Shown here: piece by piece, positions 1 to 64,000 of the stretch
Numbering within the stretch: position 1 is the stretch's first letter
How the letters are laid out: every line of letters starts with the position of its first letter
Origin: a virus
IMG/VR virus record: IMGVR_UViG_3300025099_000001
Location: 1 to 64,000 of that record
Reading direction: 5' to 3' (one strand)
Length of the DNA: 64,000 nucleotides
Notes under the pieces: model-generated
What the model was told of the DNA's origin: nothing
The model's database searches: none
The model's input: the letters and a program-made list of their open reading frames with translations, nothing else
Made by a program: the position numbers and the translations under genes

Positions 1-102
1 AGGAACACCTGGGTCATAATAAGTAGTAAGTGTTGAATCAGTAAATACTCCTACTGCGTCACACCAACTTATTCCATCAAAATATAAATTAACTACTGGC
101 AT
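1..102 (-). CDS. Tail/adhesin protein, N-terminal fragment (runs off window)
   Basis: An open frame of 34 codons starts with ATG at 102 and runs off the left edge without a stop. It begins MPVVNLYFDG and lies one base downstream of the stop of the stabilisation-protein gene, so it continues the same late operon. The stretch resembles the short N-terminal modules of flavobacterial phage tail or adhesin proteins (aromatic residues, then a VFTDSTLTTYY-like stretch). That resemblance is from memory, and most of the protein is outside the window. Confidence 0.6.
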   Translation of the reverse strand, partial: MPVVNLYFDGISWCDAVGVFTDSTLTTYYDPGVP

Positions 103-103
103 C

Positions 104-3100
104 TTAACAATTTATTTTATTTATTACTACTCCCCTTTGTGTTCCTGAACCTATTTGTATTACTCTATTACCAGAAATTTTATACCAACCTGGTGGCATT
201 CTTACATTTGATCCTGATGATACTTGACATGGATCACCCACTCTTGGTGTTGTTCCTGATCCTGCTCCTCTATGGGCAAAATCTTGTTTAGTTTGCCCTG
301 AAGGTAAAGCGTTTAAATCTAAAGCACAAGCTTGAAATTGAGATGCCACAGGAGAAGAATTAGCCTCAAATACAGTTTGTGAAACTTGATTTGAATAAGC
401 GGAACAATTAAGAGGAAACCCTACAATTCCTACAAAAGTTTCTGCCTCAGTAAAATCTCTTAAATCTACAACTACTAATAAATTATCATTTGCGTCATAA
501 GAAGTTAAATCAGTTGAGGTTTCAGCTCGGAACGAATTAGTAAGAGGATTAGTAATAGTTAAATCTGTTTTTCCTTGTAATATTTGAACACCTCCTTCAG
601 TAATAAATTCTGATTGATTAGTTACCCCTCCTGGCGTGGTATCTTCAAAAACATAAATTCTATTTTCTAAAATATTAAAATCGTAATCATCACCTTGTAT
701 TTTATCTATTGTCACCACACTTCTTGTTCCATCATAAGGTATCGCTGCTGTGGATTGTATTCCTGTTTTAGAGTCTATATAACCTAAGCCTTCACTAACA
801 GATACTGATGAAAGGGTAATAGCTTGTTGATCAACAGGACTGTTAAATGGTGGTGAAGGTGTTAGGTCTCTATATTGATACCCTACGTGTAAAGTTTTGT
901 TAGTATTTAGATTAGTAGACAATACCAATAGTGTTACCTTTGAAACGACTGTTGTTGGACATTTTACTAATAACTCATATGAAGAAGATGTATTAGCCAC
1001 TATTGTAACTTTTAATAATGTAGGATAGTGTAAAGTTTTATTAAATGTAAAAGGTGTAGATGGAGTAGTAATAATATTTACCGAAGTCGGATCAGTAGTT
1101 GCGTCTATTACTGACGTGCCATTCCATTCTGCTGTTAAAGTTACATCACTTGAAGAATTTAATATATCAATTTCAACGTCAACTGTGCTAACCAAAGCAC
1201 CTAAATCATATGTATAAGTAAATGTTTTAGTAGTATTATTTTTAGAAACCTCTGTTCCACAAGGAATTATTTTTTCTGTTAATGGTAACTCTATAGTGGT
1301 GTTAGAAAAAACATACTCTCCCATGTAAGGGTCATATCCACCTAATTTTTGCGTGTTTAAATTGTCTATAAAACTATCTCTAAAATAAGACCTCATACCA
1401 TACTCAGAAACTACCTCTAAAGAATCACTTTTAAAACTACCGCCTGAAAGTTTTATTATTGCATTTCTTTTAGCATCAGCAAAAAACATATCCTTACCAT
1501 AAACAGCAAAACTCTCAGGGTTTCTACTTATTCCAAACTCTTCTATTCTTGCTATTTGTGTTCCTAAAACCTCAGGTACTGAAGCTATTGCACCACCCCC
1601 TGTAGAATCAGAAATTAAATTTTTAGATGCCAAAACGTATGATATTCTATCTTCTTGTAAAACTAATATATCAGTTTCTCTATCGTGCATTTTCATTATA
1701 CTTCCAAATGAATTTTCATAATCTCTATAGTTTACTAACCCTAAGTTAAACTCATTTGTATTGTTTAAATTAGTTTGACCTTGATATATTCCACTGTAAG
1801 TTATACTTGCAAATCTTTTAGCTCTTTTAATATTTTCATTTGCAACGGCAGTAGTTCGTTCTCCTAAATTAAGAGACACCTCTGCAGGTAAATCTAAAAT
1901 TTTCATACTTTCTACACCATTACCAAATGTATAACAATTAAAAAAAGGTAAATCTACTATGGCTGGTGATTGAGTTTGCAAGTCTTGATCTTGTACATTT
2001 CCTGAATGTACTAAATTATTACTTGCGTCAAGTATAGTGTTATATGACTCAGAAGAATCATAAAATAAATTAGCGTCAGCTAAGCTTGGTTCAGTTTCAA
2101 ATATTACTAAATCATTTTCTCGGTTTACTTTAACTCTTATCTCACAAGTAGTTGGGCTGGGATCATACCATGGTCCTTGCACTGGACAACCATGTGATAA
2201 ATAAAGCCAATACAATCCTGAACCAATGCTTACAACTTCTTGAAATCCGATAGTGTAAGTATTACATCCGTAGTAAGGAGCATTAGCCTCAACAGTTTGA
2301 CCGAATGAAAGAGGTGATGACTCATAATATCCCACAGGTTTTATTAAACCAGTATTAGATGATCCTCCAACTAAATTACCTATATCTTCTCCGTCCCACC
2401 AGTCTTTAAATGATGAATATTCTTGAGGTGAAATATATTTTTGATTCCATCTCCAATCAACTGTCTGAACACCTGATGTACGAGCTTTTCTCCTTATTTT
2501 CATCTCTATTTTAATCTGTGTACCAGCAGGAATACTATAGTTTTGCCATGTAGAAGTTAGTCCACCATCAATATCAATAGTTGGGAAAGAAACAGTTCTT
2601 GCTATTACTTGCGTATCACAATCTTCCGTATCCTCGTCTTTTGCTGATCTTTTATTATACATAAAAGAAGCTGTAGTCCCTATAGAACCTACATCTAAAT
2701 TTCCTTGAACACTAAAGTATAGGCCAGCTAAAGATGCGGGAGTTGAACCTGCAGGACCTAACTCACCTGCTGCATAAGACTTAACCTCTAAAACCGTTTC
2801 CATTAATAAAAAATCTATTGGACCTGAATTATCTGCCTTAACAATTAATTTTGTTCCTTCTGTAACGATATTCTTTTGGTCTCCTTCTAACTTAAACCAT
2901 ATAATATCTGGTTTTACACGATCTTTGTAGTACCTTGTAACATATAAAGTATTATATTCTGTAGCTGAAGGTTTTAATACAAATTTATATTTAGTAGCCC
3001 AAGGTGGAGGAGGGTTAGCTATTTGTACGCTTAAAGTGTTTTTTTTATCACTTAAAGATGCAGGTACATGAACCGAGCTGTTAATTGTTGATAAAGCAGG

Positions 3101-4972
3101 AGTAGCCCTTCCATATTCATCCATATAAACTATAGCCGCATCATAATCTCTATTAGAATGCAAGCTTGATGATGACGTTACAGAACCAAAAGTAAGAGAA
3201 GATTGATTAGCAACTAATCTAAAATAACTAAAAACCTGTGTATTACTCAAAGGGTTTAGAACTAAAAACCTTACAGCTGTAGTGTGTAGTAAAAACCCTG
3301 TTGGACTTGTTTGTATTGAAAAACCTTGATTAGCAGCTGGATTATTAATTGAAGATCTTTTAAAACTATAGTCCTGATACCCAAGTGCAACTGATGGTTG
3401 TGCATTTTGAACAAGTGTATTAAACCTGTCCGTTAGTGTTGAGCCGTTTTGTGATGCACCTGTCGGTTGTACATTAGCATTAGTACCAATAGCATTTTGA
3501 AACTCATCACCATTACACATATCTTGTACACTTGCGTAAGTTTGATTAGTAATCCATTGTAAGGGTATTGTAATAACAGCCCCATTAAAAGGTAAATATC
3601 CTACAGGAAAATCTGCTGGTAATTGATTAAGTGGATTATCGGGTTCAGAAGTTATAGCTCTTACGGCTACACTCATATTAAAAACTGTATTTGCAGGTAT
3701 CCCTGTAGCCCATTCAATTGGTAAATTACCTGTTGATGGATCAGTAAAATCAACACTAAATCCTGAACCTGTTGCAGTAAAATTACTTTGTGGATTTAGA
3801 GTCCATGTAAATGTTGTTGTATTATTTTCTTGAACAGGTTGGTTTAAGGTGTTAGCCTCTACAATTTTTGAATTTATACTTGGTGTAAATAAAATATCTA
3901 TAGGTTCACCTGTTGATAATGTAATATCCCTTCCATCTTCGTAATTACCATACATTAATCTATTTCCTTGTATTACTTGTGCTTGTGCAATTAAAGGAAC
4001 ATTATCATACTGCCTTAATAATTCATCAGAACCTAATGTACTATATATTTTACGTGATGATAATGCTTGTGTAAAAAATGTATCGTTTCCAATTCCTTGT
4101 GCTTCTTTATTTATTTTTTCAAGAACATAAATTATATTACTATTAGACTCTTTGTATAATATATCAAATCCAATTACTCTACTTGAGCCAGTGTTTATCT
4201 TTATGTTTACTGAGTTAAATTGGTTTTCCATACCCAAATTTTCTCTTGAAGCGTAATCTAATTCAAAATTTTTAGGCTCAAATGCAGCAACAGTAAATAA
4301 TGAAGTAGCACTATATTGATTATCTTCATATCTATATCTATAAGCAAAAGATAAAAATTTATCAACTAAATAATTTTCTTCTTTTGAAGTAGAATTAAAT
4401 AACGATATTTCTGGTGCGGCAAGTTCGTTAAGAACAAAACCAGGTGGCCTAACAATTACGTTTAACACATCACTTGATGATGCATTGTAATTTCTTGTAA
4501 CATTAAGATATCTTGGTGGGTTATAATTATCTGTAAAAAACAACAAATCTTCTATCTTACTTACACCAGTGATTAAATATGTAGGATTAAAATTTAAAAT
4601 TGTAGTTCCTACTCCTACAGCAGTAAAATGTTGAGTTAAAATATTATCATCAGTATTATAAGAAAATATAACATCTGCAATTTGAGTTCCATTTTGAAAT
4701 GCGTTGTCGTGAACAAACCAATATATTGTGTTTTTAGTATTATCTGTGTAAGAACCAATACACACTGCTGAAGTAGATAGTTCTGTTTTTCCTGCTGGTA
4801 ATTCAATTGTTAAATTAGTATTACCTTTTGAGTTTTCTACAGCTCCAATTTCTGAAATTTCTGTAGAACCTAATCTAACATTTATTGCGTTTACATATTC
4901 TCCTGGAGGAACTAAGCGTTCATCAACGCTTTTATTCATTTTACCCCTTATAAAAGTGCTTTTAATATCCAT
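104..4972 (-). CDS. Large tail stabilisation / muzzle-like protein (1622 aa)
   Basis: This is a 1622-residue virion protein. Its opening (MDIKSTFIRGKMNKSVDERL, then PPGEYVNAINVRLGSTE) is the N-terminal signature I associate with the stabilisation protein of uncultured marine podoviruses and the muzzle protein of crAss-like phages, which closes the distal end of the short tail. The body is rich in beta-forming Thr/Ser/Asn residues and has no visible enzymatic motif. It lies directly downstream of two ring/connector-type genes with 1-nt spacing, which is where a tail nozzle gene is expected. Function is inferred from position and N-terminal resemblance. A generic tail tubular protein B analogue is the main alternative. 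Confidence 0.65.
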   Translation of the reverse strand: MDIKSTFIRGKMNKSVDERLVPPGEYVNAINVRLGSTEISEIGAVENSKGNTNLTIELPAGKTELSTSAVCIGSYTDNTKNTIYWFVHDNAFQNGTQIADVIFSYNTDDNILTQHFTAVGVGTTILNFNPTYLITGVSKIEDLLFFTDNYNPPRYLNVTRNYNASSSDVLNVIVRPPGFVLNELAAPEISLFNSTSKEENYLVDKFLSFAYRYRYEDNQYSATSLFTVAAFEPKNFELDYASRENLGMENQFNSVNIKINTGSSRVIGFDILYKESNSNIIYVLEKINKEAQGIGNDTFFTQALSSRKIYSTLGSDELLRQYDNVPLIAQAQVIQGNRLMYGNYEDGRDITLSTGEPIDILFTPSINSKIVEANTLNQPVQENNTTTFTWTLNPQSNFTATGSGFSVDFTDPSTGNLPIEWATGIPANTVFNMSVAVRAITSEPDNPLNQLPADFPVGYLPFNGAVITIPLQWITNQTYASVQDMCNGDEFQNAIGTNANVQPTGASQNGSTLTDRFNTLVQNAQPSVALGYQDYSFKRSSINNPAANQGFSIQTSPTGFLLHTTAVRFLVLNPLSNTQVFSYFRLVANQSSLTFGSVTSSSSLHSNRDYDAAIVYMDEYGRATPALSTINSSVHVPASLSDKKNTLSVQIANPPPPWATKYKFVLKPSATEYNTLYVTRYYKDRVKPDIIWFKLEGDQKNIVTEGTKLIVKADNSGPIDFLLMETVLEVKSYAAGELGPAGSTPASLAGLYFSVQGNLDVGSIGTTASFMYNKRSAKDEDTEDCDTQVIARTVSFPTIDIDGGLTSTWQNYSIPAGTQIKIEMKIRRKARTSGVQTVDWRWNQKYISPQEYSSFKDWWDGEDIGNLVGGSSNTGLIKPVGYYESSPLSFGQTVEANAPYYGCNTYTIGFQEVVSIGSGLYWLYLSHGCPVQGPWYDPSPTTCEIRVKVNRENDLVIFETEPSLADANLFYDSSESYNTILDASNNLVHSGNVQDQDLQTQSPAIVDLPFFNCYTFGNGVESMKILDLPAEVSLNLGERTTAVANENIKRAKRFASITYSGIYQGQTNLNNTNEFNLGLVNYRDYENSFGSIMKMHDRETDILVLQEDRISYVLASKNLISDSTGGGAIASVPEVLGTQIARIEEFGISRNPESFAVYGKDMFFADAKRNAIIKLSGGSFKSDSLEVVSEYGMRSYFRDSFIDNLNTQKLGGYDPYMGEYVFSNTTIELPLTEKIIPCGTEVSKNNTTKTFTYTYDLGALVSTVDVEIDILNSSSDVTLTAEWNGTSVIDATTDPTSVNIITTPSTPFTFNKTLHYPTLLKVTIVANTSSSYELLVKCPTTVVSKVTLLVLSTNLNTNKTLHVGYQYRDLTPSPPFNSPVDQQAITLSSVSVSEGLGYIDSKTGIQSTAAIPYDGTRSVVTIDKIQGDDYDFNILENRIYVFEDTTPGGVTNQSEFITEGGVQILQGKTDLTITNPLTNSFRAETSTDLTSYDANDNLLVVVDLRDFTEAETFVGIVGFPLNCSAYSNQVSQTVFEANSSPVASQFQACALDLNALPSGQTKQDFAHRGAGSGTTPRVGDPCQVSSGSNVRMPPGWYKISGNRVIQIGSGTQRGVVINKINC

Positions 4973-4973
4973 A

Positions 4974-5894
4974 TTATTTCAACCATTTATCTTTTCCTCT
5001 CATATTCATTAACAACCTGCCTGGTTGAATATTACTTAATCTTATCTTAGCGTTTCTTAATAATGAAGACTTATCTTTTCTTGCTCTGTTTACTACATAT
5101 TCTTGAACACCTAACTTGTTATTTAGTATAGAATATCTTATATATGCGTATAAATATTCTTCAAATAATTTATTTACACTTATGCTTGTGTCGTCACCAT
5201 TATTCATACCGTCACTAACATATTCCATAACCACTGATGATCCCGACATTCCTGAACTAAAATAAATAGCACCAGATTGTCTATCAATAGTAAATGTTGG
5301 GTTTATGTTTGCTGTTTCGGTATTTAGACCAAATCTTTCTCCTACACCCCAAGTAAAATACCAATCTCCATCACAACAATATCCCATTTGTCCATGATAG
5401 GGACCAGGACCTAAATATAACTTAGACATACCTCCTTGTATTCTATCTAAGTCAACTTGAGAATTTGCAGGCCTTGTAGCATTTCCTTCTGCATCAAATA
5501 TTACCTCTGCATTTGCGTCTTGTAAATAAGATTGAGCAAACATTGTTTGTATATTTTCTACTAAAGGAAATAAAACACCATTTGCAAATTTTGATATTCT
5601 TACATAGTTTACATAATCAGGTGGCAAAACAAATCTTATATCTGAATCTACAGTCATTTGTAGAATTTTTATTTGTTTCATTGCATCGTAATTCAACTCT
5701 TGAATTCCTCTTTTTGCGTGAAACAAAACTTGATATCTTTCTACATTATTTATAATTTCATTATTACCTTGATACATTAACATAAAATTAGAAACTATAT
5801 CGTTTAGCCCTACATATTGATATGAACCCCAATTTTTATCAGTTGGAGAAACACCATTGTTTTCATAATATTTATAATCAGTAATATAACTCAT
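4974..5894 (-). CDS. Head-tail connector / ring protein (306 aa)
   Basis: A 306-aa protein beginning MSYITDYKYYENN. It contains an early helical stretch (NFMLMYQGNNEIINNVERYQ), the phrase FHAKRGIQELNYD and VLPPDYVNYVRISKF. This combination is seen in adaptor or ring proteins of Bacteroidetes podoviruses, where a helical core is followed by a beta domain that stacks below the portal. It sits between another ring-like gene and the stabilisation protein with 1- to 3-nt gaps, so the three are co-transcribed. The assignment is family resemblance plus synteny, and no catalytic function is expected. Confidence 0.55.
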   Translation of the reverse strand: MSYITDYKYYENNGVSPTDKNWGSYQYVGLNDIVSNFMLMYQGNNEIINNVERYQVLFHAKRGIQELNYDAMKQIKILQMTVDSDIRFVLPPDYVNYVRISKFANGVLFPLVENIQTMFAQSYLQDANAEVIFDAEGNATRPANSQVDLDRIQGGMSKLYLGPGPYHGQMGYCCDGDWYFTWGVGERFGLNTETANINPTFTIDRQSGAIYFSSGMSGSSVVMEYVSDGMNNGDDTSISVNKLFEEYLYAYIRYSILNNKLGVQEYVVNRARKDKSSLLRNAKIRLSNIQPGRLLMNMRGKDKWLK

Positions 5895-5897
5895 TTT

Positions 5898-6854
5898 TTA
5901 TACTTGTATTTGGTTGTCTTGTACTATTTCTTGAGTACCAAATTGATACACATCTGATTCTCTTATTTCTATACCTATATACTGACATATTTTAGCAACT
6001 AAACCAGGCATATCAGATAACGGTAATTCAAAGTCTTGATAACCAGCTACCGTAGGATCATAAAGAGGTGTTCCATTACTTAACAGAGTATATGTCCATT
6101 GAGGTGTTTTTGGATACCTTACATATTGTGCTTTTATTTGACCCGCTGTTTTAATAGATGTAGGGTAAACCGAAATATTATTGCCACTTAACACGTAAGC
6201 AGGAAATTGATTAGTAGGAGCTGACATTGTAGAGCTTGTAAGATAAAATATTTTATTTTGACTTACTCTTTCTACCTCTGTTATATTTGTATTACTATAT
6301 ATAGAATACTCTCCTGCAACTGCAAATAAGGCTTCAGCAACATTTATTTGAGATGTTGTAGCTACTCCTGTTATAAAAGTTTGTTTTAAAGTAGAAGTGT
6401 TTACTATAAGACTATTAGTTGGTGGAAACTGAGGTACGTTAAAACCTCCTGGTGCAGTAAATGGTGTTGCTGGTGCTAAAGCATCCATTACATTTCCTAC
6501 TGAGGCACTAAAAGTACCACTAAGTAATAACTCAGGGTAGTAGTATATTTTATTTACTAAATAATAGTCAGAAGGTAGGCTAAAAACATTTGCATTTGTT
6601 TGTGTTAAAAAAACTTCTTCTGAAAAAGAATCTATAACCTCAACTAATCCTTTTACTATATCTGCATAGCCTGTTCCCGATTGTCTTTGGTTTTCTTTAT
6701 TAATCCACTGATTGTATTGATAAAAATAATCTTCATATATATCCAACTGAGCTTGCGTTGCATATAAATTATAATCTTGAGGAGATAAGTATCCATAATT
6801 ATTCTTATTGATAATACCTAATACTGTACTCCTAACCTCATCAATCATTGCCAT
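5898..6854 (-). CDS. Head-tail connector / ring protein (318 aa)
   Basis: A 318-aa protein whose N-terminus (MAMIDEVRSTVLGIINKNNYG, then SPQDYNLYATQAQLDIYEDYF) is the helical start typical of phage head-completion/ring proteins. It also has the LPSDYYLVNKIYYYP phrase that parallels LPPDYVNYVRI in its downstream neighbour, so the two are probably related adaptors. It is the first gene of a three-gene unit (ring, ring, stabilisation protein) and is preceded by its own TAnnTTTG element and an upstream terminator. Confidence 0.55.
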   Translation of the reverse strand: MAMIDEVRSTVLGIINKNNYGYLSPQDYNLYATQAQLDIYEDYFYQYNQWINKENQRQSGTGYADIVKGLVEVIDSFSEEVFLTQTNANVFSLPSDYYLVNKIYYYPELLLSGTFSASVGNVMDALAPATPFTAPGGFNVPQFPPTNSLIVNTSTLKQTFITGVATTSQINVAEALFAVAGEYSIYSNTNITEVERVSQNKIFYLTSSTMSAPTNQFPAYVLSGNNISVYPTSIKTAGQIKAQYVRYPKTPQWTYTLLSNGTPLYDPTVAGYQDFELPLSDMPGLVAKICQYIGIEIRESDVYQFGTQEIVQDNQIQV

Positions 6855-6877
6855 AGATAGTGCGTTTTATTCTTTTA

Positions 6878-6885
6878 CAAATATA
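6878..6885 (-). promoter_or_regulatory. Bacteroidetes-type -7 element (TATATTTG)
   Basis: The minus strand reads TATATTTG, a match to the Bacteroidetes -7 consensus TAnnTTTG, 24 nt upstream of the ATG of the 318-aa ring protein and just after the terminator at 6887-6920. No convincing -33 TTTG is seen, so the promoter call rests on the -7 element and its position. Confidence 0.5.
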
Positions 6886-6886
6886 G

Positions 6887-6920
6887 CAAAAAAAAAGAGG
6901 TTACTTTTTTTGTAACCTCT
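6887..6920 (-). terminator. Intrinsic terminator after the 320-aa structural gene
   Basis: On the minus strand a perfect 9-bp stem (AGAGGTTAC / GTAACCTCT, at 6896-6904 and 6912-6920, with a 7-nt loop) is followed by a run of about nine T. It lies 23 nt past the stop of the 320-aa gene and before the next promoter, so it separates two late transcription units. Confidence 0.8.
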
Positions 6921-6942
6921 CTTTAAATTTGTTATAAAACTG

Positions 6943-7905
6943 TTAAGACAGCACTACACTTTCAACTGTAATTATAGAGCTTTCAAATATAGGCATTTGT
7001 ACTCTTGCAGCAGAAGGTCCAGGAGGTTCAGGCATATTCACGCCTATATATCCTCTTTTCATAGCATCTTGTATTGCAATAGCAACAGCCCTTCCTGATC
7101 CTTGATCTGAATGGTCAATAGTTATGTAATTATTAGTTTGACCTGTAATGTTTAAGAATATTCTGGTTTGTTCCGCACCTGCTCTATCAACTAAAACTAT
7201 TTGATCCATAAGAACCAAATAAGTAGAAGCTACTGTTGAATCAAAAACATTAAAAGCGTCTCCAATTGCACCAACTGTAGAGCTACATCTAAATCTAAAG
7301 TCGTCTATAACAACAGAAACTAATTCACTGAAGTTTTGAGTTGTATTTTCATACACATCACCTACAGTAAGAGACGTTAAAAAAGACTTTCCATTGTCGT
7401 AAACTTCTGTTGCAGGAGCTTCAATTGTAAAATTATCATTAAACAAAGTTGAACTGTTAAATATATCAGCCGTTAATGTTAATGATGTTTCGTTAATTAA
7501 AGCAGCTACAGTAGTTTGTGTACTTGCAGTTGTATTCTTTACAATATCTCCAACTCTAACTTTACGAGTTGTAAATGTTGCAACAGCATTTAATTGCTTT
7601 TCCTTACGAATTGCATAAACTTCATTACCATCAGGGAATAAGTCAGAAGCAAAACTCACTTCTTGTCCGTTAGCATTTACAGCTGTTATAGCAGCTTGAG
7701 TGCCGTCAGTAATGTTGTATGCAATATCACCTACAACAACACCATCAGCAACAAAAGTAGCACCAGTATCAACAAGCTTATCCTGTGTGTCAGTTGTAGC
7801 AGTTCCTTCGGCTATTCCCACTGAAGCGGTTGTTCCCACTACCAACTCATTTGTACCCGAAGCTACAACTGTGTTAATAGGGATTTCTAAATATTTTGCT
7901 TTCAT
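6943..7905 (-). CDS. Virion protein with repeated beta modules (320 aa)
   Basis: A 320-aa protein with three visible copies of a module of about 50 residues: a VGDI(A/V).NxT core, then a stretch ending in a (L/S)xxDxF turn. Copies are near residues 40-100 (GVVVGDIAYNITDG), 105-165 (KVRVGDIVKNTTAS) and 170-220 (SLTVGDVYENTTQ). The same module occurs in the 256-aa protein at 32469-33239. The C-terminal 90 residues differ and end in SSIITVESVVLS. Its place between head and ring genes suggests a head decoration or minor capsid protein, which is an inference. No enzyme motif is visible. Confidence 0.45.
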   Translation of the reverse strand: MKAKYLEIPINTVVASGTNELVVGTTASVGIAEGTATTDTQDKLVDTGATFVADGVVVGDIAYNITDGTQAAITAVNANGQEVSFASDLFPDGNEVYAIRKEKQLNAVATFTTRKVRVGDIVKNTTASTQTTVAALINETSLTLTADIFNSSTLFNDNFTIEAPATEVYDNGKSFLTSLTVGDVYENTTQNFSELVSVVIDDFRFRCSSTVGAIGDAFNVFDSTVASTYLVLMDQIVLVDRAGAEQTRIFLNITGQTNNYITIDHSDQGSGRAVAIAIQDAMKRGYIGVNMPEPPGPSAARVQMPIFESSIITVESVVLS

Positions 7906-7930
7906 ATTATCTTATTTTTTTTAGTTAATA

Positions 7931-8293
7931 CTATGCCCAAGTAATGCTTGTAATCACAACTTGTGTTCCTGCTGCTGCTGCCACCAACTCAGTTGGTCCA
8001 GGAATAACTAAATTAAATATAGGACTTGTCCATCCCGTTGATAATGATGAAGCTACTGTATCTGTAATTAAATCTCTCATTGCTGTACACTGATTAGGTG
8101 TTGCAGCGTTATAAGCAGGAATAGCTGTATGATTAATTTGTAATTCATCATAATCTGCTGAATGATTTTTGAAAGATACAGTTACTCTTGTAGCTGAAGT
8201 TTGTACTATTGCAGCAACGTCTGCTGAAGGGAATATATTTAGTCCCCCCGCAATTGAAGCTGCAGTGTTTGTGAATGATATAAATTTTTCCAT
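7931..8293 (-). CDS. Small virion-cluster protein (120 aa)
   Basis: A 120-aa protein of unknown function beginning MEKFISFTNTAASIAGGLNIF. It is Ala/Thr-rich, predicted mostly beta, and has no membrane segment or catalytic motif. It lies between the 252-aa head-cluster gene and the repeat-module protein and has its own TATATTTG element upstream. A head decoration or capsid-associated role is plausible from position only. Confidence 0.4.
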   Translation of the reverse strand: MEKFISFTNTAASIAGGLNIFPSADVAAIVQTSATRVTVSFKNHSADYDELQINHTAIPAYNAATPNQCTAMRDLITDTVASSLSTGWTSPIFNLVIPGPTELVAAAAGTQVVITSITWA

Positions 8294-8330
8294 AATAAAA
8301 ATATGATTAAGGGTATTAGTTAATAAAGTA

Positions 8331-8338
8331 CAAATATA
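8331..8338 (-). promoter_or_regulatory. -7 element (TATATTTG) before the 120-aa gene
   Basis: TATATTTG on the minus strand, 38 nt upstream of the ATG at 8293, between the stop of the preceding gene and this start. It matches TAnnTTTG. A -33 element is not evident. Confidence 0.4.
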
Positions 8339-8344
8339 AAGAAA

Positions 8345-9103
8345 TTACTCTTCTTTATTTAAGGTCTTTTTTAACATTTTAAAAGTTTCTAACCCTTCAT
8401 CACTTTGAAAATAAGAAGCCACAATATAGTAAGGATCTTCACCAAAAGGCACGGTTAACATACGTTTTTTATTTTTCTTGTAGTTAAAGTGTACGTCTTT
8501 TTGCCCATTTTTAAATTGTAACAAGTTAGATGAGAACATTTGTATTACAGTGTCTTGTAGGTCTAATAAAGGATCATTTAATATATTCATAAAATCTTCT
8601 GGCTGAGATTTAGAAAACATTAATACATCTCTTTTTAATTCTGCTGTAGACATTTTATCTACACTACCACCTAAGAAAACTCTACATACAGTTACAAGTT
8701 TATCTGTAGATAACTCTTTTGCCATAATTTGAGCATTAAGTTGCATTTCTGCTAACTCTAACTCTTCTTGAGCATCTCTTGCATGATTTATTTCTTCAAA
8801 TACCATACCATTTTGTGGATGATAATGTAAGAATTGTTGTAATACTTGATTTTGTTTTTCAACAGTTAGAAAACCATCTTCAAATACTACAGGTTCTAAT
8901 ATTGCATTTCCATCTTGCTCGTCTTCAAAAGGAGATTTTTGATTACGTGCATAACGTAACGGCCTGTTTGTCCCTGTGTCTTCGTCAAAGTGTAGTAATG
9001 GAAATCTTGATGAGTGTCTTGACGCTAACATATAAGATAATGGTACGTCTGTTCTTTTTAGTCTATAAGACTTGGATACGAATTTTTCGTGTATTTTTTT
9101 CAT
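8345..9103 (-). CDS. Head-cluster protein of unknown function (252 aa)
   Basis: A 252-aa, charged and mostly helical protein (MKKIHEKFVSKSYRLKR), with a Glu-rich central helix near residues 110-130 (ARDAQEELELAEMQLNAQ). It has no recognised domain and no membrane segment. It is the first gene after the major capsid protein, separated from it by a strong hairpin terminator and preceded by a TTAAA-repeat leader. The position suggests a role in head completion or assembly, but nothing in the sequence shows it. Confidence 0.4.
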   Translation of the reverse strand: MKKIHEKFVSKSYRLKRTDVPLSYMLASRHSSRFPLLHFDEDTGTNRPLRYARNQKSPFEDEQDGNAILEPVVFEDGFLTVEKQNQVLQQFLHYHPQNGMVFEEINHARDAQEELELAEMQLNAQIMAKELSTDKLVTVCRVFLGGSVDKMSTAELKRDVLMFSKSQPEDFMNILNDPLLDLQDTVIQMFSSNLLQFKNGQKDVHFNYKKNKKRMLTVPFGEDPYYIVASYFQSDEGLETFKMLKKTLNKEE

Positions 9104-9136
9104 AATAATATTTAATTTAATTTAATTTTAAAATAA

Positions 9137-9156
9137 AGGGGGGACGAATCCCCCCT
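9137..9156 (-). terminator. GC-rich hairpin after the major capsid gene
   Basis: A perfect 7-bp stem, AGGGGGG / CCCCCCT (9137-9143 and 9150-9156) with a 6-nt loop, starts 19 nt past the capsid stop. On the minus strand it is followed by TTTATTTTAAAA, a weak U-tract. It probably gives partial termination or 3'-end protection of the abundant capsid mRNA while allowing read-through. Confidence 0.65.
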
Positions 9157-9174
9157 ATATTAATTTACTTCTGT

Positions 9175-10614
9175 TTAAGCATTGAATAGGAAGAAGTTGT
9201 TCGCACCTAAAGTACAAACAGCTCTTTCTGTTAAGAAGTTAACTGTCATAGCATCTAAATCAGATGTAGCAGCACCTCCCGCAGAACCTGTAATCCAAGT
9301 CTTGTAACGTCTATTCTCAGTCTCAGACGCTCTGTATCTCACGTGTAAGAATGGTCTTTTAGCGTTTTTACCTAAGATTTGGTCATAAACTGATGTTGAT
9401 CCTGCAGGAACTAAAAGTCCATTCACACCACCACCAATTAAACCACCTCTCATTGTAGGGTCATTTAGGTATTTCCAGTCAGACTTATAGAAGTCATAAC
9501 CTCTTCTAAATCCTGTGAAACCTAAGTTTAACGCCATATCCTTATCATTGTCAAATAGACCATATGAAGTACCACCCGCTCCGTAAGAGTTTTGTGCAGC
9601 TAACATATCATCAATATCAAATGAGAAGTTTCTGTTACAGAAAATTACATTTTCTTCAATAGCACCTTGCTTGTCAAGTCTTTGAATCATAGAATCAAAA
9701 CCTGCAAGAGTAGTTGGGTTTCCTCCACCCCAAACATTTCCTCTATTGTTTACTGCAAAGAATACACCTTCAGAACCAGCGTGTGGGAATGCACCCCCTG
9801 TAGCTGAACTTAAATAAGTTTCTGCACCAGAACCTGTTCCCGCAGGTACAGCCTCAATCATTGCAGTTTCCATGTAGTCTTCAAAACGTAATCTTGTTTC
9901 ATGCTCAGACTTTAAGTACCATAGGTATCCGTTAGCACCATTTTCAGTTTGTATTTCTACCCAACCGATTTGTGCCATATCAGAACCAGAAACTTGGTAA
10001 GTATCTTTCATGATAATAGGCTTATTAGAAAAGAATACATCATCCGCTTCTAAAGAACCGTCCATTCCTGTTGTTCCTTTTGCAAATTCAGAACCGTAAA
10101 CAAATACAGATACTGTTACACCTGCTGCAAAACTTTGTCCAGCTGCTTCGTAATACTCTACTTGGAAAGTATTAGCACCAGGAGTTGGAGCAATAGAAAT
10201 AACACCTTTATTAGATAATGTAGAACCAGGCGTGTTATCAGAAATCATAACTGTCTGACCTACTCTTAATCCAATACTTGTTTGGTTAGCAACTAATCCT
10301 GGTATGTTAGGATCAGCAATAGTTATTACTGCTGTATTTACACCAGCTGCTTGAGCTGAAGAACAGTTTACATATTTAGTATGTAATCTTCCTTGTTCTG
10401 CCCACTTAATCATATCTGAATTAGTTGGCATTTCAGCACCTACCATTCTTAAGAATGAAGCTACTGTTCTATTTCCATAACGCTCAAATTCCTTTTCATA
10501 AGTATCTGGTAGATACTGATTTAAGAAATCAAAATTAGTTATGTAGTTTGTTGATAGAACTTGCTTTTGAGCTGATGGCTGTAAAGCAAATCCTGGGTTT
10601 AATTGTACTGACAT
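9175..10614 (-). CDS. Major capsid protein (479 aa)
   Basis: A 479-aa protein (MSVQLNPGFALQPSAQKQ). Its size, its place directly after a scaffold-like gene and its flanking terminator fit a HK97-fold major capsid protein. The N-terminal helix region (FLNQYLPDTYEKEFERYGNR, then TVASFLRMVGAEMPT) resembles capsid proteins of crAss-like and marine Bacteroidetes podoviruses. An inserted region near residues 115-180 contains beta-rich repeats on Asn, Thr and Val. The C-terminus (LTERAVCTLGANNFFLFNA) is a typical buried strand. No prohead protease gene was recognised nearby. Confidence 0.75.
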   Translation of the reverse strand: MSVQLNPGFALQPSAQKQVLSTNYITNFDFLNQYLPDTYEKEFERYGNRTVASFLRMVGAEMPTNSDMIKWAEQGRLHTKYVNCSSAQAAGVNTAVITIADPNIPGLVANQTSIGLRVGQTVMISDNTPGSTLSNKGVISIAPTPGANTFQVEYYEAAGQSFAAGVTVSVFVYGSEFAKGTTGMDGSLEADDVFFSNKPIIMKDTYQVSGSDMAQIGWVEIQTENGANGYLWYLKSEHETRLRFEDYMETAMIEAVPAGTGSGAETYLSSATGGAFPHAGSEGVFFAVNNRGNVWGGGNPTTLAGFDSMIQRLDKQGAIEENVIFCNRNFSFDIDDMLAAQNSYGAGGTSYGLFDNDKDMALNLGFTGFRRGYDFYKSDWKYLNDPTMRGGLIGGGVNGLLVPAGSTSVYDQILGKNAKRPFLHVRYRASETENRRYKTWITGSAGGAATSDLDAMTVNFLTERAVCTLGANNFFLFNA

Positions 10615-10634
10615 TTTTTAATTTTTTTTAAAAT

Positions 10635-11774
10635 TTATACTCGTTTTATACTTTTAATTTTGAGTCCTCTACCACTGCTTGTATCTCCAATAGCTCTTAT
10701 CTTCAAACCATCTTTTGACACACTCTGAGAAGCCTGTCTGACATCCATATTAATGTTTTTTGATTTTTTAGAAACATTATCTACAGCATCAGCCATTCCT
10801 TGCTCATAAAAAAACTTAGCGTACTTTTCGGGATTCATAGCAATTGATAATGCTTTATGGTATCCCTTTGCGTCTTTAATTAAACCTTTATCGTCCATAT
10901 ATTTGTTGACAAAATTTGCAACATCTTTTTGAACATTTTTAATTTCCGATGCATCACCAGGTTTATAAGTAAAATTTTTATCTCCTACATTAAATTCAAA
11001 ACCTTTGAATTCATTGCTAAAAACCTCATCGGTTTTTTGAAGAAACCAATCATACTTCTTTTTCTGAGCTTCTTGCACAGTTTTAGATTCATCAATGTAA
11101 CTTTTATAAGCATCTAATGTTTCTCTGTCTTTGTCAGATAACCCATCCCCACTTGACTCAAGAGGAATTTTATATTTATCTTTTTGATCATTGAAATACT
11201 TTTTTGCTTTCGCAAGTTCTCTTTTCTTAGCTAATTTTCTTTTTTTAATATCTCTTGGCTCATCTAATTCTTCATCAAAACTAAATTTATCTTCTAATAA
11301 ATCTTGTATATCAAAAGTATCCAAACCATCTTCAATATTAGCATAGTAATCAGCTAAAACTTGATCATCTTCCATAGTAGTGTAGTCTTTTTGTAACTTG
11401 TAAAAGTCTTCAATACCACGGCCTGTTTCTTTTTTATATTTTAAATATTTAGAAACATCTTCTGGCAACTCTTCATTTGCTTGTTGTTGTGCAAATAAAT
11501 CATCAACAGAATTAATATCTCTATCATATCTATTTTTAATATATTTAAGAACGTCTTCGTCATTTAACTCTGACGAGGGAGTTTCTTCTTGAACCTGAAC
11601 TTCTTCTTTTACTTCTTCTTTTTCCTCTACTTCAGGTTGTGTTTCTGTTTGTTCTACTACATTTTCCGCAGTATCTTCTTGCTCTGCGTGTTCTTTTAGA
11701 AGTTTTTCTTCTATTTCTGCTTGAGATTTATTGTCTTCAATAAACTCTACAGCTTTTACTTTAATATTATCCAT
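10635..11774 (-). CDS. Scaffold-like protein (379 aa)
   Basis: A very charged protein of 379 aa. Residues 15-75 are strongly acidic (runs of Glu and Val, for example EEKEEVKEEVQVQEE), followed by long Lys/Glu helices (DIKKRKLAKKRELAKAKK) and a basic C-terminus. Location immediately upstream of the capsid gene and downstream of the portal, together with an acidic coiled-coil composition, is what is expected for an internal scaffold. There is no sequence-specific hallmark, so the call rests on synteny and composition. Confidence 0.6.
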   Translation of the reverse strand: MDNIKVKAVEFIEDNKSQAEIEEKLLKEHAEQEDTAENVVEQTETQPEVEEKEEVKEEVQVQEETPSSELNDEDVLKYIKNRYDRDINSVDDLFAQQQANEELPEDVSKYLKYKKETGRGIEDFYKLQKDYTTMEDDQVLADYYANIEDGLDTFDIQDLLEDKFSFDEELDEPRDIKKRKLAKKRELAKAKKYFNDQKDKYKIPLESSGDGLSDKDRETLDAYKSYIDESKTVQEAQKKKYDWFLQKTDEVFSNEFKGFEFNVGDKNFTYKPGDASEIKNVQKDVANFVNKYMDDKGLIKDAKGYHKALSIAMNPEKYAKFFYEQGMADAVDNVSKKSKNINMDVRQASQSVSKDGLKIRAIGDTSSGRGLKIKSIKRV

Positions 11775-11794
11775 TTAATTTAATTTAATTTATA

Positions 11795-11802
11795 CAAAGT
11801 TA
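11795..11802 (-). promoter_or_regulatory. -7 element (TAACTTTG) upstream of scaffold and capsid genes
   Basis: The minus strand reads TAACTTTG, a TAnnTTTG match, 21 nt upstream of the scaffold ATG. It is followed by a leader with three TTAAA units. It would give separate, high-level transcription of scaffold and capsid. Confidence 0.45.
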
Positions 11803-11827
11803 ATAATTATACAATAACTTTTTTAAG

Positions 11828-14266
11828 CTATCGTGGGTCAAACTCAGCTAAGTCAAAACCGTCTAAACTATCTTCATTAGACTCAAAATTTATAGGAGGT
11901 AAATTATTTTTACGTTGGTCTATTAATCTTGATTGTTCTGATGACTGCTGACTTATTCTTTGGTTTTTAGATTTTTCTCTATTCTGCTCACGCATATCTA
12001 TTTGTGATTGTTCTAAACCCTTTAACTGCATATTCATTTGAAATTCTGTTTGCATTAAAGATTCTTTTAACGCAGCTTCATTTTTAAGTTTTTCTATTTC
12101 AAAACCAACCTCTGCTTGTTTTATTTGCATTTTAGATTGTGTCTCCATTTGAATTTTTTGCATAGCTATTTGAGCAGCCGCTTGTTGTGACTGCATATTA
12201 ATCTGAGCCTGCATCTGTTGTTCTTTTTCTTTTTGTTGTGAGTCTTGTAGTTGCTTTTGTTTTCTTTTAACTTTTAACAACTGATTAGCCATTTTTATAT
12301 TTTTTAACTCTCTTATATCTATAGCGTCTTCTAAATTAATATCTTGTTTGTTTAAAGCAGTTTGTATATTTGCCTCTAATAATGCTTGCTGTTCTTCATC
12401 AGGAGAAACTTCAATAAAAATACCAAAGTCATATATATATAAGTTTTTTATATCATCTAACAACCCTACATTGTATTTTCCAATTTGTTGAGTAAATTCA
12501 TCTGCAAAGTCTGAATACTCTAAAACGTCAGCTGTTCTTATAGATAATGCTTCAGCTAAAGTTTGTGTTAAATACAAGCTACCCTCTAAAATATGTCTTG
12601 TTGCAGTATTAGAGTTAAGTGCGGCTAATTTTTGAACACCCACTAAAGAGTTAGGATCAGGCGTGCTTCCATCACGTGCTTCATTTAATCCCGTTACTTG
12701 CCTAATCATATTCATATAATGATTGTAATTACCAATTAACATTTGCATTTTTTGTGAACCACTGGAAGAAGTAAGTTGTGTAATAGGTACTTTAGCATTA
12801 TTAAACTCACCATCTTGAGTAAAACTCCTACCAATAACACTACCCGTTTGAAAATATAATCTTAAAGCATCTTCAGGGTTATATGCATTTCCTGTTCCTA
12901 AATCAACTTCGTTTAATCCATCTGCATCTATAAATACACCATCAGGTACAACTCTTGAAATTACTTGTTGTAATTTTAAATGAGTCATCTGTATTAAATC
13001 AGTAAAAGGTATCATTCTTCTTACTAAAGATTCTATATTACCTTTGTACATTCTTGGTGCTGTAGCTACATAATTAGGCATAGCGTATTGACTTGCTGAC
13101 TGTGGCCTAACCATATTTTTAGCAAGCTCCCACTTTAATAATATATTAGTTCCCATTACCATTACACCATCATACCATACATCTATTTTTTTTGTTACTT
13201 TTTCAAATTTACCTTCATCCATCATTTCTTGTGGTGGATTAAATTCGTCAGTTTTAGGAACTACTTTATAATTTCCTGTTGCAGTTTGTTTCTTTTTATA
13301 TACAAAAGTATTTGTGCTTTTGTAATTAAAATACATTAATGTAACTGTATCTCTATAAAACATAGAGTTTTCATACATAGCAGCAACATTATAATACTGA
13401 TACCATGCTTGACTGTATTTTGATATTTCTTCTAAGTCTTCATTAGTTAAATCAGGTTTTATTTTTAACAACTCACCAATAGGTACTGTTTTAATTTCTC
13501 CCCAATAAAAACAATCTTTAAAGTAAGGATCTTCAGTATAGCTATAAACTACATTAGCAGGATCAACATACTCCACTCTTATCCCATCACCTAACTGAAA
13601 GTTATGTTTTACTACAGATAAACCTAAAGTCATTAAGTCCATGTCACATCTTTTACGAGTGTGTGAATAATGATTTTCTTCTAATAATGTATTAATAGCA
13701 ACTTCATTTGCTATTTCAATTGCAGGTTTATAATTCATTTGCATATAAAGCTCCATTTCTAAATCACTTTCAGGTAATTCATCAGGATTCATGCTAAACA
13801 ATTTTACATCAAAATCTTTTTCTATTTGTTGAAATAAGTCTTTAGAAATAACACTTTTTTCTACCATGTTTTGAAACTCACCCCTTTTTTCTGATGACAT
13901 AGCATCTTGAGCGTATGCCTTAACAGTAAATAATCTGTCCGACATTCCATTTACTACAATATCAACAAACTTAGGAATAACAGGAACAGGTGTCCAGTCT
14001 AAATTTAAATAAGATAAATCACCGTCTACAGCTAATTCATTTTTATATTTAGCTATGGATTGTTCTCCACGAGCATATAATCTTAAACGATTAAATTCCC
14101 ACCATTGACTGTAAAACCTACATTGGTTTACCCCTTCTTTCCTGAACCATTCATACTGAATAGCTTGACCTACTTGTAATCCAAATTCTTTAGTTTTCTT
14201 TTGAGAATCAGAAACAAACTGATCGGGAAAAGCAGCGGATTTTATATCTATACTTATTCCTTTCAT
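11828..14266 (-). CDS. Portal protein (812 aa)
   Basis: An 812-aa protein directly downstream of the terminase (adjacent stop/start). The N-terminal third has features of podovirus portals: WWEFNRLRLYARGEQSIAKY, then LNLDWTPVPVIPKFVDIVVN and GMSDRLFTVKAYAQD. Residues about 600-760 form a long Gln/Met/Lys helical barrel region (QQKEKEQQMQAQINMQSQQ, LKNEAALKESLMQTEFQM), which matches the long C-terminal barrel of portal dodecamers. The length is close to crAss-like portals. The last 50 residues are Arg/Ser/Gln-rich and probably disordered. Confidence 0.8.
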   Translation of the reverse strand: MKGISIDIKSAAFPDQFVSDSQKKTKEFGLQVGQAIQYEWFRKEGVNQCRFYSQWWEFNRLRLYARGEQSIAKYKNELAVDGDLSYLNLDWTPVPVIPKFVDIVVNGMSDRLFTVKAYAQDAMSSEKRGEFQNMVEKSVISKDLFQQIEKDFDVKLFSMNPDELPESDLEMELYMQMNYKPAIEIANEVAINTLLEENHYSHTRKRCDMDLMTLGLSVVKHNFQLGDGIRVEYVDPANVVYSYTEDPYFKDCFYWGEIKTVPIGELLKIKPDLTNEDLEEISKYSQAWYQYYNVAAMYENSMFYRDTVTLMYFNYKSTNTFVYKKKQTATGNYKVVPKTDEFNPPQEMMDEGKFEKVTKKIDVWYDGVMVMGTNILLKWELAKNMVRPQSASQYAMPNYVATAPRMYKGNIESLVRRMIPFTDLIQMTHLKLQQVISRVVPDGVFIDADGLNEVDLGTGNAYNPEDALRLYFQTGSVIGRSFTQDGEFNNAKVPITQLTSSSGSQKMQMLIGNYNHYMNMIRQVTGLNEARDGSTPDPNSLVGVQKLAALNSNTATRHILEGSLYLTQTLAEALSIRTADVLEYSDFADEFTQQIGKYNVGLLDDIKNLYIYDFGIFIEVSPDEEQQALLEANIQTALNKQDINLEDAIDIRELKNIKMANQLLKVKRKQKQLQDSQQKEKEQQMQAQINMQSQQAAAQIAMQKIQMETQSKMQIKQAEVGFEIEKLKNEAALKESLMQTEFQMNMQLKGLEQSQIDMREQNREKSKNQRISQQSSEQSRLIDQRKNNLPPINFESNEDSLDGFDLAEFDPR

Positions 14267-16513
14267 TTATCTTATTAATTGACTAATGGAACTCTTATTA
14301 TCATATCGTGCAAAGTTAACACTTATTTTTGATTTTTGTTTAGTAGGTGTGTACAGATGCTTTTGATTAGCCATTATAGCCAATCCTGAACTTATTGCAG
14401 CATCAAACCTTGTTCTGTTTGTTATATCAAACTTTGCCCAATCCTCTAATGTACGTTGAAAAGGCATAGTTCCCATAATATCAACATCTCTAAATGTACC
14501 GTCTAAATCTAACCCTATATGTTTTTCAATATAGGATTCTATTGCAGCCGCATGAGATTGTTTTACATCTTCTGATGAATTAGGAATACCACCTAATTCT
14601 CTTTCTGTTTTTGATAATTTATTATATCTTTTGTCTGGTCTATTCATACAAAATCCTCTATACCCTCTGTTTTTAAAATGATACAATAATCTTGGTTTAT
14701 TATTTTCACATAATATTGGCATACCATAAAATACACAAGCCATCAATACTTCTTCAAAAAATATCTCTGCTGTTTGTGGTCGTGCAATATATTCTAAAAA
14801 AAATTCATTTGAAGGAGCATCATCCATATTAAATTTAGTCATTCCATGCAAAGCTCCGTTAGAACCTTTTCCTACAACAACTCCTGAAATATCATAACTA
14901 TCACAACCAAACGAACCTATATGTTCGTTAGCAGGATATTTTATTCCGTGTTTCAAAAAAATTTTATTTTGTAAATGTTTTGCTGGTGTCCAAGATACTA
15001 AAAATCTACCACTTTTATTTGGACTAAATATTACCTTACTATCTTTAACCCCATTCTCCCATTGAAATGAACCTTTTGTAGTATGCTGTCCTAAAATTAA
15101 ACTATCATTAAAATCTATTTGTTGGTAAATTTTTGTTAAATTAAACAAAGATTGTTTTGATTCATCTCTAAATGCGTGAGATTCTGTTCTTGGAAACTGA
15201 CGGTAAAATTCATTAAGTGCATCAGGATCAGAAGATAATGAGTCTACTTCATTTTTCCAATAGTTTATTGCTCCTGTATTTATATCTTCACCATCCATTC
15301 CTACTACAGTTTTTTTAGGCGTAAACAACACTGGCATACCGTATTTATCTATATATCCTTCAAAATTCCATTCCATTGGTATAAACAAATTATATAAACC
15401 TGATTTAGTTTGTCCATTTTGATTTCTTTTAGATGCATCAGAATCTTCAAACAATTTTTTAAAATTAGCACCTCCTTTATCTAATGCATTAGAGGTTGAA
15501 CCCATCATACACTTACCTATTATTTTACTACCAAGCCTTAAACAAGTTTTAGTAACTCGCCAATTATTTAAAATATTTTCAGGCCTTTCCCACTTACCAC
15601 TTTCATCATGTAATAAGTATTGAAGTTTTTCTCCATCATATGAGTTGTCTGATGTATTCTTCCAATCTATAGTTGTGTCTAACCCGTCTAAATCTTCATT
15701 ATCAGTTACATACATATTTTTTTTAGTAATTTTAGACGCAGGAACACGATAAGCTAATTCAGTTTTTGGTTTATCCATACCATCTTGTATAGGTTTAAAA
15801 AAGAAAGGATAATTATTTGAAATAGGGACTACTTTGTCTGTAAACATTTTTTTAGCATCAGCACCAGTCTTAGATAAAATACCTATACGTGCATCTCTTG
15901 TAATGGTTGCTTGATTAACGCCTTCCGAAGAACTCATAAATGAAAAACCTGAACGTCTTATTTTTAAATAACACATACCAAAACTACGATTATCAGCTTT
16001 ACAAGCTTCCCAAAAAATATAAAATATTCTATTAGCCTCTCTAAAATCAGGATGTCCAACATCTATTTTAGTCCATTGCAAATACATATAATGCGTACCT
16101 GTTATGTAAGTAGGTATACCATTGTTTAAAAACCAATGCCCTTCCTCTCTTTTATCAAATTCTTTTTCTATATAATCTACCCAAGAATTTTTGAAAGAAA
16201 CTGGCATTTCATTCCACTGAAATATAGACTGTATTCTTTTTAATACTTTTGGTTGAATTGTAGGTGTCCAAACTTGATTTTCTTTTTTTTCTTTTTGATT
16301 ATCAAAAGTTTTAGGCGTTTTTGGTAATCCAATAATTACATTACTAATCTCATAGATATCTCCTAAAGTACCGTCTCTTGATATAATTACTAATTTATAT
16401 TTTTCATTATAACCGTATTTCCATGTTTTAGCTTTATTTTTATTAGCCATCACACTATTAGGTATATAGTTTTTTAAAACTTTATATATACTATTTTGAT
16501 CTTGACTCTGCAA
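14267..16513 (-). CDS. terL: Terminase large subunit (748 aa)
   Basis: This is the packaging ATPase/nuclease. Visible elements are a degenerate Walker A-like segment near residue 185 (KIRRSGFSFMSS), a Walker B-like LLHDE near residue 300, and an RNase-H-type nuclease with acidic positions in GCDSYDISGV (near 535), ILCENNK (near 600) and a DVKQSHAAAIESY end motif (near 650). Synteny (TerL, portal, scaffold, capsid) supports the call. The start at 16513 overlaps the preceding gene by 23 nt. An in-frame Met at 16450 (MANKNKAKTWKYGYN) is an equally good start. No separate small terminase subunit was recognised, although the neighbouring 92-aa protein is a candidate. Confidence 0.85.
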   Translation of the reverse strand: MQSQDQNSIYKVLKNYIPNSVMANKNKAKTWKYGYNEKYKLVIISRDGTLGDIYEISNVIIGLPKTPKTFDNQKEKKENQVWTPTIQPKVLKRIQSIFQWNEMPVSFKNSWVDYIEKEFDKREEGHWFLNNGIPTYITGTHYMYLQWTKIDVGHPDFREANRIFYIFWEACKADNRSFGMCYLKIRRSGFSFMSSSEGVNQATITRDARIGILSKTGADAKKMFTDKVVPISNNYPFFFKPIQDGMDKPKTELAYRVPASKITKKNMYVTDNEDLDGLDTTIDWKNTSDNSYDGEKLQYLLHDESGKWERPENILNNWRVTKTCLRLGSKIIGKCMMGSTSNALDKGGANFKKLFEDSDASKRNQNGQTKSGLYNLFIPMEWNFEGYIDKYGMPVLFTPKKTVVGMDGEDINTGAINYWKNEVDSLSSDPDALNEFYRQFPRTESHAFRDESKQSLFNLTKIYQQIDFNDSLILGQHTTKGSFQWENGVKDSKVIFSPNKSGRFLVSWTPAKHLQNKIFLKHGIKYPANEHIGSFGCDSYDISGVVVGKGSNGALHGMTKFNMDDAPSNEFFLEYIARPQTAEIFFEEVLMACVFYGMPILCENNKPRLLYHFKNRGYRGFCMNRPDKRYNKLSKTERELGGIPNSSEDVKQSHAAAIESYIEKHIGLDLDGTFRDVDIMGTMPFQRTLEDWAKFDITNRTRFDAAISSGLAIMANQKHLYTPTKQKSKISVNFARYDNKSSISQLIR

Positions 16514-16769
16514 ATCCTTTTAATGTATTATTTTTACTATTAACTATGTTACCATCTAATAAGTCTTTTTCTTCTTCTATTTTTTTTAGTATTTCAAAAG
16601 CATCCATAATACATAATTTTTTTGTAGCTGCAGCATTTTTTAATCTATCAGCCGCTAACTCATCTTCCGCATCATATTTAATAATATCTTCTTTAGCTAC
16701 TTTTACTAATTGTTTAACAGCTTTTTCTCCTGCTTCAATAATTTGTAATTTTAATTCTTTATTTGTCAT
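16491..16769 (-). CDS. Small helical protein upstream of terminase (92 aa)
   Basis: A 92-aa charged helical protein (MTNKELKLQIIEAGEKAVKQ) with ILKKIEEEKDLLDG near the middle. It overlaps the terminase start by 23 nt and the GroES-like gene by 11 nt, so it is translationally coupled to both. Size, helical content and position are compatible with a small terminase subunit, but no DNA-binding helix-turn-helix is evident. Function unknown. Confidence 0.5.
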   Translation of the reverse strand: MTNKELKLQIIEAGEKAVKQLVKVAKEDIIKYDAEDELAADRLKNAAATKKLCIMDAFEILKKIEEEKDLLDGNIVNSKNNTLKGFAESRSK

Positions 16770-17331
16770 TTAATATTACTGTTATGTTATTAGTAAACAT
16801 TCGGTATAATATTTCATCTTCAACTGTAAACTCATATTCGCTTTCGGGTTCAAAAATTACTTCGTCACCTTCTTTAACTCCTAACTGTAATAGTTGTTCG
16901 TTTATGTATTTAACAATTCCAATTAAAGGTTCGTATTTTGTATGTTTATCTAAAAAAGTTTTCTTTTTATTTACTGGCTTTACAAAACAATATTTTCCAT
17001 GTGCTTTCCATTTACCATTATGCTTGTATAAAAAGAATTGATCTTCTTCTACAAAAAACATATTTTCTTTAAAAAAACTTTTACCACTTTTAGTATTTCC
17101 ATACATATCGTTGTAAAATTTAAAAACATTATGATGTACTAATAAAGTGTCTCCAATTTTTACCTCTCCTTTATAATTCAAAGGCAACGACATTACTTCT
17201 GCATAACGATTAGACACAGTGTGGTCTTCTTCAGAAACACTTGTTACAAACTCTAATCCACCGATAGATTTTATATTGTCGTATCTTCGGTTATTGTAAG
17301 GCTTTACTATAAACGAATATAAAGCTCTCAT
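16759..17331 (-). CDS. GroES-like protein, possibly a tandem co-chaperonin fold (190 aa)
   Basis: The last 40 residues (GVKEGDEVIFEPESEYEF, then a strand ending NNITVIL) read like the GroES pattern VKVGDxVlF...ydgee...ddIlavl. An earlier stretch (GEVKIGDTLLVHHNVFKFY, near residues 55-75) repeats the same KxGDxLL pattern, so the protein may hold two GroES-type barrels, about twice the usual 95 aa. It lies just upstream of TerL, far from the phage groEL at 37.2 kb. It may assist folding of virion proteins with host or phage GroEL. This is inference from pattern only. A capsid-accessory barrel is an alternative. Confidence 0.5.
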   Translation of the reverse strand: MRALYSFIVKPYNNRRYDNIKSIGGLEFVTSVSEEDHTVSNRYAEVMSLPLNYKGEVKIGDTLLVHHNVFKFYNDMYGNTKSGKSFFKENMFFVEEDQFFLYKHNGKWKAHGKYCFVKPVNKKKTFLDKHTKYEPLIGIVKYINEQLLQLGVKEGDEVIFEPESEYEFTVEDEILYRMFTNNITVILNDK

Positions 17332-17555
17332 TAAAAGTTTATATTATATTCTAATGTTATTGGTAAGGTGTAAAGAAATTCTTTCCATATAAATATTTCT
17401 TTATTTTTTTCAACCCATAATTTATATGATTGGGTTTTTTCATTAGCCTGTATTAAGTGTATTTTATATTCACCACCCAGAACAGGTTGATTTATAATGT
17501 AATGCATTGAACCAGACTTATAGTCTGAGCCAACAGAAATTTTTCTAATATCCAT
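17331..17555 (-). CDS. Conserved small late protein (74 aa)
   Basis: A 74-aa protein beginning MDIRKISVGSDYKSGSMHYI and ending TLPITLEYNINF. Its beta-rich, aromatic pattern (KLWVEKNKEIFIWKEF) looks like a small conserved family that I associate with terminase neighbourhoods of Bacteroidetes phages, but I cannot name it. Its stop overlaps the start of the GroES-like gene by one base, so the two are coupled. Confidence 0.55.
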   Translation of the reverse strand: MDIRKISVGSDYKSGSMHYIINQPVLGGEYKIHLIQANEKTQSYKLWVEKNKEIFIWKEFLYTLPITLEYNINF

Positions 17556-17561
17556 TTAATT

Positions 17562-17696
17562 TTATTTTTTATCTTCTATTAAACCTTTATTTATTTCAGC
17601 TGTTATTTCTTCTACAATTTCAATTGCACTAATTGGAAGTGATTTTAACAAGCGATTTATATGTTTAATAGACTCTTCATTTAGTTCTACTTTCAT
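17562..17696 (-). CDS. Very small late protein (44 aa)
   Basis: A 44-codon frame, MKVELNEESIKHINRLLKSL to EINKGLIEDKK, sits tightly between the giant fibre gene and the 74-aa gene (14-nt and 6-nt gaps). It is predicted to be a two-helix acidic peptide. Tight packing on the coding strand and an A/T-rich leader support it as real. Function unknown. Confidence 0.5.
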   Translation of the reverse strand: MKVELNEESIKHINRLLKSLPISAIEIVEEITAEINKGLIEDKK

Positions 17697-17710
17697 TTAA
17701 TTTTATTTAA

Positions 17711-20700
17711 TTATGTACCTAAAGGTATTTTATATGCAGTTCCATCTATAGTTATTGGTAAATAATTTAGTAAAGTTCCCGCACTGCTGTTTACTACATT
17801 TCCAATAGGGTTGCTTGAACTACCTATATATATACCCGCTCCTGAGGCTTCAGCTCCTTTACCAATTACAAGAGAGTTTTGAACTGCCGCAATTGCAGAT
17901 TTACCAATTGCTATAGCATTGTCTATATTGTTTCCTCCTGCAGCTGCGTCTGCCCCTATTGCTATTGTATCAATATTTAATGCTCTTGATCTTTTACCTA
18001 TTGCTATTGTCCCTCCTGCCATAGAAGTAGCTTGAGTTGAGTCTGTTCCCGCTAAATATCCTATAGCTATATTTCCTTCTCCTGTTATTTCAGGATAAAA
18101 AGAACCATTTGCTCCAAATGAATATGCACCTATAGATACATCCCAACTTGATTGAATTACTGGTGCAGCGTTTATAGTGTCAGTATATGCTTTTTCTCCT
18201 ATTGCAATTGCACCTCTTTTAAAAGAAGTGTGATTCCACATTGCATAAGTTCCTATTGCAATTTGCCCTGAGTTATCTGCTGGGTTTGTTTGTCCTTGTT
18301 CATTAGCTCCTGCTTTGTATCCAATATGAGTTCTAAATCCTACTAAAGGACCAGTTGCAGTAGAACCTGGTGCATTTCCAGCAAAAGCTCCTATCGCCAC
18401 ACTATATCTATTATTTCCTTGAAGAACAGTTGTTCCTGACACTAAACCTGACATTGCGTTTAAACCTATCGCAACTCTTTCCATTAACTGTGCTGTCCCA
18501 GGTGATGCTGTTACATTTGTATTTCCATTACCTGCACTTCTTCCAATAAATACATCACCATCCCCATAAGCATTTTGTGCGGCTAAAGCACCAATAGCAA
18601 CACTTCTTCTACTGTTTGTATTATTAGTTCCTGCACCAGCAGATTTTCCTATATATGTAGTTTCAAAACCAGTGGTTATATCTGCACCCGCTCCTTTTCC
18701 AATAAATGTATTACTGTAACCATCTGTTATAGACTCACCTGAATTATAACCTACATAAACACTGTCTACTGCAGTACCGTCATTTTCTGTTCCTAAATAT
18801 CCCGAACCTAACCTTACAGTGTTTGAAGCAGCTGTTGTAGTTAATCCAATATAACCTGTTCCAGATATAAGTAGTTGATAATGTTCGTTGGTTGTTGCAT
18901 TAGGACCAATACCTTGAAGTTCTTTTAATCCCGTTGGTCTGTCTATAAAATTAGAATTTTCAACTGTAGTTCCAAGCTGATTAAACTTAGCAAGGAAATA
19001 TTGTGTTCCGCCTGATATAGCCGTGTATCCTGGTGAATTAGTAAATTGACTTAAATCAGTTAATGAAGATGAAACTTGTATATCATTTGCCGATGTTAAT
19101 GTAGAAATATTAATTGTACAACCACCATCACTACCTTGACCAATTAAAGTTACTGCACCACTTGTATATCCTTGGCCTTTTGCAAAAACTGAAACAGCAG
19201 ATGGTACTCCTCCTACAGTAACACCTGTTACTAAAACAGTTAATCCTGTTCCACCACCACCCGTAGTTCTATACGTTCTATCAGCAACATAGCCTGTTCC
19301 TCCGCTAAGAGTTGCGTTATTTAAAGTTTCTACTCCATTTATTCCTATAATAATATCTCCTGATGATTTTATGTCAATATCACCCTCTAAAGAATTTACA
19401 GATGTAACACCGTCTTCTAAATCTTGTACATTAGAAATTTGTATTCTATTTTCATCTGTTATTGTATTAACATCAAAAGTAGCATTATTCCCACTTCCTA
19501 AACCTATTAAAGTTAAAGTCTCTCCTATCGCATATCCTCTACCTTTTGAATATATAACTCCTGTTGTTACAACATTTCCATTTACTCCTGTTACTTTTAT
19601 AGTTGCTCCTGCACCTGATATTGATGATGTTGTAGAATAAATTTTATTTACAACATATCCTGTTCCACCTGCAATTACACCTGTCAAAGATTCTACACCA
19701 CTCTCTCCTATTGTTATATCTCCTGAACCGTCTATCATGGCTGAGATTGTAACAGCATTATCGCTGTTTCTTGCAACTTTTATTCCTGTTTCTCCTAAAA
19801 CTTGAATGTTATCTGCAACAATAGCACTTCCGTTAATATTAGTTCGTGTTAAAGTTAAGTTAGGATCAGTTGCAACTCCTAAAGAACTTTCAGACATTTT
19901 TATATCATAAACATCTGCTGATTCTGTGGTTGAAACAACAATAGTGTTGTCAGCTGTTAAAGTAAAAACAGTTGTATTTGCTGTACCACTACTACTTTGC
20001 CCTATTAGTGTTACTACGTCATTTGCAGTATAACCTTGTCCAGCTGAATAAACACTTACCTGTTGTGCTTCTCCTGCAGCACCAACTGCTGTGACTTTTA
20101 ATGTTAAACCTGTTCCTCCTGAAGGAGCAACTGTAGTAGCGTAAATTCCGTTTAATGCATATCCTGAACCTTGATTTGTAAGAACAGTTACTACTGAAGC
20201 AACCCCAGATACACCTAAAGTTATATCGCCTGAACCAACTAATTCTATTCCATCTGTTAAAGTATTAATAGAAGTTACAGGTAAAGCCCATGTTCCGTTT
20301 ACTTTTAAAAATTTATTTGTTCCAAAATCTGCAATAAGTGGACCAGGGACAAAACCTTGCACCCCATTGGTAGTTAAACCGTCACCTAAAGTAAAGACTG
20401 AACCTGTTATTGTAGCTGTATTAGTTGTTCCTGCAACAACCGTAACATTTAATCCGTCACCACCAAGTAAAGAAACAATACTGTTGTCTGTAATATTAGC
20501 AGTTCCTGTATCTCCATTTAAAGCCCAGCTACTTGTTGTATTTACGGCATCAGCTAATTGAGATATCTCTATATAACTTGCTTTGTCTGCAGTAACTGAG
20601 GTAATATTTAAAAATGCGTCAACTGTTCCCGCAGGCGTAAGACTTGCTGCAGCAATTTGTAAAACGTCACTTGAATTATAACCTGAACCGTCATTTGTAA

Positions 20701-23700
20701 CCTCTATTGAATTATTTGTTGCTACTATCTGTCCGTTATTATCTGTAAGGAAACTTATAGTTAAACCTGTACCTCCTGCAGGACTAACTGTAGTAGGTAC
20801 ATTATTATATTGTTGATTAGGAGGAAATGCTCCTGGTGTCGCAATGCTTAAAGCATATTGTACCCTGTCATTAACTAAAACTTTATCAGTATTTTGTAAA
20901 TATCCTTTTGCTGTTAAATTAACTGCATTATTAAACTGAACTAAGTTGTTTGCTTTTGTGACTACATTATCTCCTCCTGTATAGATTAATTCAAAATTAT
21001 TTAAACCATCTAAATTTATTGGAGCAGTTGCACCATAATTTGTTTGAGGTGCTGTATTTGTAAATTTAATTTCTGTATCACTAACTCTGTCTACATCTAT
21101 CCCTGTACTTCCTGTAAAAGTAGTTTCTGTAAAATCATATTTTTGTGGAGTTTCAAAAACTATTTGAAGCTTAGGATCTGCATTAGATGGTACAGGACTA
21201 CCTGTTTCTATTACTTTAGTTCTTAAATCAGAATTAGTATATGGCTTAGTAAATGATTGTATTGCCCCTGCTGCCGTAATAGTATCTACATTTAAAGAAA
21301 CTCTGGTTGAAAGTGCAGGATATCCTAACGCCTCTTCAATATCTATAGTGTCATTTACTTGATATCCTTTTCCTGCAGAATAAACAGATAAATTAGATAA
21401 TACTCCTGCTGTGTTAGTAGCTGTTATCATGCATCCTGAACCTGTAGCACTGTTAGTCGTAGTGCTAAAAGTAACAGGATAACCTACGTTATTCATTGTT
21501 TGATAAAGAGAAGGAACTCCTGCATTAATACTAAATGTTGCTACACCGCCCGTTCCAATATCTGACTGACCCGAACCTTCTAAAGTTAATGCTCCCGTTA
21601 GAGTATTTAAAGAATCTACTACAGTTCCCGCTACTGATGGAACACCCCATGTATTATCAGCACGTAAGTAATGCGTTAACATTGTTGTAGTATCTAAAGA
21701 ACTTGTGTCTGCACTTAACCCTACTGTAAGCTCATTAAATGTAGATAAAGGATCGCTTAAGTCAAGAGAGATATAACTTTTATTTACCGCAGGTGCTCCT
21801 GCTATAGTATCAACCTTTTCTACAAAGGTGATTGTGTTATTTGTAACATCTACCGTTCCTGTAAAACTTGCAGGGTTTGTTGCTAAACCAAAAGAAGTAA
21901 TACCTGCCGCTGCAGTTGCAGCAATAGTGATAGAGTCAGCACCACTATCTGTAATAGAGATGTTTGCCCCTTCTACTATTTTTATTGTGTCTCTTACAGC
22001 ACTTGCATTTACTAAAGATATGTCAGCTTCTGTAGGTGTTATTACCGTTACCGTTCCTGTTACCAAAGAACCAGGTGTACCACCATTTACTGTAAATGTA
22101 TCTCCCACCGCATAACCTGTACCTGCTGCTACCACTGTAATACCATTTAAATCTATAGCACCACCTGTGTTGGTGTATGAAACTGTTAAATCGTTATTAC
22201 CTGATCCTGATGTAACCTGTGTTCCAACAGTTCCCGTTGCGGTATATCCTGCTCCTCCTGCGGGATTTGTTACAGTTGATGTAGTTCCAGCTGCATTTGC
22301 TGTTAGTGTGTATGGAGAGTCTGTTCCTGCTGTTATATTTGTTATTATACCATAATCATCTACAGTTACGGAGGCATTACTAAAAGTTCCTGAACTATAA
22401 GCTGTTTGAGTTGGTAAATCTATATCTATATCACCCGAACTTGTAATAGGACTTCCGCTAATTCCTATTGTAGAGTTAGTTGATGTCAATCCTACCGAAG
22501 TCACTGTTCCTCCTGAAGCGTTAGATGATATAGTTAAATCATTATTGTTATCTAAATTTAAAGTAATACCTGAACCTTTGTCTATATTTACAGAACTTGT
22601 TCTAACGGCATCAGTATTTTTTAAAGTTATTGTATTAGAATTTACTGAAGTAATTTCTAAAGTTCTTGGGGTAGTTGGTGGTACTCCAGTTATTATTGAA
22701 AGAACATCTCCTACTGAATATCCTGAACCAGCAGCATTTAGAGTCATTGAATTTATAGTTCCCGAAGGACCTGTTTGTATATCAAAAGTAGCTCCTGAAC
22801 CTCCCGCAGGTGTAACCGTTGTTGGAGTATTAGTTGAGGTGTTGTTGATTGGATAACCCGCACCACTGTTTAGGATTGTTGTTGTACTAACAGATCCCGT
22901 GGCCACAAAACTTAAGTCCCAATCATTTCCTGCAGGTACTGTAAACCCTCCCGTTTGACCATAATATGTGCCTGATACTACTGCAACTACCGAGCTTACT
23001 GCATCATTGTTTCCGCTTGTTATGGTATATGTGTCACCTTGTTGATATCCTATTCCAGGATTTGTAATAGCTACAATCTCATCTACACCTCCCAAACCAT
23101 CAACAGTTATCTGTACCTTCAAGCCTGTACCTGTGCTTGGTGAGATTGCTACAGTGTCAAAAACACCATTTGTATTATAACCTGTTCCAATTACTGATGG
23201 TGTGTCATTAATTAGACTAACAGGACCTCCTTGTACTAAATTATTAGTTACTAATGATGATGTAATAACAGGGTTTGCAGGTACAGTATTATCAATACCT
23301 GTGTTTACATAATTAGTATTTACAGAGCCAATACCTGTTAGCGTTCCTGATCCACCACCACCACCATTAGTTCCCCAAACAGGTGTGGCTCCAATTCCTT
23401 GAGAAATTAATACTTGACCAGCTGTACCTGCACTACCTTTTAATTGAAATTCACTAAAGTCTCCCCATAAATTAAAAGCTCCGTTTTGTGCCTGAATAAT
23501 TCCTTCTGTAGGTGAAAGACCCACTGCTGCGTTACCAGTTACAGCTACTATTGCGTTTGTTCCTGTTGCTGCCGTTCCAGCTGAATTGTCTAATACGTTT
23601 TGTAATGTCGGTGCTATTTGAGCATTAGACCATATTGGTGTTGCTGTTGTTCCTTGAGATAAAAGAACTTGTCCTGCAGTTCCTGCACTGCCTTTTAAAC

Positions 23701-24622
23701 GTAACTCCGAATAATCTCCTGCAATATCTAAAGCACCATTAGTAATTTTTAAAATACCTTTTGTTGTGGGTACTCCAGTATCTGCATCTCCTGTAATATT
23801 TACAAATCCTCCAAAATCAAATGTTACAGCATCACCAAAAGTTGATGTTGAAGTTCCTAAAAATGAAACACCTACATCTGTTGCTGTATTTCCTTGTGTT
23901 AATACTTGTTGTAAAGTATGAGGTGTATTAGTTGGACCACTTGACCATTTTACTCCGCTTCCTGTTGATACAAGTGCTTGCCCCGCAGAACCTTTACTAT
24001 AAACAGGTGCTACAGGTGGAATTGTATTACCATCGTCTATAGATATACCTGTAGTCTGAGAAATTTTTAATGCTGTAGAATTAACAAGGTTAAAGTCACC
24101 TACATTTACGTTTAAACTTCCTCCTACATTAATAGGTCCTGCCCAATTCAAACTTGTTAGTGTATCTCCCGATAAACTACCCGCAACATTTCCTGGTTGA
24201 GTAATTGAAAAACTTCCGTCTTGTAAATTTAAATTTTGTGACGAAACGGTATTGCCTAAAGTTACTACCTCATCCCATGTTTGAGATCCTCCCGAAATAG
24301 TATCCCATGCAATTCCTGTTCCTGTAGATGTTAATACTTGTCCTGCAGCACCATGAGATCCTTGAGTACCTGCTGAAATTACAGTCGGGAATACATCAAC
24401 AGCTGTTAGTATTCCCGTACCTGTAAGTGTTAAATTATTAGCGGCTGAGTTTCCAATGCTTAAAACTGATGTTAAGTCTTGAGCAACTCCACCACCACCT
24501 ACTATATCGCTAATTTTAAAAGTAACCGTCCTATTATTATCATTTACATCTGTTCCAATTATTAAATCAGAACCAGCGGGTGTAATAGTAGGATACGCTG
24601 ATACATCAAATATTTTAGCCAT
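17711..24622 (-). CDS. Giant adhesin / tail fibre with YadA-like head repeats (2303 aa)
   Basis: At 2303 aa this is the largest protein of the adhesin block. The N-terminus (MAKIFDVSAYPTITPAGSDL, then IIGTDVNDNNRTVTF) shares its pattern with the 239-aa fibre at 30661, suggesting a common virion-attachment module. The middle contains about eight copies of a glycine-rich unit ending in G.GY..(N/G)D(T/V)..I.G, seen for example as YSAGQGYTANDVVTLIGQ and VAAGTGYAVGDTFTVNGG. The C-terminal 350 residues carry many xxIGxxAG repeats (SVAIGAFAGNA, IAIGKRSRA, LVIGKGAEASGAGI), the left-handed roll of YadA/Hia-type trimeric adhesins. The expected role is a trimeric receptor-binding fibre. Confidence 0.75.
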   Translation of the reverse strand: MAKIFDVSAYPTITPAGSDLIIGTDVNDNNRTVTFKISDIVGGGGVAQDLTSVLSIGNSAANNLTLTGTGILTAVDVFPTVISAGTQGSHGAAGQVLTSTGTGIAWDTISGGSQTWDEVVTLGNTVSSQNLNLQDGSFSITQPGNVAGSLSGDTLTSLNWAGPINVGGSLNVNVGDFNLVNSTALKISQTTGISIDDGNTIPPVAPVYSKGSAGQALVSTGSGVKWSSGPTNTPHTLQQVLTQGNTATDVGVSFLGTSTSTFGDAVTFDFGGFVNITGDADTGVPTTKGILKITNGALDIAGDYSELRLKGSAGTAGQVLLSQGTTATPIWSNAQIAPTLQNVLDNSAGTAATGTNAIVAVTGNAAVGLSPTEGIIQAQNGAFNLWGDFSEFQLKGSAGTAGQVLISQGIGATPVWGTNGGGGGSGTLTGIGSVNTNYVNTGIDNTVPANPVITSSLVTNNLVQGGPVSLINDTPSVIGTGYNTNGVFDTVAISPSTGTGLKVQITVDGLGGVDEIVAITNPGIGYQQGDTYTITSGNNDAVSSVVAVVSGTYYGQTGGFTVPAGNDWDLSFVATGSVSTTTILNSGAGYPINNTSTNTPTTVTPAGGSGATFDIQTGPSGTINSMTLNAAGSGYSVGDVLSIITGVPPTTPRTLEITSVNSNTITLKNTDAVRTSSVNIDKGSGITLNLDNNNDLTISSNASGGTVTSVGLTSTNSTIGISGSPITSSGDIDIDLPTQTAYSSGTFSNASVTVDDYGIITNITAGTDSPYTLTANAAGTTSTVTNPAGGAGYTATGTVGTQVTSGSGNNDLTVSYTNTGGAIDLNGITVVAAGTGYAVGDTFTVNGGTPGSLVTGTVTVITPTEADISLVNASAVRDTIKIVEGANISITDSGADSITIAATAAAGITSFGLATNPASFTGTVDVTNNTITFVEKVDTIAGAPAVNKSYISLDLSDPLSTFNELTVGLSADTSSLDTTTMLTHYLRADNTWGVPSVAGTVVDSLNTLTGALTLEGSGQSDIGTGGVATFSINAGVPSLYQTMNNVGYPVTFSTTTNSATGSGCMITATNTAGVLSNLSVYSAGKGYQVNDTIDIEEALGYPALSTRVSLNVDTITAAGAIQSFTKPYTNSDLRTKVIETGSPVPSNADPKLQIVFETPQKYDFTETTFTGSTGIDVDRVSDTEIKFTNTAPQTNYGATAPINLDGLNNFELIYTGGDNVVTKANNLVQFNNAVNLTAKGYLQNTDKVLVNDRVQYALSIATPGAFPPNQQYNNVPTTVSPAGGTGLTISFLTDNNGQIVATNNSIEVTNDGSGYNSSDVLQIAAASLTPAGTVDAFLNITSVTADKASYIEISQLADAVNTTSSWALNGDTGTANITDNSIVSLLGGDGLNVTVVAGTTNTATITGSVFTLGDGLTTNGVQGFVPGPLIADFGTNKFLKVNGTWALPVTSINTLTDGIELVGSGDITLGVSGVASVVTVLTNQGSGYALNGIYATTVAPSGGTGLTLKVTAVGAAGEAQQVSVYSAGQGYTANDVVTLIGQSSSGTANTTVFTLTADNTIVVSTTESADVYDIKMSESSLGVATDPNLTLTRTNINGSAIVADNIQVLGETGIKVARNSDNAVTISAMIDGSGDITIGESGVESLTGVIAGGTGYVVNKIYSTTSSISGAGATIKVTGVNGNVVTTGVIYSKGRGYAIGETLTLIGLGSGNNATFDVNTITDENRIQISNVQDLEDGVTSVNSLEGDIDIKSSGDIIIGINGVETLNNATLSGGTGYVADRTYRTTGGGGTGLTVLVTGVTVGGVPSAVSVFAKGQGYTSGAVTLIGQGSDGGCTINISTLTSANDIQVSSSLTDLSQFTNSPGYTAISGGTQYFLAKFNQLGTTVENSNFIDRPTGLKELQGIGPNATTNEHYQLLISGTGYIGLTTTAASNTVRLGSGYLGTENDGTAVDSVYVGYNSGESITDGYSNTFIGKGAGADITTGFETTYIGKSAGAGTNNTNSRRSVAIGALAAQNAYGDGDVFIGRSAGNGNTNVTASPGTAQLMERVAIGLNAMSGLVSGTTVLQGNNRYSVAIGAFAGNAPGSTATGPLVGFRTHIGYKAGANEQGQTNPADNSGQIAIGTYAMWNHTSFKRGAIAIGEKAYTDTINAAPVIQSSWDVSIGAYSFGANGSFYPEITGEGNIAIGYLAGTDSTQATSMAGGTIAIGKRSRALNIDTIAIGADAAAGGNNIDNAIAIGKSAIAAVQNSLVIGKGAEASGAGIYIGSSSNPIGNVVNSSAGTLLNYLPITIDGTAYKIPLGT

Positions 24623-24634
24623 ATAGTTTCATTT

Positions 24635-24907
24635 TTACTTTGTTATCTTTAAATCAGGAGTTTCTTCTTCTGGTTTTTCTGTTACCTCTCCTGTTTCTAA
24701 ATTAATGGTAGCATTTTTTCCATACTTTTCCATTAAAGGTCCTTCTTCTGCCTTGAAAGATTCTCTAATTTGAGAAATTTTTTCCATTAGCTGATTTTGT
24801 TGTAAAACAGTATCACCTAACTGTAATTTTAATTGATTATATTCTTGTTGTAAAGCTTGTAATTTGTTTAATTCTTCACTTGTTAATTTTACATCTTTTT
24901 TTGCCAT
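24635..24907 (-). CDS. Coiled-coil protein upstream of the giant fibre (90 aa)
   Basis: A 90-aa protein. Residues 8-55 form a clear heptad coiled coil (SEELNKLQALQQEYNQLK, LQQNQLMEKISQIRESFK). The C-terminus is acidic and disordered (EKPEEETPDLKITK). It is immediately upstream of the giant adhesin gene and is expressed from a nearby TATCTTTG element. A fibre-assembly chaperone or a small structural coiled coil is plausible but unproven. Confidence 0.5.
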   Translation of the reverse strand: MAKKDVKLTSEELNKLQALQQEYNQLKLQLGDTVLQQNQLMEKISQIRESFKAEEGPLMEKYGKNATINLETGEVTEKPEEETPDLKITK

Positions 24908-24938
24908 TATAGTATTATTTTATTGATTAATATTTCAA

Positions 24939-24946
24939 CAAAGATA
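24939..24946 (-). promoter_or_regulatory. -7 element (TATCTTTG) before the coiled-coil/giant fibre genes
   Basis: TATCTTTG on the minus strand lies 32 nt upstream of the ATG at 24907. It matches TAnnTTTG exactly and is identical to the element at 36284-36291. No good -33 box is visible. Confidence 0.5.
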
Positions 24947-24966
24947 CAAATATTTTTATTATGAAA

Positions 24967-25857
24967 TTATGTTGGAACATTGGTACTCCAAGTAGGAGTA
25001 TTGACGCCTGAACCAGTAAATGAATTGGTTGAACTATCAGCGTAAGAAGTGCCAGTTCCTTCATTAAATCTCCACCATGCTGTTAAGTTAGACGACTGAT
25101 TGTAATTACCAGAATTTGTGCTTAAATCTATAGGTGCTCCTGAATTATAAATAGCTGCTATATTTGTAGCGTTAAGTGCTGTAGCAAATACTGCATAATT
25201 ATTCATTTCACCATCAAAATAGTTTGTATTACTTGCTCTTCTCCAAACCCCTAAACTTGAATTACCATTGTAAGCCAAAGTAACATTTTGATTTCCTGAT
25301 TTTACATAAGTGCTTGGATTTACTACAGAACCATTTTTATAAATACGCCATTCGTCTCTATCTTGTGTAGAACCCATACTACCTGACGGTACAACAATAG
25401 CCAAGTGATACCATTGTCCTGCTGAAACAGCTGAGTTGGCTGTTCTACAGGTATTTCTATTATTACTACCAGACCCTGCAAAACCTTGATTTAATCCCAT
25501 AACATGAAATACTAAAGACCCATTTCCGTTAACTACCATTTTTAATCCATAGTAACTATTAGTACAGCAATTTCCTAAGTCATAAATATACTCTCCACCT
25601 GAAAGTGAATCAATATATACCCAAGCCGTTAAAGTAAGTCCGCTACTATTAATAGATGCTTGAGATGGATTTAATGTTGAAGAGGTTTGATTTCCTAAAT
25701 CAATATATTGCGAACTACCGTTTAAGTCTACAGAATAATCAACTGCAAATCCCGATGGCACATCAACATCGTTTAATTGAGATATTGTAGATTTTTGAAT
25801 AGAATCTATACTACTAACAGAACTAATATCTACACCTTGTACCTTTGATATAGACAT
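24967..25857 (-). CDS. LamG / concanavalin-like adhesin (296 aa)
   Basis: Residues about 45-230 form a LamG-type jelly roll. Visible landmarks are VDLNGSSQYIDLGN (first strand), LTLTAWVYIDSLSGGEYIYD, GQWYHLAIVVPSG, WRIYKNGSVV and YFDGEMNNYAVFATALN, followed by NLTAWWRFNEGTGTSYADSS. This fold usually binds carbohydrate or protein on cell surfaces. The N-terminal 40 residues (MSISKVQGVDISSVSSIDSI) probably attach it to the virion. It is next to two fibre genes, so a receptor-binding or glycan-binding virion protein is likely. Its start is 2 nt past the stop of the 559-aa fibre. Confidence 0.75.
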   Translation of the reverse strand: MSISKVQGVDISSVSSIDSIQKSTISQLNDVDVPSGFAVDYSVDLNGSSQYIDLGNQTSSTLNPSQASINSSGLTLTAWVYIDSLSGGEYIYDLGNCCTNSYYGLKMVVNGNGSLVFHVMGLNQGFAGSGSNNRNTCRTANSAVSAGQWYHLAIVVPSGSMGSTQDRDEWRIYKNGSVVNPSTYVKSGNQNVTLAYNGNSSLGVWRRASNTNYFDGEMNNYAVFATALNATNIAAIYNSGAPIDLSTNSGNYNQSSNLTAWWRFNEGTGTSYADSSTNSFTGSGVNTPTWSTNVPT

Positions 25858-25858
25858 A

Positions 25859-27538
25859 TTAACTTAGTGTTATATATGTATTGTCTGGATGAAAAAACAT
25901 TTGTCCATTGGTACTGTCAAGTAAAGTACCAACAATTCTTACTACTTTTTGTGATCCTGATGGCGGTTCAGTTGTTAAACTACCTGCTGTTGTGCTGATA
26001 TATAAAATGTCTCCATTATCTCCTGGATCATAACTTAAAGTAAACATTCCTCTTGTTAACATACCTACCGTTCCTGAATTACCATTAGCCACAGACATAG
26101 CTAACAATCCTTTTGATGTAGACTCTGCATCAGCATCAGCTGAAATCCAGTCTCCACCTGAATAAACATAAATTTTTCCTTTAACTACAGTAGTGCCTCC
26201 TAAATAAACAAGTTCTCCTTGATAATCATTGTCTGTTGTTGATGTTTTATCTAATCTTGTATTAGAGTTCCACGTTCCTGTAGTTACAGTTCCTGTAGTT
26301 ACTAAGTTAGATAATGAAGTCACAGCAGAAGAGTCAAACCCTATTGTGCCTGAACCTGTAATTGTTCCACCAGTAATTGGTGATGATGTCGCTACTGATG
26401 TAACTGTTCCAGAATTTTGAGTTATGGTAGTCCACTCCATTCCTGACGCAACACTTTTTAAAAACTTTCCAACCCCTGGGTCTCCATCTATTTGTATACC
26501 TCCAGTTGCCGAAAGTAATATATCTCCTCCTGACTCCATATCAATATCACTTGTTACAGCTAAAACATCTGAAAAAGTTTTACCGCCTGAAATTGTTTGT
26601 GTGTTATTTGTAAGAACTACTGTATTATCTACAGATATAGTTCCTGAACTTGTGATTGTTCCACCACTAAGGCCAGTTCCTGTAGCAACTGAAGTAACTG
26701 TTCCTGTGTTAGTTGTAGCAGAAGTATTTATAGTAACAGTAGCCCCACTACGAGATGTTGTAATATTAGTTCCTCCAGCTATATCTACACTTTCTCCGTT
26801 TGTAATTGTTTCACTTCCCCCACTATCTGCTGTAAGAGTCCAGCTTGACATTGAACCCGCTGAAGTTAAATAGCCAGAATCATTTGTCCATTGTGATATA
26901 TTACCAGATTTATTAGTAAATGTCTGTGTATTAGAAGCTGTTGTAGTCCCTGTGTTGGTTGTATATCCCTCTCCGTTAGTTAATTGGTTGTTGTTGGTAA
27001 TACTATTATTAAAAGTAACTGTTTCGTTAGATGATTGATTTAATGTAATCGTTCCTCCACCTGTTAACCCTGTTCCAGCTGAAAAAGTTATAGTAGCGTT
27101 ATTTACAGTTGGTAATGCACCATCTACATATGCTTTTGTTGCAGCGTCTTGTGCAGATGATGGATTGGCCATTCCTGTAATAGCATTAGCACCCATTGCA
27201 ATACCTGCCGACATATTTGCACCAGCAAGACTTGATGATGCCGTTGTAGTAAGCCCACCTGTTATGGTTGACCCTACACTTGTAGTTGCAAGTTTTAAAC
27301 TTCCCGCACAATAGAGAGATACTGCTCCGCCATCAGTAGCAATAATCATATTTTGAGTATCTGCAGCGTTGTTTATCACAACACTTGCTGAATTAATTAA
27401 TAGTTGCCTACCAAGTAATGAAGTTATTTTATTTTGGTTTGTTGAAGAATCATGATAAATTTCAAAATCCGTACTATTTCCAAACTGTAACTTTGCATCG
27501 TCAGAAAAATTAGTAGATTGAAGAAAATTGATAGCCAT
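25859..27538 (-). CDS. Tail fibre protein (559 aa)
   Basis: A Ser/Thr/Gly-rich fibre of 559 aa. It starts MAINFLQSTNFSDDAKLQFG, sharing MAINFLQ with the 872-aa fibre at 27617. Near residue 130 it has the phage fibre hallmark SSAQDAATKAYVDG, followed by VTSVATGTGLSGGTITSSGT-type repeats. The C-terminal domain (near residues 450-559) reads DILYISTTAG, then VVRIVGTLLDSTNGQMFFHP, a compact fibre-tip domain. The role is host-surface recognition. It is transcribed from its own TATATTTG element. Confidence 0.7.
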   Translation of the reverse strand: MAINFLQSTNFSDDAKLQFGNSTDFEIYHDSSTNQNKITSLLGRQLLINSASVVINNAADTQNMIIATDGGAVSLYCAGSLKLATTSVGSTITGGLTTTASSSLAGANMSAGIAMGANAITGMANPSSAQDAATKAYVDGALPTVNNATITFSAGTGLTGGGTITLNQSSNETVTFNNSITNNNQLTNGEGYTTNTGTTTASNTQTFTNKSGNISQWTNDSGYLTSAGSMSSWTLTADSGGSETITNGESVDIAGGTNITTSRSGATVTINTSATTNTGTVTSVATGTGLSGGTITSSGTISVDNTVVLTNNTQTISGGKTFSDVLAVTSDIDMESGGDILLSATGGIQIDGDPGVGKFLKSVASGMEWTTITQNSGTVTSVATSSPITGGTITGSGTIGFDSSAVTSLSNLVTTGTVTTGTWNSNTRLDKTSTTDNDYQGELVYLGGTTVVKGKIYVYSGGDWISADADAESTSKGLLAMSVANGNSGTVGMLTRGMFTLSYDPGDNGDILYISTTAGSLTTEPPSGSQKVVRIVGTLLDSTNGQMFFHPDNTYITLS

Positions 27539-27554
27539 TAAAAATAGATTTTTA

Positions 27555-27562
27555 CAAATATA
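27555..27562 (-). promoter_or_regulatory. -7 element (TATATTTG) before the 559-aa fibre
   Basis: TATATTTG on the minus strand lies 17 nt upstream of the ATG at 27538, in the 78-nt gap between two fibre genes. It matches TAnnTTTG. Confidence 0.45.
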
Positions 27563-27616
27563 CGAATTAAATTAAAAGCGTTTTGCTAATAATCTAATCC
27601 GTATATGTAAGTTTGA

Positions 27617-30235
27617 TTAAAGTATCTCAGTAACTAAAACTCTAACAGAATCATTAGCTAAAGCCTCAACTGTACTTAAAGTAACTTGACTTGTAGAATT
27701 TCTTTCAACTTGAAGCTCTACTGTTCCATAAGGTGAAGCAGTGTAATAACATTGAACCATAACGTCTCTTGTTCCTAAGTTATGAGTAACAACATATGTT
27801 GTAGCAGAATCATCTCCAATATCTACTGCGTAATTATGATTGTTACCAATACAAGTTGTTACGGCTGCACAAAAATCTGTAATTTGTGATGCAGGAATAG
27901 CAATACTTGCATCTGCCATTGCTGTAACTCTACCCTTAGTATCTATAGTAGCTGTTAATGATTTTGTAACCCCACCGTAAGATCCGTTAGAAGTTTGAGT
28001 TGCCATACTTACAGCTCCATTAGAAACTGAAAGTCCACCCGCAGTTGGGAAGTTAGCAATACCTTGAACTGTTGCTGATGCAACGTCAATGTTTTTGTTA
28101 ATTTCAGTCCAATCAGCTGCCGATGCAGGATTATCTATATTAGCAATAACTAAATCACCAATTTCTAAAGTAGGACTCCAGAAGCCTGAAGCATTACCTG
28201 CTGCTGTTACAGCATAAGTAAATCCTTTTAATATTCCTTGGCCTGTACTTGTTAAGTTTGGAGTATTTGTACTTGCATTATATCCTCCTTGATAAATTAA
28301 AGCTCCTGAACCTGAAATACTTGTATCTACATAATTTTTAGATGCGGCATCAGTTGAAGCAGAAGGTGTTGTTGGCACAGTTACTTGTCCTGTAAATGAA
28401 CCAGTACCCGTAACACTTAAATTACCACCTGTCATCGTTAAGTTGTCTCCAACTGTTAAATCCGATGATATAGTTACATCATTTGGTAAGCCAATAGTTA
28501 TATCACCTCCGTTTCCTGTACCAGGAGTTGTTATTTGTATTTCATTAGTAGTTCCAGAGAATTTAGCCGTTGTTGTAGAACCTCCCGAAGAACCAACTAA
28601 AGATAATGTAGATTCATTTGACGATACAGCCCCTACACTTAACGCATAATTAGCATCAGTATTAGTAGATGTGTTAGTTATTGTAACGCCTCCAGTAGAA
28701 GCACTAACGCTTATTCCTGTACCTCCCGTAACTGAAGTTACCCCTGTATTTGTAAAGGTAACTGATCCCGTAGCTGAACTAACACTAATACCTGTGCTTG
28801 CCGCTGCCTCAATAACCCCGTCATTAGTAAGAGTCATTCCTGTAGCAGTTGTTGCTGTAGATATACCGTCTCCACCCGCAATATCAGCAACCGATGTACT
28901 TGTTACATTTAAGTTTGTTCCTGTATCACCTTGTAAAGTCCAGTATTGATAATTATCACTTGAAGGTACAGTAGGCATTGTAACAGTTTTTGTATTAACA
29001 GCTGTTACGTGACCTGTAGTATTAGTAGTAACCGAGTCAATAGCAGTAAATGTTCCTGCTGATCCTGGAGAAGTGGAGCTTGTATTGTTTGTTCTTGATG
29101 TTGTATCGTGATCAAGAGTAACTGTTCTTGTTCCTCCAACTGCCCCTGTAATATATGTTCCACCAACTACATCTACTGTTTCTCCATCACTTACCGTTTG
29201 ATCTGTTCCTGAAGTAGAGCCAATTTTCCATGTTGACATTGCCCCTGAAGAACCACTTGAAGCAGAAGTAATACGCCCTTGCTGGTCAACTGTAATAGAT
29301 GCTAAAGTATATGAACCAGGAGATACTGCTGTATCATCAAGAGTAATAGTTAAATCATCCGATGCACTTGCAGCTGTTGTTAACCCCGTTCCACCAATAA
29401 AGGTTGCTGTATTTCCATTAACAATACTTTGAGAACCACTGTCTCCTGCTAAATTCCAAGAATTCATAGAACCTGTTCCTCCAGTGTATGCTATTGTTAC
29501 TGCACCTGTTGCACTACTTACAGATATATTTGATCCTGCTACTGCAGAAGTCACACCATCATTATCTATAGTCATTCCACTTGCTGTAGTCGCTGTAGAA
29601 ATACCCGTGCCACCTGCAATATCAATTGTTGTTCCGTCAGTTACCGTTCTATTAGTACCTGAATCACCTTGTAATGTCCATGAAGTATATCCACCAGGTA
29701 CTGCTGCCCATGTATTATCACCTCTTAAGAAAGTAGAAGAACTTGGTGTTCCTCCTGCTGATAAATCAATAGTACCCATTGTTACAGCTCCCGTTGCTGA
29801 AGAGTTTGCTGTGCCTGCCGAAATAAATGTTCCGTTAGCATTTGTAAATGATGTTACCCCTAATGTAGCAGTACCATTTGATGCTGCAGTTATAATACCT
29901 TGTGCATTTACAGTAATACTTGCATGAGTATATGATGTTGCAGTTACGCCAGAACTTGGCATATTAACTGCTATTGTTCCACTACTTGTTATTGGCGAAT
30001 TACTAATACTTAAGTAATTACTTGAAACACCTACAGAAGTAACTGATCCGCCTGTGCTTAATTCCTCCCAAGAGTTAGATCCTTTGTGTAAATAAAGCTC
30101 GTTAGTATCTGTTTTATATATTAACTGACCCTCTCCTGCCAAACTTGACGGAAGTGTTCCTGTTAAATTTTGTACCTTAAAATTTGTTAATTGCGTATTG
30201 TTTAAGGATACGTCTTGTAAAAAATTAATTGCCAT
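27617..30235 (-). CDS. Tail fibre protein (872 aa)
   Basis: An 872-aa fibre starting MAINFLQDVSLNNTQLTNFK with the fibre phrase GQLIYKTDTNELYLHKGSN. Long repetitive regions follow (NSWNLAGDSGSQSIVNG, YWTLQGDTGTNLNVTS, STWKIGSTSGTDQTVSDG), all of the form W.l.gdsG....v..g.t..i.GG. Near residue 630 lies the TDAASKNYVDT hallmark, then ALIYQGGYNASTNTPNL. The C-terminal tip contains TYVVTHNLGTRDVMVQCYY, a module that also ends other phage receptor-binding proteins. Role: receptor binding. Confidence 0.75.
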   Translation of the reverse strand: MAINFLQDVSLNNTQLTNFKVQNLTGTLPSSLAGEGQLIYKTDTNELYLHKGSNSWEELSTGGSVTSVGVSSNYLSISNSPITSSGTIAVNMPSSGVTATSYTHASITVNAQGIITAASNGTATLGVTSFTNANGTFISAGTANSSATGAVTMGTIDLSAGGTPSSSTFLRGDNTWAAVPGGYTSWTLQGDSGTNRTVTDGTTIDIAGGTGISTATTASGMTIDNDGVTSAVAGSNISVSSATGAVTIAYTGGTGSMNSWNLAGDSGSQSIVNGNTATFIGGTGLTTAASASDDLTITLDDTAVSPGSYTLASITVDQQGRITSASSGSSGAMSTWKIGSTSGTDQTVSDGETVDVVGGTYITGAVGGTRTVTLDHDTTSRTNNTSSTSPGSAGTFTAIDSVTTNTTGHVTAVNTKTVTMPTVPSSDNYQYWTLQGDTGTNLNVTSTSVADIAGGDGISTATTATGMTLTNDGVIEAAASTGISVSSATGSVTFTNTGVTSVTGGTGISVSASTGGVTITNTSTNTDANYALSVGAVSSNESTLSLVGSSGGSTTTAKFSGTTNEIQITTPGTGNGGDITIGLPNDVTISSDLTVGDNLTMTGGNLSVTGTGSFTGQVTVPTTPSASTDAASKNYVDTSISGSGALIYQGGYNASTNTPNLTSTGQGILKGFTYAVTAAGNASGFWSPTLEIGDLVIANIDNPASAADWTEINKNIDVASATVQGIANFPTAGGLSVSNGAVSMATQTSNGSYGGVTKSLTATIDTKGRVTAMADASIAIPASQITDFCAAVTTCIGNNHNYAVDIGDDSATTYVVTHNLGTRDVMVQCYYTASPYGTVELQVERNSTSQVTLSTVEALANDSVRVLVTEIL

Positions 30236-30255
30236 AGCGTTTCTGTTTTTTTATA

Positions 30256-30648
30256 TTAAAATTTATAGGTTAAACTTAATTTAAGTTCTCCCTCACTGTC
30301 TTCTGATTCCATGTCTAATAAATAGGATGGTTCAATATATAGTTCGTTCCATACATTTAATGCATATCCTACTCCTAATGATATTTCTTCTTCTTCAGTC
30401 ATTAAACCATATGCATACAAATGGTCTCCAAAAGAATATCTTGCTACTAAATTATAATCATCTCCATTCATCATTATTCCTGCACTTATTTTATCCATAG
30501 AGTACAATACTCCTATGTTATCTGTTAAGTTATCTAAACTCATTTCTTCTCCATCTGCTGGCGAACTTACCATACTTGTTACCATAAATTGTGCTGAAGC
30601 TACTGATGTAAATAAACTTAATAATAATACTAATAATATATTTTTCAT
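30256..30648 (-). CDS. Secreted outer-membrane-barrel-like protein (130 aa)
   Basis: A 130-aa protein with a clear Sec signal peptide (MKNILLVLLLSLFTSVASAQ, cleavage expected after Ala19). The mature part has alternating hydrophobic strands (ISAGIMMNG, YNLVARYSF, HLYAYGLMT, ISLGVGYALN, LYIEPSYLL, GELKLSLTYKF) and a terminal Phe, the C-terminal signature of outer-membrane beta barrels. About six strands are visible, fewer than the usual eight, so it may be a small barrel or an oligomer. It sits inside the adhesin block. A role in altering the host surface or blocking superinfection is possible but inferred. Confidence 0.6.
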   Translation of the reverse strand: MKNILLVLLLSLFTSVASAQFMVTSMVSSPADGEEMSLDNLTDNIGVLYSMDKISAGIMMNGDDYNLVARYSFGDHLYAYGLMTEEEEISLGVGYALNVWNELYIEPSYLLDMESEDSEGELKLSLTYKF

Positions 30649-30660
30649 TTTTTTGTTTTT

Positions 30661-31380
30661 TTAGTTAAAATATGCTTTTCCATTAGTTGGATCTGCAAAT
30701 GTTATTGTTACTTGATTCAAAGAATCATATTCTACTTCTCCATAAACAGTTATGTTTGCATTGTTCACAACACTTACTGATGGGTATTTATTTAATCCGT
30801 GATTTACCACCCAAGGGTTTGCATTTGTAGCTTGAGTGAACACATAATTTTTATCAGCTGACGTTGGACCATACGTGAGCAAAGATATAAAATAATCTTT
30901 GTTACTATTTAAGCTACCTGAACCTACTAAATAACTTAATGTTATATCAAAAAACTCAGTTTCTTGAGGATTTTGAGTGGCACTATTCCATAAATAAAGT
31001 CCAAAAACAGAAGGATCATCACATTGTGATATCAATACAGTTGATGAAACTAAAGGGATTGAATAGTAGGAAGATACATTTACCGTAGATTCAGTCATAA
31101 ATTGACTTAACATAAAAGAATTTATGTTTGAAAACAAAGGATTACCTGCGTCTGAATTTGAAAATGATATTGTTCCAGGATTTCTTACATCTCCTTTTTT
31201 CCAATTTTGATATTTATATCTTAATGCATTTAATTCTATTTTATTGTAAGTATTTAAAAACTTAGCAACATCATTAAATGTAAAGTTTTTTGTAGCTCCG
31301 CTATTTAATACGTCAGTACCAATAACTTTATCAGTACCTATTATGGTGCTTTGAATTGGATACGAACCTATTTTAGCCAT
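30661..31380 (-). CDS. Short tail fibre / adhesin (239 aa)
   Basis: A 239-aa protein. The N-terminus (MAKIGSYPIQSTIIGTDKVI, GTDVLNSGATKNFTF) shares the GTD anchor pattern with the giant fibre. The C-terminal 60 residues (WVVNHGLNKYPSVSVVNN, VYGEVEYDSLNQVTITF, GKAYFN) are the widespread phage receptor-binding tip module in which a HxLxKyPsV strand is followed by a GkAyxN end. The central part is unrelated to the larger fibres. Its stop codon is immediately 5' of the outer-membrane-like gene. Confidence 0.75.
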   Translation of the reverse strand: MAKIGSYPIQSTIIGTDKVIGTDVLNSGATKNFTFNDVAKFLNTYNKIELNALRYKYQNWKKGDVRNPGTISFSNSDAGNPLFSNINSFMLSQFMTESTVNVSSYYSIPLVSSTVLISQCDDPSVFGLYLWNSATQNPQETEFFDITLSYLVGSGSLNSNKDYFISLLTYGPTSADKNYVFTQATNANPWVVNHGLNKYPSVSVVNNANITVYGEVEYDSLNQVTITFADPTNGKAYFN

Positions 31381-31784
31381 TACCTGTTTTTTATCTTAGT
31401 TCCTTTTTCATATGAACGGCCACCAAAGTATGCCGCAACTGTAGTCATGAGTATAAGTTTTAATAATTCTTTCCACTCATCATCAACTACAAAGGTAATA
31501 AAACCTGAGTCAATAAAAATAAGCACAATTGTGCTTAAAATTAAAAATATTAGTACAGCAGGTCTTACCGTTTTAGATAAAATATTGTCAGATGACATAT
31601 CACTTTGCCATCTTTCCGTAATGTTTTTTTGTTCACTGGCTGCTGCTTGATTAAACACCTCAAACATAGCTTTTTTAGCTTCTATTTTTTCATCAGGGGT
31701 TTGAACAAAGCGATCAACAACATCACCCACTTGTTTAGCCACGTCCATTCCTTGTGAACCGAAAATTTTAGTCCATATATTCAT
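31380..31784 (-). CDS. Holin, GTA-type three-TM family (134 aa)
   Basis: A 134-aa membrane protein. The N-terminal half is soluble and charged, then two hydrophobic segments follow (residues about 74-95, VRPAVLIFLILSTIVLIFID; and about 105-122, LLKLILMTTVAAYFGGRSYE) and a basic tail. The VRP...ILMTTVAAYFGGRSYEK arrangement matches the GTA-type 3TM holin family as I recall it. The gene overlaps the amidase by 4 nt (ATGA) and is translated after it, forming an endolysin-holin pair. Role: pore formation in the inner membrane at lysis. Confidence 0.7.
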   Translation of the reverse strand: MNIWTKIFGSQGMDVAKQVGDVVDRFVQTPDEKIEAKKAMFEVFNQAAASEQKNITERWQSDMSSDNILSKTVRPAVLIFLILSTIVLIFIDSGFITFVVDDEWKELLKLILMTTVAAYFGGRSYEKGTKIKNR

Positions 31785-32197
31785 TTTATATCTTTGTATT
31801 CTTCTTTTGCGTCAAAACTTGGACACATTTTAGAGGAAAAATCTCTATGTCCATAAATTATAGCCTCTTTATGTGCTTTTTTTAACATTTTAAGCAAAAT
31901 AATTAACGATTCTTTTTGTTTTTCTGTTCTGGTGTCTTCCCATTCATTCATTTCTTTGTCCATTCCTCCAATATAACAAATTCCTAAACTATCATAGTTA
32001 TGACTTGAAACGTGTGCTCCGTATTTATCTACCATTCTACCGTATTCTATAACACCATCAAGTCTAATTACAAAATGATAGCCTATATCATCCCACCCAT
32101 TACCTTTTACGTGCCAATCTCTTATATCTTCAGCAGAAAAATCTTTATTTCGTGGAGTAGCAGAACAGTGAACAATAATTTTTTTTATTGTTCTCAT
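31781..32197 (-). CDS. Endolysin, N-acetylmuramoyl-L-alanine amidase (138 aa)
   Basis: A T7-lysozyme-type zinc amidase (Amidase_2). Expected ligands and catalytic residues align well with T7: His10 (IVHCSATP), Tyr40 (DIGYHFVI), His117 (GHRDF), Lys123 and Cys125 (SSKMCPSFD), with the same His-Cys spacing of 8. There is no signal peptide, so export needs the neighbouring holin. It cleaves the amide bond between muramic acid and the peptide stem. The length is close to T7 lysozyme (151 aa). Confidence 0.92.
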   Translation of the reverse strand: MRTIKKIIVHCSATPRNKDFSAEDIRDWHVKGNGWDDIGYHFVIRLDGVIEYGRMVDKYGAHVSSHNYDSLGICYIGGMDKEMNEWEDTRTEKQKESLIILLKMLKKAHKEAIIYGHRDFSSKMCPSFDAKEEYKDIK

Positions 32198-32200
32198 AAT

Positions 32201-32467
32201 TTACTTTTTTAAACTATAAATTCTATCGTCTAATCTATTAAGAGTTTCTTTCATTTCTAACATTTCTGTTTTAATAAAAACTAACTCTTTTTGTATCTCT
32301 ATCATTTGTTCTGTAGGCGTTTGACTTGGCTTTGGTAATTCTTTTGCCTCTTCTATTTGAGCTTGTAAAGAATAATACATTCCTACCATACTTCCTACTA
32401 ACACAATTATAGTGATAAAATTTTTAGGACTTAGACTGACTTTTGTGTTTTCAGAAATTACTGTCAT
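32201..32467 (-). CDS. Single-TM coiled-coil protein in the lysis cluster (88 aa)
   Basis: An 88-aa protein with one membrane segment near residues 17-36 (NFITIIVLVGSMVGMYYS) and a C-terminal coiled coil (ELVFIKTEMLEMKETLNRLD). This topology fits an inner-membrane spanin or a phage accessory lysis protein. It lies 3 nt upstream of the amidase. There is no overlapping lipoprotein partner here, whereas a better spanin pair is at 35442-36069. Confidence 0.5.
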   Translation of the reverse strand: MTVISENTKVSLSPKNFITIIVLVGSMVGMYYSLQAQIEEAKELPKPSQTPTEQMIEIQKELVFIKTEMLEMKETLNRLDDRIYSLKK

Positions 32468-32468
32468 A

Positions 32469-33239
32469 TTACCAAATAGCTACAGAATTAAATCTTGCTG
32501 TTACATCTGTTCCTGTAGAATATAGTTGCAATACTTGTACAGGTAAATATTCTCCAACAGGAAAGTTATAAAAGGTTATGTCATCTCCTGCTACTGTTTT
32601 AACTTTAACATCAACATATGACAATTCAACTGTCATGGCAGCTGTGTCAGTACCAACATATAATAAACATCCTTCTGAAGAATCAATTCTTTGGCTTGGT
32701 AAAGGACCATCACCTGCTACATATATTACATAATTATCATCGTAAGTAGTGCTTGTTCCAAAGATATCTGCAGATAAAGTAAGATCAACAGCATTATTTA
32801 CTGCAGTTACTGTAGCTACTGTTTCTGCTGTAGTATTATATACAATATCACCAACACTTACTCCGTTAGTTATAAAGTCTCCCACTGCATCTATTAAATG
32901 ATTTGGTCTTGTTACAATATAGGCTTGTGTTCCTGTAGCAAATGGATTTGTAGCAAACGATAACACAGTAGGGGCTACTCCTGTAACTACTGCATTTGCT
33001 GGAGTAGTTATATTAAATGCTTTATCTCCATTAACAACAGGAAAAGGAACTCCGCCTGTTGTAAAGGATGCTCCTGCATCTATTAATTCATCATTGTTTT
33101 GTCCAGTTGTAGTTCCTGATGTTACTGCATCAGCTACTCCCGTTACTTGTTGTAAGCCTGGATAAGGAATTCTAATTGTGTCACTTGCTAATACATTTAA
33201 TGCTAAGCCAGTGTTTACGGTAATTTTTGGGTACGCCAT
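32469..33239 (-). CDS. Virion protein with repeated beta modules (256 aa)
   Basis: A 256-aa beta-rich protein. Residues about 55-115 and 115-175 each carry the module also seen in the 320-aa protein at 6943-7905. The clearest copy is GVSVGDIVYNTTAETVATV, then LTLSADIFGTSTTYDDNY. The last 70 residues (DITFYNFPVGEYLPVQVLQL) are different. A minor capsid or decoration role is plausible because of the shared module. No enzyme motif or membrane segment is seen. Confidence 0.45.
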   Translation of the reverse strand: MAYPKITVNTGLALNVLASDTIRIPYPGLQQVTGVADAVTSGTTTGQNNDELIDAGASFTTGGVPFPVVNGDKAFNITTPANAVVTGVAPTVLSFATNPFATGTQAYIVTRPNHLIDAVGDFITNGVSVGDIVYNTTAETVATVTAVNNAVDLTLSADIFGTSTTYDDNYVIYVAGDGPLPSQRIDSSEGCLLYVGTDTAAMTVELSYVDVKVKTVAGDDITFYNFPVGEYLPVQVLQLYSTGTDVTARFNSVAIW

Positions 33240-33268
33240 TTTTTTCTTTTTGAGGGTTAAAAATCTCT

Positions 33269-33445
33269 TTATCTTTTATATGGAAATACTCTGTTAAGAG
33301 TATCTCTTCTTTGATTACATCCGCAGTCTTCTTTACCAACTGCTTTTGCCATCTGATGTGCTACTTTATCTAATCCAGTAGCTTTTGTTACTTTAGCTAT
33401 AGTATCTCCTAAGCCTCTTGATTTATTTAGATTTTGCATGAACAT
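33269..33445 (-). CDS. Small conserved late protein with CGC motif (58 aa)
   Basis: A 58-codon frame, MFMQNLNKSRGLGDTIAKVT, ending with a DCGCNQRRDTLNRVFPY pattern. I recognise this as a small protein recurring in Bacteroidetes phages and marine uncultured phages: GLGDTIxKVTKATG followed by DCGC and LNxxFPY. Function is unknown. A second in-frame Met at 33439 is an alternative start. The Cys pair might bind metal. Confidence 0.6.
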   Translation of the reverse strand: MFMQNLNKSRGLGDTIAKVTKATGLDKVAHQMAKAVGKEDCGCNQRRDTLNRVFPYKR

Positions 33446-33546
33446 TTATCCTTAGGACAACACTCTACGTTCATAGTTAAAAATCTCATTAAACCATTCC
33501 AGCTGCATTGTAAATAACAATACAAAGATATTAATTTTTCTTTCAT
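33427..33546 (-). CDS. Possible tiny Cys-rich protein (39 aa)
   Basis: A 39-codon frame (MKEKLISLYCYLQCSWNGLM, ending CCPKDKCSCKI) overlaps the next gene by 19 nt. It begins 1 nt after the stop of the basic protein upstream, which supports coupling. However, a TATCTTTG element at 33523-33530 lies inside it. If that is a promoter, only an internal Met at 33489 could be used. Reality uncertain. Confidence 0.3.
   Translation of the reverse strand: MKEKLISLYCYLQCSWNGLMRFLTMNVECCPKDKCSCKI
33523..33530 (-). promoter_or_regulatory. Possible -7 element (TATCTTTG)
   Basis: TATCTTTG on the minus strand, about 80 nt upstream of the 58-aa CGC-motif gene. It matches TAnnTTTG but sits inside a possible small frame, and no -33 box is seen. 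Confidence 0.35.
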
Positions 33547-33547
33547 T

Positions 33548-33754
33548 TTATCGTGTTCTTATTCTATCGTTAATAGGTGTTTTAACTCTTGGCTTTACAT
33601 ACTGTACATGAGAGTCAGGAGTTAACACTTCCTTTTTTTCTATTGTTTTTGCTTTTAGCTTACCTTTTGATTTTAACTCTACTTTTTCCTCAAAAGTCAT
33701 ATTAGGAGGAGTAAGAGGTTTGTTTTTCGCAAGGTTTTTTCTTTTTTTCGCCAT
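33548..33754 (-). CDS. Small basic protein (68 aa)
   Basis: A Lys-rich 68-aa protein (MAKKRKNLAKNKPLTPPNMT) with no hydrophobic core, probably disordered. It is one of nine small basic proteins between 33.5 and 35.4 kb. Nucleic-acid binding or virion DNA packing is suggested only by charge. Confidence 0.5.
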   Translation of the reverse strand: MAKKRKNLAKNKPLTPPNMTFEEKVELKSKGKLKAKTIEKKEVLTPDSHVQYVKPRVKTPINDRIRTR

Positions 33755-33775
33755 TTTTATTTTATTAAATTAAAC

Positions 33776-33976
33776 TTATGCTTTACTACAACCAAAGTTT
33801 TTTGCATAGTTAGCCATTTTTACAACTGACTCTGAGTATTTGTTTGTGTTTTTCATAACAGCTGATGCTGCTGAACACGTACTTTTACCAGGCATATTGC
33901 TTTTGACCCAAGCAGTAAACTTTCCCTCATTTCCTTTTTTAATTTCTGGAAATGCTTTTTTTGTACGACCAGCCAT
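33776..33976 (-). CDS. Small basic protein with CSAASAVMKN motif (66 aa)
   Basis: A 66-aa protein (MAGRTKKAFPEIKKGNEGKF) with the phrase FTAWVKSNMPGKSTCSAASA and two Cys residues (34 and 63 by count). I associate this small family with virion-region genes of marine phages but know no function. The stop of the upstream 64-aa gene overlaps its start by 1 nt. Confidence 0.55.
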   Translation of the reverse strand: MAGRTKKAFPEIKKGNEGKFTAWVKSNMPGKSTCSAASAVMKNTNKYSESVVKMANYAKNFGCSKA

Positions 33977-34170
33977 TATTTAAGATGATCGTGAGTCTTC
34001 CAAGAAGACGTGTGTCTGTAAGACATTGACTTGTCAGCTCCATAAGAGTGACCATACATTTTTTTAGACATTGCTTTTGACTCATCTCTTCTATCTTTCA
34101 TAGATTGAGATTTCTTTCCGTTTCTTGATCCTAAAGATTCGTCAAGTCTGTCGTTATATCCTTGTTCCAT
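33976..34170 (-). CDS. Small charged protein (64 aa)
   Basis: A 64-aa protein rich in Ser, Arg, Lys and His (MEQGYNDRLDESLGSRNGKK, SSWKTHDHLK at the end). It has no hydrophobic core and is likely disordered. It is tightly coupled with the next gene (1-nt overlap). Function unknown. Confidence 0.5.
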   Translation of the reverse strand: MEQGYNDRLDESLGSRNGKKSQSMKDRRDESKAMSKKMYGHSYGADKSMSYRHTSSWKTHDHLK

Positions 34171-34185
34171 TTTTCTTTTTTTAAA

Positions 34186-34356
34186 TTAATAACCTGAATT
34201 AGTTTTCTTCTCCATACCATAACCTGGATTGTTCTTAATAGAACCATTCATAGTTTTGGCAAATTCTGCTGCTTGTGCTTTCCCTACAGCATTGTAAGGA
34301 AATGTTCTTTTAATTGTTTTTCCTGTATCAGGACATTTATGTGTTACTGTAGGCAT
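34186..34356 (-). CDS. Small basic protein (56 aa)
   Basis: A 56-codon frame, MPTVTHKCPDTGKTIKRTFP, then YNAVGKAQAAEFAKTMNG, ending TNSGY. It is compactly placed between neighbours (2- and 15-nt gaps). The HKCPDTGK start resembles a half zinc-ribbon with one Cys only. Function unknown. Confidence 0.5.
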   Translation of the reverse strand: MPTVTHKCPDTGKTIKRTFPYNAVGKAQAAEFAKTMNGSIKNNPGYGMEKKTNSGY

Positions 34357-34358
34357 AA

Positions 34359-34523
34359 TTAAGCTTTTTTCTTTTTTCCTTTTGTTGCACCAGCAATAAC
34401 ATCAGCTCGTGTAACTTTAGGATTGTTATCTATTCCGTGTTTTATACTAAGCATACCTAATCTATCAATATCCTTATTTTTAAACGCTATACTGTTATAG
34501 TCTTTCTTTGACATTTTTCCCAT
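34359..34523 (-). CDS. Small basic protein (54 aa)
   Basis: A 54-codon frame, MGKMSKKDYNSIAFKNKDID, ending ATKGKKKKA. A TATATTTG element at 34528-34535 is so close to the first ATG that transcription would begin at about it. The second Met at 34514 (MSKKDYN) may then be the true start. Helical centre, basic tail, function unknown. Confidence 0.5.
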   Translation of the reverse strand: MGKMSKKDYNSIAFKNKDIDRLGMLSIKHGIDNNPKVTRADVIAGATKGKKKKA

Positions 34524-34527
34524 AGTG

Positions 34528-34535
34528 CAAATATA
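34528..34535 (-). promoter_or_regulatory. -7 element (TATATTTG) in the small-protein cluster
   Basis: TATATTTG on the minus strand, 5 nt upstream of an ATG and in the 24-nt gap before the 54-aa gene. It matches TAnnTTTG. If used, the transcript would be nearly leaderless or start at the second Met. Confidence 0.4.
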
Positions 34536-34547
34536 ATAATTAATTTA

Positions 34548-34841
34548 TTAGCATCTCCAACGTCTCAAAGCCATAGCTTTTCTTGTTGGCCTACCTTTTT
34601 TATCTTTTAATGGTCCTTTCATTCCACTCATTCTTGCACAGAAAGATCTTCTACGTGCAGCTCTTTTTCCTTTAGCATTTTTTTCTGTTACTGCAGTTTT
34701 TAAATTACCTCCTGTCTTTCTGTTATATGCAGCTACACCTTTAGCAGTCATTCCTGCACCCGATTTAGTAGAACGATAATTACCTCCTTTACCTGTCGTT
34801 CTTCTTATCTGTGCTTTTTTTGTTCTGCCTTTTGTAGCCAT
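34548..34841 (-). CDS. Very basic conserved protein, FCARMSGMKGPLKD family (97 aa)
   Basis: A 97-aa protein, about one third Lys/Arg, beginning MATKGRTKKAQIRRTTGKGG. It holds the conserved core GAGMTAKGVAAYNRKTGGNL, then AARRRSFCARMSGMKGPLKD and a final LRRWRC. I recognise this as a family of unknown function found widely in marine phages and some large DNA viruses (I think DUF6321; not checked). Its charge and late-gene position suggest a virion DNA-binding protein. Confidence 0.7.
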   Translation of the reverse strand: MATKGRTKKAQIRRTTGKGGNYRSTKSGAGMTAKGVAAYNRKTGGNLKTAVTEKNAKGKRAARRRSFCARMSGMKGPLKDKKGRPTRKAMALRRWRC

Positions 34842-34963
34842 TACTTTTTCTTAGACGGGTGGGTGTATCCAGCTTTTTTTAATCTAAAATGTTCCTTCAT
34901 AGAAGTGACCTTAATACATTTGTCTTTCTTGCACATCATATGAGTTTTAAATTTTTTTGCCAT
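34841..34963 (-). CDS. Tiny basic Cys-containing protein (40 aa)
   Basis: A 40-codon frame, MAKKFKTHMMCKKDKCIKVT, ending THPSKKK, with 1-nt TAATG overlaps on both sides. A CxxxxxC pair and many Lys residues. The chain of overlapping starts and stops supports real translation. Function unknown. Confidence 0.55.
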   Translation of the reverse strand: MAKKFKTHMMCKKDKCIKVTSMKEHFRLKKAGYTHPSKKK

Positions 34964-35115
34964 TACTTTTTCTTAGGCAATGACTTAACCTTTCCGTTTT
35001 CAGTACGTGCATATCTATGTGTTGCAGTTTCCATACTTGGTATTAATGTACCACAGTATCTACCACTGCCATATTTCCAACATACTTTTTTACCTGTTCT
35101 CATTTTCTTTGCCAT
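34963..35115 (-). CDS. Tiny basic Cys-containing protein (50 aa)
   Basis: A 50-codon frame, MAKKMRTGKKVCWKYGSGRY, then CGTLIPSMETATHRYARTEN. It is SH3-like in feel (VCWKYGSGRYCGTL) with two Cys residues. Its stop overlaps the next start by 1 nt. Function unknown. Confidence 0.55.
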   Translation of the reverse strand: MAKKMRTGKKVCWKYGSGRYCGTLIPSMETATHRYARTENGKVKSLPKKK

Positions 35116-35121
35116 AGTATT

Positions 35122-35412
35122 TTATCTTGTTCTTCTAATCCTCATTCTTGTACTTGTTCTTCTTGATTTAGGAGGCGGAAAGAAATCTGTCTTTGTAGTT
35201 TTCTTTTTTACGTTTCCATCTTTATCAAGTTTTTTTCTTTTTGATGCAGCTAAATCTTCTTGAGCAGATTTGTTTTTATTAATTTTTTTCTGTACTCTTT
35301 TTCTTCTAAGGTTTCCTAAAAAAGTTGTCTTTCCTTCTTCTTTTCTTTTCTTAAGCTTTTCTCTTTTCTTAATTAGCTTATTTAATTTTTCTCTTGAAGT
35401 TTTTTTAGCCAT
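35122..35412 (-). CDS. Small Lys/Arg-rich protein (96 aa)
   Basis: A 96-aa protein, strongly basic (MAKKTSREKLNKLIKKREKL, ending STRMRIRRTR), with a helical N-terminal half and a disordered Pro/Arg tail. It is the first gene of the basic cluster, behind a TATCTTTG element. A nucleic-acid-binding virion protein is a reasonable guess. Confidence 0.55.
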   Translation of the reverse strand: MAKKTSREKLNKLIKKREKLKKRKEEGKTTFLGNLRRKRVQKKINKNKSAQEDLAASKRKKLDKDGNVKKKTTKTDFFPPPKSRRTSTRMRIRRTR

Positions 35413-35432
35413 AATATATTTTTTTATTTAAA

Positions 35433-35440
35433 CAAAGATA
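35433..35440 (-). promoter_or_regulatory. -7 element (TATCTTTG) before the basic-protein cluster
   Basis: TATCTTTG on the minus strand, 21 nt upstream of the ATG at 35412 and 2 nt beyond the stop of the lipoprotein gene. It matches TAnnTTTG. Confidence 0.5.
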
Positions 35441-35441
35441 A

Positions 35442-35861
35442 TTATAATTTTATATTATTTTTAAACCATTTAAAAGCTTTACTTACTAAAGTGTTTTCTT
35501 TTTTCTTTTGTATTTCTCTACAGTTAACACACAAAGAATCGCTAACAGTAATCCTAACACTGTCTACTATTTCCTTCACAACTATCTTATAATCAAAGAC
35601 TAAACTGTCTTCACTTATAAGTTTTAAGTTGTTTAATTCATAAACACTTTCGTTAAACTTCTTTTCTATTTCTTTTATGTCTCTTTTTTTACGCCAAAGA
35701 TCTTGTTCAAGTAAAACTTTTTGTTTTTTCTGTTTGTTTACTTGTTGTATTGTTACGTCAGCTAAACTATCTATATTTATTGTTGGTTCTTCTGTTTCAA
35801 TAATTAATTCTTCTGGTTGTGTACAAGAAAACAATAACATTATGAGAACAAACCTATTCAT
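35442..35861 (-). CDS. Putative lipoprotein, candidate outer-membrane spanin (139 aa)
   Basis: A short signal peptide with a lipobox-like end (MNRFVLIMLLFSC, lipidated Cys at 13) is followed by an acidic linker and a coiled-coil region (KKRDIKEIEKKFNESVYELN), two further Cys (CVNC) and a C-terminal Lys-rich end. It overlaps the single-TM coiled-coil gene at 35854-36069 by 8 nt. An inner-membrane coiled-coil protein overlapping a lipoprotein is the layout of two-component (Rz/Rz1-type) spanins, which fuse the membranes at lysis. It is longer than usual o-spanins. Confidence 0.5.
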   Translation of the reverse strand: MNRFVLIMLLFSCTQPEELIIETEEPTINIDSLADVTIQQVNKQKKQKVLLEQDLWRKKRDIKEIEKKFNESVYELNNLKLISEDSLVFDYKIVVKEIVDSVRITVSDSLCVNCREIQKKKENTLVSKAFKWFKNNIKL

Positions 35862-36069
35862 TTATTTCTTGTAAAGTTTTTATAAACTTATCATTTAACT
35901 TTTTATAATCACTTCGTAAAGTAATTACCTCTTCTTGCAATGCTTTAATTTGATTTGTAAGAGTTGTTTTATTATCAATATATAAATATCCAATTGCAAT
36001 TAAACAAAAGAATAGTAATCCTGTTACAGGATTAGCTGCAAAATCTTTAAAGTCTATTGGTGACTTCAT
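35854..36069 (-). CDS. Candidate inner-membrane spanin (71 aa)
   Basis: A 71-aa protein with one membrane segment near residues 12-31 (NPVTGLLFFCLIAIGYLYID), then a continuous coiled coil (IKALQEEVITLRSDYKKLND). N-in/C-out topology is expected from Lys/Asp before the segment. It overlaps the lipoprotein gene downstream and the 67-aa gene upstream (4 nt). It fits an i-spanin, though small Bacteroidetes membrane proteins of other function share this shape. Confidence 0.5.
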   Translation of the reverse strand: MKSPIDFKDFAANPVTGLLFFCLIAIGYLYIDNKTTLTNQIKALQEEVITLRSDYKKLNDKFIKTLQEINE

Positions 36070-36269
36070 TCTATAATTAGTGTATCTCCGTTTGCCTTCA
36101 TACTTGCAGCTACTTCTTCATCTGTAAACGTATATGATGTATCTGTATCTACCATATCTACAAATAAATCTACATCAAGAGTAAATATTTCATAAAGCTC
36201 TTGGCCTTCTGGTATCATATACTCCATAACATAATCATAATACTCTTGTGATCCTTTTACTATTTCCAT
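36066..36269 (-). CDS. Small acidic protein (67 aa)
   Basis: A 67-aa acidic protein, MEIVKGSQEYYDYVMEYMIP, with a DVDLFVDMVDTDTSYTF stretch. I chose the ATG at 36269 over one at 36311 because the longer version would cover the divergent promoter elements and start inside the opposite gene. It is the first gene of the late leftward unit. Function unknown. Confidence 0.5.
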   Translation of the reverse strand: MEIVKGSQEYYDYVMEYMIPEGQELYEIFTLDVDLFVDMVDTDTSYTFTDEEVAASMKANGDTLIIE

Positions 36270-36273
36270 TTTT

Positions 36274-36283
36274 TGTATTTTTA
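36274..36283 (+). promoter_or_regulatory. Possible early plus-strand promoter element (TGTATTTTTA)
   Basis: TGTATTTTTA occurs exactly here, at 42621-42630 and at 45056-45065, each upstream of a plus-strand gene group (22 nt before the ATG here). The following ACAAAG and TTAAA leader also resemble the 42.6-kb copy. Proposed as an early promoter element; not a known consensus. Confidence 0.35.
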
Positions 36284-36291
36284 CAAAGATA
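36284..36291 (-). promoter_or_regulatory. Late promoter, TATCTTTG with -33 TTTG
   Basis: On the minus strand TATCTTTG is preceded 17 nt upstream by TTTG (near 36310), so both elements of the Bacteroidetes promoter are present. It faces the leftward late genes from 36269. It abuts the plus-strand element at 36274-36283 and overlaps the start of the regulator gene at 36305, so the two directions probably compete. Confidence 0.65.
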
Positions 36292-36304
36292 TAAATTAAA
36301 TTAA

Positions 36305-36745
36305 ATGCCAAAGTCTACTCACAACTACCTAAAGTATTGGAGAGTTATACGTTATTGGGTAAAGGCTAAATACAATCTTACAACCCCTGATATAGAAATG
36401 ATTCTATTTTTATATAGTGAAGAGTATTTTAATAAAACAAAGTTTAAAGAGTTTGAAGAATTAATGTCTTGGGATATAAAAAGATTTGATAGACTACTTA
36501 GGGATGGGTGGATTCATGTATGGAGAAAAGGATATGGTAAACATACAACATTATACGAGCTTTCCTACAAAGGGAAGCGAGTAGCGAGTACAATTTATAA
36601 AAAACTTAATGGTGAAGAGATAGCAGAGTCACCATCTATTAATCCTTTATTTAGAGCGGACGCTTCTTATATGGATAAGGTTTATAGAAATTCTATAAAA
36701 GAACTTAATGAATTTATAAAACAACAACGATATCTCTCTCAGTAA
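36305..36745 (+). CDS. Winged-helix-like regulator (146 aa)
   Basis: A 146-aa basic protein (MPKSTHNYLKYWRVIRYWVK). Residues about 25-105 look like a MarR-type winged helix: NLTTPDIEMILFLYSEEYFN (helices), then RFDRLLRDGWIHVWRKGYGK (recognition helix and wing), then TLYELSYKGKRVASTIYKKL. It is transcribed away from the late genes, and its start overlaps their promoter, so autoregulation or control of the early/late switch is likely. Its 3' end overlaps the convergent groES by 32 nt. Similar proteins occur in flavobacterial phages as far as I recall. Confidence 0.65.
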   Translation: MPKSTHNYLKYWRVIRYWVKAKYNLTTPDIEMILFLYSEEYFNKTKFKEFEELMSWDIKRFDRLLRDGWIHVWRKGYGKHTTLYELSYKGKRVASTIYKKLNGEEIAESPSINPLFRADASYMDKVYRNSIKELNEFIKQQRYLSQ

Positions 36746-36971
36746 TAATAGTAAAAGTATCATTATGTATAAGCATACTAAAGCCAGCAGACTTATCATA
36801 ATAAATAATTTGACCTTCTTTGATTTCTGAGACATCAGTACCTGGTTTTATTACTTCACCTTTTTTATATCTAAACTCATCTGCATCTTCTGCAGTAAGT
36901 ATTAACCCTGACTTAGTTTTTAATTCTTCTTTTACAGGTTTTATTATAACATACTTGCCAATTGGTTTCAT
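36714..36971 (-). CDS. groES: GroES co-chaperonin (85 aa)
   Basis: An 85-aa protein with the full GroES pattern: MKPIGKYVIIKPVKEELKTK, a mobile-loop segment KSGLILTAED with the hydrophobic LIL tripeptide that docks on GroEL, then YKKGEVIKPG, a KEGQIIYYDKSAG strand, and the closing DTFTIITERDIVVVL. Slightly shorter than E. coli GroES (97 aa). It lies at the end of the groEL operon, in reverse of the bacterial groES-groEL order. Role: lid of the chaperonin cavity. Confidence 0.88.
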   Translation of the reverse strand: MKPIGKYVIIKPVKEELKTKSGLILTAEDADEFRYKKGEVIKPGTDVSEIKEGQIIYYDKSAGFSMLIHNDTFTIITERDIVVVL

Positions 36972-36974
36972 ATC

Positions 36975-37145
36975 TTAATGTTTAAATATAGCATAAATTT
37001 TTGCTTTTCTTGATTGCTCAGTAATACGTCCTTTTATAGTTCTTGTAGGAACTTCACATATTAATTCTTTACGAGGTTCATCTTCTATTATTTGAGCCGA
37101 AGGCTCAAATTTTGGATTTTTTGAGTTAAGCTTTCTTTTCTTCAC
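36975..37145 (-). CDS. Small basic protein in the chaperonin operon (56 aa, GTG start)
   Basis: A 56-codon frame with a GTG start overlapping the previous gene by 20 nt. It reads KKRKLNSKNPKFEPSAQIIE, then EVPTRTIKGRITEQSRKAKI, and is basic. It ends 3 nt before groES starts, so it is packed into the operon. A strong 9-bp hairpin lies within it (37090-37110). Function unknown. The non-ATG start lowers confidence. Confidence 0.45.
   Translation of the reverse strand: MKKRKLNSKNPKFEPSAQIIEDEPRKELICEVPTRTIKGRITEQSRKAKIYAIFKH
37090..37110 (-). promoter_or_regulatory. Strong hairpin between groEL and groES
   Basis: A perfect 9-bp inverted repeat, ATTTGAGCC / GGCTCAAAT with a 3-nt loop, within the 56-aa frame of the groEL-groES transcript. 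There is no T-run after it on the minus strand, so it is not an intrinsic terminator. An RNA-processing or stability site is possible. Confidence 0.4.
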
Positions 37146-37218
37146 GTTTCTCTATGTTTTTAATTATGTTGTTTGTTTCTGTTTTTACACCAAACAGTTT
37201 TAAAATAAACTCTATCAT
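37126..37218 (-). CDS. Tiny protein following groEL (30 aa)
   Basis: A 30-codon frame, MIEFILKLFGVKTETNNIIK, whose ATG overlaps the groEL stop (ATGA). Amphipathic N-terminal helix, basic tail. The coupling to groEL suggests translation, but the size makes it uncertain. Confidence 0.4.
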   Translation of the reverse strand: MIEFILKLFGVKTETNNIIKNIEKREEKKA

Positions 37219-38804
37219 GCTCTCATATTTGTTACAATAGCATTAGTGCTAAGTATAGTTGTTGCAACACTTACTGCATTAGTCAATGCGTTCTTTGTTA
37301 CTTTCAGCGGATCAATAACACCCATCTCATACATATCTCCGTACTTATTATTCTTTACATCATAGCCGTAGTTATATTTTTTATCAAATACTTGGTCAAT
37401 AACTTTATCATTATTTTTACCAGCGTTATTTAATATTTGTATAAGTGGTGAGCGAAGAGCTGATTCTAATATTAAGACAGCATCTTTCTCATCTTGGTTT
37501 TTGGTTTTGGCTTTTAACTTTAATGATTCTCTAAACAATGCTATACCTCCACCCGCTAATATACCTTCTTCAAGTGCTGATCTTACTGCACACACTGAAT
37601 CATCTACTCTGTCATACTTTTCTTTTTGTTCCATCTCAGAGTTACCCCCTACATAAATACAACCTATAGCACCCGCTAAACTTGCTATACGTTCTTTTAT
37701 AAATTCTTTAGTAGACTTATCTTTTGTGTTTTTTTGTTGAACTTTTAATTCAGCAATTCTATCGTTTAACTCTGGTGTGTTATTGTCTTTTTTAAATATT
37801 ACAGTTGAATGCTCTCCTGCAATAACTTTATCTGCACTACCTAAGTCATTAGGCATAATTAAACTTAAATCATCACCAGTCTTCTCTGAATAATATTTAG
37901 CACCAACTGACATAGCAATATCTTGCATAAGTTCATGTTGCTTGTATCCAAACTGAGGAGGAGCTATATTACAAAACTTTAAACCATTACGAACTACGTT
38001 AGCCGCTAAAGTATTAATAACATTAGTTGAGCAAGGGGCAATGATTAACAGTTTGTCTCCGTTGTTTATTACAGGCTTTAACACGTTCTCTATTTGAAGT
38101 ATGCTATTAATTTCTGCATCGCAAACTAAAATCTTAACATCTTCAAGTATACACTCATCTTTCTTTTGATTATTTATAAATAAATTAGAAGACCAACCTC
38201 TTGCTATTTTTATACCGTTAGTAACCTCAGCATAGGTTTCAGATGTCATAGACTTTTCTACAGTTACCATTCCGTTTATTCCAACTTGTGTATAGGCATC
38301 TTTAATTATTTTACCTATAGTCTTATCATTATTGGCAGAGATAGACGCAACGTCTAACAATCTTTCCTCTGTTACTTTTTTTGAATTACTTTTTAAATTA
38401 GATATAATTTTAGATGCGTGATTGTTAATATGCCTAATAACTTCTGTTGTGTTTGACTCTGATGTTAATGTTTGCTGACCAGCTTTAACCAAAGCTTCTG
38501 TTAGAACAATAGCTGTTGTTGTCCCATCACCTGCAGACTGAGCTGTACGGCTTGAAGCTTCCTTCATCATCCTAACTGCTAAGTTTTCTATAGGATCATT
38601 TAAAAACACAGACTCAGCAACTGTTACACCGTCCTTAGTAACTGTCATGCCTGAAGTATGATTTGGTGATTCTAATAACACAGTCTTACCTAAAGGTCCT
38701 AATGTACTTTTGACTGCTTTGGAAATTTTAGTAATTCCTGTAATTAATTTCTGACGAGCTTCATCATCAAAGCTAAGCGTCTTTGGTATATAACCTTGTT
38801 CCAT
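37215..38804 (-). CDS. groEL: GroEL chaperonin (529 aa)
   Basis: A full-length group I chaperonin. Visible signatures: VKSTLGPLGKTVLLES (P-loop region), KDGVTVAESVFLNDP, QSAGDGTTTAIVL (nucleotide-binding GDGTTT near residue 90), GINGMVTVEKSM, RVDDSVCAVRSALEEGILAG with the following GGG, and DVKNNKYGDMYEMGVIDPLK. The apical domain is more diverged than the equatorial one. The C-terminus lacks the Gly-Met repeat and ends NMRA. It probably folds phage virion proteins, alone or in mixed function with host GroEL. Phage GroELs are known from some giant Pseudomonas phages. It has its own upstream TATATTTG. Confidence 0.95.
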   Translation of the reverse strand: MEQGYIPKTLSFDDEARQKLITGITKISKAVKSTLGPLGKTVLLESPNHTSGMTVTKDGVTVAESVFLNDPIENLAVRMMKEASSRTAQSAGDGTTTAIVLTEALVKAGQQTLTSESNTTEVIRHINNHASKIISNLKSNSKKVTEERLLDVASISANNDKTIGKIIKDAYTQVGINGMVTVEKSMTSETYAEVTNGIKIARGWSSNLFINNQKKDECILEDVKILVCDAEINSILQIENVLKPVINNGDKLLIIAPCSTNVINTLAANVVRNGLKFCNIAPPQFGYKQHELMQDIAMSVGAKYYSEKTGDDLSLIMPNDLGSADKVIAGEHSTVIFKKDNNTPELNDRIAELKVQQKNTKDKSTKEFIKERIASLAGAIGCIYVGGNSEMEQKEKYDRVDDSVCAVRSALEEGILAGGGIALFRESLKLKAKTKNQDEKDAVLILESALRSPLIQILNNAGKNNDKVIDQVFDKKYNYGYDVKNNKYGDMYEMGVIDPLKVTKNALTNAVSVATTILSTNAIVTNMRA

Positions 38805-38824
38805 TGTATTAAATTTAATTTGAA

Positions 38825-38832
38825 CAAATATA
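38825..38832 (-). promoter_or_regulatory. -7 element (TATATTTG) before groEL
   Basis: TATATTTG on the minus strand, 21 nt upstream of the groEL ATG, matching TAnnTTTG. A -33 box at the usual distance is not evident. Confidence 0.5.
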
Positions 38833-39067
38833 ATAAATTAATTGTAATATCACATTCCAGCATTCCAAAGAAATTTTATTTTTTTTATATAAATATATTT
38901 AAACGTATATACTTTATTATTATTTATTTTTTTTTAACGTACCTAAGTATGGAATAAATAAAGAATATATAGTTAAATAGTTGAAAATCAAAAAGTTAGA
39001 AAAATTAAAGTTTGGAATATCGTTGGAATATCGTTGGAATATGAAGGAATATCTCTGGTTTTTGTAT
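38833..39067. other. AT-rich intergenic region upstream of groEL
   Basis: No gene is seen here. It holds a GGAAT pair on the minus strand (38852-38870), a very AT-rich stretch (about 38876-38936), and the TTGGAATATCG tandem repeat at 39012-39055, ending at the terminator of the next minus-strand gene. It could carry regulatory or replication-related binding sites. Confidence 0.5.
39012..39055 (+). repeat. Tandem 11-bp repeat TTGGAATATCG (about four copies)
   Basis: Units at 39012, 39023, 39034 and 39045 read TTGGAATATCG, TTGGAATATCG, TTGGAATATGA and AGGAATATCTC. An 11-bp spacing places each unit on the same helical face. The same TTGGAAT core recurs upstream of the primase-helicase gene (48641, 48702, 48713). 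Confidence 0.75.
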
Positions 39068-39093
39068 AAAAAAAGAGGAGACTAAGCTCCTCT
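39068..39093 (-). terminator. Intrinsic terminator of the 65-aa minus-strand gene
   Basis: On the minus strand a 7-bp stem (AGAGGAG / CTCCTCT, 39074-39080 and 39087-39093, 6-nt loop) is followed by seven T. It lies 27 nt beyond the stop at 39120. Confidence 0.8.
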
Positions 39094-39119
39094 AATTTCA
39101 AAACAAACAAATTAAATTT

Positions 39120-39317
39120 TTAGTATTCGTATATATTACGATCACCATCCATACGCATTTTAGCTCTTTCAATACCGTCAGCGATACAGTCTATCTTATA
39201 TTGTTTTTTCATTTGTTGTCTCATCATTGACGCTCTCTCAATACCTGACACACCATCTGGGCGTTCATTTATTAAGCGACCATCTTTTATAGTTAGGCCT
39301 TGATAGTTATTGTTCAT
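39120..39317 (-). CDS. Small protein near the divergent region (65 aa)
   Basis: A 65-aa protein, MNNNYQGLTIKDGRLINERP, then IERASMMRQQMKKQYKIDCI. I chose ATG 39317 over 39359 because a TATCTTTA element (39333-39340) lies between them and would give a short leader. It forms its own unit with a strong terminator. The basic helix in the middle (RASMMRQQMKKQYK) could bind nucleic acid. Function unknown. Confidence 0.5.
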   Translation of the reverse strand: MNNNYQGLTIKDGRLINERPDGVSGIERASMMRQQMKKQYKIDCIADGIERAKMRMDGDRNIYEY

Positions 39318-39531
39318 AGTATGATTTTTTTGTAAAGATAATAAATTTTTATTAGACATTTAGGGGTTGAGGGTTCTACATACTTATACGCATAACTACT
39401 GCTTACGGAAACGGAGTTTTTTTTATTGGGGGGGTTGTATTTTGTTTTGATTTTTGTGGAATTTTTTGTCTTTTACTTTCACCCCACACGCACACGCACT
39501 GCCCACTCACGTACGCACAGACATATATATG

Positions 39532-39542
39532 ATGCGTTCTAA
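39532..39542 (+). repeat. Inverted repeat, left arm (ATGCGTTCTAA)
   Basis: ATGCGTTCTAA is the exact reverse complement of TTAGAACGCAT at 39754-39764. The left arm also starts a short palindrome (TGCGTTCTAACGCA). Confidence 0.6.
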
Positions 39543-39753
39543 CGCACTAACTCAAATCGGAGCTCCACCTTCCCTTACTCACTTGCAAAGTAGAAGAGAG
39601 AGGAAGAGACTTCCCTTAACGACAGTCCGACACACTCACACACTAAACAAATCACACCGACAGACATCACACAATATATTCACTATCAATATCTTATTAG
39701 AGAACTTTAATTATTTTATTTATACTAATACATTAAAAGAAAAAGATAGTCCT

Positions 39754-39764
39754 TTAGAACGCAT
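39754..39764 (-). repeat. Inverted repeat, right arm (TTAGAACGCAT)
   Basis: Exact 11-bp reverse complement of 39532-39542, 211 nt away in the same intergenic region. Confidence 0.6.
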
Positions 39765-39901
39765 TAAACACCTCTAAATATCAAAATCCAGAATCAACCC
39801 AAAAAAAATCCGACATCACTTTATTTGCATATTTATTAAGTATTTAGTATCTTTATATTAATAATAACAGAGGGTAACACCTCACTTAAAAAACAAACAA
39901 A

Positions 39902-40579
39902 ATGAACACAAAATCGTTAATCGGACTTACGAATCAGAAATCATCTGATATCGTATCACAGTGGAGTAATCAGTATTTAAATGCTGACTTTAGTATTACA
40001 ATGTTGAATAAGGTATCCACTAAATTAGAGTGTGACGATAAGGTACAAGTTGTACTATTTATCAAATATTGTCAAGCATTTAACATTAGACTTGATTCTT
40101 GTCGCACTCAAAATAAAATAGGTAATCCATACACGGCATTCAGTCAAATATTATGGATAGCAAAATTTGGTGATGGAGTTGCTACTCGCCAACTGACTCA
40201 CGCACTCAAAGAATTATGGAAAGGTAATGCAGATGTAATCAAAAACTGCAAACAAATGGGTGGTAGTTTTGTGTCATCATTATTTGAGGGTGATATTGAT
40301 TCATCATTCAGCTACGCAGACAATGGTAACAAACGTGCATTGATTCAAGGATTCTGTGATGATAACAACAGAGATGAACAAGAAATGCAAAAGGTGTTAA
40401 GTAACTATCAAGATGAAGAAATGTATTTCAATTATTGGATGCATAGTGGTAATGTTGTTGAGAATGTTGATGGTAGTTTTTCAACTCAAGATGCCCAATA
40501 CAGAAACAAGTTTGTAAGTATTGAACAACTAAAAAACTATTACAATAAAGAATTTGCATATTGGAATTTAGTTAAATAA
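39902..40579 (+). CDS. Early protein of unknown function (225 aa)
   Basis: A 225-aa protein beginning MNTKSLIGLTNQKSSDIVSQ, with WSNQYLNADFSITMLNKVST and a C-terminal NYYNKEFAYWNLVK. No domain recognised and no membrane segment; mixed helix with many Asn and Asp. As the first gene of the rightward early unit it may be an immediate-early protein, for example a host take-over factor (inference). Its codons 8-11 contain a GGACTTACGA motif (39923-39932). A structured RNA element follows its stop. Confidence 0.5.
   Translation: MNTKSLIGLTNQKSSDIVSQWSNQYLNADFSITMLNKVSTKLECDDKVQVVLFIKYCQAFNIRLDSCRTQNKIGNPYTAFSQILWIAKFGDGVATRQLTHALKELWKGNADVIKNCKQMGGSFVSSLFEGDIDSSFSYADNGNKRALIQGFCDDNNRDEQEMQKVLSNYQDEEMYFNYWMHSGNVVENVDGSFSTQDAQYRNKFVSIEQLKNYYNKEFAYWNLVK
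39923..39932 (+). repeat. GGACTTACGA motif (copy 1)
   Basis: Exact GGACTTACGA, in frame 1 of the 225-aa gene (read as GGA CTT ACG). Part of a dispersed 10-mer family limited to the early region. Confidence 0.6.
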
Positions 40580-40591
40580 AACCAACTCACT

Positions 40592-40646
40592 CCACGTGCC
40601 TCAATGCTAATCGCATTGGGGTTTTCGTGGTAGAGGACTAATCCTC
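40592..40646 (+). promoter_or_regulatory. Nested-hairpin RNA element, copy 1
   Basis: Outer stem CCACG (40592-40596) / CGTGG (40626-40630), internal loop TG opposite TTTT, inner 9-bp stem 40599-40607 / 40613-40621, loop TAATC. An extra hairpin GAGGA-CTAA-TCCTC follows at 40633-40646 in this copy only. It begins 13 nt after the stop of the 225-aa gene. No T-run follows, so it is not a terminator. Confidence 0.75.
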
Positions 40647-40667
40647 GCAAAATTAAAATCAAACAAA

Positions 40668-41132
40668 ATGAACTTAGAACAATTTAAAAACATAGATAAA
40701 TATAAAGTAACTAATTTAAGTAATGCAATTGATAATGCAATTGATGTATCATTTAGTCAAATGATTGACACAGTAAGAACTCAATGTTATATGTCACAGA
40801 AACAAGATAGTTGGGAAGACTGTGATGAATTAGAATTTCTTGAAGACATTCCAATGTTATTCACTGATGGTAGAGATATCAAAGAGTCAATTAAAAATCA
40901 AATGAAACGTGTAGTTATATCAGCACTAACTGATTCAGATTGGGTAGGTAAGAATGATGCAATGTACCAACATTTACCTTCTGATATTGAAGATAGACTA
41001 CATAAAAATTCTGATGAATATCAATCACAATTTGAGACTGAGACAGAAAGACTTGAACGTGAAGATGAAGAAGAATATGATATTAGTCCAAATGGAAAAT
41101 CTAAACCATCTGATTCTTTTGGCTGGAAATAA
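40668..41132 (+). CDS. Early acidic protein (154 aa)
   Basis: A 154-aa, strongly acidic protein (MNLEQFKNIDKYKVTNLSNA; late part LEREDEEEYDISPNGKSKPS). The first 120 residues are helical and contain a small Trp/Cys cluster (SWEDCDELEFLEDIPMLF). The acidic disordered tail is typical of small phage inhibitors, but no family is recognised. It lies between the first two structured RNA elements. Confidence 0.5.
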   Translation: MNLEQFKNIDKYKVTNLSNAIDNAIDVSFSQMIDTVRTQCYMSQKQDSWEDCDELEFLEDIPMLFTDGRDIKESIKNQMKRVVISALTDSDWVGKNDAMYQHLPSDIEDRLHKNSDEYQSQFETETERLEREDEEEYDISPNGKSKPSDSFGWK

Positions 41133-41152
41133 ATTTTGATCATAAGAAATTT

Positions 41153-41194
41153 CCACGTGCCTCACTACTAATCGTAGTGGGGATTTCGTGGTAG
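41153..41194 (+). promoter_or_regulatory. Nested-hairpin RNA element, copy 2
   Basis: Outer stem CCACG (41153-41157) / CGTGG (41187-41191), internal loop TG opposite ATTT, inner 9-bp stem 41160-41168 / 41174-41182 (CCTCACTAC / GTAGTGGGG), loop TAATC, then TAG. Begins 21 nt after the stop of the 154-aa gene. Same architecture as copies 1 and 3 with compensatory changes. Confidence 0.75.
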
Positions 41195-41222
41195 AAAACA
41201 AATAATAATTAAATTAAATAAA

Positions 41223-41867
41223 ATGAAAAAGACAGTAAAAAAACTTGTGATGAAGGCAATGAGAATGCCTCACATACATCACATCAATAAACAAGGTAAT
41301 GCAATTGTTAGAAAAAAAGAGTTGCAACACATGATATGTCAAGCACAGAAAATGATTGAACATAAAAATAAACCTCTTGGTGAAAATTCAGATTCAGTAA
41401 CTGAAAAAACTGATGACAATGGTAATATATACTACACTCATTCAACAGGATTTTATAATGTAACAATTGGAAAATGGGTTGATGAAGGTTTGTTGACTCG
41501 TAGCAAGGAAAATGGATATAAATTAACAGAGTTAGGTAGATTATTTGCATCCACAGATACACGTGCATATGAGATTGATAAGTGGAAACGTAAATTCAAA
41601 TTAGAAAAGGCACGTGCTGATAGATTAAATTCTCACACTAATGATTTGTTAATTCAGAAAAGAAAATTACAAGACAGAATTGATGAGATTTATTTTGGAA
41701 AAGAATTTATGGATTCAGATGACAAAGGTAGTTTACAAGAATATTTTGTTACAGATGAATGTGAATCTATTGTGACATCATCACCACCAAATTCAATCAT
41801 CAACACTTGCTTAACTAATATGCAAGAAAGTTTAAATTGCATAACACAACATATTAATAAAGAATAA
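41223..41867 (+). CDS. Early protein with possible winged-helix segment (214 aa)
   Basis: A 214-aa protein with a very basic N-terminus (MKKTVKKLVMKAMRMPHIHH) and a segment near residues 78-120 (FYNVTIGKWVDEGLLTRSKE, then GYKLTELGRLF) that reads like the recognition helix and wing of a winged-helix domain. A coiled coil follows (KWKRKFKLEKARADRLN...LLIQKRKLQDRIDE). It could be an early DNA-binding regulator. The assignment is tentative. Confidence 0.45.
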   Translation: MKKTVKKLVMKAMRMPHIHHINKQGNAIVRKKELQHMICQAQKMIEHKNKPLGENSDSVTEKTDDNGNIYYTHSTGFYNVTIGKWVDEGLLTRSKENGYKLTELGRLFASTDTRAYEIDKWKRKFKLEKARADRLNSHTNDLLIQKRKLQDRIDEIYFGKEFMDSDDKGSLQEYFVTDECESIVTSSPPNSIINTCLTNMQESLNCITQHINKE

Positions 41868-41884
41868 TTTTGTTTGTTTTTGTT

Positions 41885-41926
41885 CCACCAACCTCACTGT
41901 TAGTCGCAGTGGGGATTTGGTGGTAG
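41885..41926 (+). promoter_or_regulatory. Nested-hairpin RNA element, copy 3
   Basis: Outer stem CCACC (41885-41889) / GGTGG (41919-41923), internal loop AA opposite ATTT, inner 9-bp stem 41892-41900 / 41906-41914 (CCTCACTGT / GCAGTGGGG), loop TAGTC, then TAG. The fifth outer pair is C-G here instead of G-C in copies 1-2, a compensatory double change. Begins 18 nt after the stop of the 214-aa gene. Confidence 0.75.
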
Positions 41927-41959
41927 TGGGCAATAGTGCCTTAATTAAATTACAAACAA

Positions 41960-42259
41960 ATGAAAAAATTAACTGACACAACTGATATGCTTAATGAAGT
42001 ATATAGAGTTGTACTTAATCACTATGTTGCAATTGGTAGAGATAATTCAAAAACTATTTTTGATAAGATAGATGATTTGCAAAGAACAATAAAAAATAGT
42101 ATTGCTATCATTCCTATTCAAGATTATGAACTCACTGATTCTGGAAATTTAAAATTATTTAGAAACGGAGTTTTGTTTAATACTTATTATGATGTAGATA
42201 GTATTGCACAAGCTAAAATAATAATTGATGATGAAAATAAAAAACTTGGTTATGAATAA
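41960..42259 (+). CDS. Small early protein (99 aa)
   Basis: A 99-aa protein, MKKLTDTTDMLNEVYRVVLN, with a helical first half and a beta half (DYELTDSGNLKLFRNGVLFN). No family recognised. The last codons overlap the ATG of the next gene by 8 nt, so the two are coupled. Confidence 0.5.
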   Translation: MKKLTDTTDMLNEVYRVVLNHYVAIGRDNSKTIFDKIDDLQRTIKNSIAIIPIQDYELTDSGNLKLFRNGVLFNTYYDVDSIAQAKIIIDDENKKLGYE

Positions 42260-42455
42260 AATAGAGATAGAAAGAAATGATGTGATTAGATTCACAGAAG
42301 TTACTCCAAATAATTTTTGGACAATAAAATGGGAACGTGGAAGTGGATACGCATATAAAGATAAAAGTGATGCTTGTATTGGACACGTTAATAAAGATTG
42401 GTTGCTTTGGATGATTAAAAAAGGAAGTGCAGAGTTAATCAAGGCAAAATCATAA
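42252..42455 (+). CDS. Small early protein (67 aa)
   Basis: A 67-aa protein, MNKIEIERNDVIRFTEVTPN, then NFWTIKWERGSGYAYKDKSD. I chose the ATG at 42252, which overlaps the previous stop, over one at 42225. Trp-rich beta pattern. It is the last gene before a strong terminator. Function unknown. Confidence 0.5.
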   Translation: MNKIEIERNDVIRFTEVTPNNFWTIKWERGSGYAYKDKSDACIGHVNKDWLLWMIKKGSAELIKAKS

Positions 42456-42465
42456 AATAATTTAA

Positions 42466-42511
42466 GGCACGATTTCGTATCTAAAAAGATATGATGTCGT
42501 GTCTTTTTTTT
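42466..42511 (+). terminator. Long intrinsic terminator of the first early unit
   Basis: A 17-pair stem (42466-42482 with 42487-42503, one T-T mismatch, three G-U pairs, AAAA loop) is followed by eight T (42504-42511). It ends the unit starting at 39902. Confidence 0.9.
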
Positions 42512-42518
42512 GTCCTAT

Positions 42519-42579
42519 GGACTTACGAGCTCTATGGACTTACGAAAAAAAATACAAAAAGATCCGTAGGGACTTACGA
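42519..42579 (+). repeat. Three tandem GGACTTACGA motifs in an intergenic region
   Basis: Exact copies at 42519-42528, 42536-42545 and 42570-42579, the first two preceded by CTAT. They lie between the terminator of one early unit and the promoter-like element of the next. A protein binding site array or origin-type element is possible. Confidence 0.75.
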
Positions 42580-42603
42580 TAAATTAAAAGCCATTTCATT
42601 AGG

Positions 42604-42630
42604 TTATTAAGTATTTATTATGTATTTTTA
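42604..42630 (+). promoter_or_regulatory. Possible early promoter region (TGTATTTTTA)
   Basis: TTATTAAGTATTTATTATG is followed by TGTATTTTTA (42621-42630), 30 nt before the ATG at 42660. The first part recurs at 39836-39850 (TTAAGTATTTA) and the last at 36274 and 45056. Confidence 0.4.
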
Positions 42631-42659
42631 CCAAAGTTATTAATTAAATTTACTTACAA

Positions 42660-42887
42660 ATGAATACAAACTATGGGACATACGACTATTTATTGTCACC
42701 AAACAATAATATAGTTGTTCATTATGAGCTGTATGAACAGCCAGAATCTGAAGACAGAATAACTCCTGAAAGAAAAGAAATTATAATAAACAAATTAATT
42801 CTTCACGGTGATGAAGTGCAGGATGAATTAGAAGGTTTGTTAGAAAATATTCAATCTGATATGGAATTAAATTACGAGAAATTATGA
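42660..42887 (+). CDS. Small acidic early protein (75 aa)
   Basis: A 75-aa acidic protein, MNTNYGTYDYLLSPNNNIVV, ending IQSDMELNYEKL. It contains a one-mismatch form of the early 10-mer (GGACATACGA, 42676-42685). Its stop overlaps the next ATG (ATGA). Function unknown. Confidence 0.5.
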   Translation: MNTNYGTYDYLLSPNNNIVVHYELYEQPESEDRITPERKEIIINKLILHGDEVQDELEGLLENIQSDMELNYEKL

Positions 42888-42997
42888 AGGATATAAAATT
42901 TTGGACAGCTCTTAAGAGACAAGCATTAAAGAGTGGAGATATAATGTATGCAATACATTGTGATAAAATGATTTATGAACTTAAAAATAAAAAATAA
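42884..42997 (+). CDS. Tiny early protein (37 aa)
   Basis: A 37-codon frame, MKDIKFWTALKRQALKSGDI, ending IYELKNKK, overlapping the previous stop by 4 nt and ending 4 nt before the methyltransferase ATG. Basic, helical. Function unknown. Confidence 0.45.
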   Translation: MKDIKFWTALKRQALKSGDIMYAIHCDKMIYELKNKK

Positions 42998-43001
42998 AAA
43001 A

Positions 43002-43757
43002 ATGAAAGTATTAGAATTATTTAGTGGTAGCCGTTCTATTGGAAAGGTTGCTGAAGAAAAAGGACACGAAGTATTTTCTGTAGATGCTATAGGTTACCCA
43101 AACACAGATTGGGTTGGAGATATTTTAGATTGGGACTACAGACTTAATGAAATGAATGTAGGTGAGTTAGATGAGCTTTGGATACCCGATGTAATATGGG
43201 CATCGCCACCTTGCACAGATTTTTCAGTAGCTTGTATAGGTAAAAAATGGGTAAGTGGACACGAGTACCAACCAAGAGATCCTGAGCTCTTAGGTATAAA
43301 AATTTTCAATCAAACATTAGAAATTATAGCAACGTATTTAGAAAAAAATCCTAATCTTGTTTGGTACATAGAGAATCCACGTGGAAAGATGAGAAAGTCT
43401 CCAGAATGGGCTAATCTTCAACACGTTAGACAAACTGTGTCATACTGTTCTTACGGTGATTCACGAATGAAGCCAACTGACATATGGACTAATGCTTTAA
43501 ATTGGAAACCAAAGCCATTATGTAAAAACTACAAGTACGATGCTGATGGTAATATAATAAATAGACACTGTCATCACGAGGCATCACAAAGAGGAGAGAC
43601 AGTTAGGAAACTTAGAGAGAGAGGTATAGATGCTAAGAAAGGAGGTACGGAGTCACTTAAAAATAATCATGAACGTAGTAAGATACCAAGAGAGTTATGC
43701 GAAGAGATAGTTGATAATATGCTTTTTGAATACGAGGGGAGCCTACTACCATTTTAA
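43002..43757 (+). CDS. C5-cytosine DNA methyltransferase (251 aa)
   Basis: Motif I is VLELFSGSRSIGKVAEEKG (SAM binding) and motif IV is WASPPCTDFS with the catalytic Cys near residue 70. Motif VI is ENPRGKM rather than the usual ENV. The ATG at 43002 (MKVLELF) fits motif I better than one at 42975. At 251 aa it is shorter than most C5 enzymes and has little room for a large target-recognition domain, as in phage orphan methyltransferases. No restriction endonuclease is next to it, so protection of phage DNA from host restriction is the likely role. The target is unknown. Confidence 0.85.
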   Translation: MKVLELFSGSRSIGKVAEEKGHEVFSVDAIGYPNTDWVGDILDWDYRLNEMNVGELDELWIPDVIWASPPCTDFSVACIGKKWVSGHEYQPRDPELLGIKIFNQTLEIIATYLEKNPNLVWYIENPRGKMRKSPEWANLQHVRQTVSYCSYGDSRMKPTDIWTNALNWKPKPLCKNYKYDADGNIINRHCHHEASQRGETVRKLRERGIDAKKGGTESLKNNHERSKIPRELCEEIVDNMLFEYEGSLLPF

Positions 43758-43778
43758 TAATCAAATCAATAATAAATT

Positions 43779-43919
43779 ATGGAAGAAAAACTAAAAACTT
43801 ATAAATGTATAGAACACGGAGAGATATTTTATATAGATGCAAAAAATATGGAACAAGCAATAGAATTTGCATTAATGTATGGTGGAAGTGTAATTAGAGA
43901 AGTTAAATCAAATAAATAA
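43779..43919 (+). CDS. Tiny early protein (46 aa)
   Basis: A 46-codon frame, MEEKLKTYKCIEHGEIFYID, then KNMEQAIEFALMYGGSVIRE. Reads like a small alpha/beta protein (K.ie.GeifyidA.nmeqAiefA). Short gap to the methyltransferase and an A/T-rich leader. Function unknown. Confidence 0.5.
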   Translation: MEEKLKTYKCIEHGEIFYIDAKNMEQAIEFALMYGGSVIREVKSNK

Positions 43920-43937
43920 TAAATTAAATTAAAAAAA

Positions 43938-44354
43938 ATGAAGAAAATAAATATTGACAGATATATGTCTACAAATGACTTTGTGTATAAAAACAAATTA
44001 GATAAAGAGGCTATTGAGCTCTTTGGTGAAGGCTGGGAATCCGAAGATGATATAGATCAGATTGAAAAATTATGTGATCACGTAAGCCCTAATAAATACA
44101 TGGTTAGTTCTATACATGGATTAAAATATGAGGATGATATTGAAGTTCGTGAAATAGATGGACTTACGACTAAAGAAGATATTATGGAGTTTTGCGATGA
44201 TTTAGCTACAAAAATAACAGAGGATATACATGGTGATGCTAAAACCTGTACAGGTAATATGCCTGAAGAAAGTCTTAAATCATATCATAATATTTACGGG
44301 GTTATAGAAGATTATATAGATAAAAATTATATCCTTAACTTTGTAAGAAAGTAA
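43938..44354 (+). CDS. Early acidic protein (138 aa)
   Basis: A 138-aa acidic protein, MKKINIDRYMSTNDFVYKNK, with ELFGEGWESEDDIDQIEKLC. No domain or membrane segment recognised. It contains a GGACTTACGA copy at 44160-44169 in frame 1 (coding DGLTT). It is preceded by an AAATTAAATTAAA leader and followed 5 nt later by the 229-aa gene. Confidence 0.45.
   Translation: MKKINIDRYMSTNDFVYKNKLDKEAIELFGEGWESEDDIDQIEKLCDHVSPNKYMVSSIHGLKYEDDIEVREIDGLTTKEDIMEFCDDLATKITEDIHGDAKTCTGNMPEESLKSYHNIYGVIEDYIDKNYILNFVRK
44160..44169 (+). repeat. GGACTTACGA motif (inside the 138-aa gene)
   Basis: Exact copy, frame 1 of its gene. Belongs to the dispersed early-region family. Confidence 0.6.
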
Positions 44355-44359
44355 AAATC

Positions 44360-45049
44360 ATGGATAAATTTATAGCAATAGTATCATGTGACTCACAAAG
44401 CAGCTCACATGGAGTAAGGGAAAAGTTAAGAAAACCTACATCTTACATTGATGTTGGCTATTCTCACAGCACAACAGCTGTACTACACAGTGCTTTAAAA
44501 TCTTGGAAGAAAGGAAAAGATTTATGGTTTTGGAAAACCTACCCTAAAGAGCTTAAGTTTTTAGAGGTAGAAGAACACGCTCATAAGAGTTTTATTCAAG
44601 AATTAAAATACGATAAAAACAATATTTCACGTAGATTAAAAAATATTCCTTTTACGCATTTTTATTATATGACAGATAATTTTTTAAAGTTAACAGATGG
44701 ATATAATTCACAAGTTCTTTCAGTAATTCCATACGATGAGAGTATATATGGGGTAATTACAGATATAGACACTTTAGATCCTCAGTTTGTAACACGTGAA
44801 ATTTATGATAAAATTCAAGATAATGCAAACAATATAATAAAGATGTATTTTGACTCTGAGGGACTTACGAGTGACATATATAACTTTCCTAAAGAACTCC
44901 ATTTATCGCCTAAAAAAAATGAGTTTAGAATACCAAACGAAGTAATTGACTATAATAAATTTAATTATGAAACTGGAATGGTAAGGGGTGACAGCTATTC
45001 CTTTGAAGCAAAAGAAAACTTTTTACATTTTGATTTGGTTGGTAAGTAA
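44360..45049 (+). CDS. Early protein of unknown function (229 aa)
   Basis: A 229-aa protein, MDKFIAIVSCDSQSSSHGVR, with many aromatic residues (LKSWKKGKDLWFWKTYPKEL) and no recognised domain. It contains a GGACTTACGA copy at 44861-44870 (coding EGLTS). It ends the second early unit; the 124-nt gap after it holds a promoter-like element and a structured leader. Confidence 0.4.
   Translation: MDKFIAIVSCDSQSSSHGVREKLRKPTSYIDVGYSHSTTAVLHSALKSWKKGKDLWFWKTYPKELKFLEVEEHAHKSFIQELKYDKNNISRRLKNIPFTHFYYMTDNFLKLTDGYNSQVLSVIPYDESIYGVITDIDTLDPQFVTREIYDKIQDNANNIIKMYFDSEGLTSDIYNFPKELHLSPKKNEFRIPNEVIDYNKFNYETGMVRGDSYSFEAKENFLHFDLVGK
44861..44870 (+). repeat. GGACTTACGA motif (inside the 229-aa gene)
   Basis: Exact copy, frame 1 of its gene. 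Confidence 0.6.
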
Positions 45050-45055
45050 TTATTA

Positions 45056-45065
45056 TGTATTTTTA
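45056..45065 (+). promoter_or_regulatory. Possible early promoter element (TGTATTTTTA)
   Basis: Third exact TGTATTTTTA, preceded by TATTA as in the 42.6-kb copy. It lies just upstream of the structured leader at 45085-45153 and 109 nt before the ATG at 45174. Confidence 0.4.
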
Positions 45066-45084
45066 AACCGAATTTGATTTGTAC

Positions 45085-45153
45085 ACGAGTTGATGTTAGG
45101 CGAAATCAACAACGTAATTAGAAACTGTATGGCGTGTTTCTTCCTCGTTTTTT
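45085..45153 (+). promoter_or_regulatory. Three-way-junction-like leader RNA with T-run
   Basis: ACGAG (45085-45089) pairs with CTCGT (45144-45148) and encloses two hairpins: GTTGAT / ATCAAC (45089-45094 and 45105-45110) and AGAAAC / GTTTCT (45120-45125 and 45136-45141). Six T follow (45148-45153). The position between a promoter-like element and a gene fits an attenuator, a riboswitch-like leader or a small RNA. There is no match to a known class that I can name. Confidence 0.5.
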
Positions 45154-45173
45154 ATTAATATAAATATTAAATT

Positions 45174-45350
45174 ATGGATAAAGAATATCAAGAAAAATTA
45201 GGAAACTATAAGTACAGAGTATTAAACTTTAATAAATGGAACGAATATATTAAAGAAGAATACCAAAAGACAGCTCTTAAGAATATAAATAGAAAAGCTA
45301 AAAAACAAAGAGAGCAAATTAAAAACAGTCCTTTAAATTTCTGTATATAA
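45174..45350 (+). CDS. Small basic early protein (58 aa)
   Basis: A 58-codon frame, MDKEYQEKLGNYKYRVLNFN, then NINRKAKKQREQIKNSPLNF. It is helical and basic. Its stop overlaps the next ATG (TAATG), and it lies downstream of a structured leader. Function unknown. Confidence 0.5.
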   Translation: MDKEYQEKLGNYKYRVLNFNKWNEYIKEEYQKTALKNINRKAKKQREQIKNSPLNFCI

Positions 45351-45493
45351 TGAAAGAAGTTCATCAGTTGATCTTGAAAGAAAAATTAAAAGATAAGCCA
45401 AATGTAAAATATATACAATGGCTACAAAAATTAAATCAAGATATACTTAAGAAAATTATTATAAATAACTATACGCATAAAGAGAGGGAATAA
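45350..45493 (+). CDS. Small basic early protein (47 aa)
   Basis: A 47-codon frame, MKEVHQLILKEKLKDKPNVK, then YIQWLQKLNQDILKKIIINN, coupled to the previous gene by a 1-nt overlap. Helical and basic. The gap after it holds the 15-bp stem element at 45553-45615. Function unknown. Confidence 0.5.
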   Translation: MKEVHQLILKEKLKDKPNVKYIQWLQKLNQDILKKIIINNYTHKERE

Positions 45494-45552
45494 TCCCAAT
45501 AATTTTATAGGTGTAAGATACCTTAATATTAAATGTTTGCTCTTTATATTTT

Positions 45553-45615
45553 ATAAGGGGGTGGTTATAAAGGCGATATTGCCAAACACGTTAATACTTT
45601 TAGCTACTCCCTTAT
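45553..45615 (+). promoter_or_regulatory. Long-stem structured leader upstream of 45640
   Basis: ATAAGGGGGTGGTTA (45553-45567) can pair with TAGCTACTCCCTTAT (45601-45615) over 15 bp with three G-U pairs. Inside is a GGC-GATATT-GCC hairpin (45572-45583). There is no T-run. It lies 25 nt before the next ATG and may control its translation or be a processing site. Confidence 0.55.
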
Positions 45616-45639
45616 GAAAATTAAATTAAATTAAATGTA

Positions 45640-45885
45640 ATGAAATCACTTTCACTATACTTAGTGGAGCAGCTAAAGTCTGCTCAAAAACAAAAAATTT
45701 ACAATAAAAAAAACCGATTAAATCATATTGATCTTAATGATTTTTTTAAATACAGTGGTAACATAGAAATAAAAAATAAATTTGTTTCTGCGTGTAGATT
45801 GCCAATACCACGTTTTGAGAGAGAAATTATTAATAATGATATGAGTAAATATAAATTAATTAAAAGATATGAGCCAAGAAATTGA
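45640..45885 (+). CDS. Small basic early protein (81 aa)
   Basis: An 81-aa protein, MKSLSLYLVEQLKSAQKQKI, then YNKKNRLNHIDLNDFFKYSG. It is basic and helical, downstream of a long-stem leader and with a TTAAA-repeat before the ATG. It overlaps the next gene by 17 nt. Function unknown. Confidence 0.5.
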   Translation: MKSLSLYLVEQLKSAQKQKIYNKKNRLNHIDLNDFFKYSGNIEIKNKFVSACRLPIPRFEREIINNDMSKYKLIKRYEPRN

Positions 45886-46123
45886 TGTGCCAGATTATTA
45901 TGTAGGAGACACCTACAGAGAAGGATATTACCAAGCAAGATACGTTGTAGAAGATTTTAATTGTACGTGGAATGTAGGCAATGTTGTAACATATTGTTTA
46001 CGAAGTTCTGAAAAACATGAGAGTCCAATAGAATGTTTAAAAAAATCAATCAACCACTTAAAATTTGAAATAGAAAGATTAGAAAAATTAGAAAAAAAAA
46101 GAAATGAAAAAAGAGATATTTAA
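45869..46123 (+). CDS. Small early protein with C-terminal coiled coil (84 aa)
   Basis: An 84-aa protein, MSQEIDVPDYYVGDTYREGY, then a C-terminal helix (LKKSINHLKFEIERLEKLEK). It overlaps its neighbours by 17 and 20 nt. Function unknown. Confidence 0.5.
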   Translation: MSQEIDVPDYYVGDTYREGYYQARYVVEDFNCTWNVGNVVTYCLRSSEKHESPIECLKKSINHLKFEIERLEKLEKKRNEKRDI

Positions 46124-46403
46124 CACTTACGCAACTTTAGTTGCAGATAAATTTTACATTTCACTACAAGAAATGTTTTCCAAGTCACGTGTTCACCCAC
46201 GTCCTGAAGCCAGGCAAATGCTTTATTACTTAGCTTATGAACGTCCTATAAAAATTGGTAGTATTAGAAGGTTCATGGAAGAAAATGGGCTTCCTGTTCA
46301 GCACAATACCATAATGAAAGGATATAAAAAAGCAAAAAAAGCTGTTGAGGAAGATAAAGATTATCAAGCTTTTGTTAAAAAAACAACAGAGAATGTACAG
46401 TAA
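46104..46403 (+). CDS. DnaA domain-IV-like DNA-binding protein (99 aa)
   Basis: A 99-aa protein whose residues about 30-90 follow the DnaA C-terminal pattern: RPEARQMLYYLAYERPIKIG, then SIRRFMEENGLPVQHNTIMK, where HNTIMKGYKK takes the place of the DnaA signature HTTVxHAxKK. There is no AAA+ domain. It may bind DnaA-box-like sites to direct replication or to interfere with host initiation. The hit is by eye, and a generic helix-turn-helix protein is the alternative. It lies upstream of the recombination and replication genes. Confidence 0.5.
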   Translation: MKKEIFNTYATLVADKFYISLQEMFSKSRVHPRPEARQMLYYLAYERPIKIGSIRRFMEENGLPVQHNTIMKGYKKAKKAVEEDKDYQAFVKKTTENVQ

Positions 46404-46785
46404 GAAGGATATATTTAATCAAGCTCTAAAGGATGATACAATATACTATCATAGAAACGGTGGAATTAGCATGATTAATTTAGGTGTTAAGATCAATAAG
46501 TTTCCAAGTAAATTAGAAATTTTAAATTGTTCAAAAAACGGAGATTATTATCAAGAATTAACAGACGAAGAATATCAAATATTTTATGCTCACGGTTGGG
46601 AAAAAGGTTGTAGATTGTTAGCCTTAAGCAATTGTAAACGTAAGGTTGATCTTATACAATATAAGATGAAGACAGAAGTAAACACACGTAAAAACGATAA
46701 GTTTATTAAAAATCTTAAAACTAAAAGAGATTTAATAATGAAAAAATATACTTATCACACAAATAAACTAATTAAATTAAATTAA
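46393..46785 (+). CDS. Early protein of unknown function (130 aa)
   Basis: A 130-aa basic protein, MYSKKDIFNQALKDDTIYYH, with a Cys at LLALSNCKRKVDLIQYKM. I chose the ATG at 46393, which overlaps the DnaA-like stop by 11 nt, over one at 46345. A TTAAA-type run marks its 3' end just before the Erf gene. Function unknown. Confidence 0.45.
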   Translation: MYSKKDIFNQALKDDTIYYHRNGGISMINLGVKINKFPSKLEILNCSKNGDYYQELTDEEYQIFYAHGWEKGCRLLALSNCKRKVDLIQYKMKTEVNTRKNDKFIKNLKTKRDLIMKKYTYHTNKLIKLN

Positions 46786-46790
46786 ATAAA

Positions 46791-47369
46791 ATGGAAAAGA
46801 AAAACATTTACAAAGCTCTTGCTGATTTTCAACAAGAAGTACCTGTGCTTTTAAAAGGCACAGATGGTTATGGATACAAGTATATAAAACTTGAACATAT
46901 AATAACACAGATTAATCCACTATTAAAAAAACATAATTTAGGATTTACACAACTGTTACAGGATGATGGTTTAACAACAGTTTTGTTTCATCATCCGAGT
47001 GGAGAAAAACTATCATCTCATGCAGTCATTCCTGAGTGTTCAATGAAAGGTATGAATGTATATCAGTCAAAAGGTAGTGGAATAACATATTACAGAAGAT
47101 ATATGTTGTCATCAATGTTAGGAATAATAAGTGATGCAGATACAGACGCTAACATTTACAATACAGTAGTTCCACAAGTTAAAAAGAAAGCTGATAAAAG
47201 TGTCACTAAGGTTAGATTAGAAGTGGGAGGTGAAGACTGGAAAAATGTATTAAAATATATTGCTGATCCACAAATTAAAGCATTAGGACTGCCTGTTATA
47301 GTAGAACATATACAACAAAAGTTTGATGTTTCTGCTAAAATTAAAAAAGAGCTTTCTAAGCATATATAA
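46791..47369 (+). CDS. erf: Erf-family single-strand annealing protein (192 aa)
   Basis: An ERF-superfamily recombinase. Visible pattern: NIYKALADFQQEVPVLLKGT, GYKYIKLEHIITQINPLLKK, LTTVLFHHPSGEKLSSH, and the core GSGITYYRRYMLSSMLGI followed by ISDADTDAN. It anneals single strands during recombination-dependent replication or end repair. The exonuclease directly downstream (1-nt overlap) completes a Red/RecET-like module. Confidence 0.85.
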   Translation: MEKKNIYKALADFQQEVPVLLKGTDGYGYKYIKLEHIITQINPLLKKHNLGFTQLLQDDGLTTVLFHHPSGEKLSSHAVIPECSMKGMNVYQSKGSGITYYRRYMLSSMLGIISDADTDANIYNTVVPQVKKKADKSVTKVRLEVGGEDWKNVLKYIADPQIKALGLPVIVEHIQQKFDVSAKIKKELSKHI

Positions 47370-48124
47370 TGGAGCTTATTAATTTAATTGAGGTTGTAAA
47401 CAACCTTAAAGATGATTCTAAGTATTATGGGACTTACGGGAAACAATGGTTATCTAATTCAGACATTGGTACACTTTTAAAAAATCCTAAAAATTTTAGA
47501 AAACCTCAACAAGAAACTAAGGCAATGATTGAGGGAAGGTATTTTCATACTGCTATGTTAGAGCCACATAAGTTAGATGATTTTGTGTGTTTAACTTTGG
47601 CAAGTAGAAATACAAAAGCATATAAAGATTATGTTGCAGCTAATGATAAAGAAATTTATTTATTAGCGAAAGAAGTTCAGTCTTTAAATATCATTGTAGA
47701 TGTTATGAAAAATAATCATAAAATGAGAAACGCTATTTATGATAAAAGTAATTTTTATGAAGTTCCTATGGTTAAAGAAATTGGAGGTGTAAAATGGAAA
47801 GGTAAGGCTGATATAGTATGTAAGGATCAGTTAATTGATATAAAAACTACCTCTGATATTTCTAAGTTTAAATTTTCTGCACGTAAATACAATTATGATA
47901 GCCAGGCATATATATATCAACAGCTTTTTGGAAAGCCATTAGTTTTTTACGTTATTGATAAACTTACTCATGATTTAGGAATATACGAGCCATCATCAGA
48001 TTTTTTAAATTACGGAGAAGAAAAGGTTATGAGGGCTATTGAGGTATACAATACATTTTATAATGAAGAAGGACCTCATATGTTAGCAGATATAAATCAA
48101 TACGTTCATTATGAAACATTATAG
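47369..48124 (+). CDS. RecE-like PD-(D/E)xK exonuclease (251 aa)
   Basis: A 251-aa nuclease. The hallmarks of the RecE/YqaJ-like exonuclease fold are present: MIEGRYFHTAMLEPHKL near residue 55, KGKADIVCKDQLIDIKTTSD (acidic D, then DIK active-site residues, near residues 147-162) and a following YDSQAYIYQQLFG helix. It overlaps the Erf gene by 1 nt. Role: making 3' single strands for the annealing protein. The GGACTTACGG variant at 47430-47439 lies in a different codon frame. Confidence 0.8.
   Translation: MELINLIEVVNNLKDDSKYYGTYGKQWLSNSDIGTLLKNPKNFRKPQQETKAMIEGRYFHTAMLEPHKLDDFVCLTLASRNTKAYKDYVAANDKEIYLLAKEVQSLNIIVDVMKNNHKMRNAIYDKSNFYEVPMVKEIGGVKWKGKADIVCKDQLIDIKTTSDISKFKFSARKYNYDSQAYIYQQLFGKPLVFYVIDKLTHDLGIYEPSSDFLNYGEEKVMRAIEVYNTFYNEEGPHMLADINQYVHYETL
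47430..47439 (+). repeat. GGACTTACGG motif variant (inside the RecE-like gene)
   Basis: Differs from GGACTTACGA only at the last base and is read in another frame (GGG ACT TAC GGG), so protein coding does not explain it. Confidence 0.5.
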
Positions 48125-48323
48125 AAACATAATATGGCATAGAAAAATGTTTTTTGTTATTAAGGTTGTTTATAAGGTAATAAAACATTATCTTTCAAAG
48201 CTCTCTTGGAAACGAGAAATATTTATAGTAGAAGTTCCAACTACTATGAAAAACGAACAGGATAAGCAAAGACTTATGGCTGACGTTTTAGAAATTTTGG
48301 AGCATGAAATTAAAATACATTAA
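48111..48323 (+). CDS. Small basic protein (70 aa)
   Basis: A 70-aa protein, MKHYRNIIWHRKMFFVIKVV, with a mildly hydrophobic basic N-terminal helix (VVYKVIKHYLSKLSWK), then VEVPTTMKNEQDKQRLMADV. It overlaps the exonuclease by 14 nt and ends 1 nt before the next ATG. Function unknown. Confidence 0.45.
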   Translation: MKHYRNIIWHRKMFFVIKVVYKVIKHYLSKLSWKREIFIVEVPTTMKNEQDKQRLMADVLEILEHEIKIH

Positions 48324-48324
48324 A

Positions 48325-48579
48325 ATGGATAATAAAATTTATGTAGGAGGTGGTACTGAAAAGTTTGACGGTAATCTTGTATCGGTTAGCGTTTGCTTAT
48401 CTGACTTACCTTCTGAGCATATTCAAACAGGTAAAAACGGTAAAAAGTATATCAATCTAAATGTTCAAAAGAAAAAAGAAATTGATCAGTTTGGTAAAAC
48501 ACATTACGTTGCTGTTGATACGTGGAAACCTGAAGCTAAAAAAGAGGTGGTAAATTCCAACGATGACTTACCTTTCTAA
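48325..48579 (+). CDS. SSB-like protein with DDLPF tail (84 aa)
   Basis: An 84-aa protein, MDNKIYVGGGTEKFDGNLVS, then KKYINLNVQKKKEIDQFGKT. It ends NSNDDLPF, the acidic-aromatic tip with which SSB recruits replication proteins. I chose 48325 over 48304. It is much shorter than a canonical OB-fold SSB, but the beta-strand pattern (NLVSVSVCLSDLP, YINLNVQKKKE, HYVAVDTWKP) is compatible with a small OB fold. It lies between the recombinase and primase-helicase genes and before a terminator. A similar small family occurs in flavobacterial phages as I recall. Confidence 0.65.
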   Translation: MDNKIYVGGGTEKFDGNLVSVSVCLSDLPSEHIQTGKNGKKYINLNVQKKKEIDQFGKTHYVAVDTWKPEAKKEVVNSNDDLPF

Positions 48580-48599
48580 TAATTGTGTGTAGTAAAAGG

Positions 48600-48630
48600 G
48601 AGGGGAAGATATTTCTTTCCCTCTTTTTTT
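48600..48630 (+). terminator. Intrinsic terminator after the SSB-like gene
   Basis: GAGGGGAAG (48600-48608) pairs with CTTTCCCTC (48615-48623, one G-U) with a 6-nt loop, then seven T. It starts 20 nt past the stop at 48579. Confidence 0.9.
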
Positions 48631-48640
48631 ACTATATTCT

Positions 48641-48721
48641 TTGGAATATAAAAAATAATAATATAATATAATAATAATCAATAAGTTAGCTAAAAAATAG
48701 CTTGGAATAAGTTTGGAATGG
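48641..48721 (+). repeat. TTGGAAT motifs upstream of the primase-helicase
   Basis: TTGGAATATA at 48641, TTGGAATAAG at 48702 and TTGGAATGG at 48713, with a very AT-rich stretch (48648-48690) between. The last overlaps the start codon of the primase-helicase gene. Same core as the tandem repeat at 39012-39055. Confidence 0.6.
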
Positions 48722-51114
48722 AAATGGAAATAACAATATTTAAGGACATAAAAAATACTGATCAACCTTTTTATAGAGAAGTAGAAATAACGTTAGAAAG
48801 AATTGAAAAAGGTAATTCAGCTGATATAGTAAAACAAGTAAGAGCTGAAAAAGACAAAGAAAAAAGAAACGAATTAAAAAAATTATTACCAGCTATATGT
48901 TTTAGTGGTAAGTTTTTAAAAAGAAATGACAAATCTTTAATTGAACATAGTGGACTTATATGTTTAGATTTTGATGGATACAAGACTAATAAAGAGTTAT
49001 TACAAGAAAAAGAAAAGTTAACAAAAAACAAGTTTGTTTTTAGTGTATTTGTTTCTCCAAGTGGTAAAGGACTTAAAGCATTAGTTAAGATTCCATCTTT
49101 AGTAGAAAATCATAAAAGGTATTTTAAATCATTACAAAAATATTTAGATTCACCTTATTTTGATTCAACATCACAAAACGTTTCACGTGTATGTTATGAA
49201 AGTTATGATCCTCTTATTTATGTAAATAAAACCTCAAGTATATGGGATAAAATAGAAGAGGCTGAGTTTGTTGAGGTAAATAAAAAAATAGATAAGCCTA
49301 CTATTCCAATAACAGATGAAAATAAAATTGTTGATATTTTAGTTAAATGGTGGGAGAAAAAATATGGATTAAAAAATGGAGAAAGAAATAATAATGTATA
49401 CATTCTTGCTGCTGCATTTAATGATTTTGGAGTACCTCAAAATTTAGCTGAGTATGTTATGGGTAATTTTGATTCTAAAGATTTTAATATAAATGAAATA
49501 AAAAGAACAATTCAATCTGCATATGCAAACACACAAAATTTTGGAACAAAATATTATGAAGACGAAGACAGAGTTAATTTAGTAAAACAGCAATTAAGAC
49601 GTGGAGTGCCAAAAAAAGAAATACGATGTCAATTAGAAGACGAAAATATTGATGTCGTAGATATTGAAAACGTAATGGTTCGTCTGGAAGAAGAACAAGC
49701 AGTAAGACAATTTTGGACAAAAAATGATAAAGGTGTTGTAAAAATTACTCATATATTATTTAAAAACTTTTTAGAAGATAATGGATTTTATAAATTTAAT
49801 CCTGAAGGAAGTAAGAATTATGTTTTTGTTAGAGTTACAAACAATCTTATTGATCATACATCTGAAAAAGAAATAAAAGATTTTGTTTTAGATTATTTAT
49901 TAACTATAGATGACTTGTCGGTATACAATTATTTTGCTGAAAAAACCAAATACTTTAGGGAAGAATTTTTAACTCTTTTAGCATCTATAAATGTTTTTTT
50001 TATTGAAGACACAAAGACGACTGCTTATTTATATTATATGAATTGTGCAGTTAAAATTACTGTTAATGAAATTACTTTAATAGACTACATTGATTTAGGT
50101 GGTTATGTATGGAGAGATCATGTTATAGATAGAAATTTTACTATGTGTAAGGTTGGTAAATGTGATTATAAAACTTTTATATCTAATATTTGTGGTGAGG
50201 ATAGGAGCAGAATAGATTCTATGGAGTCTACTATAGGTTATTTATTACACGGTTGGAAAAATTTATCTTACTGTCCTGCTGTTATTTTAAATGACGAAGT
50301 TATCTCTGATAACCCTGAGGGAGGTACGGGTAAAGGTTTGTTTATGAATGGTTTATCTCATATGAAAAAAAATGTAACAATAGATGGAAAATCATTTGCT
50401 TTTGAAAGATCTTTTGCATATCAATTAGTTTCTGCCGACACACAGATATTGTGTTTTGATGACGTAAAAAAATCATTTGATTTTGAAAGATTGTTTTCTG
50501 TTATTACTGAAGGATTAACTTTAGAAAAGAAAAATAAAGATGCAATTAAAATACCTTTTTCTAAATCACCTAAAGTAGCATTAACAACTAACTATGCGAT
50601 AAAAGGTAAAGGTTCTTCATTTGAAAGAAGAAAGTGGGAGTTAGAGCTTGCACAACACTATACTAAAGAGTTTACACCTTTAGTAGAGTTTGGTAAGCTA
50701 ATGTTTGGTGAATGGGATGATAACGAATGGTGTCAATTTGATAATTATATGATACAAAACCTACAAATTTATTTAAATAAGGGCTTACTTAAAAGTCAGT
50801 TTGTAAATTTAAAAATTAGAAAATTATCAGCAGAAACTTGTCATGAGTTTATAGAATGGTGTGGCTTAATTGGAGGTAGTCAGCCTAATGAAATGTTAAA
50901 ACCTAACATAAGAATATTTAAACAAGATTTGTATGAAGACTTTATACATGAGCATCCTGATTTTGCTCCTAAATCAAAATTTACTATATCACGTAACAAA
51001 TTTTGGTCCTGGATAAGATCTTATTCAATATTTAAATATAATATAGAATTTATAGAGGGTAGAAATATGAACGGTAGGTACATTGAATTTAAAACAGATG
51101 ATGATGAAATTTAG
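48718..51114 (+). CDS. Primase / SF3 helicase (798 aa)
   Basis: The N-terminus (about 20-170) reads as a VirE/BT4734-like primase-polymerase domain: LICLDFDGY near residue 80 and FVSPSGKGLKALVKIP near 113. A primase C-terminal-like region follows (about 200-285, GERNNNVYILAAAFNDFGVP). An SF3 helicase core spans about 500-700: Walker A NPEGGTGKGLF near 531, Walker B QILCFDDV near 577 and sensor VALTTN near 620. This fused primase-helicase probably starts and unwinds phage replication. No phage DNA polymerase is visible in the window, so it may recruit the host polymerase. Confidence 0.85.
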   Translation: MEMEITIFKDIKNTDQPFYREVEITLERIEKGNSADIVKQVRAEKDKEKRNELKKLLPAICFSGKFLKRNDKSLIEHSGLICLDFDGYKTNKELLQEKEKLTKNKFVFSVFVSPSGKGLKALVKIPSLVENHKRYFKSLQKYLDSPYFDSTSQNVSRVCYESYDPLIYVNKTSSIWDKIEEAEFVEVNKKIDKPTIPITDENKIVDILVKWWEKKYGLKNGERNNNVYILAAAFNDFGVPQNLAEYVMGNFDSKDFNINEIKRTIQSAYANTQNFGTKYYEDEDRVNLVKQQLRRGVPKKEIRCQLEDENIDVVDIENVMVRLEEEQAVRQFWTKNDKGVVKITHILFKNFLEDNGFYKFNPEGSKNYVFVRVTNNLIDHTSEKEIKDFVLDYLLTIDDLSVYNYFAEKTKYFREEFLTLLASINVFFIEDTKTTAYLYYMNCAVKITVNEITLIDYIDLGGYVWRDHVIDRNFTMCKVGKCDYKTFISNICGEDRSRIDSMESTIGYLLHGWKNLSYCPAVILNDEVISDNPEGGTGKGLFMNGLSHMKKNVTIDGKSFAFERSFAYQLVSADTQILCFDDVKKSFDFERLFSVITEGLTLEKKNKDAIKIPFSKSPKVALTTNYAIKGKGSSFERRKWELELAQHYTKEFTPLVEFGKLMFGEWDDNEWCQFDNYMIQNLQIYLNKGLLKSQFVNLKIRKLSAETCHEFIEWCGLIGGSQPNEMLKPNIRIFKQDLYEDFIHEHPDFAPKSKFTISRNKFWSWIRSYSIFKYNIEFIEGRNMNGRYIEFKTDDDEI

Positions 51115-52339
51115 AGATTATCAATCAGAGATAATAAAAAAAGCTACTGATATATTTATGTATGGTTATAGTAATTTTGTTTACTTAGCTATGGAAGTTA
51201 GGACAGGCAAAACACTGACTGCATTAGGAATTTGTTCTGAACTTAACGCAAAGAATGTTTTGTTTATTACAAAGAAAAAAGCTATTTCAAGTATTGAGCA
51301 TGATTTTTATTTACTTAAACCTCCCTACTATTTGGAAGTTATAAACTATGAATCTCTACATAAAATACCACAAACAAATTGGGATGCGGTTATTTGTGAT
51401 GAAGCACATTCATTAGGGGCGTTCCCAAAGCCTAATAAAAGAGCTAAACAAGTAAAAGAAATATTAAGAAGATCAGCACCCTATGTTTTGTTTTTATCAG
51501 GTACACCAACACCTGAGTCTTACAGTCAAATGTATCATCAAGTATACGGAGTAGCTGGTAATCCGTTTTATAAATATAAAAACTTTTATGCTTTTGCTAA
51601 AACTCATGTAAACGTTACTCAGCGTAAAATAAATAGTATGATGATTAATGACTACTCAAAAGGATTAAAGTCCATTATAGAGGCTGTAAACCCCTTTAAA
51701 ATAAATTATACTCAACGTTCTGCAGGGTTTAAAACACAAACAGAAGAAAAAATATTATATGTAGAGTTAAATGAGCCAACAAAAAATTTAATAAAAAGAT
51801 TAAAAAGAGACAGAGTTGTAGAAGGTGATGGCGAAATATTATTAGGAGACACAGGTGTTAAGCTTATGTCAAAAGTTCATCAACTTTGCTCAGGTACTGT
51901 AAAGTTTGAAAGCGGTAACGCTTTAACTATAGATTATAGTAAAGTACATTTTATAAAAAAATACTTTAAAGGTAAAAAAATAGCTATATTCTATAAATTT
52001 ACACAAGAGTACAAGGCATTAAAAGAAATTTATGGTGACGAATTAACTAATGACTTAGAAGAATTTAAAAGTACAGATAAATGCATAGCACTACAAATAG
52101 TTGCAGGGAGAGAAGGCGTTAGTTTAAAAGAGGCAGAAGCTCTGGTATACTATAATATTGATTTTAGTGCTACTTCTTATTTTCAAAGTCGTGATCGTAT
52201 GACTACAAAAGATAGAAAGTACAATAAAATTTATTGGATTTTTAGTAATAAAGGAATTGAAAATGATATCTACAAAGCTGTAGTAAAAAAGAAAGATTAT
52301 ACGCTATCACACTTTAAAAGAGATTCATTAGATTTGTAA
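51104..52339 (+). CDS. SF2 DNA helicase (411 aa)
   Basis: Motif I is MEVRTGKTLTALGI (near residue 30), motif II is CDEAH (near 100), motif III is FLSGTPTPESY (near 133), and a motif VI-like QSRDRMTTKDRK is near 362. SF2/SNF2-type with a short C-terminal half, like phage T4 UvsW-type or SNF2-like phage helicases. The ATG at 51104 (MKFRDYQ) is preferred among four close Mets. Probable role: branch migration or unwinding in phage recombination. It overlaps the primase gene by 11 nt. Confidence 0.85.
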   Translation: MKFRDYQSEIIKKATDIFMYGYSNFVYLAMEVRTGKTLTALGICSELNAKNVLFITKKKAISSIEHDFYLLKPPYYLEVINYESLHKIPQTNWDAVICDEAHSLGAFPKPNKRAKQVKEILRRSAPYVLFLSGTPTPESYSQMYHQVYGVAGNPFYKYKNFYAFAKTHVNVTQRKINSMMINDYSKGLKSIIEAVNPFKINYTQRSAGFKTQTEEKILYVELNEPTKNLIKRLKRDRVVEGDGEILLGDTGVKLMSKVHQLCSGTVKFESGNALTIDYSKVHFIKKYFKGKKIAIFYKFTQEYKALKEIYGDELTNDLEEFKSTDKCIALQIVAGREGVSLKEAEALVYYNIDFSATSYFQSRDRMTTKDRKYNKIYWIFSNKGIENDIYKAVVKKKDYTLSHFKRDSLDL

Positions 52340-52340
52340 A

Positions 52341-52583
52341 ATGACAGAGAATCAAATCCAATTGAAAAGAATAAAACAATTGGAAGAGATGGGTTATTAT
52401 GTAATTAAATTAACTGTAACAAACAAGAACGGAATACCTGATTTAATAGCTATACCAAAAGACTCAGATGTTTTGTTTTCGGAAATAAAAAAACCAAGAG
52501 GTAAAGTGTCTGCTATACAGCAGTTTAGAATAAAACAATTAAATGATCATGGAATTAAAACAGAAATCTACAGAGGCGATTAA
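52341..52583 (+). CDS. VRR-NUC nuclease (80 aa)
   Basis: An 80-aa stand-alone VRR-NUC domain (PD-(D/E)xK fold): GIPDLIAIPK (Asp34), SEIKKPRGK (Glu48 and Lys50) and SAIQQF (Gln60). Proteins like this are flap or Holliday-junction-type nucleases in phages. It directly follows the SF2 helicase by 1 nt, so the two may act together on branched DNA. Confidence 0.85.
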   Translation: MTENQIQLKRIKQLEEMGYYVIKLTVTNKNGIPDLIAIPKDSDVLFSEIKKPRGKVSAIQQFRIKQLNDHGIKTEIYRGD

Positions 52584-52887
52584 ATGGAGTGTTGAAGATC
52601 ATTTTATAGAAAACTTACAAGAAGAATTTAAAATAGTAAGAGCTGTAAAAATAGCAAACTTCATACAAAAAAATTTACCTGAAATGCCAAAAAATAATCT
52701 TACATCACAGATTTTAGGCGGATGTATTGTTGATATTGACAAATCTCTTATAACTTTTGCTATTGAAATTATTCGTGAAGATAAAGGTCCTACTATCTTA
52801 AGCGACATAACAATGATATCTATGGATGAGTATTTAGACTTACGACTTTTAAATTGTTATATAAAAAATCCTGAAGAATTAGGATAA
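52549..52887 (+). CDS. Early protein of unknown function (112 aa)
   Basis: A 112-aa protein, MELKQKSTEAIKWSVEDHFI, then LTSQILGGCIVDIDKSLITF. No domain recognised. It overlaps the VRR-NUC gene by 35 nt, so it is coupled. An AGACTTACGA near-copy of the early 10-mer lies at 52836-52845 in another frame. Confidence 0.45.
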   Translation: MELKQKSTEAIKWSVEDHFIENLQEEFKIVRAVKIANFIQKNLPEMPKNNLTSQILGGCIVDIDKSLITFAIEIIREDKGPTILSDITMISMDEYLDLRLLNCYIKNPEELG

Positions 52888-52901
52888 GTCACATTTTTTT
52901 T

Positions 52902-52909
52902 TATATTTG
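52902..52909 (+). promoter_or_regulatory. -7 element (TATATTTG) on the plus strand
   Basis: TATATTTG, 16 nt upstream of the ATG at 52926. It is the clearest TAnnTTTG match on the plus strand in this window and sits in a 38-nt gap. Confidence 0.45.
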
Positions 52910-52925
52910 ATAAAATCAAGTATAA

Positions 52926-53117
52926 ATGTCCCGAATTGCACGTGAAGATAAATCTACAATAAGTCATATAAATTATGTGACTGATCGTATACATGGCTTT
53001 GGAGACGAGCTGTATGAGGATTTGATGGAACGTGAACACCAAAAAGCTAAAGAAAAAGCACAAGATTTAATGAAGGTATTAGCTGACTTAATCAACTCCC
53101 TGACTGATGAAATCTAA
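52926..53117 (+). CDS. Small helical early protein (63 aa)
   Basis: A 63-aa protein, MSRIAREDKSTISHINYVTD, then REHQKAKEKAQDLMKVLADL. It is amphipathic and helical. Separately promoted by TATATTTG. Function unknown. Confidence 0.5.
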   Translation: MSRIAREDKSTISHINYVTDRIHGFGDELYEDLMEREHQKAKEKAQDLMKVLADLINSLTDEI

Positions 53118-53147
53118 TATAATACAAACAATAATAATCTGGCCATC

Positions 53148-53543
53148 ATGAACAAAGAACGAGCAAAAGAATTAGACGTGTTCTGCAAAACAGTTGCAGA
53201 AAGATTTTCAAACAAAACAAGACAAGGTAATATTAATAATGAAACATTTAGTGTAGATGAAATTATACCTACATCAGATGATTCAGCTGTGGTAAACTTT
53301 AAAAAAAATACAGGTAAATTAGCTGTAGCTTTTTGTTACTATATAAATAGAGGTAGGTCTAAAGGGTGGAAATATTTTTTTCCAACTGATGCTCACACCG
53401 TAGGCATGAACGCTTTTTCATTCTATAAGTTAGAGGCCGAAAGAAAAAATTACAAGAAGAATTTTGAGAATGATTTAATCTCTCAATATAATAGAAATAG
53501 AAGCCATAGTGATCATATAACATCTCTTGACGAAATTAATTAA
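53148..53543 (+). CDS. Last early protein (131 aa)
   Basis: A 131-aa protein, MNKERAKELDVFCKTVAERF, then AVAFCYYINRGRSKGWKYFF. No family recognised; mixed alpha/beta with two Cys. It overlaps the end of the convergent 85-aa gene by 8 nt. Function unknown. Confidence 0.45.
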   Translation: MNKERAKELDVFCKTVAERFSNKTRQGNINNETFSVDEIIPTSDDSAVVNFKKNTGKLAVAFCYYINRGRSKGWKYFFPTDAHTVGMNAFSFYKLEAERKNYKKNFENDLISQYNRNRSHSDHITSLDEIN

Positions 53544-53793
53544 ATAAAGATTGTTTTAGTTTTTCTTGGATTTCCAGTATTTCAGCACACTTTTCATACT
53601 CTTCAGTATAGATAAAATAATTAATAAGCTCACCATATATAGGGTCGTTGTGTCTTAATTTTTCTTTATTAGGATCATGTAAAAACCATAACTCATCCTC
53701 TGTATCTAAAAAATCTATTAAACTTCTTTTCCCTGTAATTAGTTCATAGGTGTTGTTAAAACACTTGTCTTCATCAAAATTATTCTTCTCCAT
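53536..53793 (-). CDS. Small acidic protein at the end of the virion unit (85 aa)
   Basis: An 85-aa acidic protein (MEKNNFDEDKCFNNTYELIT, then LIDFLDTEDELWFLHDPNKE). I chose the ATG at 53793; the alternative at 53805 overlaps the giant protein stop more. The LIDFLDTEDELWFLHDP motif is familiar from small phage proteins of Bacteroidetes, but no function is known. It is convergent with the early 131-aa gene (8-nt overlap). Confidence 0.5.
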   Translation of the reverse strand: MEKNNFDEDKCFNNTYELITGKRSLIDFLDTEDELWFLHDPNKEKLRHNDPIYGELINYFIYTEEYEKCAEILEIQEKLKQSLFN

Positions 53794-56700
53794 ATATTTG
53801 CTCATACATTTCAGGGTTAGTACGTTTCATTTCTGACTTACTCATTTTCTTACTACTATTTTTTAATTTTTTATTTTCTTGTATTTGCCGATACAAATCA
53901 GGATTAGTTTGTTTTATATACTTCATATCTTCAGAACTATAAGCAGTCCCTGTTCCTGGACGATAGGACGGGCTAATACCAAATATATCATAAAATGCTT
54001 CGTTCTTGTCCTTACCTTGTCCTGCAAAATAATTATACATTCCTACAAAAGGATCAACCTGTGCTCCTAATAAAATCTCTACTAATGGCCTTAGACTTTT
54101 ATCAACTCTTCCATCTTTTAATCCTTTATTTACTTTTCTCATAACAGACTTGATAGGATTTACAACATCATCAGCATATCCTGAAGACTTACCTAAAGCT
54201 CTGTTTCTTGTTTCTTGTACTGCTGCACCAAAAAAAGGTATTTGATAAAGTAAGTTTAAACCATACATAGCTTCTTTTAATCTGTCCATAGCTTCTTCTT
54301 CGTCTTTATCATTACCCATAAATTTAAACATATTTGCTGCCAAAGCAAACATTACGTTAGCACCTGCAAAGTTTAAAACAAAAGCTCTTATGTCTTGTCT
54401 TCTTGGGGCTTTTTTACGAAATATAGCTCCCATAATATTACTTGTAGAACTCATAACTTTATTTATTTGTAAAAACAACGTACTACCAAACATAGTAAAA
54501 GCTCTTGTCATTTCATTTTGACTTTGCTGTAAAGGAATTTTATCTGTCTCTCTTCTTGACTGCTGAGTTGCATTATAATTATTAAAAGCTTCAGCCGCTT
54601 TAGCTTTGGACATTCCATTTGCAATATTAGCTTCGTAATTTACCATATAACCCATGACACCCATAATATCTCCCATTACCGTAGGCATAGCTGCACCTTT
54701 TTGAAACAGTGTAATAATTTTATTTTTAAAAGCTTTATAATCTTTTTCATTCAAAGCTTGTCTTAAATCTTTAATTCTTCTTTCAATTGGAGCTGTAGTT
54801 CTACTTCCTGTTTCCAATCTGTATAAGTCTCCTTCTAATCCTTTACGCAAACGGTCTCTAAAGTCTGGAGATATTTCTTGTGCCAATTTCATGTAGTAAG
54901 GCAGCCTTGCAACAACTTTAGCCATACCAATCATAAAACCACCTGCACCACCCTTACCTTTATATTCTTCAAAGGCATTAACAAAAGATGTTGATTGTTT
55001 TAATAATTGAATTGCTTTAAATGATAAAGCAAAACCTGTAAATTTACGTTGCAGTTTTGCAAGAACACCTTGATCCTTTACTCCCATAGATGGGTTTATA
55101 GCTAAATTTACTGATTCGTTTACTCTATCAGCAATACCTAAACGTGTTAGTAAAGTATTTACAGCAGGAACATTAAAAACTGCTTGTAAATTTTTTACTC
55201 CTAATGCATAAGCCTTATATCTTTCCATTTGTGCAACATGGTTTTCTAAAGTTTCTACAAAATCAGGACCTGGATCTATTTCTCCAAACTCGTCTGTTCT
55301 TTCTTTTAATGACGGAGCAGTCTCAGCACTAAATACTTTTGAAAAATTACCACCCTTTATTAAATCTTGAGTTACATTTGAAGCTGATATACTTTTTGTA
55401 GGAAAATAGTTTTCTACAAAACCTAAATCAGTATAGTTAGCTTGTTTATATATATTGTTTATACTATTAAAGTAATCTGTACTTAACCAGTTTACAATTT
55501 TATCTACAAACTCTACAGCATCTGTTCCTATGGCTCCTTCTATTTGTGATATTTGATATTGGCCGAATCCTGAGTTTTCTAATTTTATTCTTTGAGTTTC
55601 GTTTTTACTTAAAGCGTATATTCTCATTAACTGTGTAACACTAAATACTTCTTGTGCTTTCCCTGTGGCTTTATTAATATATTTTGTATCTCCAAAGTCT
55701 ATTTTTACAGGCTCAAATGGTAATTTTTGTTTTAAATCTTGATAGCTTTCTATACCTTCAATACTTGCGGCAATAGAATTTATCATTGTCTGTGCATTAT
55801 AATATCCTCTCAAGGCTTTAGTATGCATTCTATTTAATCCTTGATAAACAGTATCGTAGAAAAATGTATTTTTTAAATTTACATTATCTAAAATATTCAT
55901 TAGAGTTCCTAAATGAGAAAGTCTGTTTCGTAAATAAGCACGTATACCTACTGTAGATGTAAATTTAAATTGATTAAAAAAGTTATTAATTTTACTTCTT
56001 GTGTCTCCTAAAAATCCTTCTTTATCTAAAGCATCAAAGTCTCTTTTATTTTTTAACTCTCCCTTACCATCATCATTAAACATTTCAGGATAGTTTTGTC
56101 TTATTTGATTAGTTGCTGATTCAAAAATTTCATTATTAACTTCAGCTCGTTCTAATCTTGCCATATTTAACATAGCAATAGATTCTTTTTTAGCATCTTT
56201 CATTTTCTCTAATATATCAGTAACGGCCTCTAAGTCTAAGTTATATATATTATTAAATGTATCAAAAGCTAAAACACGAGCTAACAAGGTTTGTTCTCTT
56301 AAAGTAAGAGGTTCACCTCTTTTTTGTTTCTCTAATGTTATTTGAGTTTCTTGTTGATTAGAATCAATTAATGCAGAAATTGATAATAGCTTTTCTCCTC
56401 TGGAAACATTGTCTGGTGTCAAGGCAGCTTGTAACACTGATCTTACTTCTTTAAAAAATGCAACGCCTCCACCTTCTATGTTGGACGCTATTGGCCTTGA
56501 TGATTTAGTAGAAGCAGACTTGGCTAATTTACTAACCATAGCTTTTATCTCTTTAATCTTTTTTATCTTAACTTGTTTTCTTTTTCTTTCAACTGCGTTA
56601 AATATTTTTTCACCTACAGACAAAATAGAATCAGGTCCTGCTGTTATAATTTTGTTTAGCATTCTATCTAATTCTGCCTTAGTAAACGTAGCTTCTTTTG

Positions 56701-59700
56701 GCACGTACTTTCTAATTAATTGCTTTAACTGAAGTTGTATTTTTCTTAAATCTCTTTGTCCTTGTTTTTTTATAAACAAGTCTCTTTTCAAACGGCTAAT
56801 ACGTTTACTTATCTCTACACTTTGTACTTTACCTAACACACCTTTATAAGATATTTCTATGTTGTTTTGTATGTTTTTATCTTGTGCTTTAAATATGTCA
56901 TTGTTTCTTAATATTTCAAAAGCTTTCTTTTCAGTTTGTATACGAGTAGCATCAGGCTTTTCTACTAAAAATTTATTTAACTCATATGATATTTGATTAA
57001 ATAAAGTTTGACCTTCACTTATACCACCGTTTACTAATTGAAACTCCATTGGTATATCAGTAAAAGCTCCTTCTTTTTGTTCTAATGCAGCACGAGCTTC
57101 GTCTGTAGATAGTTTTCTGTTGTTGCGTAAATATTCAAATATAGCTGCCTCACTATAGTCTAATCCTCTTGCTTTAGCAACCACATCATTTATAGTATCT
57201 TGTTTGTTAAATATTCTTTTCTCTTGTGTTTCTCCTGTATACACTGATGTCTTGTCTGGTGCTTTATAACTACCCTCTACAACAGACACATTACGAACTG
57301 CGTAATCTTTTCCTGATTTTTGCACAAGAACTTTACTTCCCGACTCTCTGTTTTGTGGTAAATGTAGTATTGGTTTACTACCGTCCTTTAATGATATATG
57401 AAATGGATAGCTTGGGTGTGTATCTTTCTTGACTTCTACAGGACCATTAATTTCAACTATAGCATATATATCTCCCGTATTTAATCCTTTAGTTAATTTT
57501 TCAGCTGCCACTTGAGCAAGTAAGTCAACTAATGCTTGAGAACCAGGTTTTCCTGAAACTAATTTAGTTGTACCTTTACCAACTGATCTTGATTTGTCAC
57601 CTCCTAAAAACTCAGCTATAGCAGCTTGGTCTTCTTTAGGTAGGTTTTTAGCTATTTCACCTACAATATCTTTAACCACAAATCCTCTTTTTTCAAACGT
57701 AGTAGTGTTTGGATTAGTAAAATATTTTTGTATATCAGTTTTTAAATCTCTGGCACTTTGTCTTAAATTTATAGTACCACCTGCTTTTTTTACAGCTGAA
57801 GAAACTGCAGTTCTAAAATTAGATGCAGATATTAATTTTTTATCTAACATAGTATTTAGAATAGCTAAAGTAGAGTTAACACCTGAAGCACTACTGACTA
57901 ATTTTGAGTCTGTTCCTTTTGTTAAAGTTAAAAAAGCCCTACCTCCATTTGCTTTTAATTGTTCATTTAATCCTCTCGCTATAGAGTTTGCTGTTCCTTT
58001 TTTTCCCGATGCCCAAACATCGCCAAATTTAGTTACAAAAAACACACCACCTTCTCCTTCAAAAATAACCTTACCATTAAACTTTATTTCACCTGCAAGC
58101 ATATCATCAGGAGATGTAATTACCGTTTCAAAACCTTCTAAGAAATTTACATTTTTAGGTTGAGTAACTAAACCTTTTTTAATCATTTCTGCAATACTAT
58201 CTTGCTGGGTGTAGCTTACTTCAAACCCACCTACAACCATTGTTTTTAAAGCAGTTGATGGATTTTTTACTTCTTTACCACCTGCAAATAAATCAAGTTG
58301 TTTTACATCTGACTTAGTAATTGTTTCTCCTGTTTGTACTTTACCTGCTACTACGTTTAATAAATCAATCAAAGCCTTATCAGTTCCAATAACATCTTCT
58401 GCTGTAAGCCCTAATAAATTACTTAGTTTGCTTATAAACCTTTTTATAATAGATTTTTGAGGTGCTTTTAAAGATGTATAGTTATTTGACAAATAACTAA
58501 AGATTTCAGCCATATATTCTTCATTTGCATATGCTAATCTTGACGCATCATCTTTATTTCTTTCTTTATATAACGCAATATATTCGTCAATTTTCTTTTT
58601 TATTTCAGGGTCTAAATCAGCCTTTGCAAGAGCCTTCATCATTCTGTCTGTTAAAACTGCTATTTTACTTTCTGACCCTAATTTGTTTCTAAGTATAGCA
58701 TGAAATATTTCATGACTTAATACACGATCATTTGCAAGTTCAGCATTAATATGAATTACATTATCACCTCTAAAAACACCAGCAGACCTACCTTTTGGAT
58801 TCCCAATAGCATTCATATAGTCTACCTCATTCTCATGTATTACTACCATCACATCAGGAAGTAATTTTTTTAATGCAGCTAAAGCTCTTTTAGCAGGTTT
58901 TATAAATTTTTCTGAGTTTATTCTTTTTGATTTGTCTGACTCGTTTACATAAGCGTTAGGTGCTATAGCTTTAAGTTCTTTTATTTTCGTTTTCTTTTGC
59001 GTGTCTTTTTTCTGTTGCTCAACTTTGTCTTTGACTTTCTTTCTGGTAGGCTTTTTACGTCCAGTGTTTCGTTTAGAAACTTTTGAAATAGGCTTGGCTT
59101 GTTTTTTGCCATCCACCTTAGTTGTGCTTTGCTTTGTAGTGGCATCGGGTTTAGTTTTTAATTCAGTTGGTGCTGTTAATTTAATAATACTTTTATCTAA
59201 TACAATAGTTTCAGGTGCTATAGGATTTGTAACCACAATAGCATCGTGGCCTGCTTCTATAATAGGTTTTAGTTTTTCTACTGTCCATACATCAGATTTT
59301 TCTACTTTATACGGATTCTTTGGTGTAATTGTTGCTGTAAATTTATTACGAGTACCATCCGCTTTATACGTTCCTGCTCTATTAGCAGGACCAAAAAAGG
59401 CTAAGTTTGCAGGTGCAGGACCAAAAGTGGTATTGTTAGTGTTTTCAAAATCTAATGGTGCAAACAAATCTTGCTCAGACTCTTCACCGTATCTAATCAT
59501 TGCCTCACCTTCATCTACTTTTTCTCCTACTACTTCTCCTTGTTCATTTGTAACTGTCTCTTCTGTATCTAATGCTACAGCTTCGGCTAAGTCTTGTGCT
59601 TCTTCTTTAGTTTCAGGAGTAGCTGTAATTTCTGTTTCTGTTTCTGTTTCTGTTTCAGCTACTTTTGCGGCAGCATCTCTTTTATCTTTTGCTACTAAAT

Positions 59701-61441
59701 TTCTTGCATAAGCTCTTTCTTCTGAAGTAGCTGTATCAGTATTGGGTTTTAATTCTTTTAACTTTTTATCTATTTCTTCTTCAGTTATTTCTGTTTCTTC
59801 AACTTTAGTTTCTTTTGCTTCTTCAACCGCATTCATTTCCTCTATAATCTCAGCCCTTCTTTTCTTTGCAGGTTGTGATTTATTCCCTTCTAAACTATTT
59901 AATTCTTCTTGTAACGGAACTAATTTATCTAATTTTTCTTGACTTAACTTTGGGTTTGCATCTAAAATTTCTTTTTGTGCTGTTGATTTGCTATGAATTT
60001 TTTTCTTTCTATCAGCCGCTACTTTTTCTAACTCTGGATTGTTTTTAATAGTTATTTCAGCTGCGGCAAATTCTTCGTCTGTAGAATTATACACTAAATC
60101 TTCCATTATTTCAGGATCAACACGTGTTAAATCTTTTTGACTCTCATCAAAATTTCCTTTATTTATATAGTATTTAGGTGATTTATATGCTGCTATTCCA
60201 AGTGTAGCAGGTAAAGTTGCTGTTCCCGCAAACCCTTCAAATAAAACTTCAGCTGCGTCCATTTCTTGATCAGCTGCTAATCGCCCTCCTACTTCACCAA
60301 GAGAACCTCCCGCTGCCTCTATTGCTGCAACTTGCCCTGTCGCTTTAACTTTCTTACCTAAACCGTATGCTTTTCCACCTAATGTTCTTGCTCCTACTTT
60401 TATACCTATCTTAGAAGCCATACCGTCAATAGCACCAATAACAAGTCCTCTTCCTGCTGATTTGTTTCTTATACTACTCATTGCTTCTTTATCTTCTAAG
60501 ACTTTTCGTACCCCTGCTTCATCTAACTTTAAACCTCTGTCAACAACTTCTTTTTGTAATAATTCAGCAAAAGTTAATCCTGTTTCTAATGTTATTCCTG
60601 CACCCATAAAAAAACCTGCAGCACTTCCTATAGGTGAAGCAACAGAACCTGCAGCAGCACCTGCAGCAGCACCTGCTAATACAGTGGGGTTTACCATAGC
60701 ACTCATGGAAGAAACAAATAATTGAGGAATAGTGGATGGGTTATTCCAAACTCCCTTAACCCAACCCCAAGCACCACCACCGTTAGCTTGGTATATACGA
60801 TTAAAGTCTTTCATCTCATCTGAAACACCTGCACTTTGTAATTGTCTTTGTGCTACTAAAAAGTCTTGTATGTCTTCTGAGGTTACTTCAGCTCCAATAC
60901 GGGATTTACCTAATATTTCTAATGACTCATCAATAGTGCCTCCCTGCACTTGTCCTTGAACACCTGCACGCCACATATCGCCAAAAAAATCTGTAAATTC
61001 ATTTTTACCAAATACTCTTTCAATTGCAGTATCCTTCTCACCAACTGATAAGTCTTGCATTTGAGCATCGGCATAAACAGGGCTGTAGGGTTTAACCTCA
61101 GCCATTTCAAAATCAAGGTTTTGACTTTGTAAATAATCCGAAGTACCAACTCCTTCTTGTTCCGTGATAACTTCCTCCGTAATTTCCGTGTCCCCAGAAC
61201 CATCTGAAACCACTTCTGGACTTTCTTGAGTCGGTTCTTTTTTTTTTACAGGTTGCTGAAATCCAACTAATATATTAAAATCGTCTTCAGACTTTTGATA
61301 TCCATTTTTTCTTGCAAGTCCATACATCTGATTTACTGCTTCAGGATTTTGTTGCATTAAAATAGTAAACTCTTCTAAAGATTTTTTATAACCATCTTGT
61401 TGAGCTAACCCATATAAAGTTTCTAAAGCTTCTTTATTCAT
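53780..61441 (-). CDS. Giant injected-type virion protein with HExxH peptidase and LPD38 (2553 aa)
   Basis: A 2553-aa protein with a mosaic layout. Residues 1-70 hold two repeats of the unit (L)YGLA(Q/R)(Q/K)(D/N)GY(K/Q)KS. A glycine-zipper hydrophobic stretch (VLAGAAAGAAAGSVASPIGS, about residues 255-300) could insert in a membrane. Residues about 870-970 carry an HExxH zincin motif (LSHEIFHAIL, His910-Glu911-His914) with a downstream NEEYMAEIFSYL as possible third ligand. The C-terminal part (about 2150-2400) matches the large polyvalent protein LPD38 domain in my memory. This is the mosaic of phage ejection proteins. No RNA polymerase motif is visible. Confidence 0.75.
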   Translation of the reverse strand: MNKEALETLYGLAQQDGYKKSLEEFTILMQQNPEAVNQMYGLARKNGYQKSEDDFNILVGFQQPVKKKEPTQESPEVVSDGSGDTEITEEVITEQEGVGTSDYLQSQNLDFEMAEVKPYSPVYADAQMQDLSVGEKDTAIERVFGKNEFTDFFGDMWRAGVQGQVQGGTIDESLEILGKSRIGAEVTSEDIQDFLVAQRQLQSAGVSDEMKDFNRIYQANGGGAWGWVKGVWNNPSTIPQLFVSSMSAMVNPTVLAGAAAGAAAGSVASPIGSAAGFFMGAGITLETGLTFAELLQKEVVDRGLKLDEAGVRKVLEDKEAMSSIRNKSAGRGLVIGAIDGMASKIGIKVGARTLGGKAYGLGKKVKATGQVAAIEAAGGSLGEVGGRLAADQEMDAAEVLFEGFAGTATLPATLGIAAYKSPKYYINKGNFDESQKDLTRVDPEIMEDLVYNSTDEEFAAAEITIKNNPELEKVAADRKKKIHSKSTAQKEILDANPKLSQEKLDKLVPLQEELNSLEGNKSQPAKKRRAEIIEEMNAVEEAKETKVEETEITEEEIDKKLKELKPNTDTATSEERAYARNLVAKDKRDAAAKVAETETETETEITATPETKEEAQDLAEAVALDTEETVTNEQGEVVGEKVDEGEAMIRYGEESEQDLFAPLDFENTNNTTFGPAPANLAFFGPANRAGTYKADGTRNKFTATITPKNPYKVEKSDVWTVEKLKPIIEAGHDAIVVTNPIAPETIVLDKSIIKLTAPTELKTKPDATTKQSTTKVDGKKQAKPISKVSKRNTGRKKPTRKKVKDKVEQQKKDTQKKTKIKELKAIAPNAYVNESDKSKRINSEKFIKPAKRALAALKKLLPDVMVVIHENEVDYMNAIGNPKGRSAGVFRGDNVIHINAELANDRVLSHEIFHAILRNKLGSESKIAVLTDRMMKALAKADLDPEIKKKIDEYIALYKERNKDDASRLAYANEEYMAEIFSYLSNNYTSLKAPQKSIIKRFISKLSNLLGLTAEDVIGTDKALIDLLNVVAGKVQTGETITKSDVKQLDLFAGGKEVKNPSTALKTMVVGGFEVSYTQQDSIAEMIKKGLVTQPKNVNFLEGFETVITSPDDMLAGEIKFNGKVIFEGEGGVFFVTKFGDVWASGKKGTANSIARGLNEQLKANGGRAFLTLTKGTDSKLVSSASGVNSTLAILNTMLDKKLISASNFRTAVSSAVKKAGGTINLRQSARDLKTDIQKYFTNPNTTTFEKRGFVVKDIVGEIAKNLPKEDQAAIAEFLGGDKSRSVGKGTTKLVSGKPGSQALVDLLAQVAAEKLTKGLNTGDIYAIVEINGPVEVKKDTHPSYPFHISLKDGSKPILHLPQNRESGSKVLVQKSGKDYAVRNVSVVEGSYKAPDKTSVYTGETQEKRIFNKQDTINDVVAKARGLDYSEAAIFEYLRNNRKLSTDEARAALEQKEGAFTDIPMEFQLVNGGISEGQTLFNQISYELNKFLVEKPDATRIQTEKKAFEILRNNDIFKAQDKNIQNNIEISYKGVLGKVQSVEISKRISRLKRDLFIKKQGQRDLRKIQLQLKQLIRKYVPKEATFTKAELDRMLNKIITAGPDSILSVGEKIFNAVERKRKQVKIKKIKEIKAMVSKLAKSASTKSSRPIASNIEGGGVAFFKEVRSVLQAALTPDNVSRGEKLLSISALIDSNQQETQITLEKQKRGEPLTLREQTLLARVLAFDTFNNIYNLDLEAVTDILEKMKDAKKESIAMLNMARLERAEVNNEIFESATNQIRQNYPEMFNDDGKGELKNKRDFDALDKEGFLGDTRSKINNFFNQFKFTSTVGIRAYLRNRLSHLGTLMNILDNVNLKNTFFYDTVYQGLNRMHTKALRGYYNAQTMINSIAASIEGIESYQDLKQKLPFEPVKIDFGDTKYINKATGKAQEVFSVTQLMRIYALSKNETQRIKLENSGFGQYQISQIEGAIGTDAVEFVDKIVNWLSTDYFNSINNIYKQANYTDLGFVENYFPTKSISASNVTQDLIKGGNFSKVFSAETAPSLKERTDEFGEIDPGPDFVETLENHVAQMERYKAYALGVKNLQAVFNVPAVNTLLTRLGIADRVNESVNLAINPSMGVKDQGVLAKLQRKFTGFALSFKAIQLLKQSTSFVNAFEEYKGKGGAGGFMIGMAKVVARLPYYMKLAQEISPDFRDRLRKGLEGDLYRLETGSRTTAPIERRIKDLRQALNEKDYKAFKNKIITLFQKGAAMPTVMGDIMGVMGYMVNYEANIANGMSKAKAAEAFNNYNATQQSRRETDKIPLQQSQNEMTRAFTMFGSTLFLQINKVMSSTSNIMGAIFRKKAPRRQDIRAFVLNFAGANVMFALAANMFKFMGNDKDEEEAMDRLKEAMYGLNLLYQIPFFGAAVQETRNRALGKSSGYADDVVNPIKSVMRKVNKGLKDGRVDKSLRPLVEILLGAQVDPFVGMYNYFAGQGKDKNEAFYDIFGISPSYRPGTGTAYSSEDMKYIKQTNPDLYRQIQENKKLKNSSKKMSKSEMKRTNPEMYEQIYGEE

Positions 61442-61444
61442 ATG

Positions 61445-63187
61445 TTAAAAATTACCCATTGAGTTGTCACTATAAATTCTTGAATACTCCGCATCATTAT
61501 ATGGCTGTATAGCAGGATTAATTATTTCTTCTTGTATTTGTTTCCAAACAGGTTGACTTCGTTTAGTTCTTATCTTGTCTATTTTTAAATTTCTTCCCGC
61601 AAAATCAACAAGCATATATTCAGCATCTCTACCTTCTAAAGTTGTATTATCTATTATATACTCACTATTTTGTGTAGCTGATCTCTCGTTGTAAAACACT
61701 TCAGTTTCTAAAAGCGTTCCATGAGGATTTACAAGCTCTTCCATTGATGGGGAAGAACCAGCACTTACTGTAGTTGGCTGGTGCATTACTACATATATTT
61801 TTTTGTCAGGCTGATCAGCAAAACGTACCCTATCAGGGTGTTCTTCAGGTAAATCACCAATCGTGAGTGGCATAATTATTGAATCATCTACATAAGTAGT
61901 TTTTAAACCTTGACCTTTATTATTATAAAACCTCTTTACTTTTGGCGGAAGGTAAGCGTCTGTAACTGAAGTATAAGTTTCTAATATCTGTTCATCAGAA
62001 TCATTAATACCTATTTCTTCATTTAATGCTTCTGTTACATATTCTGTCCCTGTAGTTGTAGAATTGTTAGGACCAATTTGTCTATCAGTAGTATAATCAG
62101 GCATATCTACTTTTACCTCTTGATATTTCTGATCATTAAGTTGATTTTTTCGTTCGTTAAGTGCATTGTTATTTGTCTCAAACTTAGTTCTAATAGCTTT
62201 TTGTTTGTTATCTATTTGATCATCAAAAACTTGACCCATATATTCTTTAGCTTTTTCTTTTTGGTTTGCCCAGTTTGGAGCGTCATCAATTATGGTAGGT
62301 TGATTGTTATCAGAATAGTTAATATGAATTGCATTTGGGTTAGTATCATTAGTATCTGTAGTAGTGTAAAAATCACCCATTGAATCAGTTAATACACTGG
62401 CAACATCCAAATCTTTTGCCATAAACCCACTTATATATTTGTCTTTATTTGCAGTTGCTGTTTCAGTAAATATAGTTGCATCATCTAAAGTTCCTGTGTT
62501 GCTTATTGTTGTCCCTAAAGAATCAACAATAGTTTTTGTTTTTCCTAAAACATCAAACTTGTCTAACCTAAAATTCATTCTATTATTCATACCAGAGAAA
62601 GGCATATGCTTAGAAGGGTCTTTAGGTATTGAGCCATCGTCATTTGGTCTTACTAAAGATATCTCTCCAGTAGTAGGGTTTACATATTCTACTAACCCTT
62701 TTAAATTACCAAAAGCTAAAGCTCCTTCAGCAAAATCTTGTTCTATAGATGATGAGCCTAAAAATCCTTTTGAAGGATCAGCAGCTATTCTATCTTGATA
62801 AGCCTTATAAGATGCGTCATAATTTTTTGCAGCCTTAGAAAAATCAGTAAAGTTTCCCGATATCCTATCCATTGCTTTTGTGTAATCTGTTTCACTAATC
62901 AATCCTCTTTTAAATAAATCGTTTTGTGTTTTTAAAAAGTTTTGTGCAGAACCTGAAGCACTAATAACTAATTGATTTAAAGAAGGACTATCGTATTGTT
63001 CTAAATCTCTAAGCTCTCTATTTTTTTTATATGTGTCGTCTTCTATTTTATCTCTACGAGCTTCTTTATCTTTTTTTATAGCCGTCAATTGAGTTGTTAA
63101 TCCTGTAGCTACCGCACCCCAATCAATAGTAGATTTAGTTAAATCTTCAGGTACAAAAGTGTTAAAATTTATATTTTGTTTAGCCAT
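61445..63187 (-). CDS. Internal virion protein (580 aa)
   Basis: A 580-aa charged protein (MAKQNINFNTFVPEDLTKST) with helical N-terminal half and a beta/acidic C-terminal half (EEIGINDSDEQILETYTSV). No catalytic motif. It lies 3 nt upstream of the giant protein and 3 nt downstream of the Ala/Gln-rich protein, the usual place of internal or ejection proteins. Function inferred from context. Confidence 0.5.
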   Translation of the reverse strand: MAKQNINFNTFVPEDLTKSTIDWGAVATGLTTQLTAIKKDKEARRDKIEDDTYKKNRELRDLEQYDSPSLNQLVISASGSAQNFLKTQNDLFKRGLISETDYTKAMDRISGNFTDFSKAAKNYDASYKAYQDRIAADPSKGFLGSSSIEQDFAEGALAFGNLKGLVEYVNPTTGEISLVRPNDDGSIPKDPSKHMPFSGMNNRMNFRLDKFDVLGKTKTIVDSLGTTISNTGTLDDATIFTETATANKDKYISGFMAKDLDVASVLTDSMGDFYTTTDTNDTNPNAIHINYSDNNQPTIIDDAPNWANQKEKAKEYMGQVFDDQIDNKQKAIRTKFETNNNALNERKNQLNDQKYQEVKVDMPDYTTDRQIGPNNSTTTGTEYVTEALNEEIGINDSDEQILETYTSVTDAYLPPKVKRFYNNKGQGLKTTYVDDSIIMPLTIGDLPEEHPDRVRFADQPDKKIYVVMHQPTTVSAGSSPSMEELVNPHGTLLETEVFYNERSATQNSEYIIDNTTLEGRDAEYMLVDFAGRNLKIDKIRTKRSQPVWKQIQEEIINPAIQPYNDAEYSRIYSDNSMGNF

Positions 63188-63190
63188 AGG

Positions 63191-64000
63191 TTAGCGATTT
63201 AGTGTAAGTCCATACTTTTCAAATATAGACTGTGGGTTTAAATTAAAGCCACTTCTGTTTGGTACATTTATTCTTGTATCATTTACAAAAGGTGGTGCAG
63301 CATCAAACAAACTATAATTTGGCTGAAACATACCAAGTTCATTTACGTTGCTTTGTGTAGTGGTATTATTTAAAACATTTTGTGTAAAAGCTTCAGGTGT
63401 GTCAGCAAAACTATCATATACTTTCTCAGACGTACCTACAATTGCATTCATAGAGTCAGCATTATTGTCTTGTGCCGCTGCAAAGGCTGATAAAGAACCA
63501 AACTTTTCAATTCCTGCAGCTTGAGCGTTTAAATTTTCTAATAGTTTTGGATTTTTATAAAAGTCTATTTCAGTTATACCTTGTGCGTCTAACGTTAATT
63601 TATTGTCTTTATATAATTTTTTTAAAGCTCTATCTTCCTTACTTAAACTGTTTAAATCAGAGTTTGCAGAAATAGAAGTTAAAGCACTACCCAAAGAAGA
63701 AATACCTGACTGTATTTGTTGTGCTTGTGCGGCTCTTGATTGAGCGTTTCTTGCTGCTTTGTCTTGTATTGCAGCTGTATCTATTGCTAATAATTGCTGA
63801 TTAATATCAGCTTGTTCTTGCGTTTGTATTGCCTCTAAAGCACTTAATTCTTGTTGCTGACTTAATCTTGCTTTTTCAGCTCGGTCAGTTTGCATAGCCC
63901 CTATTCTTCCTGCTGAAGCAGCTACTTCTCTTCCACCACCTTCTCTTGCAGCATTTATTAAATCTGCACTAACTTGTAAATTATTTTCTAATTCCTGCCT
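63191..64000 (-). CDS. Ala/Gln-rich internal virion protein, 5' end outside window
   Basis: The frame is open to the right edge, so the ATG at 63895 (MQTDRAEKARLSQQQ) is probably internal and the true start is outside. At least 269 residues are seen. The N-terminal part is Ala/Gln-rich helix (KAARNAQSRAAQAQQIQSGI, SSLGSALTSISA), typical of phage internal or cargo proteins such as T7 gp14-like ejection proteins. It starts the three-gene unit with the 580- and 2553-aa genes. Confidence 0.55.
   Translation of the reverse strand, partial: RQELENNLQVSADLINAAREGGGREVAASAGRIGAMQTDRAEKARLSQQQELSALEAIQTQEQADINQQLLAIDTAAIQDKAARNAQSRAAQAQQIQSGISSLGSALTSISANSDLNSLSKEDRALKKLYKDNKLTLDAQGITEIDFYKNPKLLENLNAQAAGIEKFGSLSAFAAAQDNNADSMNAIVGTSEKVYDSFADTPEAFTQNVLNNTTTQSNVNELGMFQPNYSLFDAAPPFVNDTRINVPNRSGFNLNPQSIFEKYGLTLNR

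Follow-up and report, generated by a model that had tools for sequence, protein, structure and literature searches.

The polycistronic early RNA of phage T7 is cut at five positions by host RNase III (PMC4858673), and in plant mitochondria tRNA-like t-elements act as intergenic cleavage sites (PMC8003010). T4-type phages carry promoter-early stem-loop (PeSL) cassettes, in which stem-loops are repeated between early accessory genes, and the put RNA of phage HK022 comprises two tandem stem-loops in early phage RNA. Here we describe a nested-hairpin element that lies three times between consecutive genes in a 64,000-nt stretch of phage DNA (hereafter the window) taken from an IMG/VR virus record of 65.6 kb.

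Like the T7 RNase III sites, the element is a stem with an internal loop between consecutive genes, is independent of the genes that it separates and occurs in several copies per phage, co-transcription being inferred from gene order. Unlike them, its helix measures only ~14 bp instead of about two helix turns (~20 bp), so that the helix-length criterion is not met. It is also strongly conserved in sequence (lower inner stem, U-rich loop and NGUGG-UA), is often followed by a second hairpin, and belongs to other phages and another host phylum, where cleavage is inferred. As with t-elements and the tRNA punctuation of plant and animal mitochondria, a structured intergenic RNA would mark mRNA ends, and relatives of the window phage carry miniature tRNAs in the equivalent slot; the element itself, however, has neither an acceptor stem nor a T-arm with a TTCRANY loop, and only its partner module is tRNA-like. 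It resembles PeSL cassettes and put RNA in its repetition between early accessory genes and its tandem stem-loops, respectively. In contrast to PeSL, it contains no embedded early promoter, also follows capsid genes and shows RNA covariation; in contrast to put, it does not lie directly downstream of an early promoter, occurs several times per operon and is unrelated in sequence. Intrinsic terminators likewise combine a GC-rich hairpin with a few T residues, but the T-run of the element is too short and a conserved, covarying arm lies beyond it.

Results

Three copies between early genes of the window phage

The window phage is distantly related to Elemovirus, a genus of Flavobacterium phages, with a primase that is 41% identical over part of its length; among its virion proteins, the portal, the terminase and others have matches in PHROG families. 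All three copies of the element lie on the plus strand within one group of early genes:

39902..40579, + strand: early gene 1, 225 aa, function unknown, weak match to PHROG 15266; upstream of copy 1
40592..40630, + strand: element copy 1 (sequence, pattern match, folding)
40592-40596/40626-40630, + strand: copy 1 outer stem, CCACG/CGTGG
40597-40598, + strand: copy 1 5' internal loop
40599-40607/40613-40621, + strand: copy 1 inner stem
40608-40612, + strand: copy 1 loop, TAATC
40622-40625, + strand: copy 1 3' internal loop, TTTT
40631..40633, + strand: conserved TAG immediately 3' of the copy 1 outer stem
40633..40646, + strand: hairpin II of copy 1, GAGGA-CTAA-TCCTC; ATG at 40668, 21 nt downstream
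40668..41132, + strand: early gene 2, 154 aa, no assigned family; separates copy 1 from copy 2
41153..41191, + strand: element copy 2 (sequence, pattern match, folding); outer stem CCACG/CGTGG, inner stem CCTCACTAC/GTAGTGGGG, loop TAATC
41192-41194, + strand: TAG of copy 2
41223..41867, + strand: early gene 3, 214 aa, no assigned family; separates copy 2 from copy 3
41885..41923, + strand: element copy 3 (sequence, pattern match, folding); outer stem CCACC/GGTGG, inner stem CCTCACTGT/GCAGTGGGG, loop TAGTC
41924-41926, + strand: TAG of copy 3
41928..41941, + strand: hairpin II of copy 3, core GGCA-ATAG-TGCC; ATG at 41960, ~18-19 nt downstream
41960..42259, + strand: early gene 4, 99 aa, no assigned family; follows copy 3
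42466..42511, + strand: probable genuine intrinsic terminator: GGCACGA...TCGTGTC enclosing an inner stem, followed by T8 (read from the sequence)

A first-pass annotation, made from the sequence alone, had proposed three copies of one design at 40592, 41153 and 41885, each with a 5-bp outer stem, a 2/4-nt internal loop, a 9-bp inner stem, its loop and a following TAG. Each of these points held: one degenerate 42-nt pattern fits all three copies without a mismatch, and it had no match in 100 dinucleotide-preserving shuffles. The distances given there, 13-21 nt from a stop codon to the element, were also confirmed (13, 21 and 18 nt from the stop codons at 40579, 41132 and 41867 for copies 1, 2 and 3), and the outer stem is followed by the next start codon within a narrow range of ~31-37 nt. 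Folding of the three intergenic gaps gave z-scores of -5.8, -3.6 and -4.8, and the nested hairpin, a helix of 5 + 9 bp, is present in their minimum-energy or centroid structures. Copy 2 has no hairpin II.

The annotation's statement that no T-run follows any copy was only partly right, since a short TTTT or ATTT comes after the inner hairpin. This run belongs to the internal loop, whose 3' side it forms; it is too short, and G follows too soon, for an ordinary terminator. The conclusion drawn there, that the copies are not intrinsic terminators, stands, as a terminator scan called none of the three. The same scan also misses the hairpin at 42466..42511, whose stem is interrupted; that terminator closes the early gene group and contrasts with the elements.

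An element family in phages of Bacteroidota

A pattern scan found the TARTC form of the element in nine IMG/VR contigs. Further loci, fetched only via similarity of the phage primase, contained additional copies with other loops (GAAA, TTAC, TAAC, CAAAAC), so that the design is conserved and the loop is not. A covariance model detected strong copies in more than 30 IMG/VR virus records, all in sense to the genes and with 1-4 copies per phage, and a looser pattern matched 101 contig stretches in IMG/VR. The core consists of the 9-bp hairpin, a T-rich 4-nt/variable internal loop and the 5-bp outer stem, then UA. As a consensus it reads CCUCA-N-loop-N-UGGGG, UUUU or AUUU, a 5-nt arm (GGUGG, CGUGG, UGUGG, CUAGG, GUAGG, CGUAG or CGUGU) and UA. 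The part of the set found by pattern is biased towards CCUCA/UGGGG by the design of the search, and the presence of TA directly 3' of the arm in all 84 dereplicated elements is partly due to that design as well.

The carriers are phages of (mainly marine) Bacteroidota. Three of them (G045, G035, G027) have the element and share no or one gene with the window phage, while the near-complete G002, whose gene matches to the window phage number 54, lacks it. The element is thus dispensable, as near-complete relatives such as G002 do without it. No gene was found that is common to all carriers and confined to them, because some carriers have no genes in common. The carrier in record IMGVR_UViG_2684623221_000002 (L198, G045), which shares no genes with the window phage, has an integrase-like gene and might offer a route to a cultivable host.

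None of the 4227 families of Rfam 15 reached its gathering score in the window and six relatives, and relaxed thresholds gave nothing. A BLAST comparison of the window region and consensus elements with 50,697 phage records revealed no true copy in any isolate record; the element is missing from Elemovirus (elemoF), from the Manatee Spring relative MW202828 and from the post-capsid gap of Muminvirus snusmum. A second pattern scan for TAGG-type arms returned five hits, none credible. The element is also essentially missing from bacterial genomes: 395 Bacteroidia genomes gave four hits without a real copy, and a scan of GTDB genomes gave ten hits, about the chance level, with one exception on a phage contig binned in an Aliivibrio metagenome-assembled genome (MAG). 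That contig (JAAGZR010000163.1; L219/L286, contig C687 of G058) resembles an element-bearing phage of the window group, and its placement under the Aliivibrio label is probably a binning error. The literature searched contained no account of the motif or of mini-tRNA punctuation in phages.

Both stems covary on the sense strand

Among 13 distinct ungapped copies, 95.1% of cells are paired and double changes occur at 8 of the 14 pairs. Their covariation score was 0.482, compared to 0.174 +/- 0.029 in shuffles (0/500 as high) and 0.01-0.08 in slid controls. Outer arms pair as CCACG/CGTGG, CCTAG/CTAGG, CCTAC/GTAGG, TTACG/CGTAG, ACACG/CGTGT, CTACA/TGTGG and CTACC/GGTGG. A five-pair outer stem forms in 35 of the 84 dereplicated elements, against 19.1 +/- 3.2 with permuted arms (maximum 29 in 2000 permutations). 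Neither the covariation test nor the arm permutation fully removes relatedness. The 5-bp outer stem is not formed in more than half of the copies, and it is weak or absent in some clades (the L069 and L178 groups).

The strand under selection can be read from the tolerated mismatches. Inner stems contained 49 G-U against 5 A-C oppositions, and outer stems 15 against 0, in loci that had been retrieved through protein similarity and anchored on the 3' side alone. In the lower inner stem of the family, CCUCA/UGGGG, a U-G is nearly fixed. As G-U is tolerated and A-C is not, selection acts on a sense-strand RNA and not on a DNA palindrome. The element is therefore a sense-strand RNA structure under selection, in which both stems covary. 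The initial claim of selection for RNA structure, inferred from paired substitutions among three copies, was thus upheld, and a search for homologues with conserved pairing, proposed with it as a check, did not refute it, as many were found in which double changes keep the pairing.

Placement between genes

Copies sit between co-directional genes, most of them in a short gap from stop to start. The distance from the stop codon to the inner stem is mostly 19-28 nt, and that from the outer arm to the next start ~15-40 nt, with narrow classes at ~15-18, 22-25 and 36-37 nt. The neighbours fall into 51 upstream and 51 downstream protein clusters, a few of which stem from decoy hits; the flanked genes are diverse and often absent in close relatives without the element. 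One and the same methyltransferase gene occurs with or without the element, depending on the phage. In one group of siphoviruses, which have no or one gene in common with the window phage, the element lies just 3' of the HK97-type major capsid gene, so the setting after consecutive early genes, as first described, was too narrow. We conclude that the element is gene-independent and phage-borne; by inference, a host factor is the simplest candidate for its reader.

A TAnnTTTG box in the 40 nt that precede the inner stem is present in only 3 of 84 elements, and a few copies (in L048, L056 and L004) lie in a longer 5' leader behind such a box. The element was also considered as a promoter and rejected, as TAnnTTTG is absent in the great majority.

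Hairpin II and miniature tRNAs

Hairpin II takes forms such as GGCA-AUAR-UGCC, GACA-AUAG-UGUC, GGUA-AUAG-UACC and GAGGA-AUAA-UCCUC, among others; its stem covaries, and it ends mostly 17-25 nt before the AUG. By a strict definition it lies 3' of the element at 27 of 101 unique sites and 3' of T-arm modules at 7 of 18, compared to 0.26% of random positions, and it is absent at many element copies. In three related phages, at one type of locus, it directly follows a promoter-like TATCTTTG/TATATTTG box (TAnnTTTG), which may point to a message 5' end. This evidence counts little, because hairpin II is not enriched after promoter-like TAnnTTTG boxes in general (7/3674).

Asking what else precedes hairpin II revealed a second intercistronic module in relatives of the window phage, a miniature tRNA. 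It has a 6-7-bp acceptor stem, an 11-12-nt linker, a T-arm with the loop UUCGAUU and the acceptor 3' strand, and lacks the D arm and the anticodon arm. The linker usually contains UGG, possibly a mimic of the D-loop. Comparison of the unique forms shows covariation in both the acceptor and the T stems (AGAATAG/CTATTC, AGGATAG/CTATCC, ACTGGA/TCCAGT, CGGTATG/CATACC and GCGAGA/TCTCGC), and one form matched 38 IMG/VR stretches. ARAGORN at default settings does not call these modules, which were located as follows:

L073, 3353-3394 and 5313-5353: mini-tRNAs
L070, 2148-2189 and 3690-3730: mini-tRNAs
L187, 1389-1430 and 2928-2968, reverse strand: mini-tRNAs
L059, 1182; L066, 4279; L308, 1462; L313: further mini-tRNAs

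Mini-tRNAs occupy gaps between early genes, at a distance of 0-16 nt from the stop codon upstream, and alternate with elements within one operon in L073, L070 and L187. Moreover, the gene family MGYxTD is followed by a mini-tRNA in L059, L073 and L168 and by the element in L005. The two modules are thus exchangeable in equivalent slots, and the mini-tRNAs may be a finding in their own right.

Discussion

We lean towards reading the element as an intercistronic punctuation signal that processes mRNA or defines its ends. Cleavage, end protection and the involvement of a host nuclease are inferred, without transcript-end data. In this model, the polycistronic phage transcript would be cut at or just after the stem-bubble-stem. 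The cut could fall within the U-rich loop, by analogy with the T7 RNase III sites, or at the UA (GUGG^UA) between the outer stem and hairpin II. The cutter would most likely be a host RNase, because phages with essentially no common genes carry the element. The upstream message would then end in the stable inner hairpin, protecting its 3' end, and the downstream message would begin with hairpin II, protecting its 5' end. tRNA-like structures are classical substrates of RNase P and RNase Z, and mini-tRNAs may do the same job via one or both of these host tRNA enzymes. RNA processing or 3'-end stability had already been suggested for the three window copies and remains the preferred role; the exchange with mini-tRNAs provides independent support, since RNA processing is the best common function of a tRNA-like structure and an element that occupy the same slots. 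Furthermore, since the covarying outer arm lies beyond the T-run, the functional RNA reaches past this run and is not a terminated end. Against the processing view, a ~14-bp helix is short for RNase III. The lower inner stem and NGUGG-UA are conserved beyond what RNase III would need, and a specific binding protein may therefore be the real reader.

The strongest alternative is a binding site for a phage or host protein, by which a 5'-leader regulatory RNA would control translation or stability of the downstream gene without cleavage. Conservation of the lower inner stem, the U-rich loop and NGUGG-UA beyond the needs of pairing, the few narrow classes of distance to the next start, and the copies in longer leaders behind a TAnnTTTG box all speak for it. 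However, ~50 unrelated downstream gene clusters do not form a common regulon, carriers with 0-1 common genes offer no evident common phage-encoded binder, the upstream stop codon is kept at an equally narrow distance, and the mini-tRNA exchange and gene independence remain unexplained; we consider this reading unlikely but cannot exclude it. A partial intrinsic terminator, stepping expression down along the operon as an attenuator, would fit the GC-rich 9-bp hairpin with TTTT or ATTT at once behind it and the position after stop codons, including that of the capsid gene, a place at which leaky terminators are common in phages. It is likewise improbable: the T-run comprises 3-5 residues at most before G-rich sequence, the criterion of at least 5 T in the 8 bases after the hairpin is not met, and the terminator scan was negative. 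The covarying outer 3' arm and UA beyond the T-run indicate selection on read-through RNA, and the same gene group is closed by an ordinary hairpin and T8.

For a put-like antitermination or pause RNA acting on RNA polymerase one could cite the two consecutive stem-loops and a hairpin ~11 nt 5' of a conserved G-rich string, and the string GGTGGTAG recalls ops. Copies after genes 1, 2 and 3 of the group are not promoter-proximal, though, for a put element a single action per transcript suffices, and GTGG is not fixed and covaries (CTAGG, GTAGG, CGTAG), which leaves little room for this view. Hardly more can be said for a cassette boundary at which repeats promote recombination of accessory early genes, as is reportedly proposed for the PeSL elements of T4-type phages. 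The diversity of the flanked genes, their frequent absence from close relatives without the element, and the methyltransferase gene found in either state would suit it, and it is compatible with processing; but shuffling by DNA homology needs neither RNA covariation nor G-U tolerance, and inner stems differ strongly among copies of one genome. An N4-like role, in which the hairpin would serve a virion RNA polymerase as its promoter, was suggested by three copies 5' of three early genes and by giant virion-type proteins in the phage. We consider it very unlikely: two giant proteins gave no RNA polymerase match to solved structures (by sequence comparison only), G-U tolerance indicates selection on sense RNA and not on a template-strand DNA hairpin, and the 9-bp inner stem fails the short-stem criterion. 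In addition, copies lie from gene to gene and not at operon starts, and unrelated phages carry the element.

The punctuation reading, which we continue to prefer, concerns a structured RNA family outside Rfam that is defined by covariation and occurs in phages with no other common genes. Their hosts are Bacteroidota, a phylum largely without Shine-Dalgarno use and one in which phage gene expression is hardly known. A true processing signal would carry the principle known from the T7 RNase III sites over to another design. A bolder reading, which we doubt slightly more than we believe, is that marine Bacteroidota phages use an interchangeable RNA punctuation code: the element and tRNA mimics would stand in equivalent slots, each then followed by a small 5'-end hairpin, and host tRNA-processing and other RNases would yield single-gene messages. 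To our knowledge, tRNA-like punctuation of phage mRNA has not been described before, and the mini-tRNA exchange, if true, would be the first case; it would also make the host enzymes that mature these transcripts directly testable.

Additional features of the window phage

Three GGACTTACGA repeats lie at window positions 42519-42528, 42536-42545 and 42570-42579, directly 3' of the terminator that closes the early gene group. Repeats like those of the window (GGACGCACGAC, GGACTTACGA) are also found 3' of hairpins in L005 and L011, and repeats of the GGACTTACGA type may constitute a protein-binding array. At 48595-48640, just 5' of the primase gene, a strong purine/pyrimidine hairpin (GGGAGGGGAAGA-tatt-TCTTTCCCTCTT) is followed by a T-run and is kept in the relatives L005 and L017. 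Phage-encoded GroES-like and GroEL genes (36714-38804) adjoin the early region, as they do in Elemovirus and in MW202828.
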